From Isoetes taiwanensis (taxonomy: Eukaryota > Streptophyta > Lycopodiopsida > Isoetales > Isoetaceae), in contig JAJEKV010000064.1 of NCBI GenBank assembly GCA_021234155.1, forward strand, positions 4,402,001 through 4,466,000: a stretch of DNA of 64,000 bases, in the 5' to 3' direction. The notes under the pieces are model-generated. The model was not told where the DNA came from and did no database searches. It saw nothing but the letters and a program-made list of their open reading frames with translations. Both the position numbers and the translations under genes were made by a program. This document shows positions 1-64,000 of the stretch, piece by piece (the stretch's first letter is position 1; each line of letters starts with the position of its first letter).

Positions 1-658
1 TTCACTTAAGGCTGAAATTTCAGCCGTTGCTCACACGGGTTCCTTTTCCTTTATTGCAATATGAGAAAAAAAAAACCTCCCCTTTTATTATTTTCCGACA
101 CCTATTCACTTTTTATTTCAGCGTTTTCCTTGTTCCATTCATTTAGCGAAGAACCTTCAGTCCGGCGACTGGCTATGGTTTTTCCGTGGTATCCCTAACC
201 AAGGTTCCTGTCATGGAGTATTTTCTTAGCTGCTGGATCATGTGACACCTTTTCTTTAACCTGCATTTTCGGCATAATCAATCTCCAGAAACAGATTTGA
301 TCAAAGGATTTCCCCTGTATCGGTGAAGGTTTTACGTAATGCCGGAGATCTCTTCTTACAAAACTCTGAGAATCCTGTAACTAGTTTTCTGATCACCTTA
401 AGGTATGTTTCCCGCATTGAGTTTGTGATCTCGTCATATTTTGTGTTAGTTACCGAAGCTCGAAATCTGTAAGATTGGGTGCATCAAGCAGAGGAAAATT
501 GTGGAAAAGCTACTTGGAACAGACTTTAGTAGCATAATCTTGGAATATCTGGTCTAAAACAGTGGCGAAATGAATCCGTACTTGCATGGCTCAACGGATT
601 CTTGCTTTCAGCTATGGCGTCTTATTTGTTATGTGAAACATGAAGATCAGCAAGAAAA
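1..658 (+). promoter_or_regulatory. Upstream/leader region of the DUF1191 gene
   Basis: No coding region is recognised here. Near 400 a sequence resembling a splice donor (AAG followed by GTATGT) suggests a possible leader intron, but no partner acceptor could be fixed. Several short upstream ATGs lie in the last 50 bases before the main start and are listed separately. Confidence 0.4.
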
Positions 659-714
659 ATGCCAGTGATGGCCACAGCATACAGAGCACCCTGTTCAATG
701 GAAAATGCCGTTAA
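614..714 (+). promoter_or_regulatory. Cluster of upstream ORFs before the DUF1191 start
   Basis: Three upstream ATGs precede the main start at 659. An ATG at 614 opens a 9-codon ORF ending at 643. An ATG at 631 is followed directly by TGA. An ATG at 640 opens a 24-codon ORF in another frame that overlaps the main start and ends at 714. An overlapping uORF of this kind would be expected to reduce translation of the main ORF if these bases are in the mature leader. Transcription start is not known. Confidence 0.5.
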
Positions 715-1684
715 TTGTAGCTTCGTTTTCTTTCTCCTATCCATTTGGTTTATATTATCAGCAAAAGCAGACCAAGTTTCGGACAAGCAAAAAATACAAG
801 AATTGGATGCCAAAATCCAAAGCTATGCATTCAAGGCACTGGCCCCTGTTCCAAAAACTGGTAGAATCTATAATGTCTCTATTCCAGGACTAGATGGCAT
901 AAAAGTGCAAGCGGTTCGGCTAAGAACAGGCAGCTTGAAACGGCATGGAGTTGAAATCAGCGAGTTTTCCATACCAACATTTGTTATAGCAGACACGACT
1001 AAGAAATATGTGGTTCTGGTTTACAGGGAATTCAACAACTACACCACATATACACCGGAAGGTTACACACTTGTAGCACCAGTTTTGGGCATCAAAGCTT
1101 ATGAAGGCAACGACCTAAATACAACGCAAGAGCTACCAGAGATTAGTGTTAATGCAGGGGGAGATCTGATAAGTGCCCGCATCCCATTTTCAATGGGTAA
1201 CTTGCAAGCAAGCACGTTATACTGTGCAACCTTTGATTCAGACGCAAAGCTTACTCTGTCCAACGTAAGCTCTTCCCCAAATGTTTGTTTTCTGAATAAG
1301 CTTGTGGATTGTAGTCTGGTGGTTTCTTCAATGGCACCTGCGCCTTCTCCATCTCTAGCACCACAGGGTTCTAAAATGCCATCTCCTGCGCCTGCCAACG
1401 GCCCTATTTCGATATCTAATGGGAATGCTCACAAGAAAAAGAGTTCAAGGATATGGAAGCTTGCTGTTGGCTGGACAATAGGATGCCTTGCTATCTTAGT
1501 GCTTATAATTTTAGCTGCCTTAGTGCTCAAGGCAGTGGTTCACAGAGCTAGAATTGCTCAAATGGAAGCTAAAGCAGCTAATAGTGAAACCTTGCAAACT
1601 GCTTTAATTGGTGGCAACAGAGCACCTGCTGCTGCCAACACAAGGACCAAACCTGTCTTAGAGACAGATTACTCTGTCTCTTGA
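659..1684 (+). CDS. DUF1191 family secreted/membrane protein
   Basis: Single-exon ORF of 341 residues. Residues about 20-37 form a hydrophobic signal peptide ending in a small-residue site (SAKA before DQ). The luminal or extracellular part carries the DUF1191 core (IQSYAFKAL, GIKVQAVRLRTGSLKRHGVE, YTLVAPVLGIKAYEG). It is followed by a Pro/Ala/Ser-rich stretch (APAPSPSLAP, SPAPANGP), then a single transmembrane helix around residues 267-292 and a short basic then polar C-terminal tail. This is the arrangement of plant DUF1191 proteins such as those of Arabidopsis; length is normal. The family has no established biochemical function, so none is given. The start at 659 is chosen because it gives the signal peptide; a second Met is three codons further on. 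No frameshift or internal stop is seen. Upstream ORFs may control translation. Confidence 0.85.
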   Translation: MPVMATAYRAPCSMENAVNCSFVFFLLSIWFILSAKADQVSDKQKIQELDAKIQSYAFKALAPVPKTGRIYNVSIPGLDGIKVQAVRLRTGSLKRHGVEISEFSIPTFVIADTTKKYVVLVYREFNNYTTYTPEGYTLVAPVLGIKAYEGNDLNTTQELPEISVNAGGDLISARIPFSMGNLQASTLYCATFDSDAKLTLSNVSSSPNVCFLNKLVDCSLVVSSMAPAPSPSLAPQGSKMPSPAPANGPISISNGNAHKKKSSRIWKLAVGWTIGCLAILVLIILAALVLKAVVHRARIAQMEAKAANSETLQTALIGGNRAPAAANTRTKPVLETDYSVS

Positions 1685-2361
1685 TTGTTTCACTCTTTTG
1701 CAGCAGGTTTAATCCATGCATTTGTGAAGATTCGATTGATTTATTGTTCTATCGGGAAATTGTTGTACAAGAAATATACTATAAATACATACATTACATT
1801 TGTTGACTGCTGCAGATAAATCTGTGAAGTTTTCTAGGAATTATGTTGCAATTTCGACAGCACCCAAATAGGGATTATGCAGCTCATGCAAAAGGGTGAA
1901 GTGAAAACCAGGTTTTGTAAACTTTTTTTTTTTTTAAAGATTCTGCAATGAATGATGTATATTGTACCAATTCAAGTAATGAAGATGATGAATAGGAATG
2001 AAGGTTTATAAAAAATACTGAACCAATTGACAAGATGATGAATATTTACTATGGAGGAGCTGGTTGAGGACATTGACAGTGGCTCTGTTGTGCAGCTGTA
2101 CATTGTGCTTTGATCACATGTGCTGTGACAGGCTGGCGTTTTGCTTTGCTGGCAATATTGTATCATTATTCTCTGTAGGAGCCAGCATTCCCACATAACA
2201 GTAAGGCCAGTCAGTCAACTAGCATCAAGCTCTCCAGCAACATTCCAGTTAACGTTACAAAGGTAGTAAAAAAGGGGTCTCCTCAGACTTTGCAGGACTT
2301 TCTTTTGCTTTTGTCTGAGCCTTGACCAGATGTTTGGGCCTTTTTTAATTCCGCTGGAATC
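1685..2361. other. 3' flank of DUF1191 gene, no gene seen
   Basis: Contains the likely 3' UTR (AT-rich, TATAAATA near 1780) and a poly-T run near 1923. No coding sequence or structured element was recognised in the rest. Confidence 0.5.
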
Positions 2362-4230
2362 TAGATATTCAGGTGCATATCCAAATCTATGGTTTTTTTT
2401 CTTTAGACTTGGTTAGTTTAATTATGTTCGATTCCAGAATATGGCGTCCTGTCTCTTTCCACCTAGTTGGAAATTCATGCTTCCTTACTTCTATACAATC
2501 TCGATTTTATGGGGTAGCGTAGCGGGCTATATGAAGAGGTTGTTAGTTGTCAAGACATCTTACATTGGATTTATTGTCCTAGTCCCAAGGTCCAAATGAT
2601 TATAAACAATATCCGTTATAGTTATACGATGTGCAAAATGTCGTTATCTCTATGTCCATTGTATGTTAGATAACATTACAACGTCTCTACGTTCCCATGC
2701 GCATCCGACCTAACTTCAAGATTCAAGGACCTAACTTCAAGATTCAAGGTAGCTTCAGAATCCCTTCTCATTTTTGAAAAATCCAAGCCGAACTTGGAAG
2801 TTGACCTCAAATTTTGGGGTTAGATAAGAACATGGGAGCTCTCTCTATTTTTACCTTGAGAATAAATTTTGAAGTTAGGGTCTGTTTCATGGGAGCATAC
2901 CCTAATAGGAATCCAAGGAGGAATATTTGCAATCAACCCACCAAAAGTTCTTATAAGGAAAGAAGAATTGATTATCGTTATGACAATCACATAGACTATG
3001 CTAGTTGGTCAAAACCATGTTATAGACGGGTGCTTCAACATTAATGTTACTGATTGATGAAGCAGTTGGTAAACAACCAAGCCTTGTAATTTGATTGGAG
3101 CTATAATGTAAATGGTATAGCCTTGCACACACATTGGGGGTGCAAAGTAAATGGTATATAAATTCGAATTGTGATATCGGCATGCAACATGTGCCTCGCA
3201 ATTTGATTGGAGCTACAATGTAAATGGTATGTGAGCATGAATTGTGATATTAACATGCAACATCTGTAAGGCATGGAACATGGCACATTGCCTGAATGAT
3301 GTCAAAATTGTGACATCATATTATATTTTGCAGATATTGATATAAACAAAAACCTATCTTGCCTTTGGTTTGGGGTTGTTGTGTTGGTAGTTTTTATGGT
3401 GATGGGTGAATAGAGACTAGGGCATCATTCAACATTTGTTATATGTGTGTGTCGCAATATTCAGGTGCATAGCCAAATGTAGAATTTTTTTTTTTAGACT
3501 TTGTAGTTTAATTATATTTGATTCTAGATTCCACCCTTCCGTCTCTTTCCACCTAGTTAAAATTTCATGCTTCCTTGCTTCCATACAAGCTCGCTTGTAG
3601 TGGGTCGTGTAATTATACAGGCATATGAATAGGTTGTTAGTTGTCAAGAAATCTTCCATACTATTTATTCTCTTCCTAGCCCTAGTCCCAAGGTCCAAAT
3701 GATTAATAAACAGTATTCTTTATACAACGTGCAAAATATCATTATCTCTATATCCAAAGTGCGTGTTGTATGTTAGATAATGCTACAAAATCTGGAGGGG
3801 ACGTTGTCTCTATGTCCAAAGCGTTTGTTGTATGTCAAATAATGCTATAACATATAGAGGGAAAGCCCGATGGGAATAATATATCAAGGATGATTATTTG
3901 CAAACAACCTACTAAAACTCCATAGAGTGAAAAAATGAATTGGTTATCCTTTTTACATCCACATACACTTCCTCCAACCTTAGACTATGCTATTGGTCAA
4001 GACCATGCAGGTGGTTCAACATTAATGTTTAGTAATTGATGAAGTAGACCTGGTAAAAAGCTAGTCTTGAATTTAACTAGAACTATGTAAGTGGTATATG
4101 ACATGCAATCTGATTGGAGGTCGATTTGAATTGTGATTCAACATGCAAAATCTAGCCTTGCAATTTGTATGGAGATACAGATAGTATGTAAATTTGAACT
4201 CTGATGCCGGCATGCAACGGCTACAAGATA
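2362..4230. repeat. Old direct repeat, two copies of about 0.8-0.9 kb
   Basis: The stretch 2362-2670 (starting GATATTCAGGTGCAT) recurs at 3462-3765 (ATATTCAGGTGCATAGCC), with the same order of landmarks: CTCTTTCCACCTAGTT, GTTGTTAGTTGTCAAGA, CTAGTCCCAAGGTCCAAATG. A second shared block, 2920-3060 versus 3885-4060, contains ATAGACTATGCTA then TTGGTCAA and CAACATTAATGTT. The copies are clearly diverged. They carry no recognisable coding domain, so this is either an ancient tandem duplication or two copies of an unidentified non-coding element. Confidence 0.7.
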
Positions 4231-4297
4231 TGGACCATGGAACTAGTTCTAGAACCGATATCTCTCGATTGTAAAGTCACCCAGAGTCTATGACACA

Positions 4298-4335
4298 AAA
4301 ACTCCTCCTCCTCCTCCTCCTCCCCCTCCCCCTCC
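4298..4335 (+). repeat. CTC/CCCCTC simple repeat
   Basis: Pyrimidine-rich microsatellite of CTC triplets passing into CCCCTC units. Confidence 0.85.
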
Positions 4336-4903
4336 ATTCTTACCAAGCCTCTTATGTACAATTAGGTTAAACTAACCTTGTTCAAGGCAAGAAATTTATC
4401 CCAATATCTACCCTAGTTTTTAGGCCAGGCTATATTAGGCACTCTACAAACCAATGTCAATATGTCATTTGATTGAATAGCATATTTCAGAATTTTGAAT
4501 TTATATACGAGAATCAATCGCCATAAACACGTTTTGATTTAATGTCAAAGCACCAACTTGAGAAAGCAATGATCACTTCCTCTCCCCTCTTCAATTGTGT
4601 AACCGTAAGGAGGAGCTCTGCAAGGTGAGGGCAGCCCGCCTGCAAAAGAAATGGGCAGTGTACAGGGGAGGCGCAGCAATTATTCTAGATCAGTGGCCTT
4701 CCAATCCTTGGACTGGCTATGTCTAGATAATTTTAGAAGCATAAATTTACCACTAGCATTAGCATTATCTTCTCTTATTCTTGGTAGCCTTTTAATATTT
4801 GGTTATTGTATTTGGTGATGGGGCCTAGTCCCCAGGTTTTAGATGGGTTGTTGCCCTTGCATGTGCCGTCCCATAACCCGTTGGGTTCCCGTGGACGTAA
4901 AAA

Positions 4904-4927
4904 TTCATCTTATCTTATCTTATCTTT
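4904..4927 (+). repeat. (TCTTA)n short microsatellite
   Basis: About four to five copies of a TCTTA pentamer. Confidence 0.8.
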
Positions 4928-5059
4928 TAGTAATCACCAAAATACAATCGTTGTATAGTATTATCTTAACAATAGACATATCTCACCAAGTTCTTGCCCT
5001 TACTTTACTATATTGCTTTATGACATCAATTCAATTGTAATTCTTAGATCTAGGAATTC

Positions 5060-5592
5060 ATGTTGTGCTCCATATTCCTGGTACTCTGTATGGACTTTCT
5101 CGAGCTTCTTGACCGAAATAGGTTTTGCTCTTGTGATCACGGGATCGAGGCCCTACACATAGTCACACCTTTCACTGTCCCATACAAACTTGAACTTGAC
5201 AACTTGCAGGCCCAGTATGCCGAGCACATTAAGGATTTTCTTTTTGCCATTGATGACTAGATGGCCACATCAAACCTGCACTCAAAGCACCACCCTTTCA
5301 GAGCTTTCCTTCTTGGCCAAGAGTACACCGCGAACATCACCAAAATGATATACTTGAGCTAGGACTCCATTAATATCAAATATCACAAGTTTGTTAGGTG
5401 CCTCGGGATCCCAATTATCATTTGGCTCTGGCCAGAGGTCTGGTTTAGGATCAAGAAAAGGGATCTTGATTGGTTTCTAGGCTTTGCAAAATTTATTGCT
5501 AGCACCCCAGTCTTAGAGGTGGCGACAGGTGTGTTGATCATGCATGAGAGTCTGAGTCTGAGTCTGAATATGAGGATTCTGAGTAGATGTTG
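5060..5592 (+). pseudogene. Relic coding stretch, unrecognised
   Basis: Reading in one frame from 5060 gives a protein-like sequence (SCDHGIEALHIVTPFTVPYKLE, then QYAEHIKDFLFAIDD) interrupted by a stop at 5258-5260. It continues in coding-like form, with a further stop and a frame change, to an acidic end (ESESESEYEDSE followed by TAG at about 5590). The residue mix looks like former coding sequence rather than random AT-rich DNA. I do not recognise the family. In this repeat-rich setting it may derive from a transposable element. Confidence 0.35.
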
Positions 5593-5969
5593 ACTCCGTT
5601 CGGGAAATATTTTAAATGTTCTAGGAAAAAATCCTACGCCTCATGAATCAATATGTCTATAATTTTTTTCAGCCTACACTTTCCTACAAGAATAGAACCA
5701 ACATGCAATTTTCCTGCAAAATAAAAAACACCAAGATATAATTTCCTACAAGATGGATATAATTTCCTACAAGATGGAAAATAAACATGTAATTTTCTTA
5801 CAGACTAAAATTCAGCAAGTTATCATTTGTAAAAAAACAGGTTATATAAATATAGTATGATTCATGGTTAATGTAATACTATAAAACCTGATCAAAATCA
5901 TGAAATTCCACATTTAATATAACAACTTATGTGAACTTCAATGTCCTCAAGTAAAAAAGAAAACAAACA

Positions 5970-6085
5970 AACGGGATTACTCGTCATCTTCATCTGATCC
6001 TTCTTCTTCCACATTTACACCAGTTACCTTGGACCTCGAATTGGTTGAATATATGTGTCTATACTTGGCTGCTAATGCTTATGCC
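5970..6085 (-). pseudogene. Acidic C-terminal tail of an unidentified protein (relic)
   Basis: On the minus strand about 33 codons read as a typical acidic protein end (KVTGVNVEEEGSDEDDE then stop). No upstream exon was recognised. It could be the end of a lost host gene or a transposase. Confidence 0.25.
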
Positions 6086-6822
6086 TGCAGCAAAAAAAGT
6101 TTCTGCCCTACCCTGCCGCCGCTTGCTCTCAATGCTTCTGGTTCTCGATGCAATGTTGCTTCGCCGAAATCGGTTGGAGATGGGATAGATAGAAAGAGTG
6201 AAGCGCCAAACTCTTCTCTGAGTCGCCGCCACCATTTGCTTGCTGCCATTTCTTTCCTTCCGTCCGCTTACCTAAACCTAAACCTATTTTTCCCCTTTAC
6301 GATTTTTCCCCCTCTAAAAAAACCTAACCTAAAAAAAGGAAAAAAAAGGGGCTAAATGATATCTCGTGAGGAATCCAGCAAACAAAAAGGGGGGCAAGAG
6401 ACTTTTACGGCAACTTTTTTTTGTCCCCTTCAAATTTCCTATAACATCAAAAAGTTGGACGGGCCCACTTCCGTCTATTTTTTCTTGTACGTGTGAATTT
6501 ACAAAATTTGTCGGACACATATGCTTAAACCTCGGTATTTCCCGAACCAAGGATGTTGAGTGCCCTGAAACAATACATGCTTTCGGTTAGTAATATTTGT
6601 TTGATTCTCAACTAGCTAGTCGAGAACCAAAGCATCACATACAATTGACTTTCTCGACTAGCGTAGTTGGAAAGGGTAAACCTCAAATGCTCCATGATGT
6701 TCTCTGCCACCTCGTTTGCCATGCCTTTGACGTCTTCGTTGTTTCCTATATTTTCTTGGTTATCGGTACTCCATCTTTGACTTCTTCGTCATAGCCTTCT
6801 GTATCTCCCCCTTTTTCTTTTT

Positions 6823-8375
6823 TTACTGGAAGTGCTTATGAAATGCATCCAAGTAAAGCTTGCAGGTTTCAACCATGGCCTTGTCCCCAACGATAAATAT
6901 TGGCTTCATTCCAAACAACGTTGTTCCTTGAGAGAACAACCTATTTATATACCAACAATCTCCTTCTCTTCGACCAATCATATGATAAAATACTTGATAA
7001 CCCTCATGCGCTTCAAACTCCTCTTTCTTGATAGCTCCTTCAGCCAAGTATTCAAGAACAACACTTTTGTTGGCATCATTCAAAATTCAGATCTCTTGGC
7101 ACATGTTGTATCTTCCAAGTTTTGAAGCTTGCCAAAGGCCTGATTTCTTAGTAAAATTGTATCTTCATTCTTAGCTTGGTATTCTCCCAAGATCGGCCTG
7201 CAAACAAGCTGGAAGTCCCCAAAAACTACAACGTTAGTGATGCCAATATGTTTGGATACTTGTAAACCTGCAATCAAAGCTTTGTACTCAGTCATGTTTG
7301 AAGTTGTGTTGCGATAGATCCTGCCAACCTTTGCTAATAATTTGCTAAAACGGTCCTTGATTATGGTAGCAGAAGAAGCAATACTTAACCTCTTTGAGAT
7401 TCCTCCATCAAACCATAGATAGACAAAGGTCTTTTCATGCATGGGAACCTCATTTGGTCTGACTGTGGCAACAAGTTCATACTCTCCAAAGAAATTTGGG
7501 ATCAAAGGATCTTCCTCTAGAAAGTTGAGCAAGAATCTCCCATTTTGTTGTATAATGTCACCAAATCTTACCATCTAAAACTGTACGCTCTCCCTTTGAA
7601 CAAATAGGCCTTGCATCAAAAAGTTGACATCATCTCCTACTGAAGAGCAAGTTAAATATGTTTGATTTCTCATCTGCATTACCAAAAAACACAACAACGA
7701 AGTTAGCAGCAACAACAATGTCTTCAATGTCAATTGACACATTATTTATGATGCATATAGGGTTAATCTTTGAATTGAAGAAGGATTTAGGTGTCATCTT
7801 ATCAACTTCTAACACACACAACTTCATAATGTGATGTGGCATTATATTGAGAGGTGATCCCCTATCTAGTAGCACTTCTGTCAAGTTTTTCTTAACAATC
7901 TTTATGTGCAAGTAGAGGCATCAAGGTCTTGTTCTTGAGCCAAGTAAGACCTTTACTCATCAATATGATTGGCAAATGCTACCTACTCCTTCTTGGTTAG
8001 ATTGATCACTTTGTCCCTATAAGAAGGACAGTTTTGAGAAGTGTTAGCAAGTCTACACACACCTTAGAACTTCTCAACCCTAAGGTGGCACAACCTGGTT
8101 GACCTCATGCTTTGATCCTCTAAGACCTGCATAAGTCTGCATAAATCTCACTAATGCACTTGGTTCAACTACCTTATCTTGTCTTGCTTTGCAAAATACT
8201 CTTTGACACTACATCTATCTTCACGGTGACCTGTGGCCTTAACAAAACATTTTCTTTCCATAGTGGACTCTTTTACCACATTTAATGCATGGCATGTACT
8301 AGTATATATCAGAGGAATGAGTGTTTCTTGAGCAATGAGCACATGGGAGATAAGTTCTTCTTTTTGGCCTAGCAA
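6823..8375 (-). mobile_element. Ty3/gypsy fragment: zinc knuckle, protease, RNase H-like, no RT
   Basis: Minus-strand pieces appear in retroelement order. A decayed CCHC knuckle (CFVKATGHREDRC, with one Cys codon apparently lost) lies within 8375-8169. A retropepsin-like segment (EVLLDRGSPLNIMP, normally D-G/S-G-S) lies in 7911-7630. An RNase H-like segment with YLWFDGGI and TEYKALIAGL lies in 7574-7080. A continuing segment of 86 residues (7083-6823) has no family I can name. No RT is found between protease and RNase H, so either RT was deleted or the pieces come from a rearranged element. Several frame breaks are present. No LTRs or target duplications were found. Confidence 0.6.
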
Positions 8376-8635
8376 CCTTCATTTCTAGAAGCTGTTTGGC
8401 GATCTATTTTAAGGCATCAGAGGCCTTAGAGATCTCTGCCTTTACATCAGCCACAAGACTGCCAGATTCTTCTATTTTTGGCCCTTACTTCTCCTTTTGA
8501 ATGAGATAAACTGGTATGGACCAAGCCCCATGTATTCTTTCTCATAATTGGATAGAAAATATCATTAGGAGCGTGCAAGATAGGACTATCTGGACGCCCA
8601 CCTTATTGGCTCCCTAAATTGACTAGAGAAGCCAA

Positions 8636-8700
8636 GGAGGATTCACTCAAATGAATCCTCAAGGTTCACACTAGCGAATCCTCCTTGGCTTGGAGGATTC
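8636..8700. repeat. GGATTC...GAATCC quasi-palindromes, left of the chromovirus
   Basis: Imperfect palindromes built on GGATTCACTCAA and GAATCC. The same motifs recur just right of the chromovirus at 19881-20075. The retroelement therefore inserted inside an existing array of these units. Confidence 0.6.
8696..8700. repeat. Target-site duplication GATTC (left)
   Basis: GATTC directly precedes the left LTR start TGTCATGAAC. It matches GATTC at 19881-19885 after the right LTR end. Confidence 0.75.
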
Positions 8701-8810
8701 TGTCATGAACCTACGCGAAAACAAGGAAAATACGTGGAAAATACGGAAGAAACATGCCAAGATCGGGAAAGAATCTGATATATGAACAGGAATCAAGAGT
8801 ACAATGGCCT
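8701..8810 (-). repeat. 3' LTR of chromovirus, left part
   Basis: Aligns with the first ~120 bases of the right LTR (19375 on). Homology stops abruptly at a GGAA microsatellite at 8811-8835, the tail of the nested LINE, and resumes at about 14382. Confidence 0.85.
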
Positions 8811-8835
8811 AAAGGAAGGAAGGAAGGAAGGAAGG
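8811..8835 (-). repeat. (GGAA)n tail at LINE 3' end
   Basis: About five GGAA units on +, that is TTCC units at the 3' end of the minus-strand LINE. The position at the exact LTR break suggests a microsatellite tail rather than poly(A). Confidence 0.7.
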
Positions 8836-9013
8836 TACTTTTATCGTCCACGGAGACCAATCGGTCTATGGGACCCAATACAAGAACGCGACAAAGCGGA
8901 TTATCGCGGATTAAAAACCCCCCCAGAAGGGTTTTGAGGAAAAACCATGGGCGCAATCGGCCTGGCCGACAAACTAACATACAAAATGCGAGAAACACCC
9001 AAATATATACAGA

Positions 9014-9504
9014 TCATGCACCGCACCGATGCCTAATCGGCAGCGGCCATGCGCGGGGCAAAGGTGACCTCGCAGTCCAACCCTCTCGAATGTACGACCC
9101 GGGCACGCGTCTTGGCGGTGTGTTCATCGGCAAATGTAAGGGCAAGTCCGGCCGCACTAAGGGGCGTGTCGCCCCGGATCGGACCAGTATTTGGGCAACT
9201 CCGGAAAGTGTGAGACTCATCCTCAATGGCACCCGTTTTGACAAAGATCGACAGAGAGCACGTCCCGGGGGGGCTCCCCAATCCACCGCCTGCCTCGATG
9301 CGAAGATGGTGGGCACCGTGCGAATGGAGGCAATGAGTCTGCGCTTTTCAGGGCGGTACCGGGAACGCATAAGTAGAGCTGTGGGCCCGGGGCTAACGAG
9401 GGGGTTGATGTGCTCCTTGTAATGGGCCATTTGACTGCTCTAGAGCCGGGGTCCCGAGCTTGCCAAGGAAACAAGCTGCCTAGGTACTCCCTTGGCTGTC
9501 CCAC
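9014..9504 (-). pseudogene. LINE ORF2 C-terminal zinc-finger region
   Basis: Overlapping minus frames give the typical LINE C-terminal pattern. One reads GAIEDESHTFRSCPNTGPIR after a Cys-containing stretch: a Cys-rich finger followed by H-T-x-x-x-C-P as in zf-RVT regions. The frame changes several times across this span. Confidence 0.6.
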
Positions 9505-9932
9505 GATCGGGCCATGCGGTCCACTGCATGCATCCGTGCTCTCGCCGTTCCATCTGGCGAACCCGATCTCTCTTACCCCTCCAACGGGCCCTAAGCATTT
9601 GCGGACTCATTGCCACGCGGTGTAAGCCCGGTGCGCGGAGCCGAGCATCACCCATAGTAACCACTTTTCGAAAATAGGCGATGTGTCTATCAAAGGGCTG
9701 CCACCGGCGGCAAGAATCGATTTCTGCAGCAGAGAATCGATAGGGAACTGAAGGTTTCACCCAAGTGCCCGTGCCAAAATGCCTTCACGCACCTGCTCCA
9801 AGTCGTTCCATGTCGCCAAAGAGACGCCAGGGCCCCAAACCTCGACCCCGTCTGAGGAAGGGCCAGGCTCGACCGGTGCCGGGCAGATGTGACCGATGGC
9901 CCCAATCATAGAGCTCTGCCGGGCGACTGTTG

Positions 9933-11027
9933 TTACGCATGGCATAAAGCGCTTTCCCGACTTTGTGGCGCCTCCCGCCAGAGCGAGGAGGGGAACTCCA
10001 CCCCTAGATACTTGTAGGTGGGCGTGGCGTCCACGGTGCATCCCCCGATATGTGAGTGCGGGGAGGCATGGGGTGGCGTGAAGAGGATATGAGAACCACC
10101 ACGGTCTTGGCGATTCACAGCGCATGTGCGTAGCGACAAAATGTGTCTAGGGCATCCGGGTGAGGCCGCATAGCCGGGGTGTGGGGGCAATGAGCCAACA
10201 TCGTCCGCATAGATGAGTGGCGGATGACACGGGTGCAAAAGGCGTATGCCATCTCCCCATGCTCGATAAGCCGGGGCTCTAGCCCGATCAATGTAGAGGC
10301 CAAAAGTGTTGGCGAGAGGGGCAACCTGCCGGACCCCGATACTACTAGTGAATGCTTGGCCCGTCGGGCGATCCCCGCCAAAACAACTCTCATACAACTT
10401 GTATATGGCATTACGCACGAGGCGCTGGGAGCCCCGATTGGCGCTGATCTAGCCCACGGCTTTTTCGGGGGGAACCAGTATCAAAAGCCTTCGAAGTCCA
10501 CAAAGCGGCAATACAAGTCTGCCGATGATTCCGGCTGTCTTCAATCGATGCCCGCAGGTGTGAAGATATGGTCAATCGTTGAGTGGCGGGGTCTAAAGCC
10601 CCGCCTGTGTGAGGGTTTCGCACATCTGGCCGCCTCCGCCCGGGGTCAATTCTTTGCTTCGAGAATGCCGACCAACGGTTTGGCAAAAATCTTGAGCTAA
10701 CCATGATCGTCCGGTAATTGGCCGGACAGTGTGGGTCGCCCGCCTTTGAATGGGAACAACCCTGCTTGTGGTCTATTGTCGGGGGAGACCTTCCTGCAAT
10801 GCTCGTTGAAGCAGGGGTAGTGAGGACCGGCACAAGCGGGGCCGCCTCGCCCATTTGAGTAACTTCGGCCGCATACCATCGAGGGTGTTTGCCTTCCCAT
10901 TAGCCGGCCGTTGCGGGGCCCTCCTCAACATCCTCCTCCACGAGAACCAATGGGGGGCCATCCTGTGGGGGTATGGGCGTACGCGTCCCTGGCGGGTCAT
11001 AGAGCTGCTGCAAGTCTTCGTTCCCAT
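9933..11027 (-). pseudogene. LINE ORF2 reverse transcriptase region
   Basis: From the N-terminal side, 11027-10773 gives the LINE pre-RT motif (LDGMRPKLLKWA). 10900-10411 in shifting frames gives PLFKGG-like, NYRTIMVSSRFL and a substrate D-region. 10418-9933 gives SIGVRQVAPLANTFGLYID, then the catalytic box LIYADDVGSL, then KYLGVEF. The YADD aspartates are intact but several frameshifts separate the motifs. Confidence 0.75.
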
Positions 11028-11495
11028 TTGCCGTGTGTGATGTCCCCCGTAGGGCCGGATCGGCCTTCAAAGCACTCGCGCCAAAAGGTTCGAGGATGAG
11101 TGTCCAACAGGCGAACATCTCCCCCCGATGCACGGCAAGGTACCGCCTTTGTCTCCCTTCCGGATGGGGCAGTGATGCGTGATGGCTCGCAAGCGGGTGG
11201 CGGATCCGGATCGTGATGTGAGCCGCCGCTATGCGTTCTTTACACTCGCGATCAAACCATCGGGGCTTGGGAATGTTGTCGACCCCGAAGCGGCGACGGG
11301 TCTGGGGGCAAAACGTCCCACCGATCCCGTAATAGCGAAGTCACCTGGTCTGCTGGCACGCTTCTAGTGTGGAGGTCCGCGGAAATTACCGGGAGGGCAT
11401 CCATGAGCATCTCTACAGTAGTCCCTCGCACGCTCATAATCTAGTCTCAACCGAGGACGGCGAGGGTCGGCATAGTGGGGGGTTCCGGGCGCTTG

Positions 11496-12589
11496 TCAAA
11501 CCAAGTCCAAATAAAGTGGGAGGTGATCCGAGTCGACCTCTTCATCCCGTCGCCGTGCCCACCCGGAAACGACCGGACGAGATGCATATCTTCGCGCAAC
11601 CACTGAGCACATAGTCCACCACACTAGACCCTCCCCCGATTGTCCCTGTCTGCATGTGCACTTGCGAGAATCGCCCTTTGCGGACAGCCATTGCAAATTA
11701 TCAAGTCAAAAAATACCACATAGCAGGAGCAACTGTCACAAAGCGAAAGTGACTGGCCGTCATCCGATCCTCGTGGCGAGGTTGCTTTCGGGCGAGCTGC
11801 AGGACATCGTCGGCGAGGGGGTCAAGTCGCATGGGTTGCTCTACTCCTGTCCAGGTGCATTGAAGTCTCCAAGAAGGACGACCCTACCCAACCGGGCTGT
11901 GCTGTCTTTGTATGTCATCATATAGATCGACATAAGGGTCCATCCTATCCGCATCGGGGTGGGCTGCGATAGAAGGTGCTCTCTCTGAGGGAAATAACAG
12001 CGCCGAGAAAAAGAGGGTTGCCATCGGTATTATGCACACGAACCCACAAGTACCGGTTGTGTAATGCAATGCGCCTTCCGGAGGGTAACCGAATGTGCCA
12101 AGGTTGTCCCAGTAGTAGCAAGCCACTCCACCATGACCCCTCTGTCTGTGCATGCGGTATTGAAGACCGAAATGTTGGTAACCCGGCGGATCGTAGCTCA
12201 GGCTCAAAGATGCTCCCATGTTCCATGAGAAAGATGAGATCCATATCGGCCGCCACGGAGTTCAGACCGCCCCTTACGCCAAGGGAAGCCTCGACAATTC
12301 CATGAGACCACCCGGAGGCACAATTCCTATTTGTCGCCAGGGGATGGTATGCGCACCGAGTCCGGGGGGAGGAGGAAGCGCAGGTCGAAAGTGAGAAGTA
12401 GATGGAGCGGAGGCAAAGATGTGGTCGAGAGGGCATGGGTCGTGGAGGGAGCGGGGAGTAGGAGCAGGAGAAGGGGGGCCCGTGGTAGGAGAAGCGAAGC
12501 AGGGGCCACGGCAGCCGGCGGTTGGGGGTCGCGGGTCCGCAGCAGCAGCAGCGTGTTTGTCGGGAAAATGTGCATCCCCGCCGAACCAA
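11496..12589 (-). pseudogene. LINE ORF2 AP-endonuclease region
   Basis: Minus frames give VRGGLNSVAADMDLIFLMEHG, GGVACYYWDNLGTFGYPPE, RYLWVRVHNTDGNPLFLGAV and ESTFYRS, with DPYVDLYDDIQR in another frame. The last motif, DSDHLPLYLDLV (11.5 kb), carries the SDH signature of exonuclease-endonuclease-phosphatase folds. Frame changes occur within the domain. Confidence 0.7.
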
Positions 12590-13299
12590 CCTGCGGCACC
12601 CCGGTGGCTAATGCCTCTCGACCTCGACAAGCCCCGTCTGCGTGCCTCGCTGCACCGGGTGTGAGATCCGTCCACGCATGGGGATGTCCCCTTCAAAGAC
12701 CGCCCCGGCGCTAATATGGCATCACGCACTGCATCCACAACCGTGAATATGACAATGCGGTCACGCGGCACCGAGCCCCATGACTCCGCTGCTCGAGAAA
12801 TGTGAACTGCCCGGGAATGTCATCCGATCGAGAATGTGTGTTCGAATGTTGTGGGCGGGCGACTCTCCCCCGCTTTGTTCGCATGCCTCGAACTACAGGT
12901 GGGCCTCTCGCTGCGCTTCCCCGAGTTCTCGGCTTATGAAGTCAAAGGTGGGCGAGGGCCGGTCCCGTCGGGGGGTGGTGGTGGTGGCTGGGATGGCGTG
13001 GAGTGGCGGAGGCTTGCGGGCAGCAGTCTGGGCTGGGCTGCGCCGGCGCGAGGCCGCGGGCGGGGTAGCGGTCCGAGCCGCTCGGCCTTTGTGAAGTCGG
13101 GAGTACAGCTCTTGCGTGGTCTGCCGCCGCTTGGCCATCTCCGCCCGTGACCGCCGCACCTGACTATGAACCTCGGGAGGGAGACCACAGCTCGTCTATG
13201 GATGGTTGCCCGCAACCCCGGAGCTCCGGGCTCACGAGTAGCGAGGCGTGCTTTCGAGCCCCAAGACACCGGCGTCGAGGGCGGGCTTGCTGTTCGATC

Positions 13300-13851
13300 T
13301 TACTCACGAAGATCCCGGCGTAATACGGCATGTGCAAGAGCAGCCTGCGCTTCCCGTGCCATGGTGGTGGCTGCCTCCACCTCTGACTGAAGCCGAGACA
13401 CCGTGACCATCGTCTCCTGCATTGCGCGCTCCCTCTCCTGTGTCATGGTGTCCAGAGTGATGAACACAGAGTCTAGGCGGGCCCGCATGTCAGCGACCTC
13501 TGCACGCTTTGTTGCATTTCGAAGTGTGCCAAGCCAAGGCCATCTTCCACATGCGTCGTCGCGGGTCTCCGGACTGTGATGCGGTTCTTCTCGACCCCAT
13601 TTGCCTTTTTGAGCACATGGGATGCGAGGACTCCATCTCCTTGTCATGCCGGCCCGGCGAACGCTGTTAGCCTCAATACGAGCATTGTTAGCCTCCACTC
13701 TCGCTTTGACATGGCTCCAATTCTCTGCAGAGGCAGGAATTCCTATGTGGTCTGAGCAATCAATCCCTTCCGGCCGGGCTGGCCTCGCTGAGGGGGCCTT
13801 CGCCTTAGCCCGAGCCTCCTTCTTCATGGAGGATGACTCTCCCCTGTCCAT
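13300..13851 (-). CDS. LINE ORF1-like coiled-coil protein
   Basis: Open frame of 183 residues at the 5' side of the LINE. It has a basic Ala/Pro-rich N-terminus (KKEARAKAKAPSARPARPEG) and a C-terminal heptad-like coiled coil (RAEVADMRARLDSVFITLDTM through AREAQAALAHAVLRR). The position before the endonuclease fits ORF1, a nucleic-acid-binding chaperone in other LINEs. No zinc knuckle or RRM was seen, so the assignment rests on position and coil only. Confidence 0.5.
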   Translation of the reverse strand: MDRGESSSMKKEARAKAKAPSARPARPEGIDCSDHIGIPASAENWSHVKARVEANNARIEANSVRRAGMTRRWSPRIPCAQKGKWGREEPHHSPETRDDACGRWPWLGTLRNATKRAEVADMRARLDSVFITLDTMTQERERAMQETMVTVSRLQSEVEAATTMAREAQAALAHAVLRRDLRE

Positions 13852-13932
13852 GATGGCTGATCGGGACCGTTCAAGGGCTGCCCCCTCGCCTTAGGTTTCC
13901 CAGGCTGGCCCATCTTCTGTGGCCATGACTTT

Positions 13933-14247
13933 CAAAGTTTGAGGGGTCTCTGGCTGCGGAAAGGGTGCTTAGAATCCAATTTGGGGACTCAAAAACGCGG
14001 GCAGAGCACCTTTTGGGGGTGTGGGGGTCTTGGGGGTTCCAAAGTTTGAGGGGTCTCTGGCTGCCTAAAGGGTGCTTAGAATCCAATTTGGGGACTCAGA
14101 AAGGCGGGCAGAGCACCTTTTGGGGGTTTGGAGGTTTTGGGGTGCCAAAGTTTAATGGGTCTCTGGCTGCCTAAAGGGTGCTTAGAATTCAATTTGGGGA
14201 CTCAAGAAGCGGGCAGAGCACCTTTTGGGGGTTTGGGGGTTTTGGGT
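13933..14247 (-). repeat. Three tandem ~107-bp monomers in LINE 5' region
   Basis: Units start with CAAAGTTTGAGGGGTCTCTGG-like sequence at 13933, 14040 and 14146 (periods 107 and 106). Each contains GGGTGCTTAGAATCCAATTT and GCAGAGCACCTTTTGGGGG. They lie upstream of ORF1, like the promoter monomers known from some mammalian L1 families. Confidence 0.85.
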
Positions 14248-14381
14248 CTAGAGAGAGATTGTAAACCCTAGAGAGCCAGAAAGGGGCAAATCAAGAGGGG
14301 TCTATGCAAGGGGAGTGGGGGCGCTAGAGAGAGGGAGTAGGGCGCTGGGAGGGCGCTGGGAGGGCGCTTGGAGGCGCTGGG

Positions 14382-14761
14382 GAGGCAACCAGGAATACGA
14401 ACAGATACCTAGAACGCTCAAGACTGTCGTTGAACTGGAATGGTTCGACAAGAAAGAGATGCCTCCTTATATATGTAGGCCAACGGTCAGAATCGCGCCA
14501 CTCCAATGGATGAGATCATGCCAAGTGTCGCGCATGCATGTAGGTTCTAGAATATTCTAGAACCTCCTGGAAACAGCCCCGCATATGAGAAAAACATGAG
14601 GAAATGTTTTTAATAAATATTGGTAAGGCACTTGACAAAGGTGTGTGACTTGCAACTGGAAGGTTGTGAGTTCAAACCTTGCTTCGTGCAACTACCTTTT
14701 TGCATCCGTGTGACGACTGTCTTTTGTACATATGATAACGAATATCCGTATGGTCGTCATA
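14382..14761 (-). repeat. 3' LTR of chromovirus, right part
   Basis: Resumes homology to the right LTR (from 19496) and ends at 14761 with CGTCATA, where the right LTR has CATCACA. The terminal CA is mutated to TA. Confidence 0.85.
14631..14685 (+). repeat. tRNA-like segment in LTR (left copy)
   Basis: TGGTAAGGCACTTGAC followed about 35 bases later by GAGTTCAAACC, a good match to a pol III B box. It resembles the D-arm to T-arm part of a tRNA. The other LTR has the same at 19725-19785. Confidence 0.4.
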
Positions 14762-15131
14762 CCATCCCCCTCCTACGACGGCGACGAGTCCTCGGAGCTG
14801 GGGCCGGACTACTCAAACTTGGCTTATCTGGATAACGTCGGTAAAACTCCGCAATTTTATCAGGAGCATTACTCAGATTCTCGGCAGACTCCCAGGTTCT
14901 ATCACTTGGCGAGTAACCTTCCCAATCGACAAAGTAATACAATCGGTGACGAAGAAACTTGGAGTCCAGAATCTCTCGAACCTCGAACTCCTCATGATCA
15001 TCAATTTCTACTGGTGGTGGCGGCGAAGGAACACGATCTGGGAAAGTGATGACTGTATAGGGCTCCAATAGAGAAACATGAAATACTAGATGAAGCCGAA
15101 CAGCTGAAGGGAGCTCGAGCCGGAATGCCAC
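14757..15131 (-). pseudogene. Chromodomain at integrase C-terminus
   Basis: Chromodomain core visible (EFEVREILDSKF, then LYYFVDWEGYSPSDRTWE, then a helix NAPDKIAEFYRRYPDK). This marks the element as a chromovirus. The tail runs into the LTR boundary. Confidence 0.85.
14762..14775 (-). promoter_or_regulatory. Polypurine tract next to 3' LTR
   Basis: On the minus strand, AGGAGGGGGATGG directly precedes the 3' LTR, the expected plus-strand priming site. This confirms the minus orientation of the element. Confidence 0.7.
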
Positions 15132-15427
15132 ATTGCTAATCTGAGCCGTGATCCGGTAAGGACCAAGGCAACGATAGTCAAGCTTATTGTAGGGACGTGA
15201 GGTAAGGAGGTTCCTATGAAGAAGCTAGACAAGGTCACCAACGTGAAATTTAGGAGCTTCTTACCGATACAAATCAGCATAATGTCGATAGCATTCCTGT
15301 GCTTGGTGAAGATGATGCTGAAGATCCGATTGAAGAGCCTGGAGTTTCTCAAGTCGAGACTCAGCACTAGGATTGATTGAGTCACCACCAGCGACGCTAA
15401 GGGACCAACGAGGATGCTGACCAGAGT

Positions 15428-16444
15428 TTAGAAAGAACGACTCTGGCCAGTGAAAGTATGTACTGAGTTATTATAGGCAAACTCAGCTAGCAGAAGATAA
15501 TCAACCCAATCATCCTGCTGATAACTGATAAAGCACCTTAAATATTGCTCCAGAGTCTGATTAATGCGCTCTGCCTTCTCATTACTTTCTGGATGATGAC
15601 TAGATGTCAGTAAGCGATCGATATGCAATAACTCTAAAAGCCGCTTCCAAAAACCTGCGACGAACTATGGTCCACGATTGCTGACGATAGTATCGGGCAA
15701 GACGTGAAGTCTGACTACTTCACGAAGAAGAAGATCCGTTATTCCCTCACTGGTGATGGTGACGTTGCAGGGAATGAAATGAGCCATCTTAGAGAAACGA
15801 TCAACAACCACCATGATGGCATCATAACCCCGAGAGACTGGCAACTCCGGAATAAAGCCTATAGAAATGCTATTCCAAGGTCCATCTGGTACCAGCAGTG
15901 GCTGAAGAAGGCCATGAGGAAGATGCCTTGGGACCTTCGCTCGACAGCAGATGTCACAGGATCGAATAAAAGCTTCAACAGAGCGACGAAGCCCAGGCCA
16001 CCAATACTCTCGACTAATAAGTTCAAGAGTCTTGGCTACTCTAAAGTGTCCGGCCATAGGTGAATCATAGCAAGCCTGAAGAACTCGAAGCGTAGAAGCA
16101 CCATCTGGCATATACAGAAGCCCATCATGGAATAGGAATCCATCTCGAACCTCAAAACGATCATAGTCTGATCGCATTTGCTGAGAAGATGATGAAGAGC
16201 CAAGGTGTGAGAATACGTCTTGAGCCAATGGATCGGAGGGCAGAGATGCTCGAACAGACTCCAACAAGGCCGTATCATGAGGCCTCTCGAACAAAGTGAG
16301 GGCCATACGCTGGAACCGATCAGGCCCTAGAATAACCTGTGATTGCTGATCAAATGCAGGATCACCTAGCTTGGGCTCAAGGTAGGAGCGTCGAGACAAG
16401 GCATCAGGCTTCCCTTGAAGCGATCCAGAACGATACTTGATCAC
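15428..16444 (-). pseudogene. Chromovirus integrase, catalytic residues lost
   Basis: The HHCC region has AGHFRVAKT and CDICCRAK, with the first His apparently replaced by Tyr (QACYDSP). In the core, the usual S-x-D-F reads SIGFIPELP (first Asp to Gly) and the usual S-D-R-G-P reads SNRGP (second Asp to Asn). The Glu segment is present (AERINQTLEQYLR). A frame break near 15.65 kb splits the domain. Two of three DDE residues are therefore missing. Confidence 0.8.
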
Positions 16445-16483
16445 GAAATGAATTCGGGATAATACTTGAGTATGCCACCAGGC

Positions 16484-17495
16484 CTAGCGACGATTGATCA
16501 CTCGAGCAAACTGAAAATATTCTAGATTTCGATGATCTGTGTAGACTGTGACCTTATAAGGAGATCCCTCCAAGAAACGTCTCCACTCCTCGAAAGAATC
16601 CACTATCGCCAACAATTCCTTGTCATAAATGGGATAGTTGATTTCAGCAGCCTGAAACTTCCGTGAGTGATAGGCGATTGGATGCAATTCATGGTCATCC
16701 CCCTCCTGTGACAGGATCCCACCAAGCGCAAAATCAGAAGCATCTACTTCGACAACATATGGGCGCAAAGGATCTGCACGAGCAAGAACTAGCACCGTGG
16801 TGAAAGCATGCTTCAGGATAACGAGAGCAGATTCTGCTTCTACAGTCCATTCAAATGGCATGTCCTTAATCGTGAGGCGTGTCAAAGGAAGGACAATCTC
16901 CAGATAATCATGAATGAAACGCCGATAGAAATTGGCAAACCCAAGAAAACACTGAACATCTCGAACGGATGAAGGTGTTTGCCACTCCAGAACAGTGCTG
17001 ACCTTTTCGGGGTCCATAAGACTCCATGTAGAGTGATGCGATAGCCAAGGAACTCCACATTATCCCGCTCGAATTGACACTTCTCAAGTTTGGCATATAA
17101 CCCATGCTCACGAAGCTTCTGAAGGACATGTCGAACATGCCTCTCATGTTCTTCGAGAGTCTTAGAATAAATAAGAATATCATCCAAATAGATGATAACA
17201 AAAGTGTCTAAGAACTCTCGAAAAACATCATTGGCCATATGCTGGAATATTGTAGGAGCATTGATAAGTCCAAATGGCATAATTGTGTACTCGAAATGGC
17301 CATACCGAGTACGAAAAGTTGTTTTCCACTCCTCATCCTCCCGGATCCAAATAAGATTGTAGGCACCCGGAAGATCAATCTTCGTAAAATAATGCACACC
17401 TTGGAGTCGCTCCAACAACTCTGGGATCAGGGAAGCAGATAACGATTCGGCACTGTGATTTTATTGAGGCTGTGATAATCAACAATCAGCCGTAG
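16484..17495 (-). pseudogene. Chromovirus RT and RNase H
   Basis: RT: SLRLIVDYHSLNKIT near 17.49 kb, then a 1-base deletion, then HYFTKIDLPGAYN, MPFGLINAPTIFQ and the intact box IIYLDDILIYSK. The connection and RNase H follow in the overlapping frame: GFANFYRRFI, then VVEVDASDFALGGILSQ, YDKELLAIV and YTDHRNLEYF. At about 17.50 kb RT homology stops and plus-strand gag begins, marking the inversion junction. Confidence 0.85.
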
Positions 17496-17509
17496 CGAGA
17501 TTGTTTCCG

Positions 17510-17888
17510 AAGGGGATTACGAGAGGATGTGAAAGATATGCTGTTGTATATGGAGAACCCTCAGACTTTGGAAGAAGCCATCAGATTTGCAGTTCGATGT
17601 GATAATCGGCTTTTCGAATGTAGGCAAGAGAGATGTAGTCAGGTCTTCCCAATCACACAAGCGCTTGTAGCTACACCTTCCCCGGTCTCATCTCTAGAAT
17701 CTAGCACGTCCGGACCTGAGCCTATGCAGATTGATCGGGCAGTTCGAGGACCTTTATCTGCCGCCGAGAAGCAGCGTCGAAGAGAGGCTAATCTTTGCCT
17801 TTACTGTGGAGGAGCTGGCCATATTGCTCGTGGATGCCCTGTGAAGCGCCCAAATCAGTCGAAAAACTTCAGGGACCGGTCCAAGTAG
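17510..17888 (+). pseudogene. Chromovirus gag C-terminal part with zinc knuckle (inverted)
   Basis: Plus-strand gag (NPQTLEEAIRFAVRCDNRLFE) ending in an intact CCHC knuckle CLYCGGAGHIARGC. It is on the strand opposite to RT, integrase and the N-terminal gag piece. Confidence 0.8.
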
Positions 17889-18945
17889 TAGGAGTCTCTC
17901 GTCGGCTGGTCGCCTTTTCTCAGACTCCTTTCACATTTCTTGACATGTTTATTCCATCGGATAAGGTCAACAAGGCATTCTTCATCCCTATATCATTGAA
18001 ATCAGAGGTTGGAAGATTGGAGGCGTTGGCGCAACTTGATTGTGGTGCAAATGCTTGCTTATGGATAATGCGTTCGCCAGTAAGCACGCAATCCCTAGAA
18101 GCAAGGTTGAGCAACCATGTTCTGTCGAAGTGATTGATGGATGGGAGATCTCCTCGGGTGCAGTCACAGAATTACTGTGCCTCTTCAGGCTTTGTTCGAG
18201 GGAGTTTCTTGTAGTATTTCCTTCAATCTCATCGTTAGTCCACATGCGCCAATAGTCTTGGGTCTGCCTTGGCGCGAGCTACGTAACCCACAGATTGATT
18301 GGCGTACTAGATCATTTCGATTTGCTAGTTCTAGCTCTAGTTCCAGTTCATCTGCAGTTCAGGCTTCTACACCAACATCGACTTCGATCTGTGCAGTATC
18401 GTGGGCTCCTGATTCCGTCCTTGTTGTTCCTGTTTCTGCTCCATGTGCTGATTCGACTCTTGCCTCTGCTCCAGTTCATGCCCCAGATGCTGACCATATT
18501 CTCGATGATGTTCCAGCTCCAGCTCTGGTTTCTGTTCTTGCTCCTACTCTTGCTCCAGTTCCAGTTCCTGCTTCTGCTCCTGGTCCAGTTCTTGTTCCAG
18601 TCCATGGCTCCAGTTCCTATTCTTGTTGCTCCTGCGCCTGCTCCTGCTCCTGCTCCTGCTCACGTTCATGTTCCTGCTCATGTTCCTGCTCCTGCTTTTG
18701 TAGAGGCTTCTTCATGCCCTCAGTTTCGTATTTCGAAGATTTCTCTTCGCGAGTTCGATAAATCTAGAAGGCAAGATCCAAGTTCAGTGTTTGCAATCTA
18801 GGTTCACCCGTCGGCTAGCTCGGCACCAGCGAAGTCTGCTCCAATGCTCCCAGATAATTATGGCAATGTCTCTGATGTTTTTGACAAAGTCAAGGCCAGC
18901 AAACTCCCAGAGCATCGTCCATATGATTGTCCTATTGATTTGCAG
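17889..18945 (+). pseudogene. Chromovirus protease, Ala/Pro linker and RT N-terminus (inverted)
   Basis: The protease has the active site in the form LDCGANA and the flap-end motif PIVLGLPWRELRNPQIDW. A ~150-residue Ala/Pro/Val/Ser-rich linker follows, broken by a frame change near 18.6 kb. Then comes the RT N-terminus (LPEHRPYDCPIDLQQ), which stops matching at about 18.95 kb. The order gag, protease, RT start is correct internally but on + instead of -. Confidence 0.7.
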
Positions 18946-19084
18946 CAACATCATCCCAGGAAGTATCTACCGCAATTTATGAGGATATCTATGAGGATGG
19001 AGCTGAATCACAAGCCTGATCTGGTTCAAAAAACCGCGGAGCTTGGACCGAGTGCCATCAAACTTCTCTGGCAGGCTGATCTTA

Positions 19085-19305
19085 GGCTTTGATAGCCTCA
19101 ATCCCGAGCTAGAAGCAGATTCATGTGAAGCAAGATGTTCCTTAAGCTCTTTGGCTCTGATAGCCTCAATCCCGAGCTAGAAGCAGATTCATGTGAAGCA
19201 AGATGTTCCTTAAGCTCTTTATTGTCCAACTGCAACTGCTGGCATACTTGAACAAGCTGCTGAACCTGCTGTAATAAAGTCGAAACCTCCTCCTAGATAT
19301 AAAAT
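19085..19305 (-). pseudogene. Chromovirus gag N-terminal piece with 68-bp tandem duplication
   Basis: On minus, EEVSTLLQQVQQLVQVCQQL then LDNKELKEHLASHESASS is a gag-type coil in the original orientation. A 68-bp unit (start GATAGCCTCAATCCCGAGCT) is repeated at 19091 and 19159 almost exactly. Confidence 0.6.
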
Positions 19306-19374
19306 CACCAAATATGAGCTAAAAATGCTTAGGATCAGAGCAGACAAGAACCGGTAAGGGATTCCGGTTCAAAC

Positions 19375-19880
19375 TGTCATGAACCTACGCGAAAACAAGG
19401 AAAATATGTGGAAAATACGCAAGAAATACGAAAGAAAGATGTCAAGATCGGCAAAGAATCTGATATATGAACAAGAATCAAGAGTACAATGGCCCGAAGA
19501 CAAGCAGGAACACAAGACAGATGCATAGAAGGCTCAAGACTGGCATTGAACCAGAATGGTTCGACAAGAAGAAGATGCCTCCTTATATATGTAGGCCAAC
19601 GGTCAGGATCGCGCCACTCCAATGCATGAGATCATGCCAAGTGTCGTGCATGCATGTAGGTTAGAACCTTTTGGAAACAGCTCCACATATGAGAAAGACA
19701 TGAGGGAATATCTTTAATAAATATTGGTAGGGCACTTGGCAAAGGTGTTGATTTGCAACTGGAAGGTTACGAATTCAAACCTTGCTTTGTGCAACTACTC
19801 TTTTGCATCCGTGTGACGACCGTCTTTTGGACATACGAGTATAATTTTCGTATGATACGAATATTCGTATGGGCATCACA
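19375..19880 (-). repeat. 5' LTR of chromovirus (right, intact, 506 bp)
   Basis: Starts TGTCATGAAC and ends GGGCATCACA. It contains CTCCTTATATATGTAGG and AATAAATATTGG. It aligns to both halves of the split left LTR with scattered substitutions. Confidence 0.9.
19725..19785 (+). repeat. tRNA-like segment in LTR (right copy)
   Basis: TGGTAGGGCACTTGGC followed by GAATTCAAACC; counterpart of 14631-14685. Confidence 0.4.
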
Positions 19881-20075
19881 GATTCACTCAAGCGAATCCT
19901 CCTAGTGGCAGGTGTCAGATAATAGGTCTGCTGCATGCTTTGATTGCACTTTATAGGGATGCTGCGGAGCTTTTTAGAGTGATTTGATTGGAGGATTCAC
20001 TTAAGCAAATCCTCAGGATTCATTCAAGCGAATCCTCCTATGGCTTGGAGGATTCACCCAAGTGAATCTTCCTGG
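19881..20075. repeat. Target duplication GATTC plus GGATTC/GAATCC quasi-palindrome array
   Basis: 19881-19885 is the right target duplication. The following ~190 bases hold four or so units such as GGATTCACTTAAGCAAATCC and GATTCACCCAAGTGAATC, matching the units left of the element. Confidence 0.6.
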
Positions 20076-22213
20076 ATGCTCTAACCAGTTTGGGAAGCCG
20101 ATAGCAACGTCGTTATCTGGAAGGTAAGAAAACATGTCAGCAATTTCTGTAGCAAGCAAGAATTCATTAGAGAAATTTGAAATTCTCGTTTGACTTGAAA
20201 TAGGTTGCAGTGCCCATATAAATCACTAAAAGTCCTCCATGTGGACCTCGTCAGTCAAGAAAAAACATGCAATAACAGTTGGACAAATCGCCATTGCGTT
20301 CTTATTTATATGAAAGACCAATATATAGATTTTTTAGGCAATTTTTAAAAAATATAGTGTAAGAATTGTGACAAATTTAGACATGCTAGGCTCACAAAGA
20401 TCGTCACTGCGATTTATTGAAACTGAAATTGAGACCATATCACATATCAACAGTTAAATTAACTTGTCTATTTATGATTCTTCAGTAATATTAATTATTT
20501 AATACAATAATACAACCTTTAAAAATTAAGCATATTTATGCTCAAAAGAATCACTACAGCGATTTTGGGGAGTACATCGATCTCTCTGTCAGCCCTTTTG
20601 ATGCTTATAAATCGCCATAGCAATTCCGTGGAGCTAGAAAAAGTCTTTTGCATATGCCGTACAACTTGCGAAGATAGTTAGTGAAGTAATGGAGGGAGAT
20701 TCGTCAAAAAAATTATAGAAACCGCTATTGAAGAGCCCGGAGATGTAACAGAAGGATTTTTCCAAAAATATCATGATAAGTATAGGCGTTTCTCCTTTCT
20801 CTAGTCTGCCAATATAGAGAATTCAGGGTTTGAGCATAATAAAAGCATAATATGGATCACAGTTTGTATTTGATTGCAGATCATTCATCTCTGATGCAAG
20901 CCCTAATCTCACAAAGTGTAGAAAATGATATCAATCCCCAATTTCCATGAGTAAAAACTAGGGCATGGCTAGATCCAATAGCTTCATCACAATGCCTTCA
21001 CTGCGCAAATTAAAAGGAAAAGGAGACAATGACGAACTTGTCGGCAGAGTAGAATATCATGGCCCGGCATTGATTCATTGTTTTGTTTTGCAGAATGGTA
21101 ACCTTCACGAAAGCATACGAGAAAACAAAAAAGAATCAAGGGTAGAAGTATACACGATTTACATACAGTGATTCTGAAATTCTGAAGCAGGGGCGAAGAA
21201 GCCGGCAAAATCTGACAATGCTGCATTGTTCCAAAACCTCAAAACGCAGGACCGTATTTCCTCAAACTGAAATCGCTCAAAATAATTCTATTTTCCATCA
21301 TCTTCAGTCTCCAATCTGCATCAGAATGCCGAAATCATCTGCCTGCTTCCAAAAATGACATCTGCCTGCCTCCAAAACAGCCCATCTGCTTGCAATTTGC
21401 ATCATCTGCCTGTCCAGAAAAAACTACCCTAAAGAACTCCAGAAAGATAGCAGATCCAGGACGAAGCTACAGCTATGGCGACGTCCAGCTATGGCGCCAG
21501 AGCATGGACCTTCGTATGGCGACCTTCTGCAGGCATGTTTGGAGCTCGTCTTTTGGCTATGGCAAGATCTGGCTATGGCCCTTGAAGCTTGGAGTTCGGA
21601 GCTAATTGTTGCCAAGCAGCGTGGCAGCTGCAGAGGGAAATAAAATTCTCCCTTTTTGTTCAAATTTTAAATTATCCTGCCCATCTTGGGCGGGACAACT
21701 TTTAATGGAGTATAAGGACTCTTTGGTTGTGATGGGCCTGGAGTGCTGTATTCAAAATTCTCAAAATCTCGTTTTTTTCTCTATATAACTAACTTGTGCT
21801 TTAGCTTTGGTAAAAGCCTTTGTGTATGAATCAAAGCCCTCTTGCTTTTGTACTTTTGAGCATCTTTCCATGAACCCTTAGTCTGTTGCTCAATCCCAAA
21901 CCATGCTAAGAACTCCTTGATGATCTCTTCCTAAGAGTTAGCACCTATACTAATCATATATTCAAGCCAAGTCCTTTACATCACCCTTGAACTTCTTGAA
22001 TTTTAAAAATTTGCATCCTTTCCTATAACCATATTCTTGTTACTATGGCATTTATGCTTGGATCAAAGTCAGGAGGAGGAGGAGCTGGTACATGAAGCTC
22101 AAAGTAGTGGCAAGGTATCTGGGTTTTCTTGCGGTTCTGCATGATCAGCACTTCCATTACTTACTTTTAGGAGCCATGCATTTCCAGGATCTTGGTAGAA
22201 CCTCCAAAATATT
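20076..22213. other. AT-rich intergenic stretch, only weak coding traces
   Basis: No recognised gene to about 21.8 kb. On minus from 22.21 to 21.84 kb a coding-like trace appears (KKTQIPCHYFELHVPAPPP, then EEIIKEFLAWFG and KGSWKDAQKYKSKRA) with stops. It lies directly next to the L1 insertion site, so the L1 may have landed in an older coding relic. I cannot name its family. Confidence 0.3.
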
Positions 22214-22222
22214 GAAGATATT
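22214..22222. repeat. L1 target-site duplication (left)
   Basis: GAAGATATT next to the T-run, repeated at 28067-28075 at the other edge of the L1. Confidence 0.75.
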
Positions 22223-22757
22223 TTTTTTTTTTTTTTGATGGTAAGATTGTATATATATTATTAATAATTATAAAGTATGTACAATAGAGATACAGATGAT
22301 GAGGAAGCCCAAAGTACTATAAGAAGAGAGGGCCTCGACTCGTCTTCCCCACTAGAAGGCTACTATAAGGAGATTCTTCTTTCTTCACCTAAGAGTGGGT
22401 ACTATAGAGAGAGCAGCTCCGTTCCAGTACTGGGCCCACCTATTATCAGTAGTATTAACTTACTCGTTATCAACCCAGTGGCACTTGAAGTAAGAGTAGA
22501 ACCCAACCAAGGTTCCAACTTTATCAAGTCCTCTGTTATATCTCGAACCTTTCTTCTTGTGATGAGATAGAGCCATCGAGCAACCTCCATATTGAAAGAA
22601 TTCTTTAACTTATCTATGGAGATCCCTTGACCACCTAAAGCCACATCACACGGTGCTTCGGATAGCCCAAAGTGACAGATTCACCAGGGAGGCCTTAATA
22701 CAGCAACGATCAGTGATGAGAACCAGATCTGGCCAGACTAGTTGGCTTAACATGATA

Positions 22758-23000
22758 TCAATAATAGGACTGACCCACTGCCAAAAATCCGCAATCGAGG
22801 GCGAGTAAAAAAGAGATCGCTCTGATTTGAAGGTTTTGGCGGCCCAATGGACATTTGTCATCTCGGGTTGTAATACCCTTTTGAAATAATCTTTCCTTAG
22901 TACTTAATCCCCCTTGAAGAGCTAACCATCTGAAGAACTGTATCTTTCTAGAGCAGATAGATTTCCAGGAGTTTGACAGTAAGGTTATGGTGTCTGCCAA
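22758..23000 (-). pseudogene. L1 ORF2 C-terminal zf-RVT region
   Basis: FFRWLALQGGLSTKERLFQK then KCPLG matches the plant L1 C-terminal zf-RVT pattern. It is frameshifted from the upstream ORF2 frame, which stops at 23024. Confidence 0.65.
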
Positions 23001-23023
23001 ACTAATTCCAAGCCTAGTCTCGA

Positions 23024-26000
23024 CTATGAGGGGGTGTCCCGCACAAGTCCTCTGATATCCTTTTTAACACTATACTGATTTATCCCATCATATAGCCAGG
23101 TCTCCCGTGACCCCACAATACCTGTCAGATTAGCAGCGTTCCATAGGATTTCCTTTAAAACCCTACGATCTCCTTCCCCTGGGTTCGAGATTGTCCGCTT
23201 GAATGCAGTCCAGGAAACCCATCTACCAGCAATCCACAAGTGTTGTAATTGAGTTATTCCACAACTCTTCCACTTGACAAAGATACGAGGGTGTGAGAGG
23301 GCCAAAGGAAGCCCACCACTCTCCCAGATCCTAGTGTTCCAGAATAGACTGAAGCCACCCGCATCCGTAGGGGGATCCATAGGAGAGAAGAGATGTTGCA
23401 CCTGTGACCAAGCATGAAGAATTTTCCGCATAACAGGGGAGGTACTAGGAGCCACCTTAAAATTATAGAACAAAGCACCAAGCTCATCTCTAGGAAGAGA
23501 TGGCTTACCAAGGAGTTTGCCTTGTTTCAACCAATAAGAGACAAATCTCAAAGCAGGGGATGACTCACCTTGTAAAGCTCGCCAGACAAATTTGGCTGCC
23601 AGAGCCTGGGCTTGTAAGAAGGGGTCTTTACAACCCAAACCACCATCTTTCCTATCACGACAGAGTTCGCCCCAGGCCACCTTTGCCATACCTCCCCAGA
23701 TGAATTTCCGGATGATAGTTTGTATTTGGTTATACACCCCCTTCTGGGCGACCATGACTGATGAATAATAAATATGAGAAGCGGAAAGAACCGCATTTGC
23801 AACTGTCACTCGACCAGCTGTAGACAGGCACTTTGTAGACCACAAACCAACCTTTTTCCGGAGTTTATCGAGTATAGGGGCCCAGAGTCATTTAAGACGC
23901 CCCCTCGGCAAACACTGGGGAAGTCCAAGAAGTTTAACTGATTCCCCGGCAGAGACTACAGGGAAGCCCAAACCCCTGGCTCGAGGATCAATAACACATT
24001 CCGTTGGCCAAAGGACAGAGCATTTATTGGCATTGAGGCCAATACCAGAGATAATCTCAAAGGATAACAAGATCTCACGGAATGAGGTAAGGCTGTTGTC
24101 ATCATACCTAAGAAACATAAACGTATCGTCAAGATCTTTGCATGATCGTCGGCTTATCCACCTGGCCCCGGAAAGGTCGGGGCCTTCTAAATTCCCCTCG
24201 GCTACTTTGAGGTGGACCATTCTTGTTAAAAGATTTGCCATGATGAGAAACAGATAGGGGGCAAGGGGGCAGCCTTGCCTTATACCTTTTTTGAGCTTAA
24301 ATAGACCAGAAGGTTGCCCGTTAACCAGCACAGAGGCAGAGGCTAGGTTGTTCATCCCTAGAGCGAGTCGAATGAATTGCTCATCAAATCCCATATAACC
24401 CATAACTGCACGCAATCCTGCCCATCTAAGAGAATCATACGCCTTTCTGAAATCCATCTTTATCATTACACACTTTTGTTTTGAGACCTGACACCAATGC
24501 AACCCTTCCCTGGCTGCGAGGTAATTATCCAGGATATATCTGCCAGGCAAGAAGGCTGATTGCTCCATCCCAATGATCTTATTGAGTATGGGTTTCAATC
24601 GATTGGCAATAGCTTTCATAATCACTTTGTAGATGGCATTAGTAAGAGCAATGGGCCTCCATTCACTCAAAGTTAAAGGCCTGGGAACCTTCGGGACGAG
24701 CGTGATAAAACCAGCTGCCAGGGTAGGATGTAGAGAGCATGAGGCCCACGCACCACAGACTGCCTTAACAAAATCATCCCCGAGAACATCCCAAAATTCG
24801 ACAAAGAATTCAGGGGGGAAACCATCCGGACCAGGAGATTTTCCAGCGGCTAGAGAGCATAGAGTCTTGTAGATCTCATCCCTCTCAAAATTATGGAGTA
24901 GATGTCTATTTTCAGCAGCATTAACCCTCACCCCCCAGTCAATACTGGCCAACCAGGAGTTAATTTGAAGATGGAACGAGGGGGGTAGGGGATCTTCTTC
25001 AAATTGTTTTTCAAAACTTCCACGTATAAAGGACCTGATTTCCTGTGGGTCTTCAAGTACATTGAGATTATCATCCTTCACCGTTACCATACTATTTTCT
25101 GCTAATCTAGCCCCTGCCATCCTGAAGAAACACTTAGAGTTTTCATTGTCTAGTTCAGCATACCATTTGGTTTTGGAGCGGACTGCAGCTCCCCTTGCCT
25201 CCTCCTCCTCTATTGCCTTGGCTTTCCCTTCTAACATCTCCTCTGTATTCTGTTTTGCCATATTATGCGGATCCAATAACAGCTCCTGTTTGACTTCTCT
25301 CAGAAGATTGTAGACTTCATCCTTTTCCCTTTTGAATTCCATAGCTCTATTCCTGCCCCACCCTTTTACCCATCGCTTGATAAGCCCAATCTTTCTAACC
25401 CATCCCTTCATACTATATGTGTTATCAACAGCCGCTAGTGAGGAAGCAAAGACCCTAAAGGGCTTACAGAAAGCCTCCTTCCCCAGCCAGGACGTATTAA
25501 ACTTGAAGGGAATGTTTCCATCCATCCGGGTAGTAGAAACATCTTCTAAGGTTAAACTTTGGGGGACATGATCAGAGTGAGAAAATGCTAACTCACCCTC
25601 AACATAGCACCTGTCCATAAAACCCGCCGACTTATTGGCCATATAGAACCTATCCAACAAGCAGTAAACTCTGTCCTGTCCCTTTTGCTTGTTTGTCCAA
25701 GAAAAGGTGGCATTGGAAGGCGGAACCAAGGCAAATCCAGCATTATCTAGTAATGAATTCCAGGAGGAGTCCTCCTCAGTTGATAGGTTTCTATGTAACC
25801 CTACCTTCTGGTCCCATGTATCAGTCATATTAAAGTCTCCTCCCAGGATCCAATTATCTGTTGTGTTGGCTTGGAGAGAGATCCAGGACTCAATTTCCTT
25901 CCACATGACTGCCCTTTCACCCGGCTTATTAGATGCATAAACATTGAGGATTCCCCAATGACATTTATTCGTTTCAAAGGTAACCACCTGCCATCTCCCA

Positions 26001-26257
26001 TCCCCTGCAGAGTGATAAGTTTTTTGCACTAAACCTTTCCAAAGTATACTTATACCCCCTTTTGTTCCCCTGGCAGCACAGCCGAGGGAGGAATAGTTGT
26101 TGCCGACCCATTTACCCAAAGAGCTTGCCTGGAGGTCAGGGAGCCTGTGTTCCTGAATAATTATAATATCTGCCTTCATGGAACGAATTGCTGCAAGCAC
26201 TCTGCCTCGTTTGAGAACACCCTTTATGCCCCTAAGATTCCAAGAGACGATCTTCAT
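23024..26257 (-). pseudogene. L1 ORF2 endonuclease-reverse transcriptase, one in-frame stop
   Basis: One frame of 1,077 sense and stop codons from ATG at 26257. A single TGA at 23890-23888 divides it into 789 residues and a remainder that resumes directly (LWAPILDKLRKK, then TKCLSTAGRVTVANAV). The endonuclease shows WNLRG, QEHR, GGDFNM and SHSDH, all intact. RT shows GKSPGPDGFPPEFF, RPIALTNAIYK, QSAFLPGR, KMDFRKAYDSL and GIRQGCPLAPYLF. The catalytic box, normally F/Y-A-D-D-T, reads DLDDTFMF: both aspartates are kept but the two residues before them differ. Product is a target-primed retrotransposition enzyme. Confidence 0.85.
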
Positions 26258-27591
26258 ATTAAAAACTACAAGTCAACTTGGAGCACCAGAGATATCATAC
26301 CAGATGAGGGCAAGACCAAAGCCTATAGAGGCCAACAAGGGCACCAGTATCAAGGTAGATAATACCTGTCGTACAATAGCCCACTGCCCCCCATTTCTTA
26401 CCAATCTATAAGGGGAATATGTCAAAGGAAGACCCACCAAGAGATGCAGATCACATGGAGGATAACTCGGGAATCCACGTGTCGCCCCAGGGGCTATAGC
26501 CCACCAGGACCCCCCATGATCCAATGATCCTATAAGAAGTATCATATCAAGCCAAGCGAAACACCTTTTTCTTTTAGGCCCATCATTCCCCCAATACTCT
26601 CCCCTTTGCAATCTCAATTTTTTAAGACCCCCTTGATCACCCCCCCAACCCCTAGCCCACCATGATGTGTTTTCTAGAGAGCCTAGAGGGGAGCGAACCT
26701 CGAAAAGGAGGAGAGAGATGCCCTTTTTGACCCCACTTACCCCTTCTAGGATTGCCCCAAGGGCCATTGTTTCCCCATACCCACAACATTTGTCCCTCCC
26801 CCAAATTAGTCCCATTCTGTTTGGAAAAAGTATCAAAGGAAGAAGGGATCCCATGCTCCCTATAACCAACTGCACCAGAGGAGGCCCATCCCCCCCTAAA
26901 CGCAAAGGATCATAACAGTCAGTGGAGTCACAGTAATGATTTACCCACCATGGTTTAAAATTTTGACCCAATAAATGTAAAGGGATGTCTTTAGGAGAGT
27001 CAACCTTATCTCCACGTCCGCTACAACATTCCCTGTACAAGCCCTCATCTTCCACCCTAATCAAGCCCTTGATGGCTCCTAAAAAGTCAATACAGAAATA
27101 TGATAGTAGAATGAATAAGATCATCCATTCATAACTGGAACAGTTGATTGTAGCCCAAAATTGTAAGGTGTGGAAGGTGTCTATAGTTTTAAATTCCAAC
27201 CTTAATGTGATGCTTGTTCTATTGTACATCAGGACAAGAATAGTAGACAAGTTCATAAAGAGAGCATCCATTAATAGAAGTCTGTTTTCATCACAACAGA
27301 TTACAAAAACTTATCCAAAATAGCACCTGTACTAGAATATGCAGCCCCTGTATCAGAGTGACCGGCATCGAAACCAAAAAGATCAGCATCCCACTGATGG
27401 AAGAGGAAAAAACTTCACCACAGACCCAACCCATCGAATCTGCTTGTGTCCTTAAAGATTCCAGCCCCAAAGGGAGCTTAGAAGACCCAAAAACAGAGCA
27501 TCTAGAAGTAACCAGCTGCTGATAAAATGAGAAACTAACCTGGGAATACAACTCCATTAATCTGATATCCAGCCAACAACTCACAGCCAAA

Positions 27592-28066
27592 TCATTTCTT
27601 TTTAGCAGTATCATCTCTAGAGTGATCTAAGAGAAGCTTGGCCATCACCGATTCGAACTCATACTTATTTGCTCTCTTTCCAGGCACTTTTTTCTTCTTT
27701 TGTTTAGCTTCTTCCACGAGTTTAACTTCCTCAATCAAAAGCTCAGAACTTTGAGGAGGCAGTACCTCGGAAGCAACAACTCTAGGTACGGGTGGGATCT
27801 CAGATGAGAAAAGGTGTCGAACATCTTGTACCACAAGGTCCTCTGGGGCTTGACTATCCAAAGGTATAGCCTTAGATCGATCCTGCAGGATGAGAACCTC
27901 TTGAGGCTGATGCTGCTCAAGAGAAAGAGGGGAAGGATCTGACTGGGTCTGATGTAGCAGATCAGCCTTCTCCCAGGTCGCAACAGGGAGGCCATCCAAC
28001 TGAGCTATCTCTTGAGGCTGATGCAGAGCAGCCTCCAACTGGGTCTGGAATGACAGAGCAGCCTCG
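27592..28066 (-). pseudogene. L1 ORF1 C-terminal remnant
   Basis: About 150 residues, Gln/Pro/acidic-rich, ending in a basic tail (KQKKKKVPGKRANKYEFE, then RDDTAKKK). Position and the basic end fit the C-terminus of plant L1 ORF1. The N-terminal part is missing because the element is 5'-truncated here. Confidence 0.5.
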
Positions 28067-28529
28067 GAAGATATTCCTATCTACCTTCAACCTCGGTGAT
28101 TTAGAAGTTCGAGATCACTTAAGGCGATGAATCTATGCAAGAAACTTGCAAAAATAATTCAAGGAACTCAAGTTTCAAGTGCTTTCTCAAAACTTAAAAA
28201 TGCAGTCTCAGCAAAACTTATGTCATGCACAAATACCTCGAATTTTGATGCCATTTCAATTCCAACAAGTGTTTTGTTATGCAAAGATTCTATGACCAAA
28301 AGTCTGGCCAAAGGGAATAAGAAATAACTTTCAAAATTAAGATCCTTACTAAAATGATCAATAGCCCTAGCATAATGCAAAAATTTTCAGATCTTCATGC
28401 AAATGCAATCTTTTTTCAATTCTTCCAGTTGGAACAATCTCTTGTACACCTGTATGTATAGTGCATCAAGTTATTTCAACAAAAAGCATGCAAATATGAC
28501 TTGAAAATTATTGTTTCTAGAATGACCTG
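28067..28529 (-). pseudogene. Coding-like relic next to L1 insertion
   Basis: After the right target duplication (28067-28075), the minus strand from 28380 to 28168 reads 70 residues of balanced, helical composition (HYARAIDHFSKDLNFESYFL, then FEVFVHDISFAETAFLSFEK). It may belong with the coding-like trace left of the L1 (21.84-22.21 kb). Family not recognised. Confidence 0.25.
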
Positions 28530-29499
28530 TTCACACCATGCTCTGCATCCAAACACTCTTTGTCAATATACTTTGGACTCAAACTCTAAATTTCTAACAC
28601 ATTTTTTAGCGAGATTTAAGATAAGATAGATCTTTTACGGCCATGGAGACCTAGTCAGGCCAGGGATAGTATCTTATTAATAGAAGAATTTTTTGTTGGC
28701 ATCTGGTCTGACTCTGAAATGGAATATCCCAGGCTAGAAAAGAGTGCAGCAACTCTTATGTTCTTAATTAGCCACACTCAAGTTTTCATGAAACAAAATC
28801 CTATGTCCCTTTTATTTGCCAAAAACCAACCCAAGGCCAAAATATGTAGGTGGGCATGTAAAGTGCAAGCATATTAAATGCGTTTACGTAGTGAGACGAT
28901 CCATTACTATAGAAATGGAATCATATCTTGCTCAAGTCTTGGGTAAGCCCACAATAAAATCCATACAAGTACTTTCCCATTTTGCAAATATCCAAAGGTT
29001 GCAATTCATCGGCAATGTCCTCGTGAGAAGCTTTCACTTTTTGACATATAGACATCTGGCCACGTAGTTTAGGATTTTCTTTCTCATGCTAGGCCAAAGG
29101 AACTGTTTGCAGACCTTGCAGAGAGTTTACTAAATTCCAGGATGGCCTGACACGGGACTATCAGGAGCTTTTTTCAGAATTTGCTGCCTCAGCTCTGTAT
29201 TATCCAGTATGCACAATCGATTCTGATAAAACAACATAGACCAGTCGACCCTTGAACTTATAAGGATCCTTACTTACACCATGCTCTAGCGCTGCTATTA
29301 TAGGTCGATACTGCGGATCATCTTGGATCAACTGACTTAAATTGCCATCCCACTAAATAATAGCAATACTAATTGCAGCACAATATGATCGTCAGGATAA
29401 CGCATCCGCAAAAACGTTATCCTTGCCAAGTTGATACATTATATAAAATCATGTTAGTAATTGCTTCCATCCATTTTGGCGATCGTTTAGATGAGGCTG

Positions 29500-30250
29500 T
29501 CACAAAGTACTTAAGACTGTGATGGTTTGTCTTAGCGAGAAATTTCTTACCCAATATGTAGCACAATAACATGGGGTTCCAGGAGGATTTGATATGGATG
29601 TAAAAATGACAGTTCCTAAAACCATAGACGATATCCTTAAAACAATCAAATGGATTGCCATAAAGGAAAAAGAAAACATAGATTTAAGATAAAAAATAAT
29701 CACGTTAGCTCACAGGTTATTATATTGGTCAAAGTAGTCTTATTAGGACATTGAGTTATTTTGGTAGAGGTTCAAGCCTTTGTACTTCATATTCTAAAAC
29801 CTTCGTCGAAGCCATATAGAGTTTCCATATTCTATCAAAACCTTAGGCGAACTAGTATTTCATGTTTCAAAATCATAGGCGTCCCCAATCATAAATGACC
29901 ATAAGTGAAACGAGGGGTGCAAGAGGCCGCAACATACAGTCTGGACTGTAGGATCGATGATCCGATGACTCTATTAGTCCGGGTAGCACAATAACAGGGG
30001 GCTCCAAAGGGATTTAATATGGATGTAAAAATGACAATTCCTAAGACCATAGATGATATCCCTAAAACAATTAAATGTGTTGTTACAATAAAAAACACTG
30101 GTGTTAGCTCACTGGTTACGTTAGTCAAAGTAGTCTTATCAAAACTTTAGGCGAACTTGTATTTCATGTTTCAAAATCATAGGCGCCCCCAATTATAGAT
30201 GACCATAAGCAAAACAAGAGGTACCCAGAGGCCTCACCATACGGGCTGGG
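29500..30250. repeat. Diverged direct duplication inside the Ty3/gypsy relic
   Basis: Blocks such as ATATGGATGTAAAAATGACA (29592 and 30017), GTCAAAGTAGTCTTAT and GGCGAACT followed by TATTTCATGTTTCAAAATC occur twice in the same order. The two spacings differ by about 100 bases, so one copy has an indel. No coding function seen. Confidence 0.65.
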
Positions 30251-30318
30251 TCATAGAAACGACATATCTGACGACTGTGGTAGTTCATGGTGCAAAGCAT
30301 ACACAATTGCAAGCATCT

Positions 30319-31003
30319 CCAAATCATATGTGTTGGATAATTCTGTTTTGCTTGACTGAGCTTCTTAAATTCATAAGCACACACATGCCCATCTTGCAGT
30401 AGAGCATCTCCAATATGAGAGGCATCAATTACTAGACAGAATTCTCGTTCATACAAGAAATCTTTAGAATAGGCACCTGCGTCAAGGCATCTTTTAGAAA
30501 TTGAAAACCGCATCCACATCCTTCGGGCCATTGAAATGCTAGACCCTTTGGAATTAAAGTGGTCAGACGAACTGCTTTCTTACAAAATTGAGTAATAAAC
30601 TTGAGATATGATCCAAATAACTCTCGGAATGCCCAGATCTCTTTTACAGATTGAGGTTGTGGCCAAATCATATGTGTTGGATAATTCTGTTTTGCTGAGC
30701 TTCTTAAATTCATAAGCACACACATGCCCATCTTGCAGTAGAGCATCTCCAATATGAGAGGCATGAATTACTAGACAGAATTCTCGTTCATACAAGAAAT
30801 CTTTAGAATAGGCACCTGCGTCAAGGCATCTTTTAGAAATTGAAAACTGCATCCACATCCTTCAGGCCATTGAAATGCTAGACCCTTTGGAATTAAAGTG
30901 GTCAGAGGAACTGCTTTCTTACAAAATTGAGTAATAAACTTGAGATATGATCCAAATAACTCTCGGAATGCCCAGATCCTTTTACAGATTGAGGTTGTGG
31001 CCA
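30319..31003 (-). repeat. 344-bp tandem duplication in RT/RNase H
   Basis: Two adjacent copies, 30319-30662 and 30663-31003, starting CCAAATCATATGTGTTGG. They differ at only a handful of positions plus a 4-base and a 1-base indel. The duplication spans the RNase H start and RT connection. A third, more diverged relative covers 31715-31960. Confidence 0.9.
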
Positions 31004-32450
31004 AACTTATATAGCTTTTACCTTTTCAAGATCTGGTTCAATTCCCTTGTTGGAGATAACATGGCCCAAATAAATTAACTGCTCTTGAGCGAAACTGCAT
31101 TTGGAAAGCTTATGCTATCTCAAAAAATTCATTTGGACATATCCAAGCATCTCAAACCATAGACATGAAGTCCTTTAGTGTAGAGAAATGTCCAGAGCCT
31201 AACTCACAAATTTGCAAGTAGACTTAGCACCCTGAACCGGATTATAAGCTTGTGCTAGAACGTTAACTATCTTGTCATAGAATTGTACTCCTAGTATTTC
31301 CATTAGGGAGTAATATCAAGTTGCATATTGCATGGATCTTGTCGTTATACTTCTTTATGAATATGGTTCGGAGGATCTTGTGCTACTAGAATATATAAGA
31401 TTCTGGATGTATAGAACATAGCATCTATCATTATTATTTGAATGGCTCATCTTTGGAGGGGTGTAGTAGCCATGTAACTCTGCGTCTATGGCCGAATGTC
31501 TAGACGGACAAGAATAAAAGGAGAGCCCCTTTGTGATGAGGCCTATACATATAGAGAAAGATTGTCTCCTTGGAGTCGCGACCCAAGGAGTACGCTTGAG
31601 ATGTATTCGTAATTGTAGGCATGTCGATATATGTAGGTATGCATGTGATCTTGTGTAACCCAATGCAAGGGCTCAGTGGAGCAGCTAAGATCTATCGTCA
31701 TTCTTAGATTTGTTTGGATTAAGGTAGTCAAAAAAGCTGCTTTCTTAAAAAATTGCTTAACAGACTTGCAATAAAGGCTAGAAATACCCTGACTGCCTTA
31801 CAGATTGAGGTTGTGGGCACTCTTGTATGGCTTTTACCTTTTCAGAATCCGGTTCAATTCCCTTGCTGGAGACAATATGGCCCAAATAAATTAGTTGCTC
31901 TTCAGCAAAACTTCAGTTGGAAAGCTTGCTGTAAAGCTTATGTTATCTTAATAGATTTAAAACTGTGCAAAAGTGCTCAACATGTTTTAGAATAGATCAG
32001 AGTATCATCGAAAAACACGAGCACAAATGGTCAAGTTCAGCTTAGAAAACATCATTCATAAGTTTCATAAAAGTGGCTGGTGCATTGGTAAGTCCAAATA
32101 GCATTATCACAAATAAATAGCGCCCATATCTTGTGCGAAAAGCAGTCTTAGAAATATCCTCTTCCTTTATTCTGATCTGGTGATAGCTAGATTGCAAATC
32201 AATCTTTTGCTACCACTTAATTAGTAAAAGAGATCATCTACTCTGGGCAATGCATAATCATTCTTGATAATGACCTGATTCAACAGCCTATAGTCAATAC
32301 ATATAGGCACGGGCTCCAATCCTTCTTCTTTACCAATAAGACAGGAGCTCCAAATAGAGATGGTCTAATAAATCCTTGTTTTACTAACATTTTCAACTGT
32401 TTCTTTAGTTCAGCGATCTCCACCACACTAATAGAGTATGGAGGCCACGA

Positions 32451-33141
32451 CCGGGGGGGGTGTTATAATTTCTCTAATGCTCATTTAAACTTAGGACAAT
32501 GGTGGAATCGAATGTAGCACATTAAAATGTTGACGTTGAACCATGTTTCCTGGAATTGCCAATCAGACTAGCAAAGAAATTAATGCAAGTGCCCCAGTAG
32601 CATGCTGATTATGGTAGCTGCTGAGACAAAATATAGTGTGAGAGAATACAGTGTTCGCATTGGAGGTTATATTCTAGTATCTTTAAGCACATTCCTTCAT
32701 TGTAATAATTCTAAAATATTTGAGGAGATCTTGTATAGGTGACATTGGTGCATGGCAAAGGATAGAGTGGTAGTGCAGTTGCAAGTAGTCTTCAAGGTTA
32801 TATAGTTTCTCAACAATATATGTGTTGACATCTAATTGTTGGTCTTAATTATGAGGGTTTCATGCTTTTGCAGCCTTTTAAATCAGGTGATATTTCCAGC
32901 TATTGTCAACAAAAATCACATTCACATTTCATATTAGTTCTTTTTTCTTGTTGGTAATTAAATTGTTGTAATAAATAAACCATTGTTGATTACTATTGTT
33001 GCTTGTCCTTGCATTATGGCTATGTTCAATTCAAAATAGATGTTTGTCTACTACATCTTCCGAAAGGCCCCTATAGATATGTTCACACAATTCTCAAGTC
33101 CCCGAAGGGGCCAAAAAAATTTAAGATTAACACAAACCATT
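32451..33141. other. No gene recognised
   Basis: AT-rich sequence with a short poly-G run (32453-32460) next to the end of the Ty3/gypsy relic. Nothing else supported. Confidence 0.4.
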
Positions 33142-33492
33142 GCATCCAACACTTTCACCAAAATCCCTCAGAAACCCCTTTTGTTTTGGGTGCATATTCA
33201 CATGAGAGGTGATGTTGGGCAGCGAGAGTCCTTTCTGTATTCCCTAAAATCGTACAATAAATCAACACCTTTTAGTCCATTGCCTCAAACCTTATAGAAT
33301 TTCACAAACCTCGTTATACGGTTTCTTGTACAAGCATATTCCATAAACGAGGATTGATATCTATAGTCTAGATCGAGGAATAACTAGCAAATATGCCCAT
33401 CCAATAGCTCGATGACCGGAGTCACCTCTTATGTGAATATACACCAAATCAAAGAAGCTTGAGGGAGATTTTGATTTGAAAGCATTGGATGT
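33142..33492. repeat. Fold-back element with ~85-bp imperfect inverted arms
   Basis: Left arm 33142-33226 (GCATCCAACACTTTCACC ... TATTCACATGAGAGGTGA ... AGCGAG) matches the reverse complement of 33408-33492 (ACATCCAATGCTTTCAAATC ... TATTCACATAAGAGGTGAC ... ATCGAG). The ~180-base centre is unrelated. No coding capacity; a MITE or fold-back transposon is the simplest reading. No target duplication was established. Confidence 0.6.
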
Positions 33493-35380
33493 AATAAAAA
33501 ACCTAATAAACTATAAAACTATAAGCAACGGTTAAAACAGTCGCTATAGTAGGAGCGATCAAAATTATCAACAACATCAAAAGATGGACGGATCCGGAAG
33601 TTGGTCGAAAGGCCTGGCTATAGGCCGAATAAGTAGGTAGTCAAATTTAAACTAAAGGAAACCTAATTGACCTAAAAGGCAAAGCCTTTCCAAAAGCTAT
33701 GAACATTGTACGAACTTTCCAATTCCAAAAGTATGGATGGAGAAGCTAGTGAAAAGCTTGTTTCGTAAAGTTCAATTGCCAATTAGAAAGTCACGTCTTG
33801 TTTGAGCCTTATTCCTGCATTTTTGAATATCCCAAAGAAGTTATTCAGTTGGATTAATAGATTCTCAGAATTGGAAAGAATTAGAGATCGTGTTTGCAGC
33901 ATTCGCAAGTCTGAGCGTAGTTGGGTGGTGAATTTGTGCCATAAGACGTGTTTGACAATTTTGGAGAAAGAAGAGCACAATCATAACAGACTTCCATTTG
34001 CAATCCATTGACATAGTTTCACAAGAGTTCACTGATATTGTTGATATGGGAATCCAGATGAGTAAACTTCAAATTGTAATCAGGTACCATTTCATATTCT
34101 TCTTGTTTTACTTGATCCCATTCCTTCTACATAATTCTATAATAATTTACATATAAATGATTCGCTTCAAAAGCATTTTCGAACTCAGATCATAGTTTCA
34201 GATACCTTAATGCGCTCGAAGAACTTCTCCCATTCCAACAAACAGATAGCTTGTATTGGTTTCACACCCATGCCTCCATTGAAATAAGGCATATCTATTT
34301 TTTCTCACCTTAAGCTTGTGTTTCGGTTTGGGTTGACGTTTTGGATCCATTGTTGACTAGTTTGTGTAGTAGATACACAGGACCTAAAAAGTCATTTGCA
34401 CAATCCATATTTCTTGGGCGTAAGAAGTCATTCTCACAAACCATATCTCTTGGAGCTATTTACAGCATCTACTAGAACAACCGGATGATCTTGATCAAGA
34501 GGTGGGAGAGAAATTATTGGGGGAGCATATTTGATAGTGGAGGGGCAAAGGATTTATTGTATTAAATGTCAAAATTGGACTATGCTAATGTCTATTTGTG
34601 CAAGATTTGGCAAGGAATTATATGCTATTGCCATACCTTTTCTCATTTAATTCATTCAAGTTTATACCTTTCTGCATGTGCCTTTCCCTTGCCTGAGCTT
34701 CCACTTTTTACTCATACAAATAGTGCGAGGTATTATTTTCACATTAGTTTTATTATACTATACAAGAATTTGGCGCCGGCGGAGCCGGCGCTCTGTGCAC
34801 CCTTGACGACTGAACCTAAGTTCGATGGTTAAATTTAAGAGTAAATATCAACGGTCTGTAATCTGGCTCGGCATAAAAGATAAGCACAGTGAACTTAGCT
34901 TAATCTTCTAGCCTTCCTCGAACCTTGGTCCTCCTCTTTGGGTAACCAAGGTATGTATTTGTCTGTACATCGATTTGGATAAGTATAGTCCTCGTGAAAG
35001 AGAAAGTATTTGTTGTTAAGGGCTAATATTTGGGTAGTGGTTGTGTGTTGTGTAATGCATGTGGTGGTGGTAATGTGGTGTGCGTATTGTAATACATATG
35101 TAGTGGAACGGTGTGTTTTAGTATAGTGCATGTATGATGTGTGATGTGTGTAGTATAGTGTTTGTAATGCATGGGTAGTTGTGAGTTATTGGGGGTAGCT
35201 ATACGGTTGGGTTTAAGTTGTCTTAGCCATGCATTTGGCAAATTTTATTCTTCAATTCCGGCATCATCAATTTCTTTAACTCTTCCGTTTTGACACCTCA
35301 GGACAATTGAGATAAAATTTCCCTTATCGTAAACCACGAGTACCCTATGATTTCCGCTTTTTTTCCTGTGTTTTTATTTT
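33493..35380. other. No gene; GC palindrome and TG-rich low-complexity tract
   Basis: 34773-34791 is a GC palindrome (GCGCCGGCGGAGCCGGCGC). 35020-35180 is a TG-rich low-complexity tract (GTGGTGGTGG, ATGATGTGTGATGTGTGTAG). A 69-codon plus ORF at 33802-34011 has no recognised family. Confidence 0.4.
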
Positions 35381-35439
35381 TTGGAAATTTTTTCGTTTCC
35401 TACTCTAAGCGGCGCCGCTCATACTTTAATTTCCTACAC

Positions 35440-35650
35440 TACCAAATTCAAACATTCAAAGGTTTTCGCATTCAAAGGTTTTCCATTCAAATTCAAAGGT
35501 TTTAAAACAGTACATTCAAAGGTTTTCCATTCAAAGGTTTTAAAACAGTACATCAAAATCATCACAACAGCTGAATTTGAATCAAGTAGCAAAAGCTGAA
35601 TCAAGTTTCAAAAAGCTGAATCAAGTTTGAATCAAGTTTCAAAAGCTGAA
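35440..35650. repeat. Short tandem repeats downstream of the recombinase gene
   Basis: Repeated ATTCAAAGGTTTTCCATTCAAA and TTTTAAAACAGTACAT units, then AAGCTGAATCAAGTTT units reaching to the stop codon of the recombinase gene. Probably in its 3' UTR. Confidence 0.75.
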
Positions 35651-35656
35651 TTTCCA

Positions 35657-37938
35657 TCAAGCAGCATTTTTCTTCATGTATTCGGCATCTGATGCAAGAA
35701 CAAATGTGCAATTATTGAATGTTGCACCCACAAATGACTGGCCACCTGCATAAACAAAAACTAGGTTATTTTGATCAATTTGAAAACATGTTCCAAATCA
35801 GAATAAAAATTAACAATAATGAGAAAACTTACCATAGTTTTGCACAATAGTCTGTTCTCCAGGAAAGTATTTTGCTAGCGAAGGTGTGCGTCTGATCATT
35901 TCTTCAAGCATGTCGTTATCAAAATCATCAGCAGTAACTGGTTTTACAGTATTTCCTGAAACTTGAATTACAGACTTATTGGCGCCAGTTTTTAAATCAA
36001 CAGGAACTTTGACAGGAGCTGTAAGGTAATCATCTGTTGGAGCAGCAACATTGTCTGCAAGAAACCAACTACAAATTAACATTTGGAAAACTACTAATGA
36101 TTTAAAAAAGGTACTAAAGGTTTCCAAAATTTACCTGTAATCGTAGTATGATCATGAACATCAGCAACGTTATCCGTAAGAAAAAACCTAGCCAAAATTA
36201 CATAGGAAAGTGAAACTAGGAAACTGAAACTAAGAAACTACTAGGAAACTGAAACTAGGAAAACAAACTAGGAAAATAAACTAACCTGCAATTGAAGTTT
36301 GACCGTCAACCAGAACCTTTGAAGAATGGTTTCCCATTAAGCCCTTCTCCTTCTCTTTAATCATTTCATTTAAAACATCAGGATACAACCTTAGACTACC
36401 ATCCTCATTGTAAGGTTTGCTCAAAATATTCATCGCAGCATTAACTTGGATTTCCTTGCTCCGGTCGTACCTATTAGAACACAAAATTACAACTGCATGA
36501 AAGGAAACAGACAAACAAATAAATAAATAAAAACTTACTTTTCGTATGCAGTCGTCGTCCTATGACCTGTTACAAGCTTTCCAATTTCTGGTGGAACTAG
36601 ACCAAGCGACATTCTTGTAACAGCAGATACACGTCCACTTTTATTACAAATGTCAACGTCCAACAAAGACCCCATGTATGTTATCCACTTGGCAAGATTG
36701 TTTTTTCCTACTCGAGATTTCTGAAACCAGACCTGCAAGAGAGTAAACAATTAAAAACAAAATAATAAACAATGCATAGGAAAAAGGAAAACCAACGTAC
36801 CTGACCGCGAAAGTTCGTAATCGCCTGACAGAAAAACCACTTTGGTTTATCATTTTCTTTTCCAGGTAAATGACGAGTATACTGTTTATATGTTAACACA
36901 AAGTCATTCTCAAAGCTCCATATTGGTGGTCTGAAATGGCTATCATCAAACCGGGTCACAGAAATCCCCCACGTCTTACTTTTTCTCTCATTATACAGCA
37001 GATATTCATTGCTGCCATCAAATTCCAAACTCAAGTCTACATCCTTCACATCATAAAGTTCCTGAGCACCTCTGATAGCAAATCTACTGACCAAATAAAA
37101 GCACAGTCGCTTCAAAATCCCTTTTGGATGTGTGATCTGATAATCTATATCAGCCAATAAATCCTGCTCTGTGCTATAAGAAATTGGCTGTGCTTTCTTT
37201 TTCTTTACACCAATACCTAAAGCTCTAGCTTTTGATGCCATGTGAACAAATGCTAATCTAGTAGTACCAAACAGATCATCTTTCAGAATGTTAAATCTTG
37301 CCTCCCTTTCTCCAGTAGCATTAATTCTTGCTTCTTGCTTTTTCCTGATAATCCTTCCTATTGACTTCAGTAAGCAATGCAGACTACAACAGAAAACAGT
37401 AAGTCAGAAACAATCAAGAAATAGAAATAAAAGAAATCAAAAGAATTTACCTGGAGGCAGGGTATAGAGTGCCGTCTTTCTTTCTAGTTTGTAAAAGAAA
37501 TTTAACAAGCATCTTATTCAACTCGAGCATGTTGAGATCTTCAAGTGGCATACTTGTGTCAAGTTTCTCAAACCTTCTCCATCCATCAAACTTACGTCTA
37601 GCCCAGTTGGTAAGTTTCTTGGACTTGTCTTCGCCCCCCTTTTCAATTTCAGAGACAGTTTTCTCATCAAGCTTCAAAAACTCCTTAAACTCTTCATCAT
37701 TTGGTGCCTTAAGATCATCAGTGTACACTGTCCCCTCTTTAAACCATGGCTCATTTCCAAGATCTTGCAACATCAACTCGACTGCAGCAGGATCCGTGCA
37801 TCCAACAAGCTCACAGTCTTCTTCATTTATGAGTGTAAACGAAGGACTGATACTAGCAGAGCAGTTAGAAACTGCATGTCCAGAAAGTAAACTCAAGCTA
37901 AGTAGAACACTAATAAACCTTTTAGCAACAAGAGACAT
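35657..37938 (-). CDS. Crypton-type (DUF3504) tyrosine recombinase, six coding exons, intact
   Basis: Exons on minus: 37938-37451, 37383-36801, 36732-36539, 36470-36286, 36054-35833, 35745-35657. All have GT-AG ends and join in frame to 586 residues. The N-terminal core-binding part includes LNKMLVKFLLQTRKKDGT. The catalytic part includes FNILKDDLF, FYLVSRFAIRGAQEL and YLLYNERKSKT, then NKSGRVSAVTRM and VTGHRTTTAYEKYDRS. Likely catalytic residues are Arg267, Arg391, His414 and Tyr423; the His of the HxxR box is Lys388. The gaps Arg391-His414-Tyr423 (23 and 9) equal those in Cre. The order of motifs matches the ZMYM2/QRICH1-type DUF3504 domain derived from Cryptons. Expected activity is DNA strand exchange through a 3'-phosphotyrosine; whether it is still mobile or a domesticated gene is unknown. 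Oddities: a signal-peptide-like first 24 residues, and a C-terminal GATFNNCTFVLA. An in-frame stop lies just upstream of the ATG. Confidence 0.85.
36135..36173 (-). pseudogene. Duplicated micro-exon with broken splice acceptor
   Basis: 39 bases between coding exons 4 and 5 of the recombinase gene, encoding in phase NVADVHDHTTIT after a shared Asp codon. They resemble the start of the next exon (DNVAAPTDDYLTA). The donor GTAAAT is present. The acceptor reads TTACGG where TTACAG is expected, a single A-to-G change. Inclusion would keep the frame. Confidence 0.5.
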
Positions 37939-38029
37939 CTTGAAACCTGCATGCAGCACAAGGAAAACAAATGTTAGTACAGAAACATGACAAAGAATTA
38001 CAGTTAACAAAAAATCAGAGGATATTACC

Positions 38030-38158
38030 TCAAAAATGTATAAGAAGTCGCCTGGAACCCGCAAGTTACCGAGATTAGCCAAAAAACTTCGAGAAACAAT
38101 GAGATTTAACGCCAAAACACCGCACGGACTCGCTCCAAACGAAGATTCACCTACAAAA
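38030..38158 (-). other. Probable 5' UTR exon of the recombinase gene
   Basis: On minus, TTTTGTAG precedes GTGAATCTTCG (acceptor-like) and TTTTTGAG is followed by GTAATATCC (donor). It would splice to the acceptor CATGCAG at about 37947, eight bases before the ATG. Translation of the exon in the ATG frame hits TGA at the junction, so it is untranslated. Confidence 0.5.
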
Positions 38159-38550
38159 CAGAAAAGAAACACATTAGCTCATAAAAAATGCAAGAAAACT
38201 AAAGAAAACTAAAGAATCCAGCCAAATATAAGCGCCGACGAGCGCCCTCCAAGAACCTCTGCAAAAATCCTCTGCTGCTCTGCTACTCTATTTCTCAGAA
38301 AAATCAAGAACATTCGTAAAAGAAAATGCTCCAAACGAAGATTCACCTACAAAACACAAAAACAAACACATTAGCTCGTAAAAAACTAAAGAAAACTAAA
38401 GAAAACTAAGGAATCCAGCGAAACACGACCTTGGCGACCTCAATCGGCTTGAAGCGCCGACGAGCGCCCTCCGGGAACCTCCGCAAAAATCGTCTGCTCC
38501 TCTGCTACTCTGTTTTTCTCAGAAAAGAACTTTCGTGAATGAAAAGCTGA
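38133..38550. repeat. Tandem duplication (206-bp offset) in the recombinase 5' region
   Basis: CTCCAAACGAAGATTCACCTAC at 38133 recurs at 38339. Both are followed by ACACATTAGCTC, AAAGAAAACTAA, GCGCCGACGAGCGCCCTCC and CTCTGCTACTCT. The unit includes the edge of the 5' UTR exon, so two copies of a possible first-exon/promoter segment exist. Confidence 0.85.
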
Positions 38551-38609
38551 CGTGGAAAAGTTTGCCACGTGTCCGGAAATCATAGGGCACGCGTGGCTTA
38601 CGTTTTGCA

Positions 38610-38711
38610 ACGTGCCACCAATCGGTGGTTTCCAGTTGGAAATCGGGTGGCGGCGCCGCCACTCGCGCCGCCACCCGGTTTCCAGCTGGAAACCACCTCT
38701 TGGTGGCACGT
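38610..38711. repeat. Long near-perfect hairpin upstream of the recombinase gene
   Basis: Left arm 38610-38656 (ACGTGCCACCAATCGGTGG ...) pairs with right arm 38665-38711 with about four mismatches. Each arm contains a smaller palindrome, such as GGTTTCCAGCTGGAAACC in the right arm. A further palindrome (GTGGCGGCGCCGCCAC) sits at the left-arm tip. It lies about 450 bases upstream of the probable 5' UTR exon. Confidence 0.85.
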
Positions 38712-38769
38712 TACCAAATACTAAGAATCAAGATTGCGCGATTAGCGCCAAGCTTAGAGCTCAAGGCTA

Positions 38770-41413
38770 AAAGGTTAACTTAGGTGAAAACGGGACTCAA
38801 GCTGCAAATGGGATGTCAGAATCATCAGATTGGACCTCTAAACGGCGTACAAAGCATAAAGTCGAAGCTGATAGTTGCAAATTGGGCATCAGAGCCATCA
38901 AATTGGACCTCTGCACCCGATTTTATCCCATAGATCTTAAAATCAATCTCTGACCTTTGTTCTGTTTAATGGGTCTCCAAACTGAAGAGATTATTTGTAA
39001 GATTTAGCCCAAGCTTGTGTTGGAACAAAACCCACTGTTGGTTCGTGGCCTAGATTCAAATACGGGAGCTCTGTAAAAACCCAAAGCCCTGATCATAGAC
39101 CGGAGATTTTTTTCTCGGTCCAAGGCTGCCATTAATCTATCAATTTTGAGTACTGAGTTTACCAAACTAATTATAAGCTATATTTAAAATCACGGCTCCT
39201 ATTAACGTTAGTGAAGAGAATCATACCTGGGTGGTCAGTCTTGCTCTCATGGAATTAACAATTCCTCTCCAGCAATCAACGGGAGAGCCTAATACCTGCG
39301 CCGAAAAATTTTTAAACCAAGGCCTTCGCTGAATTTTTTAGGATTGCAATCAAAACTGTCAGAAATAAGGTGTTTGGCAATTTATCGCGGACTTTCTGGA
39401 AGAAGCACAAGAAATAAACATGGTTGGCAATTTCTTGCACAAACGAATTCATGCCTGGTGCAGACTTACCTAGGGATTGCATGGCTGTTTTCTATGCCAC
39501 CATGTAGCAAATTTCACAGATTTGTATGCCTCTTTACTGCCCTAAATCACCCCGGTGCTATTGCGTTGAAGGGCAACTGTAGAATAATCTGCCTTAAAGC
39601 AACAGGAGTTCGTCAGCAGAGCTGTCGGGTCTTCGGTAGGCCTCGATTGCTTCAATCAATTTCTCTTGAATAGGGCTTCGTATGAAGTTTTTATCTTGAA
39701 TAGCGCTTGGTATGAAGCGTTTGAGAGTGAAGAAATATAAGCCTATAAATCTTAATAGAATGAAGAATCAAAGATTTGCGGCCTATTGCCGAGCTTTGCA
39801 CGGCTGTCCATGCTCAAAAGAAGCAATGAAAAACACAGACAATTTGTGCTTCCTGCATGCATAAGTTGGAGTAAATTGAATCCTGATTCCGACGGCCCTG
39901 CTTTTAAAGAGCCCTCAATATTTGAACTGGGTTTCGAAATTTGACAAATAGATTTTTGAGCATATATTTCTGTGTCTTATCATTCTCAGAGATTGCAGTT
40001 CCAGGGCACAAAATTTCTTTGCTGCGTTATCCAAATTAAGCCTCTTGAAAGCTAAATTTTTCGCATGGACACAGTCCGTGTGCCTCCGTTGGCTGCAAGT
40101 CATGGTTCCGTCGATTGATACTCGGCCTTGTGATAATACCTGGCCCTGTGATACGCCAGCCCTAACCTGATATTCTGTTTCCCTCTGCAACCCCAATCCA
40201 TAGTTTTCATCTCCGACAGAAGACAGAAACTTGGGCCAAACAAACATAGAAGCAGGAGAGCATAGAATTTGCAACAAATTCGACCTCAGGTTGTAAATTG
40301 ATCCAAAGTAGAGCAAACGAGTCCAAACCGAGCAGTTTTACTATAAAAAATCATTCCCTTTGGGTTGCTTTCAGAAACACACAGAGTACTTCTGCATACA
40401 CTGGGCCAAATCGAGACATCTAAAGGCCCACATGCAAAAACCTCAACCCCCGGAATTAATCTGAATAACCCAACTGGATTCATCTATCTGCTCTTCTACG
40501 GCCTCTCCTGGGGCAGAACTCGAAGCGTACGAGTATTCCCGGAAAACAAAAAGACGCCGGAAAAAGCAGTCCTATATACGTAGATAATTCAAAAAACTAG
40601 TAATCTTATATATAGAAGGATAGTTTATTTCCATTATCAAACAAAATCTCCTCCTTGTCCATTTCTATTGGCTCATTTTTCTGATTTTCGAACTACAATT
40701 TCACCATAAGATGGGTTTTCATTATGAGCTAGCTTTACATTCATCCGATGATGTTCCATACGCCTTTTATTTCCACGTTCTCTCATTTGCTCTCTATCAT
40801 CACAACCACTGTCTATAATAAGCTGCATTTTTCTTTTTTCTATCTTCCATATACTCCAGATATTGTGGAATGGGTGATGTTTGTCTGATCAGATTTCTCC
40901 TGCTCAGGATGAAGTAACTCCTTGATTGCAGACAATCACTGTTTAATTTATACTGTAAGTCTGCAAGTCTCCTATATTGCTGCTCATGCACTGAGTGAGT
41001 CCTTGATAGTAGAAGACAACCACTATTCTATTCTTATGGTGCTCCTTCTAGCGACAATATAGTCAACTTTTAGGTTCTACCCCAATATATTATCATCACT
41101 ATGCTGAACCTATTGTGCAAGGACTAATAAGCCTATTCATGATGCATGAGCTGATTTGCACAAAAAGGATATTTCTGATCTGTTAACTTAGTCCTACAAT
41201 TTGATGTCCTCGATTGCACTTATTAAACTTTTTGTTGAATATTCTTCTTTGGTTTGGACGATTTGTAACTTGCTTGGCCAAGATAAGCGAGACCATATCT
41301 TACATTTACAAAGCACCACTACAGTAATCTAACCACGTGTTCTGCCCGTCACCTTTTTGCATTATTTGTGTATTTAATAGAATTTTCTTTAACACGGTGG
41401 TGTGATATTTCAA
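38770..41413. other. No gene recognised
   Basis: 38801-38925 contains two copies of a ~36-base motif (CAAATGGGATGTCAGAATCA and CAAATTGGGCATCAGAGCCA, each followed by ATTGGACCTCT). ORFs up to 133 codons between 39.3 and 40.5 kb show no domain and unlikely composition. A minus ORF at 40991-40800 could be a further exon of the CBM48 gene but has no support. Confidence 0.4.
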
Positions 41414-44360
41414 CTATAACTCTGATAACGTCCTTTGAGCAGTGAGACGCTTTGTTACCCAGAAAACAAGTAGTTCTGCAGTTATTTTCTTCTCGTCAAT
41501 AAGAAATGGTTCTATAGTACTTGGCAGAGATCCATATGATGAAACCGAGAATCCTCTTGAGCCTGCCAGATATTTGTTCAGGGGCAATTAAAAACAAACG
41601 TTTGAAATGTGTGCTTACCTTCAAGTTTCCCATCTGGAAAATATGCCCAAAAGGAGTATGGTACCCCCTTTTTAGTGAATGCTCCTTGTAGCTGATTCAA
41701 AGATATTAGTAACCCATCAATTACTCCATATGGAAATTGTGAGCCATATCAACACACCTGATTGTCATCAAATAATAGATCAACGTTGGTGACGTCATCC
41801 TCCTTCTCAAGAGAAGCCTTCAAAAGAGGCATAACGTCTTCAGTGATGGTCTCTGCAAAAGGTTTACTTACTACAATCTTCTTCGGCGCCTTTGCAGCAG
41901 CTGGTGTTGCTATGGGGGCCTTCCCAGTCTCTTGCAAAGCTGGTTTAGGTTTAGGCTTTGATGCAACGGCAGTATCTGTCTTGGCTGCATCCTTTTCCAA
42001 TGTCTTGATATCTGCCTGCTCTTCTAATTCTTGAGTTGATAAAAGCATCAAAAACTTTTCAACTTGCAGTCCCTTTTATAAAAGACTAATAACAAGTAAA
42101 GGAGATGCAATCCGCATGGGTGTGCTGACTTAAAGAAAAATCAATGTTCGCAATTTATAATATAACTTGGCAGTTTCTTTTCATGAATAAAACATAATGC
42201 ATGTTGGTTATAGGCTTCAGAATGACACACAATCCTTTGTGCTTAAAACAGAATGGAACGTCAGAAAACAGGGGTCACCTATAAATATCTCGTTATTAAG
42301 CCCGCCTGCACCATCTGGGATGGCTGGAGCATCTGCAGAGTGCATCCATTTCCCATCCACTATAAACTTATATCTGTACTTGCCTGGCGACAGCTTCTGC
42401 AGAAAAACTGATAAAATGCAGATGCTAGAAGTAGGCAGCAATGATGATAAAAATTATTACTTCCCTTAAGAATACATCAAAAGGCCATTCAACATCTACC
42501 AAATGAGAATACTAACCTGCTTTACATGAAATATGCCAGTGGCATCTTTCACTAGGGGCACTTTTGTCTCCCAGTTAAGAAAGTCACCAGTAAGCAGCAC
42601 TTCAGAACCCTCCCCTTTCCAAACAAAGTCAACCTCTTGTACCACCACTGTAAACACATCATTCTTTCTTAAGGATTTCTCAGAATCTTTGCAACGAGGA
42701 AAATAAGAAAAACCGGGATCCTTGCAAAGAAAAGATCATTACAGTAGTACTACATTGACAGAAAAGAAGTTCCTTCATTTGCATCTATCCAATTTGAGTA
42801 AAGTTGGCCAATATACGCCAACTATGATGTCAAAAGTCCATAAGCTCTTATAGCAATGAAGGTCATACTGGTGGAAGAGGTCCAATTATGGTCATGTAAT
42901 ATACAAGCCAACCCTGAAAATATAAAACAGCATGCACATATCTGACAGCTACGATTGCTCTACAATGTCCAATTACTGGCCTCCTTGTTCTGGAATAAGT
43001 ATATTTCAATTATTAATATAGCTCTACAGTTTTGAGGAGCAGACAGATAAGCTGCTCCAGGAGTTCCAGTACCCATAACTAATGTGACATCTTCCAGTTC
43101 ATCCAATGCCCTGTACTCGCCTTCACTTCACTTATCCAATTACGAGCCCATCTGTATGATTGTATTCTTAATTGTACAAGCTTCATTTGGATCATCAAAC
43201 TCTCGCCATTGCTATATAATATTCATAAAGCACAGTCCCACAGATAACGTTGCTACTCCAAGAAGTCCCTGTTCTATCCAACTGAGACATTATTCAGCTT
43301 AGTGCTTTCCCCATCTTCTACTACAGTTCGAAAGACGAGGCAATTTGGAAATGGTCAATTTGCTGCCAGGTACACCAATGCTAAACATGGATTCCCATAC
43401 TGCAATATCGGCTGCCATTCCTGTAACACACTTTGCTGCCTTAGAGGCAAGTGGTAGCTACAACCTTAGTTCCTTTAATGCTCTCAGAGAACGCCATTCT
43501 AACTGTATTAAGTCTGTTGGATCTTGACTCTGAGTTCCGTATGTTCTTTCAATCCAATCTGTTCCATTGATCCACGTTGGTTTAAGAACAGAATGGACTC
43601 CACCTCTTGGTTCATAAAACTTTCAAAATTGTAGAATATAGCTTTAGCAACGATTAGTTGAATATACTATAACTTTATGTAGGTAGAGAATATTTTTTAC
43701 TGGCATTTAGTTCCACTGCTCTTCTGCTTTTCAAACTACATATCATAACGCACAATTTCAAGTAATTTGACACTATCAATCATATAGATGTTATTCTGTA
43801 TGAATGATAATATGGAAAAAGTTGTTCATAATAGAGACATCCAGAAGTCGTGGTAGATTTCTAGATATTAAACGTGTCTTATATGGGGAAGGATTTGTTA
43901 CTCCTAAACCATAAATCTGAAATGCAGTACCAACGAATAATATGATACACAGTTCAAAGCAACTAATTATATAGGAAATGCGAGAACGATACTAAGTTTG
44001 AGGAAACTTAAATAGAGGGGCATTTTTGAAGCATTTGGGTCGGTAATACTTACAAACTGAAGTAGAAGGCATGTAAGAGTCACTGCTTACGCTTGCCCTT
44101 GGTTGAAAAGTTCCTTTGGAGCAGGAAAACGATCTCCCTGTGTCAATCCTGGTTGCGAGATCGATCCTCCCGCTAGAATGTGTGGGTGCACAATACAGGC
44201 GGGAGCAGATGGATGAAGCAGGGGATGGACATCCATATCCATGGTTTAGAGGTAGCATAGCAGGGGCAGCCACCGAAGACACCATCTTGCTGCAGCGGCC
44301 AATTTCCATGGCGCGCACACATGCAATCCTACACCCGCAATTTCTAGATAATGCTCTCAT
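41414..44360 (-). CDS. Plastid-type CBM48 (glycogen/starch-binding) protein
   Basis: Six exons on minus: 44360-44054, 42647-42517, 42396-42279, 42029-41758, 41691-41619, 41562-41414. All junctions are in frame, giving 349 residues. An alternative last donor at 41458 (GTAACA) would lead to unseen exons. Residues 1-~95 are rich in Ser, Arg and Ala with few acids, like a plastid transit peptide. Residues ~103-186 are an AMPK-beta-type CBM48 (VDFVWKGEGSEVLLTGDFLNW, then KLSPGKYRYKFIVDGKWMHS, then GLNNEIFI). A Lys/Pro/Ala-rich linker follows (KPKPKPALQETGKAPIATP), then a second conserved-looking piece (GVPYSFWAYFPDGKLEG). CBM48 binds alpha-glucans, so a role at starch in the plastid is likely. The architecture is not one I can match to PTST, SEX4 or LSF1. 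No kinase or phosphatase domain is seen. Confidence 0.75.
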
Positions 44361-45829
44361 CTGCCACGTGGCAACCACAAGCGGTCTAAATGCCACGTCT
44401 GAACCAATGGTGAAAAAGCTACGGGAAAAATTCCAAAATACCTTTTTTTTTTGGTTAAAATTGCCAAAAACACCTTGGTGTAAGGGTATCGATGAAAATG
44501 ATTGTAATTTTTTTTTATGCTAGTGCATCTAGATGATGAATAAATAGTACATGAAATGTGAATCCAACCACATGTACCCACTTACCTTGAAGATAAATCA
44601 TGCACTAGAAGACTCTGGGTTATTCGAAGTTTGAAAGATGCCTATTCGAAGTTTGGAAGACAAGATATTGATGTTTGGAAGACCCCATGTTATAGCATCC
44701 TAATTCCTAGCCATTTTTCCCACTTTTACATCCATGCCCAATTCCCATCTCATTTTAATCATTATCCCCTTGGAATTTTTATCTAGGCCATCTTGCCAAA
44801 TTCTTATCCATAACTCCTTGAAATATCCATCTTTATTTTTTTGCCCTAAACCTTATAATCCTTGCTTCAGAACTTTTAATTTTGACCATATTGTCATTTT
44901 CTTATGAACGTTGCGTTAATAATTTCTTCACACCACTACACTATTCATACCACCATCCATGGAACTTCATTTGCCGTGTTATATTAGCCCATTTACCTTG
45001 TATCTTAACATGTCCTTCACTTTCTGATTTTCATATTTTTCCATTTACCACTTTTTGGCTTTAAAAACCATGGTTTAGATGGCTTTGCAAAAAGGGGCAA
45101 TAGACTTTGAGAGGATTTCCTATATCTTGATTTCTCCATGGCCTTGGACCTTTGAAATGGTTAAATATCCCTTGTATTCATTAGTCTGGGTCCTTGAACC
45201 ATGGCCGAAAAGCCCAAATATGGAAATACATGGGAAATGCGGAAGAAATACAAAACACTCTCGAAGGAAATTCGTGATGGCTGAACCCATGAATTCTAAA
45301 CCTGAAACTAAGGCTAAAATCTCGCCCTCCATCTTGCCATAGCCTCTACAACATGCGCATTCTTAGATTCCCAGCTTTCATGAAGCTAAGGATGCTATAA
45401 ACAACCACGGAATTAATGGAACCACCAAAAACTTGATTATAACAGGGGTGACCATTTACACAGATTTTTGAAGGCCCAGAAGTTGGGACGTGCCGTAAGT
45501 ATTGTTGTCCATGATTCCTTGCAGATCCCTTAGCTATCTGAGGCCTTATAAAACTCAAGATACAAAATTTCCTTGCTGTTTTTTTTCTGTGACAGTTCAC
45601 TTACAGAATTTTTGATCCACTTTGAACTCGTTTTTCTCCATTCTTCCAGTTCCAAACAAGATCAAGTTTTTTTTCACATGTTCCTACAGCTCTTTTCTGG
45701 TATTCATTCCAAAAATCAGCAATATATGAGTGCAAGTCTCAATTTCTGAAAGATGCCTTAACCATGCATTTATTCTAAAGATTCCTTGTATAGGACGAGA
45801 ATTTTGTTAAGTAATTGATGCCTCAGGCA
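44361..45829. other. Upstream of CBM48 gene; no gene recognised
   Basis: AT-rich with a poly-T run near 44446 and another at 44510. ORFs at 45079-45342 and 45600-45346 have no recognised domain; the region may include decayed LTR sequence of the Ty3/gypsy piece that follows. Confidence 0.35.
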
Positions 45830-46830
45830 CTTGTATTGGGGGTTCTCTACTGCAAGATGGACATATATGTGCTTATGAATCTAAAAAGCTCAATCCAGCT
45901 GAACAGAACCATCCAACACATGATTTGGAGATGCTTGCAATTGTGCATGCTTTGAAATTATGGAGGCATTACCTTTTGGATAAGAAATTTCTTCTTAAGA
46001 TAGATCATCACAGTCTTAAGTACTTTGCGAAGCAGCTTGAGCTAAATAATCACCAAGTGATGGATGCAATTACTGCAAGAGTATGATTTTATCATAATGT
46101 GTCAGCATGGCAATGATAACGTAATTGCGGATGCGTTGTCCTGACGATCATATTGTGCCACAATTTGTGTTGCTATTAATCAGTGGGATAGCGATTTAAG
46201 TCAGTTGATCCAAGAAGATCCTCAGTATTGACCTATAATAGAAGCGCTAGAGCATGGTGTAAGTAACGATCCTTATAAGTTCAAAGGGTCTTATAAGTTG
46301 TTTTATTACAATTTATTGTGCATACCCGATAATGCAGAGCTCAAGCAACAAATTCTGAAATAAGCTCATGGCGGTCCCATTTCAGGCTATCTTGGAATTT
46401 AGAGAACTCTCCACAAGGTCTGCAAGGCCTGGCATGAGAAAGGAAGTCCTAAATTATGTGGCCAGTTGTTTACCATGTCAGAAAGTGAGAGCTTCTCACC
46501 AGAAGATTGCGAGTGGATTGGATATTCGCGATGCAAATTGGGAAAGTACATGTATGGATTTTATTATAGGCTTGCCCAAGACTTGAGAGGATATGATTCC
46601 ATTTAGGTAGAAATGAATCGTCTCATTAAGGAAGCTCATTTCATGCCAACAAAAAATTCTTCTTTTAATAAGATAAAGATCCCTAGTCTGAATGGCCTCC
46701 ATGGTTGTAAAAAAACCTATCCTATCTTATATCTTGCAAAAAAAGTATTAGAAAATTAGAGTTTGAGTCCAAAATACATTGCATAAAGAATACTTGTACA
46801 TGTCAGCATGGTGTGAACAACTCAATTTAT
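45830..46830 (+). mobile_element. Ty3/gypsy fragment (RNase H, integrase), plus strand
   Basis: RNase H traces (CAYESKKLNPAEQN in shifted frames, HDLEMLAIVHALKLWRHYLL, KIDHHSLKYFAKQLEL) at 45.83-46.08 kb. Integrase traces follow at 46.36-46.60 kb (SGYLGI, CMDFIIGLPKT). 46735-46830 matches the reverse complement of 28530-28620. Several stops; same family as the 28.5-32.45 kb element. Confidence 0.7.
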
Positions 46831-49800
46831 TGAAAAAAATACTAAAAAGGAGGCTTGGGCTGTTTTAGACTTAGATTTAGTTTCTCATTAGAAAAGCATG
46901 TAGGAGACAAGCTATTAGCTAAAAGAATATTCAAAATAGGCATTCATATATATTAAAATGATACATAGACATCAGGCTAGCCATTAAATTGAAAGACTAT
47001 ATTAAAACCATGATTAAATAGATATAGGAAAATTGGCGAATATTTGTCAAATGGCAAGAGCAAATTTGGCAAAAATCCAGTAAATCGCAAGAGATTATAT
47101 AAATTACAAGGTGAATCTTAATCGAAGGCTAGCATTCACAATAAATACTTAAATGTTTATCATTGTACATAAACACATGCATTTTGAAATGCTAAGCACT
47201 AATGAGTATCCATTGAGAATTTCACTACTTTAACATAGTTGTTCTTCCTAGCACATGCATCATGGGCATGCCTGCAGGTCGGATATGACGATCACATGCA
47301 TGGGCTTCACGAATTCGAACATTGAATTTCACTTTGTCTGTCATGTTTAAATTATCATATCAAAGTGGGATAGAATTTTATATATACATTGTTCAAAGCA
47401 TTTGAAACATGTGATTTGAAATTGATTTTAAACCCAATGTTTTATAACAGACACTATTTAACCAGAGAGAAAATATTGGCTAATAATCTTGACCATACAA
47501 CAAAACTATGATACTACAAAAATGAGAAGATGCCCTAAACTTCTTGAAGAGCTTAAAGGGAGGTTCTATGCACATGATCCAGTGGCCCATTTGGTTATTC
47601 GAGTTTATCAAAATGTTAACAAGTGAAAGTAATCTTCAGTTTCCTTGTGCATTTCCTTTGCAGTATAGTTTGAGTAGTCATTGGATGCCGAAATAGGAAA
47701 TGCCTTATGTAAGGCATGCAACGACTTGTATGATACTTTTTGCTACTGGAGGTATTTTTCTACCCCACCTGAGGTAAAGATATGGCATAGAATCATTAGC
47801 CAATAATTTCCTAACAAGGAAATGTATAAGGGAGAAATCTTTATGGTAATTTTCTTTACTTTTCTCCATAATGGAGTGTAATTTCCGTTGTCAACCTTAA
47901 ACATGACAATGATAAATCACATGTTATAACGCATAAGTACACGTGCCAAAATATGATAGGGAGACTGAACAACCTATGTATTGAATTTAAATGAAGTGAA
48001 TGACAACGCCTGGGAGCTATCAATTGTGCACTTTGTTGTGTTATGTCATATTCATATTTCTGAAACATCTTTATTGCAATGGAGATGCTCCTTCAGTTCA
48101 GCTTTTTGTATGCTTTGTTTTTAGCAGCCACTCTCATCTCTATTAAGCAGAAACAAAATGTCTGAAGATAAATCTCAAGTTCTATTACCCATTCGATAGT
48201 ATCAAAAGATAAGGAAAAATCTATTTTCAGTACTTCATCCACCTATTTCTAAAATGCATTGGTGGTTACGCTTCCCTACCTATTCAATCCATTCTAAGAT
48301 GGTCGGTATAAAGATGGTCGGTATAGGTCTGCCATTTTTTATAATCCCACTTGTGACTACATGAAAAATAAAGTTGAAAATGATTCAAGGGATAGAAAAT
48401 GACCTTTAGAACATAAAGTATGTGGCACTTAAATGTTGCAAAAAAGCCGGAGCATAGCAGATGCTTATGCAAAAACATTATAGCTAAAAAGCAGAAGATG
48501 CATTTTCAGAAATTTAAATATTTGAAAAATAGAATACTTATTACAATTAGAGTTCTGCAATCATTCTTAGGCTCGGGGTTAAATTGGTTTTGGGTGAAAA
48601 ATATGATAGCCATTGGATTGGCTTTTTTTTACTTCAATGGTTCTATGTGCTGCTGAAGATCATGTTTCTAATTGTGGCATCTCTAGCCTGCTTAAAAAAG
48701 CCTACAGATCTAGAAACAGGATTATTTGCCTGAATTGACCGATTTTGCAAGCAAGCATGGCCGATTGGGTGAGACAGGTTGGTTTCCTGCATGGGATGGG
48801 CATATATCTTCCATATATCTTGCAGGGCAGCGATGAATAGCCAGAGTAGAAGTGAATGTCCATTCAAAAGTGAATGTCAATCCGAAGCTTCTATTTGATC
48901 TGAGCAGGCTGGATCAGGGAAGAGAGTGGATCGAACAAAATAGAACTGCCAGACCCTTCAAAAGAGAGCAGGACGGGCTAGATCAGGGAAGAGAGCAAGG
49001 CAGGGAAGAGAGTTGTCAGTTTTTCATTTGGCGTCCTTCCTTCGAATCCGAAGCTTTGAATGTGAAGCTTTTGCACCATGAATCTGAAGCTTTAAAGCCT
49101 GTATTCTATTTTGGATTGTGCAGCATGAAAACCATGAGCGGATCGAATAGAACTGGGTTTGCAGTTAACCGGTTCTTTCTTCTCCTTGTAGCAGATTCAA
49201 AGCCTGTATTCTAAAGCAGGGCAACCAGAATAAATCCGATGAAAGTTTATTTCGGCGCCAAGGTTGGCTCCACCGTGCTTAGATGCCATGGCTTTCTTGC
49301 TTCAATGCCATAGCCGGATCAAGGGAGGACTTCGCCGCACCGCCACTCTCTCCATCAGACTGCCACGTTGGTGAGAGGCCATGCCACCTCTACGGCATCT
49401 AGACTCCTATAGACTCCTATAGGGAAGCAAGCCAAAACCAACGGCGCACATCTTTTTCAATTTTTTTTTAAAAACCCATTAGAGCCCAAAAAAGGCACAG
49501 AATGATTTGCATCTTTTCTTGCCTCCATGCATGGCTCAACTTTAATCGCCGCAAACGCAATTGGAAACATTTTGGAAAATTAACAATATCATGGTTGGGT
49601 CGTGATTTCTTCCGGTGGTGTATTTCCCTGATGCCATGTGGCACGGCCAATATCCAGGAATGCTAATCGGGTATGAAGATTCCGGATTACCTGTTGATCC
49701 GGTTACAGAAACAGGAATTTGTGTTGCTGCTTGTTCCGTCCGACCGTGTACAGCAGCTGAAGAACGGATATGAAAGGGAAACAGAGATCAAAACCAAATA

Positions 49801-49863
49801 GGGATTAAAATCATAGCACCATAGCCATCAGCCGTGAGCTCAAAATCACTCCCCAACCATGAT
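46831..49863. other. No gene recognised
   Basis: AT-rich non-coding. 48900-49130 holds degenerate internal repeats (GATCAGGGAAGAGAG, and GAAGCTTTGAATGTGAAGCTT) that create a 120-codon plus ORF with no protein-like domain. Confidence 0.4.
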
Positions 49864-49973
49864 ATTGTAAGGGTAAGAAAACCGGTCAGTGATTCACCGG
49901 CTTGCAGCTCCCGGCTAACGCCGGTCGCTGCCAATCCGGGAATCACTTCCCAGTTGTCTTACCCTTATACAAT
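49864..49973. repeat. Compact fold-back (MITE-like) hairpin of 110 bp
   Basis: ATTGTAAGGGTAAGAAAACC at 49864 pairs with the end CTTACCCTTATACAAT. The arms of about 52 bases match through GTGATTC-CGG and GCAGC, with a few-base loop. The element is almost all arm. No clear target duplication. Confidence 0.7.
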
Positions 49974-50472
49974 CCTAGAAGACATTGAATCTCTATTTTA
50001 ACGAAAGGGAGAAATTGCAGACAATTCAGCATTCTAATACACAATCGGTTCATAAGGGCGTTTTGTTCCGTGAAATACAAACTCCAAAAGCAGATGCAAG
50101 AACACAATCAGATCCAAGTGTGGTTCGCTTCTTAATCACATACTACAAAAGAATACCAAACCTTCGCCCTTTACACATTCACCTACACATAACCAAGTGG
50201 ACCAGAACTCATGTCCCCAACTAGAAACCTCATAGCTATAATATTTTCTGTGATATATAAGTCATGTTCAAATGAAAACCTCCTTCCCGTGAAAAAGATT
50301 GAGAAAATAGAAGATTTATTTCATGTATAATCACATGGTATACGTGCCTCCTATAGTAACAAAAAAAAAGGAAACTAGTCAAGAACACGTAGTAATAATA
50401 CAACCAATTAAAAGGCCATCATTTTGTAATCCATAATTTGTATTGTCACCTATCCTAGGTCTAAAAGGGCCA

Positions 50473-50519
50473 CCCATCCCATCCCATCCCATCCCATCCC
50501 ATCCCATCCCATCCCATCC
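50473..50519 (+). repeat. (CCCAT)n microsatellite
   Basis: About nine perfect CCCAT units. Confidence 0.95.
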
Positions 50520-50656
50520 ACATTTAGATTTTATAAAGAGCAAAAAGAACAATGTTGGAGAAGATTAAATTGTGCCACAAAATTGAGTCTCTTGCTTCCA
50601 AACGTAAATTTAGACTTTTAAAACGTGCACAATAATCATGTCTAGAGTTAGTCACG

Positions 50657-50665
50657 TCTCTAGTT
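50657..50665. repeat. MULE target-site duplication (left)
   Basis: TCTCTAGTT, repeated exactly at 58492-58500. Confidence 0.9.
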
Positions 50666-51165
50666 GGCTCAAGATATATTTACCCTGGATTCGGGGATCC
50701 CGGAGCTCCCGTCCTCCGGAATCCCCAGGCGTTCTCGACGGGATCCGTTCGGGGACCCCCGTTTTCCCGTACTGACACATGCACGTACCTGTCAGGCCGA
50801 TCCGGGCCGTCCGAAACCCCGTCGAATCTCCGCCGTCCGCAGAGATCCCCTCCTCCGGGATCACGCTCGGTGATCCCCTCCTCCGGGATCACCGGGGCAC
50901 AGGCCGATATCCGTCCGATATCGGTAGGTGGTGATACCCTCCTCCGGGATCACGAGGGCCTGGTCGATATCCTCTCCCGATATCGGCCGTGGTGATACCC
51001 TCCTCCGGGATCACGCTCGGTGATCCCCTCCTCCGGGATCACGAGGGCCCGGTCGATATCCTCTATCGGCCCTGGTGATCCCCTCCTCCGGGATCACGAG
51101 GGCCTGGTCGATATCCTCTCCCGATATCGGCCGTGGTGATCCCCTCCTCCGGGATCACATCCATG
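50666..51165. repeat. MULE left terminal inverted repeat with palindrome array
   Basis: The outer ~200 bp are unique-type TIR. From about 50850 to 51160 at least seven units have arms GTGATCCC (or GTGATACC) and GGGATCAC around CTCCTCC. These alternate with a second palindromic spacer, CGATATCCTCTCCCGATATCG-like. Confidence 0.9.
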
Positions 51166-52115
51166 ACAGGCCCGCGTGCACGGGCTGTTAGCGGCGGCGG
51201 TTATCGGCCGAGCGATTCCGACCTCCGGGATCAAGACGTTGATTGCACCCGTGATTGGGAGGCGGTATATGAAAGCGTATGGGCGTTGGAGATTGAAGCG
51301 TGGACCCACCCAGCGGTCGAGGTTTGAACTTGCCGGCCCATACGCGGATGGCCACTTTCGAATGAGGACACGTGGAGGTTACGAGACCATCCTCGGGATC
51401 ACTCCCGATGCGTTGTTTCTCGGTTTTCTCTGCCGCATGTCAAGTAGCCCCGGTAGAGGAGCCGGAATGCCGCTTGGCATGGACGACCTAGAGGAGAAGA
51501 GAGAAGAGGTAATCGATTACTAAGTCATTTCAATGAAGAGACATGCATTCCCATTTATATTTTGAGTTTTTTTTTCTGACTAAGGGCTGAAATACAGCCC
51601 GAATCACCTCCAAATGGGTTGTTTGATCATGGCAATCTCCATTGGTATCCCGAAGAGCATCGGTACCTACTATTCAAGGGGGGTATGGATCTTTCTTTGT
51701 GGACCTGCTATATCCACACCAACCGGGTTCAAGATTTTATTCTTGAGGAGCGAAGAATTCCCAAGCACCTTGCAACTTCTATCTCCTGAACTCTCAGAGG
51801 GTGAGAGAGTGTTAAAAGACCCTACAAAGATTCCTACTTGACCTTGAAGAGGTATATTGTTAGATTCATGTGTTTTTAATTGGAAATCATCATTGAGTGA
51901 ACCAAGAAGTTATTGTGTTTGCTTGAAGTTATTTTGATTCATTTGAAGTGGTTCTTTTAGAATTACACTTAGGTCTACATTAACTTGTATTTGCATAATA
52001 CAGATATTGGTGTTCATATGGACCTCAAGACATGACAAAGCAAACACTCATGTGGTTGAGGATGGACCACGCCCACTTAGGGTAGACGCAGGAAAAGGGT
52101 TGAGAGGGAGAGGGT

Positions 52116-54287
52116 GTGCGTGGGGGGCTGCGGTGCCATTTCACAATCGAGGCAACTCTATCTCCTTCCGAATTTTCACATATCACTTATTATGGGTTTG
52201 ATCACAAGAATATCCAAGGTTTGCCTTGCCATGGTAAGTCCATTGACCCCAAGCAAGGGATTAAGTTCAAGTTAGCACCCCGGATCTCACAAGAATTGAA
52301 GGATTGGGTCCGAGAAAAGCTTGTGCAATGGCACACTCCACGTAGTGTCATGAATATGCATGAAGAGAGATGGAGATTGAAGCGTGATGTGCATGGAACC
52401 GAAAGCATGTGTAGGGACGATGTGCTCAAAATTGGGACGATACAATGTTGAGAAGGGAGTTGTTCAGAACACATGGAAGCTGCATGATGATCTTCCAACT
52501 AGCATCTATATGTGGGTTCAACAACACCAAGATTCGGTGTTCATGTATGAGCAAGGAGACTTGTTTCAGTTAGGAGTTATGACTCCAATCCAAAGGGAAT
52601 CCATGTTGAGATTTGGTAAGAAGTGGAGCCATTTGCATGGACTCTACCTTCAAAACAAATGACAAGAGGTATGATTTTTCTTGAACCTTCATTTTGTACA
52701 TTGATTTATTGGGTATGTATGTTTGTGCGGGTTCTATCTTTTCACACTCATCGCCTTTGATGAGTATTCCAATGGTTTGCCATTGGCTTACGCGTTCTAA
52801 CCAATTCTCAAGAGAGTGGAGCTATAACAAAGTGGATGCAAGCACTAAAGGAATCCTTATGCCAAGATGATCCCTGAATGGCAACCTTCTTGCATCATTA
52901 CGGATGATGCCCATGCTGAGATAAAGGCTGTAAAGAATGTAAGTTGTTGAAACTTAATCCTTGGTTGTGATTCCATATGTACTAACCTTGGTTATTTTTA
53001 TAGGTTTTCCCTAATGTACCCGTGCAAATATGCATTTGGCACGTGAGGAGGGCATGGATTAAATGGTTGCGTAAGAATGTGAAGAACAAGGTGCATCGAA
53101 ACGAGTTGTTCAAGGAGCTTGGTTACATTATGTACAGGACAGAAGGCCCTCTTGGAGACAATGAGTATGGGGAAGAGTACAGGGAAGTTGTGAGGAAAGA
53201 GGCCACCAGGAAATTGGAAGAGTTAGTGAGGAAGTATCCTCAATACCCTAAGCTGGCAGCCTACATGAGTAAGGAGTGGACTAAAAACATTTGTCAATGG
53301 GTGTTGGCTACAAGGATGTACCCTCACTCTAACCAAGAGACAAATGCTGCCATAGAGGCATGGCATTGTGCCTTGAAGAGGCGCCTGGGCATTTCTAAAC
53401 GTGCACTTCGAGGAAGGAGGATTGATTGGCTGCTCTACATCCTAACCAATAACGTGGAGACACACATGACATACATCAGGTATAGTTCCTACACATCTAA
53501 TCCTTCTCTCTAGCCTTTGTGTTTATATGATTCCTTTGTGTTGTAGGTCCATGAAGGAAGCAGGCTTTGTAGTAAACACATCCCAGGAGTAGATAATAGA
53601 GTGCGTCATACGAGGTGCAAGGAAGATTGCTGATGAACAAGTCACATTCACCAACTTCGAGGAAGGTGAGGCGTATGCAAAGTTTAACGTACTCTAGGGC
53701 TAGGTCCTTACTTTGTGAGCAGGGCACACAAGAATTGGGCATCTTTGGGCCCTTTGGGGAGCCAAGGGCAACTTGTGTAAACACCAGGTTAAGGTTATGC
53801 AATTGCTGGGCAACTACAGAGATCAGGATCTTTTACATGTGCTTGGGTCCCAATATGGGACAATTGCTGGGGGCATGGACCAGTTGAGGCCATGTGAAGA
53901 GATAGTTCCTTGGGAGGGAAACCCATGTGAAGATGTGGCCGACATTGTATGCTTGGGAGAGGAGTCTCTCCCAAATGGAGAGAAGGTTTAACTTGGATAA
54001 GACTCGTGCATCCTTACAGGAAGTAATTGCTAGAGTGGTGTCAAGGGCTCAAAAAGATCCTGGCATGCTTGTTGCTACTGATTCTCTTATGAGACAACTC
54101 GACACTAGGCTAGAGAGAATGAATGATGTTGGGGGCACCAACATGATAGCCATAACAACTCTCCCCACCTTGGCAATTGAAGAGAAGTGTGGAAATAGTT
54201 TGGCCAGGCTCAAGCCTTTGATAGAGCTTGGGAACAGGAAGGACAAGGAAATCAAGAAGAGCTGGAAGCAAGTTGAGATATTGTAGG
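52116..54287 (+). pseudogene. MULE transposase, intron-bearing, several frameshifts
   Basis: N-terminal part 52116-52440 (ISQELKDWVREKLVQWHTPR), then a frame change to NTWKLHDDLPTSIYMWVQQ and DLFQLGVMTPIQ. The DDE triad is visible: CMDSTFKTN (near 52.64 kb, reached by a 1-base shift), CIITDDAHAEIKAV (52.9 kb, after two more shifts) and TNAAIEAWHCALK. Introns fit: AAT/GTAAGT to ATAG/GTTTTC (52.94-53.00 kb), and ATCAG/GTATAG to GTAG/GTCC (53.48-53.55 kb). The WHVRRAW motif precedes the Glu region. The SWIM finger keeps LCKHQVKV but its first Cys pair is gone. The C-terminus ends at 54287. At least four frameshifts make it non-functional as read. Confidence 0.8.
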
Positions 54288-54424
54288 TATGCAGTTGAAC
54301 AGAACATGTTAAGTCATTTATGAGTTTACTTTCAATTGTTCTCACTACATACGATAACTTAAGGGGCAACGCAACTCACTTAAGAAATGAAACCATTGAG
54401 GTTAACTTGGGACATTTAAGAACC

Positions 54425-54915
54425 GGACGTGTGATCCCGGAGGTGGGGATCACACGGCATCTACAGAAGAATATGCCTTAATATCGAAAATAGTAACCAT
54501 ACCATTGAAATTAAATAATGCTTTTTTCGCGGACGTGTGATCCCGGAGGAGGGGGTCCCCATTAATTATGTTGTGATCCCGGAGGAGGGGATCATCCGGC
54601 ATCTACAACGAATATGCCTTAATATCGAAAATAATATCCATACCATTGAAATTAAATAATGCTTTTTTCGCGGACGTGTGATCCCGGAGGAGGGGATTCC
54701 CATTAATTATGTTGTGATCCCGGAGGAGGGGATCATCCGGCATCTACAACGAATATCCCTTAATATCGAAAGTAATATCCATACCATTGAAATTAAATAA
54801 TGTTTTTTTCGCAGACGTGTGATCCCGGAGGAGGGGATCCACAGCCACGCACGTAGTGATCCCGGAGGAGGGGATCCCCAATAATATTGTTGTGATCCCG
54901 AAGGCGGGGATCACA
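54425..54915 (+). repeat. Internal palindrome array in three ~141-bp tandem units
   Basis: Units begin GCATCTACA at 54457, 54599 and 54740. The array carries about eight palindromes of the same GTGATCCC/GGGATCAC kind as the TIRs, in the right-end orientation. It lies between the converging 3' ends of transposase and ULP1. Confidence 0.9.
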
Positions 54916-55345
54916 ACATAATTATCAAGGAACATTAACACATTGACCAATATTTCACATTGACCAATATTTCACAGAATTGTCTCATATTCCACATTGA
55001 CCAATATTTCACAGATAGTTCATTTCTTATATTCATATGTATTCATATGTGCATACAGTTTACTCAAATTACATTCAAATATACAGATTAGATCCATTGT
55101 TATTTTCAGGGGCCATTTAACAGCAGACGGTAATCGGGACGAGAGAATCGATCAGGGCCTTCGGGCAAATAGAAAGTGGATTTCCTTGGGCTAGAAACAG
55201 GTCACTCAATTTCGCAAAAGCTGTAATGAAAAACCGCTGGGGTATTGTCTATCTCTTCCTTCTGGAACCAATCCCGGGTAATGACAACCTGAAAAAGAAC
55301 AATTCTTAGCAATGACAATCTGAAAAGTGACAATTCTTAAGTCAT

Positions 55346-56473
55346 TCAGAATTGTGATTTACCCGATCTTTGGTCGCAAACATCTCGAATAAATCTATTC
55401 ACATAATTTACCACATATACACCACAATCTTGGCTGTTATGTTTTTGGGGAGCATCCATCAAGATGCAAGGAGCATTGTGAAGTGCTGATTCCTCGTGCT
55501 TCCACCTCCGGAATAGGTCACTCAAGAACACGGAAATGTAATCCGAAGTTCAATCCCTAAAATAAGAACCTAATTACCTATCTTTGAAACCATAAATATG
55601 TGTACACCTGAAATAACTAACCACAAAGTTATGAAGCCTCGAACATCCGCATGCGGGGGATCATAAGAATCAAAGTGCAAAATGCAGGCGGTGGCTTGTT
55701 AAAATTTTCGGCATGCCAATTGATCAACAACTAATATAAACAGGCTCCAATGGCCACCGCAGATTCGATAAAACTAATCACTTGACAATTAAAAATGAAG
55801 GGATCTTTTAACTTCACAAGCGGATGTTACCTTGCATTAACAGAATGTAGTAGTCTTGAACATCTTTGAATTCTCCATTGAGCGGCTTTGTTAAAGCGGT
55901 GATGGCGGGATCAACTTTGCAAATTGGTCATATGCCCCGCCTAAACCTGCCTTGCTTCCACTTAGAAATAATCCGAATGCAGCAGGGTGAACCATTACAT
56001 GGTGACATCTCTTCTGAATAGGAATCGAATGGACAAGTACCCTAAGGAGAGGATGTGCAAATTGAAACAGAATTCCAATTGTTTGAGCAACAGAAGTGAA
56101 CTGTAGTAGCAAAATTACACTCACAGTAAAGAAGCTCCAATGCAGTCGGCATCCACCTCGCATTGCAAATCTCCGAGGCCACTTGGAATTGTTTGGAATT
56201 TTTGGGCCTCTGCCTCGGTGATGAAGAACTCTGCGATTTGCTGCCCACCTTAAGTAGCGGACTCTCCACAACAATTGGATATGTCAATGTGAAATTAAAG
56301 GTCCATCTCTCCTGTTGCAGACCTCTCTGGTAGGACAGACCAGCAATGTGAAAGGAGGGATCTATGCAATACAAATAATGAAATCTTATCCTGCTGGGTT
56401 TTATACTGGAATCAACCGGCTCCTCTTCGTCATCAGGCTCGGATTCTTCAGAAATAACTAGATTGGGAGCCAT
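55346..56473 (-). pseudogene. ULP1-type SUMO protease gene of the MULE (relic)
   Basis: Minus strand. The catalytic triad region is visible: GHWSLFIL (His, near 55.76 kb), LHFDSYD (Asp, near 55.67 kb) and HNSQDCGVYVVNYVN (Gln and Cys, near 55.43 kb). This is the C48 cysteine protease pattern that removes SUMO. An in-frame TAA separates the His and Asp parts (VVDQLACRKF, stop, QATACI), so it is probably broken. The upstream part (56473 on) starts MAPNLVISEESEPDDEEEP. Splicing between the pieces could not be fixed. It is cargo typical of KAKI-class MULEs. Confidence 0.7.
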
Positions 56474-56849
56474 GATAGCAGATTCTCGCCGGGCCTTAGT
56501 AAACCGGCTTCAATGGTGCATCCGAACGATGTGGTGTCCTCCTTTTAAGCTGGGGAGATTTCAGATTATCATCTGCAGCGGCAACCTCGGAACTCCAATC
56601 GCGTCAAGCGTCCACTTGGGCCTTTCGGAATCCCATTTAGGGTCGGGCGGCCAAATTTCCGACTTCGGTGACCCCATTGCCATGGCTCAGAGCAATTCGA
56701 GCCCCAATTTCCCTTATTTGCTTCTCACGGGATTCGAGCTCACTGTGCTTTCTTTCTCACGAACACGCAAATTGATGAAGTCGGCCGCCCTTCGGGTAGA
56801 AGCAATCCAATATCTATCTGTTGATCCGCCAATACTGGCTTTGCGGCTC

Positions 56850-57484
56850 GTCTAGTCCTTTGAAGTTTCTCGGTCAAGTTATGGGCATACTTGAAATCGG
56901 GATCACAAGATCGGGCGCCACACTATCTTCCCATAGTCCCTCTTCTTGGATTCACCCTTCTTTGTTGTTGCGGGAATCCGACCCCTTGGAGCATCGGGGA
57001 GCTTGAAATTCTCATAAATGGTGTGTGCCCGAACCTATGATTTTCTAAATCAACCTTTTCTGCTTTGTAGCTCTTATCGCAGACGTCTACACTGCACCTC
57101 CATCTCAAGGGCAAACCGATCATACCAATGAGTCAGGGGGGCTCTTCCCGTGGGTGCTCCAAGAAATCTTCCCTATCAACATCGCCATCCCCTTGAGCCC
57201 CATGAATATCCTCCTGCCAATGAGCCTCAACATCTGCGGGGGCTCGACAATTGTTATTCCGGATCGGGCTTTTAAGCCCTTTTCCTTCTCTTTGGAAGGG
57301 GATTCCACCCTCGCATCGATTCAAACCCGGCTATATCTCTGAAACAGTCTGGTAACTTAAGAGAATTTGCAGCCTCATCTGCGGGCCCCCAGTTCTCATT
57401 TATGGAGGTATTTAAGCTAATTTCCAGGTTAACAGATTCGTCCATCTGCAAGGACAGGCAAGAATACGTTAAAAAACAAAGCAA
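56850..57484 (-). pseudogene. Possible N-terminal exons of the MULE ULP1 gene
   Basis: Minus ORF from ATG at about 57448 (MDESVNLEISLNTSINENWG, then PLPKRRKRA) and overlapping frames down to 56.9 kb. Composition is coding-like and the strand matches the ULP1 domain. No domain was recognised. Confidence 0.35.
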
Positions 57485-57899
57485 AGGTTTAAAACAATGC
57501 TTAGGGCGACCGAGGTCTATTCAGTCGATTTTTTACCTTAAACAAGTAAAAGTAACTCTGGCGCCTTCAGATTATCGAGACACCACCGGCCACTCTGCGC
57601 CCCTGAATCGGACCCTCTCCTCTCTAAAATGGCGCAGAGGTCGTGGTTCGTGAGTAATCCAAAAATTGCACCCGGCTAGTAGTGGGAATTCCCTCCTCCT
57701 AATCACTTATCCACGCAAAGACATTATTGGCAACGTGACGGCTGCAATAACTCGGCCGTCCTTTAAATTTGAAAGGCCCGCTTTGATGCTACCACGCGGA
57801 CGGCCAGAATTGCAAGGACGTGATTCCGAAGGCTGATAACCGACGGCCACGATTTGACAGCCCACGCGGCATCGCGGGCATATCCCGCGTGTCCGCCGC

Positions 57900-58491
57900 T
57901 GGCGGATAACGGGGTCGTGGGGGTGATCCCAGAGGATGGGATCACGCCCCCGCCATGGATGTGATCCCGTGAGGAGGGATCACCACTACCGATACGGGGA
58001 GAGGATATCGACTGTGCCCTCGCGGATCCCGAGGAGGGGATCACCAGGCCGAGCGGGGAGAGGATATCGACCGGGCCCTCGTGATCCCGGAGGAGGGGAT
58101 CACCGAGCGTGATCCCGGAGGAGGGGAGGGGATCACCGAGCGTGATCCCGGAGGAGGGGATCACCACGGCCGATATCGGGAGAGGATATCGACCAGGCCC
58201 TCGTGATCCCGGAGGAGGGTATCACCACGGCCGATATCGGGAGAGGATATCGACCAGGCCCTGGTGATCCCGGAGGGATCACCGAGCGTGATCCCAGAGG
58301 AGGGGATCTCTGCGGACGGCGGAGATTCGACGGGGTTTCGGACGGCCCGGATCGACCTGACAGGTACGTGCATGTGTCAGTACGGGAAAACGGGGTCCCC
58401 GAACGGATCCCGTCGAGAACGCCTGGGGATTCCGGAGGACGGGATCTCTAGCTCCGGGATCCCCGAATCCAGGGTAGATATATCTTGAGCC
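57900..58491. repeat. MULE right terminal inverted repeat with palindrome array
   Basis: Inverted relative to the left end. From 57920 to 58310 at least eight units carry GTGATCCC...GGGATCAC arms, with CGATATC/GATATCG spacers. The outer ~200 bp match the left TIR apart from small indels. Confidence 0.9.
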
Positions 58492-58500
58492 TCTCTAGTT
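58492..58500. repeat. MULE target-site duplication (right)
   Basis: TCTCTAGTT, identical to 50657-50665. Confidence 0.9.
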
Positions 58501-59584
58501 GAGTATTCTACTAATGGACAAAAAGTGCATTAACTGCAGTTTAGAAGGGGCCGGACTTTTCAGTGGCGTAGAGTCATATAATCATGATGCAAGACAAAAT
58601 ATTCAACGTTTCAGCACCTCTAGATCTCATCAACTTAAGCTTCACAAAAATCTCAAAGCCATTTCAAAAGTAAAGCTAGAGATTGGCTAAATCTTGGTAT
58701 AGAGAGCCCACAAGCAAAAATCTTTCACAAGAAAGCAAATATACATAGAGAGATGGAATTTACTCAGCACTGTCTGTCAGCATACAAAGGAACAGAACAT
58801 GCCCAGAACATGCCCTTATGGCCGGATCGAGCAATTAATCAGTGTGTGTAAATGCTTGAACATAATTGTTGTATTACCTGGTTATGGAAAAGAATTTTTG
58901 AAGCTACAGTAGACATCCATTGGATTGGCACATCTGCAATCCAGATTTTCCAGGTGAGTGAGCTTTGCATTCACCATATTAATACAATCGTCAGTCGCTT
59001 GCAACTGGTAAGAGTAATGCATGGTGTACAGATGTGCATTGCCATTGTTTAATATTCTGCCAAAATAACATCAAGAATAGTACATGCCTGAGAAGAATAA
59101 AATGCCATTTTTCTCGATTACTAAAAAAAATGAAGGCCATACCTTGCTACAACAAAGTAATTCGCGCTATGCATGTAGTTGGAACATGGCATGAATCTTC
59201 TTTCTGCAAATAGGAACAAAGCTTCAGGGATTTGACTCTACAGATTTAGCAGCATCCTAGTCGAAACATGTATTAATGCATTTTTTTATTGAGGAACTTG
59301 GTGTTACCTGTATGGCAAATAGTACCAATATCTTCAGACCTCTGTTTCCCAATGTTGCAAACAAGATTAACCTACATAAAGATGAGCAGGATGAAATCAT
59401 AGAAAAAAATTGTAAGGGATGAAGATAAAATGTCCCACAGATATGAACCATAAGGTACAGATGCAAAATAATTAGTTCAAACAGCGAATGACACTCACTT
59501 CATTTTCTGCAATTTTCATTTCGTATTCTCATGCTTCCAAGGTTATTTTGCCATCTGCCAAGCTAAATATATATTTTTCTTAAT
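58501..59584. other. No gene recognised
   Basis: AT-rich non-coding. A T-run lies at about 59281. Short ORFs without domains. Confidence 0.4.
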
Positions 59585-59824
59585 TAAAATATATGAGCTA
59601 TTTAAACAGCCTTGGAAGTTTTCTCACCTCTTGATATTGACCATAATACATTATCTTCAGTTTAAGCAATTCAAGCCCACCTGCTTATCATATTCTTTAT
59701 GATAAGCTATTTAAAATATATGAGCTATTTAAACAGCCTTGGAAGTTTTCTCACCTCTTGATATTGACCATAATACATTATCTTCAGTTTAAGCAATTCA
59801 AGCCCACCTGCTTATCATATTCTT
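59585..59824. repeat. Recent 127-bp tandem duplication
   Basis: TAAAATATATGAGCTATTTA at 59585 and 59712. The overlap runs at least 113 bases without a visible difference, through GCAATTCAAGCCCACCTGC. Confidence 0.9.
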
Positions 59825-61521
59825 TGTTCTCTTCAAATACAATTTGTCTATTTCGTGCGGAAACGGAACATCTGGCATTATGTATATCATCTATCTTTGC
59901 TTCACGATACTTTGGATGAGACTAGCAAATTATCTCCATGCAAGGCCATGTTAAATTATTGCATTTCTCATGTCAGAATAACAACTTGCTTATTTGCATA
60001 CATCTTTTTATTCATGGTGCCTATTTGCTGTCACAAGTATTGATGCATTCTAAGGGAACTGATATGCATACCAAATGGAAGTTCACTTATAAAGAAATCG
60101 CATTTAAGCAACAAAAGCACAAACTTAATGTTTGTGTAAGGCCGCAATTTATAATGCTAGGGATTCTGCGCTTCTCATAGATTATAACCACACTAATCAA
60201 GCGCTAGTCTAAAAAACAAAAAGCAGGCCCACCATTTTATGGAGGTAAAGAAGGATTCTATATCTTTGATAAGCTATCTCCTTGAAGACGGTGCTTTTGG
60301 TATCTCACCATAGCAACAGTTGTTTGCTTTTGATTTCCAAGCCATGATTTGTTTAGTGTAGAAGAGCTCCTTTAGACTAAATTTACAAGGCTACGATTTC
60401 TAGTAGAGCATTTGTGCGAGCGTGCAGCTGTAAGCACTTGGAATTGGAGATTGGAAAGAAGCCTAGCAATGTCTGGTTTTTAGCCTGAACTAGATGTCCT
60501 TATGAAATTGCGGGTTTCAGCTAATGTCACATATAGAGATAAGAAGCCAATGAACATTTTGGAAAGCCACCGAAGGATAATCAACTTCTTGTGTGATAAA
60601 TAAATTTTGGCCATTCGAAATGCTGTATTCCATGATATTTTTGCCTTGGCTGGTATGTACTCTGCTATCGTGCTTACAGGCTGGGGTAATTCAGTAGATG
60701 GTTAGCCTTCTGTTTAGGTACCAATCAACTAAGCGAAAGTTATCCAAAGCCAGGAGTCAATAACCGCATCTAAAATCTAGCATTTGATTCTTAAAAAGAC
60801 GAATACAAAACGGAGAAACGTTAAGTTTAGCTCTCAAAATTCTAAAGAGATTTGTAAAGCTATTTAATTGGTTATAGTTTAGCCCGGATTTTTGCTAGCT
60901 TGAACTAACATCGCAAGAAATTGACGTTCTTACCAGGAGAGCCTAGTTACGTTGTCGTCTTCAGTAAGGTCTTCATATTTTTTTCTCAGCTTCAAAAAAA
61001 AACAGGTAAAGGTACACGCCAGGGGCTTTGGCTTCGAATGCAGCAACAGCAGGCAAGTGTTCATTGGACAGAAATGGCAGGAAAGGAAAAAAAAGGCCGC
61101 GGATATCCCTTGCCGGGAAATTTTTCTGGCTATGTAAATGTCCAATAAAAATTCCAAAAGCTAGGGTTCCTTTTTTCCCCCAAATTTATGAAATAGTATC
61201 CGACAGATTTTTTGTTCTGTCATTTATGTTTACGCATTGACAAGTTGCAACTTGATGCTTTCTATAATATATAGGCCACAAGTTGAATATAAAGACCACA
61301 TGTGTCTCTGGCACTAGAAGTCAAGTCTGGTTTAATTTCATCTTCTTATACATTATACATAGGATGATACTTTTGCCACATCTCGTCCTTTGGCCCAATG
61401 GCTTGAGAGAAAAGTACTAACTACGTGGCCAATTGTGGCCCACGTTTGAAACCAGTGAGGAGGAGGACCATCTATCTGCCCTTTTTTTTGTTGCGCCATA
61501 GCCATAGCAGCAAGAGCAAAA
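59825..61521. other. Region before the synthase gene; TATA-like motif near 61.27 kb
   Basis: No gene recognised. TATAATATATAGG at about 61266 is a candidate TATA box some 250 bases before the ATG at 61522. Confidence 0.4.
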
Positions 61522-64000
61522 ATGAAGGTGGCAATTGTAGGTGCTGGAGTTGCTGGCCTCATTGCAGCTCATACTCTAGCCAAATCAGGGTTCAAGGTTG
61601 TAATATACGAGAAAGAAAGCTATGTTGGTGGTCATGCGCGAACATTGCATTTTGAAGGAACTGCCTTGGATCTTGGTTTCATGGTCTTTAATCGGGTAAG
61701 CTTCATGTTTCTCAAAAATATCTGATAAAAGGCCAACGCACATTCTTCAAAATCATCTCAGTTTTGGTATTGCAGGTCACCTATCCAAATATGGTGGCTT
61801 TTTTTGAAGAAAATGGAGTGGACATGGAAGTTTCAGATATGTCATTTTCTGTTAGTCTTGATGACGGGAATGGTTGTGAATGGGGTAGCCGAGGGCTCTC
61901 AGGACTCTTTGCTCAAAAACGCAACCTGCTTAATCCGTACTTCCTTCAAATGGTCAGAGAGATAGTCAAGTTCAACTACGATGTGCATGGGTGAGTTTTA
62001 AATTTTTTTACTTTGCATTGGATAATGTTAGTTAATCAAGCTCGATAAATTTATTTCTCAACAATTTAGTTTTTGGATTGGTTTTTGGCCTGTTTTTTTA
62101 TTTTTAAAACCAACTATAAGATATGATATATAGCTAGCTGTGTAGGTTAGTCTAGAAACTTCAAAATTTGCAAAGCTCATCTCTATGCCATAGGGTAGAT
62201 TCACACTTGTTGTTATGGTATGTTAAATTAATTTTTAACACTTTCCCATTATGATTAAATTATCTTACAATTCACACCAACCATTATATTAAAAGTTTAA
62301 CATAATGGTCTCCATCATGAAGCTAAAAAACTCTTTCAATTTGGAAGTCATGGCATTGTCACATCATAGACAAAATAAGGAAGGACTAAATAGACTAGGC
62401 ACCCTGGAGGGGTTCTGTTGGTGCTCCTTTAAATAACACTACAAAAAAAGTATGAAGGTAATGTTGACAATTGTAGCCGTATAGGTAACCTATCTATTCA
62501 GATTAAGTATTTTTTTGGGGGATCCAGCTATGGAAAAGGAGAGGCCTCTCTCTATAGTACCCGTTCTCTAAAGAAGAGAGGCCATTCACCTTGTAGTACC
62601 CACATATTGGGGAAGAAAAGAAGATGTTCTTTGGAGTACATGTGCTCTGACTTCCCCAACATGTTTTTATGTCCTTAATACTTTCTACCTACCCTTTAGA
62701 GGGGATCTATAGTACATAATTTGTATCAATATATACAACAGCCCTAGCCCTACTTACTACCTTGGTCAATCCCTTGGTAGCATTAACATCCATGTCTCTT
62801 TGAGCAAAACAAAGATGGTCTATCCATCAAACGTCATTTGATGTCTATGTTAACATTAATCCATAAGTATCAAGAATACTCAAAGTATCTTACTATTTTT
62901 TTGAGCGTGAACTATGTGGCTTTTTAACCTTGAAATCATTATTTGATCTCTGAGTGATGAATAGAACTAGTGTTCTTTTACATTTTACTATAACCATCAT
63001 AAGGTTTTCATATTTAGGAATTAAGTACATGCCTCAATTATCTTTATGCTTATGCCTAAACATTTTGATATCCATTTAATTTCATATCTGTTTCCATGTT
63101 TTTGACATGAGGTGTGTAAAATTTACAATTCCCTTTTTTTTATATAATGTGAAAGTTTGTATCATAGATTCTTTGGCGCGTTCTGCCATTGCCATATCTT
63201 TATATCTTGACATCAAGTTTCATAATCTCTTACAAGTCTAATAAGGCTCAAATCATTCCAGTTGTAAATACCTTTAGTATAGATTTTACATGTCAAATGA
63301 CTAAGCATGTTATTTGCTTGTACATATTCATTCATGACTAAGTAAATGGTATTTCAAAAAAGAAACTCAACGCTTTTATTAATATCAGGTAACAAATGCT
63401 GGCATATCGACCTGTAATTTTCTGTCTGGCTACTAGTGAGCCATACTAAAATCCATTTTTTTATCATCAGATCTTGGCCTGATGAGGTTTTAAACGGAAA
63501 ATTATTTCAAAATCTCATATATACCAAGGCTTTTAAGTAGAGATTCTATTGCATACACATGCATATTTAAAAAGGTTTAAATAAAAAATGTCATATGCTT
63601 TAAGGATGCAGCTTATGAACTTGCTGCAATTTAAATAGCTAGGTCAAGTACTTAAGTAGATAGAAAAACCAGTTATTTTGCAGAAGAATGCCAAGATCAT
63701 CAAGAAGCACTCCATGTTAGCAGATTCTAGAGTAAAAGAATGCCCATGTAGCAGGTTCTCCATGCACACTTTGTTTTCCAATACCCAGATCTCCTCAATG
63801 TATGGAAAATAGATACTACCATTTCCATTACAGTTGACATAAGCTTTAGAGTAGAACATAAACAATGAGAGAAGAAACACTCGTACCTGCAGCCAATCGT
63901 ACAAACATTAGCAAATAACTTGTTAATGGTGCAAAGGCCAAAAGGTACATTGGTGTTTCTTTATCTCCCTTTATCAATTGCGTACCTTCTGCCCTTGAGC
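61522..64000 (+). CDS. Cyclopropane-fatty-acyl-phospholipid synthase, N-terminal FAD oxidoreductase part (runs off edge)
   Basis: Exon 1 61522-61695 and exon 2 61776-61990, joined in frame (AATCGG/GTAAGC; TTGCAG/GTCACC), giving 129 residues so far. An N-terminal FAD-binding Rossmann motif (VAIVGAGVAGLIAAHTLAKS, a GxGxxG) is followed by YEKESYVGGHARTLHF, LDLGFMVFNRVTYPNM, MEVSDMSFSVSLD and GLFAQKRNLLNPYF. This closely follows plant cyclopropane fatty acid synthases, in which an amine-oxidase-like domain precedes the SAM-dependent cyclopropane synthase domain. The latter methylenates double bonds in phospholipid acyl chains. The second exon ends at GTGAGT. The rest of the window is intron, and the remaining exons lie beyond 64000. 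Confidence 0.85.
62510..62720 (+). repeat. Possible L1-related 3' fragment in synthase intron 2
   Basis: CTCTCTCTATAGTACCC at about 62548 is the reverse complement of GGGTACTATAGAGAGAG at about 22393 in the L1 3' region. Both areas are dense in ...CTATAGTAC and AGAAGAGAGG motifs. The evidence is short shared words only. Confidence 0.3.

Follow-up and report, generated by a model that had tools for sequence, protein, structure and literature searches.

A window of 64,000 nucleotides (the whole stretch of DNA analysed here) from the lycophyte Isoetes taiwanensis holds a tyrosine recombinase gene, and it raises the question of whether this gene belongs to a mobile element or has been domesticated, a choice that a sequence-only reading of the locus had left open. 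We have determined that it belongs to a mobile element, by its dispersed copies, exact common ends, deletions and empty sites. The element is present in many copies with exact common ends and unrelated flanks, it inserts at one point, and internally deleted copies carry the same ends. We consider it very probable that the locus is a DNA transposon of ~3.4 kb in a lycophyte, with a Crypton-type tyrosine recombinase as its one recognised protein and with a DIRS1-like arrangement of its ends. The coordinates 35657-37938 given in the earlier reading hold for the gene but not for the mobile element, which extends over 35328-38721 (Table 1).

We rebuilt the recombinase gene from the sequence. Its six exons lie on the minus strand and, as had been proposed, can be joined without a frame break to give 586 codons and a stop (1761 nt); the five introns are all GT..AG. 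The related copies support the predicted exon model: in 10 of them, 98 of the 98 readable splice dinucleotides agreed with the window (2 of 100 were gapped), against 1860 of 2193 control dinucleotides (85%) within the introns of the same copies. Intron 4 contains, at 36135-36175 of the minus strand, ~40 bases that resemble the start of exon 5 (DNVADVHDHTTIT versus DNVAAPTDDYLTA), with a donor present and with ACG as acceptor versus CAG in exon 5; this stretch resembles a duplicated exon that has decayed. Eight bases ahead of the start codon (37939-37960, minus strand) there is a good 3' splice acceptor (tgcatgcag), and stretches upstream of the gene, in 38132-38525, are duplicated, so that a spliced 5' leader is possible. 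The N-terminal stretch of the recombinase (37938-37850, minus strand; FISVLLSLSLLSGHAV) is hydrophobic and signal-peptide-like, which is odd for a nuclear enzyme.

The window protein matched Pfam PF12012 (DUF3504) with 16 bits (E 0.013; cut-off 29.7) and PF25561 (QRICH1 domain) with 15.1 bits (E 0.025; cut-off 30.8). These two matches are collinear and stand in the order of the family, and both lie under the curated cut-offs; Pfam by itself would not have settled the family of this protein. The DUF3504 profile was made from the best 120 of 823 matches at E <= 0.001, among 1548 candidates. These 120 proteins, fetched with a typed, consensus-like sequence, are one DUF3504 group chosen by likeness to that one sequence, and many of them are also labelled PF00589. 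An HMM of these 120 DUF3504/Crypton-type recombinases aligned residues 85-450 of the window protein with 104.6 bits, while the best of 200 shuffles reached 3.2 bits and the reversed protein -1.9. With this score and the conserved catalytic positions, the assignment to the DUF3504 or Crypton-type tyrosine recombinases, made earlier from motifs, is borne out.

Arg267, Arg391, His414 and Tyr423 were found where the sequence-only reading had placed them, and its gaps of 23 and 9 are correct. The same residue is shared by 118 of the 120 relatives at R267, 119 at K299, 116 at R391, 116 at H414 and 113 at Y423. In terms of the Crypton tetrad R-H-R-Y, R267, R391 and Y423 are present and the tetrad histidine is replaced by Lys388. 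This column, the histidine of HxxR, is His in 115 of the 120 relatives and Lys in none, and the element reads KxxR; accordingly, recombinase activity is not proven. Direct Pfam matches in the genome (L001 and L002) are both degraded and represent a second DUF3504 family, apparently with introns. The open stretches of L002, taken end to end, showed 28% identity to the window protein, and L002 reads NKTLR where the window protein has NKSGR, indicating that Lys replaces His in two divergent families of the Isoetes genome.

Wider searches gave no confirmed match. In a set of 5.8 billion proteins, with ~8000 candidates scored each time, no homologue was found by the single-sequence search at E <= 0.01 or by a three-sequence Isoetes alignment at E <= 0.1, and a sequence search of the PDB with the recombinase gave no match at E <= 1. 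The DUF3504 alignment led by the window protein gave 6 pattern matches in prokaryote genomes and 30 in viral contigs, with 0 confirmed in either.

Table 1. Coordinates of the mobile element and of its recombinase gene within the window.
Feature	Position	Strand	Details	Basis
Whole mobile element	35328..38721	gene strand -		ends common to copies with unrelated flanks; empty sites of other copies
Left end	35328..35356	+	CGTAAACCACGAGTACCCTATGATTTCCG	repeated occurrence in the genome
Inner inverted copy of left end	38574..38602	-	26/29 positions match	
Right-end hairpin	38603..38721	+	ends GGTGGCACGTTACCAAATAC; length of centre varies between copies	folding
Exon 1	37451..37938	-	start codon at 37938	reconstructed from sequence; frame and splice sites compared across copies
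Exon 2	36801..37383	-	Arg267 (37073-37071), Lys299 (36977-36975)	reconstruction and alignment
Exon 3	36539..36732	-	Lys388 (36642-36640; in place of HxxR histidine), Arg391 (36633-36631), His414 (36564-36562)	
Exon 4	36286..36470	-	Tyr423 (36469-36467)	reconstruction and alignment
Exon 5	35833..36054	-		reconstruction and splice-site agreement between copies
Exon 6 and stop	35657..35745	-	FNNCTF motif at end, resembling the FxNCxV motif of the DUF3504 set	reconstruction and alignment

The window covers bases 4402001-4466000 of its contig, and the genome searched has 1110 contigs that add up to 1,658,258,908 bases. When 35300-38750 was used as a DNA query, it gave at least 113 matches (40 of 320 candidates were scored), which we counted as ~36 places holding the element whole or in part. 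Copies with intact ends start at one base (window 35328) and stop at one base (38721), and their flanks are unrelated except for places that were duplicated together with their flanks (L054 with L055; L045 to L048). For this comparison, 22 left and 17 right junctions with differing flanks were used. The first 27 bases of the left end occur with <=2 mismatches at 57 genome sites (control 0), some of which are inner inverted copies of related short elements, and an exact search with the last 20 bases of the element found 14 sites (control 0). Internally deleted copies of ~790-1055 bp (L053-L056) retained both ends, L057 retained the left end and most of the right end, and the L050/51 copy is broken up by other DNA. 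Two copies on different contigs, L034 and L040, differ by 1-2% outside the exons, indicating that movement was recent on that scale.

Short copies of other subfamilies (L070, L071, L073 and L074) are 438-563 bp long. In 4 of the 5 short copies fetched, the left end, inner copy, hairpin and right end are kept; for L072, the right end was not found and a differing sequence stands at the position of the hairpin. The short elements L070-L074 have left ends with CACGGG and the same end architecture as the main element.

We examined the window copy and 13 others for coding capacity. An open frame is present in 3 of these 14 copies (the window copy, L033 and L034, the latter two with small in-frame length differences), and the other 11 have stops or frameshifts. 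The dN/dS values were 0.14 for window-L034, 0.20 for L033-L034 and 0.50 for window-L033. Between the window copy and L034 there are 23 amino acid changes against a neutral expectation of 51.0, and 0 of 2000 simulations were as low; between the window copy and L033 there are 10 against 14.6, and 2% of the simulations were as low. The protein has been retained by selection.

The plant-like character of the host genome, also proposed from the letters alone, is supported by a DUF1191 gene at 644-1681 of the window. Contamination was ruled out: the window lies with this gene on an 8.3 Mb contig (C1072), and other copies sit on contigs of many Mb. In the rest of the window, the segment 8001-14000 showed a GC content of 51-61%, compared with ~35-48% for most of the window, and contains long frames, one with a YADD motif; it is perhaps a GC-rich retroelement. 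A LINE-type endonuclease and reverse transcriptase are located at 23891-26272 (minus strand), and 15668-17460 (minus strand) contains a reverse transcriptase that looks gypsy-like by eye and has an integrase zinc-binding domain close to it. A 299-bp sequence occurs twice in direct orientation at 30346-30983, with 97% identity and the starts 339 bp apart, within retroelement-like coding sequence. Rfam at gathering scores and ARAGORN gave no match in the window.

The sites without the element show how it inserts. We joined 130 bases of the left and right flanks of 14 insertions and searched the genome for empty sites; empty relatives exist for six insertions, and 12 empty sequences were read. 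In 8 of these, from five insertions, exactly one nucleotide stands between the flanks (four of the 8 belong to L053, and one L050/51 sequence is among them). This nucleotide is C for L053, L033, L042/43 and L050/51 and T for L052. The C is also present in the empty sequences L060 and L066, where the adjoining bases differ slightly. In the two L036 sequences, a C takes the place of the first A of the right flank with the length unchanged, so that this site is ambiguous to the base. Target duplication was found in none of the 12 empty sequences of the six insertions. Insertion at one point and without target duplication fits a tyrosine recombinase and not a DDE transposase.

The junctions of the filled sites allowed us to assign the outermost bases. 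The filled L052 site has T as its leftmost base, like its target, and its right end still reads AAATAC; accordingly, it is the target that supplies the leftmost base and the element that supplies the right end ...CAAATAC, and we take base 35328 to be target-derived and the element proper to be 35329-38721. AAATAC is the element end in 16 of 17 right junctions (L035 is mis-set). Other ends were read in three further copies: AAATAG in L044, AAATAT in L071 and AAGTAC in L073. The right flank is A-rich: position 1 is A in 16 of 19 copies and position 3 in 18 of 19, a count that includes L035 and L057, whose weak right-end matches are not trusted. Among 16 flank pairs, 13 showed no match at the junction and 3 a match of 2-3 nt; in L038, the 7-base sequence CCCTTAT is repeated close to the two junctions but not at them.

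The right part of the element has a distinct architecture: the inner inverted copy of the left end is followed at once by a hairpin, which extends as far as the right end. The inner inverted copy matched better than 40 of 40 shuffles in 21 of 24 copies; L047, L048 and L054 failed, and L049 and L056 passed by one position only. The same three positions differ between inner copy and left end in at least seven copies, indicating that the inner copy is not renewed from the ends, contrary to the templating model. The hairpin was folded in 17 of 22 copies, those in which both landmarks were present, and in all 17 it is ~4 or more standard deviations more stable than 50 shuffles. The bases of its outermost stem pair in 14 of these copies and stay unpaired in L045, L047 and L048, and the hairpin stretch measures 46 to 130 nt across copies. 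The two extreme ends do not form inverted repeats with each other, the inverted copy of the left end being located 119 nt before the right end; with this inner position and no target duplication, terminal inverted repeats of a DDE transposon were ruled out.

Such an architecture recalls DIRS elements, and the locus might accordingly be a shortened DIRS-type retrotransposon that no longer has a reverse transcriptase and depends on a full-length relative for its copying. The inverted internal copies beside the right end are DIRS1-like, and insertion without target duplication is also described for DIRS1 (both in passages of PMC3266345). However, the introns are retained in 10 of 10 copies aligned, the internal copies differ from the ends, the recombinase is of the DUF3504 type, and the copies with both ends mapped are ~3.2-3.8 kb long or shorter. 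No reverse transcriptase, RNase H or methyltransferase was found in the window copy, by Pfam on the gene, which gave the weak DUF3504 and QRICH1 matches as its sole result, and by eye in the other frames. We therefore consider this explanation improbable.

A domesticated Crypton gene that serves the plant, as ZMYM2 or QRICH1 serve animals, would account for the open frame, the introns and the purifying selection. However, animal DUF3504 genes have lost both the catalytic Tyr and the second Arg (as stated in passages of PMC3212892), and these residues are kept here. Moreover, the ~36 places with common ends, empty sites and deletion derivatives speak against domestication, which we regard as very unlikely. 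Helitrons have a 3' hairpin, no target duplication, TC...CTRR ends and A^T targets, and the first two of these features recall the element, but that a Helitron or a DDE transposon carries the recombinase gene by chance is hardly credible, as the ends do not read TC...CTRR, the targets differ from A^T, selection acts on the recombinase in copies from different loci, and there is no duplication of the kind made by DDE enzymes.

We return to a DNA transposon that is probably moved by its own recombinase. All 10 copies aligned retain the introns, and the element therefore most likely moves as DNA and not as spliced RNA. During movement, the recombinase would join both ends of the element, probably as a circle, and the joined ends would then be exchanged with the target 3' of a pyrimidine and ahead of A-rich sequence. 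The inner inverted copy and the adjoining hairpin may hold the ends side by side, as has been proposed for the internal complementary regions of DIRS1, and may be recognised by the recombinase. On the minus strand, bases 38574 to ~38630 look like the right end followed by the left end, and thus resemble a circle junction. A search of the assembly with one exact pattern found no circle or tandem junction.

With a standard tyrosine recombinase, which has a spacer of 6-8 bp, either spacer may remain at either junction. Among the copies examined, none was seen with an exchanged 6-8 bp spacer, and the junctions showed the target side on the left and AAATAC on the right, save in L044, L071 and L073. 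This pattern is expected when one strand is exchanged and replication finishes the reaction, and equally when the overlap is a single base, and it does not tell these two apart. Because the exchanged spacer is unseen, the right ends read AAATAC and the left junctions are target-derived at the empty sites, we tentatively suggest, as a possibility on the doubtful side, that a Crypton-type recombinase acts here on a folded single strand, with the ends lying side by side, one strand exchanged and replication completing the insertion. In this case, the left end would pair with the inner inverted copy, and the right end would fold into the neighbouring hairpin. Integron cassettes are inserted by exchange of one strand, which replication completes (according to passages of PMC2727003).

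The passages of the Crypton survey used here (PMC3212892) list elements from animals, fungi, oomycetes and a diatom, and the green lineage is represented in them by nothing more than the name Chlamydomonas in the legend to a figure and a mitochondrial DUF3504 gene of a green alga. In PMC11630846 and PMC8729191, plant papers with the word Crypton, the passages concerned are class lists or automatic counts only, and the word occurs in some further plant papers as well. The words Crypton, DIRS and tyrosine recombinase are absent from the main text of the Isoetes taiwanensis paper (PMC8566536), and Crypton and DIRS from that of the I. sinensis paper (PMC10541799). Concerning DIRS1-like elements, a passage of the DIRS1 overview (PMC3266345) describes green plants as lacking them, and a passage of PMC4157794 reports Dirs1-like elements in Viridiplantae. 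The literature considered here consists of open-licence papers in PubMed Central. Our study describes an element of a land plant whose ends are exactly defined, for which empty sites exist, and whose protein is kept by selection and has an open frame in some copies. As suggested in a section of PMC4157794, DIRS elements may have arisen when a Crypton combined with an LTR element. The present element, which unites DIRS1-like ends with a recombinase of the Crypton type, makes this idea testable and suggests that the end architecture may predate the reverse transcriptase. If the recombinase does act on a folded strand, the element would stand as a living intermediate between Cryptons and DIRS elements, and its insertion would be a eukaryotic equivalent of that of integron cassettes.

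In comparison with known systems, the element resembles the Cryptons of the DUF3504 group (CryptonA) in having a single DUF3504-type tyrosine recombinase and in being a DNA element without reverse transcriptase. Described Cryptons have short direct repeats at their termini (in passages of PMC3212892), whereas terminal direct repeats of 4-6 bp are absent here; accordingly, we do not file the element as a canonical Crypton and call it a Crypton-like DNA transposon with DIRS1-like ends. It also differs from Cryptons in its inner inverted end copy and end hairpin, in KxxR in place of HxxR, and in its lycophyte host. In DIRS1, the left and right internal complementary regions adjoin near the 3' end and the ends pair to them, and a circle is formed and then inserted at a 3-bp core without target duplication (as passages of PMC3266345 describe). 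On the one hand, the element shares with DIRS1 the inverted copies of left and right ends side by side near the right end, although these pairs are imperfect, and it likewise inserts at a very short core without duplicating its target. On the other hand, reverse transcriptase, RNase H and methyltransferase are absent from the window copy, the outer ends are not inverted repeats of each other, the internal copies are not identical to the ends, the introns are kept, and the core is 1 nt (C in four clear sites, T in one) versus 3 nt in DIRS1. The likeness to integron cassettes is one of working and not of membership: both combine a tyrosine recombinase with a hairpin site, the hairpin resembles attC in its paired outer stem, unpaired bases and terminal part of variable length, and the junctions fit a single crossover point. 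Unlike the cassettes, the element is eukaryotic, encodes its own recombinase, has dispersed targets and carries a hairpin at one end only; its use of a single strand is hypothetical, the hairpin shape being what was observed. Finally, ZMYM2, QRICH1, KIAA1958 and other DUF3504 genes belong to the same domain family, but these are domesticated and without the catalytic residues (in passages of PMC3212892), whereas the element of Isoetes taiwanensis is mobile and keeps R, R, H and Y.
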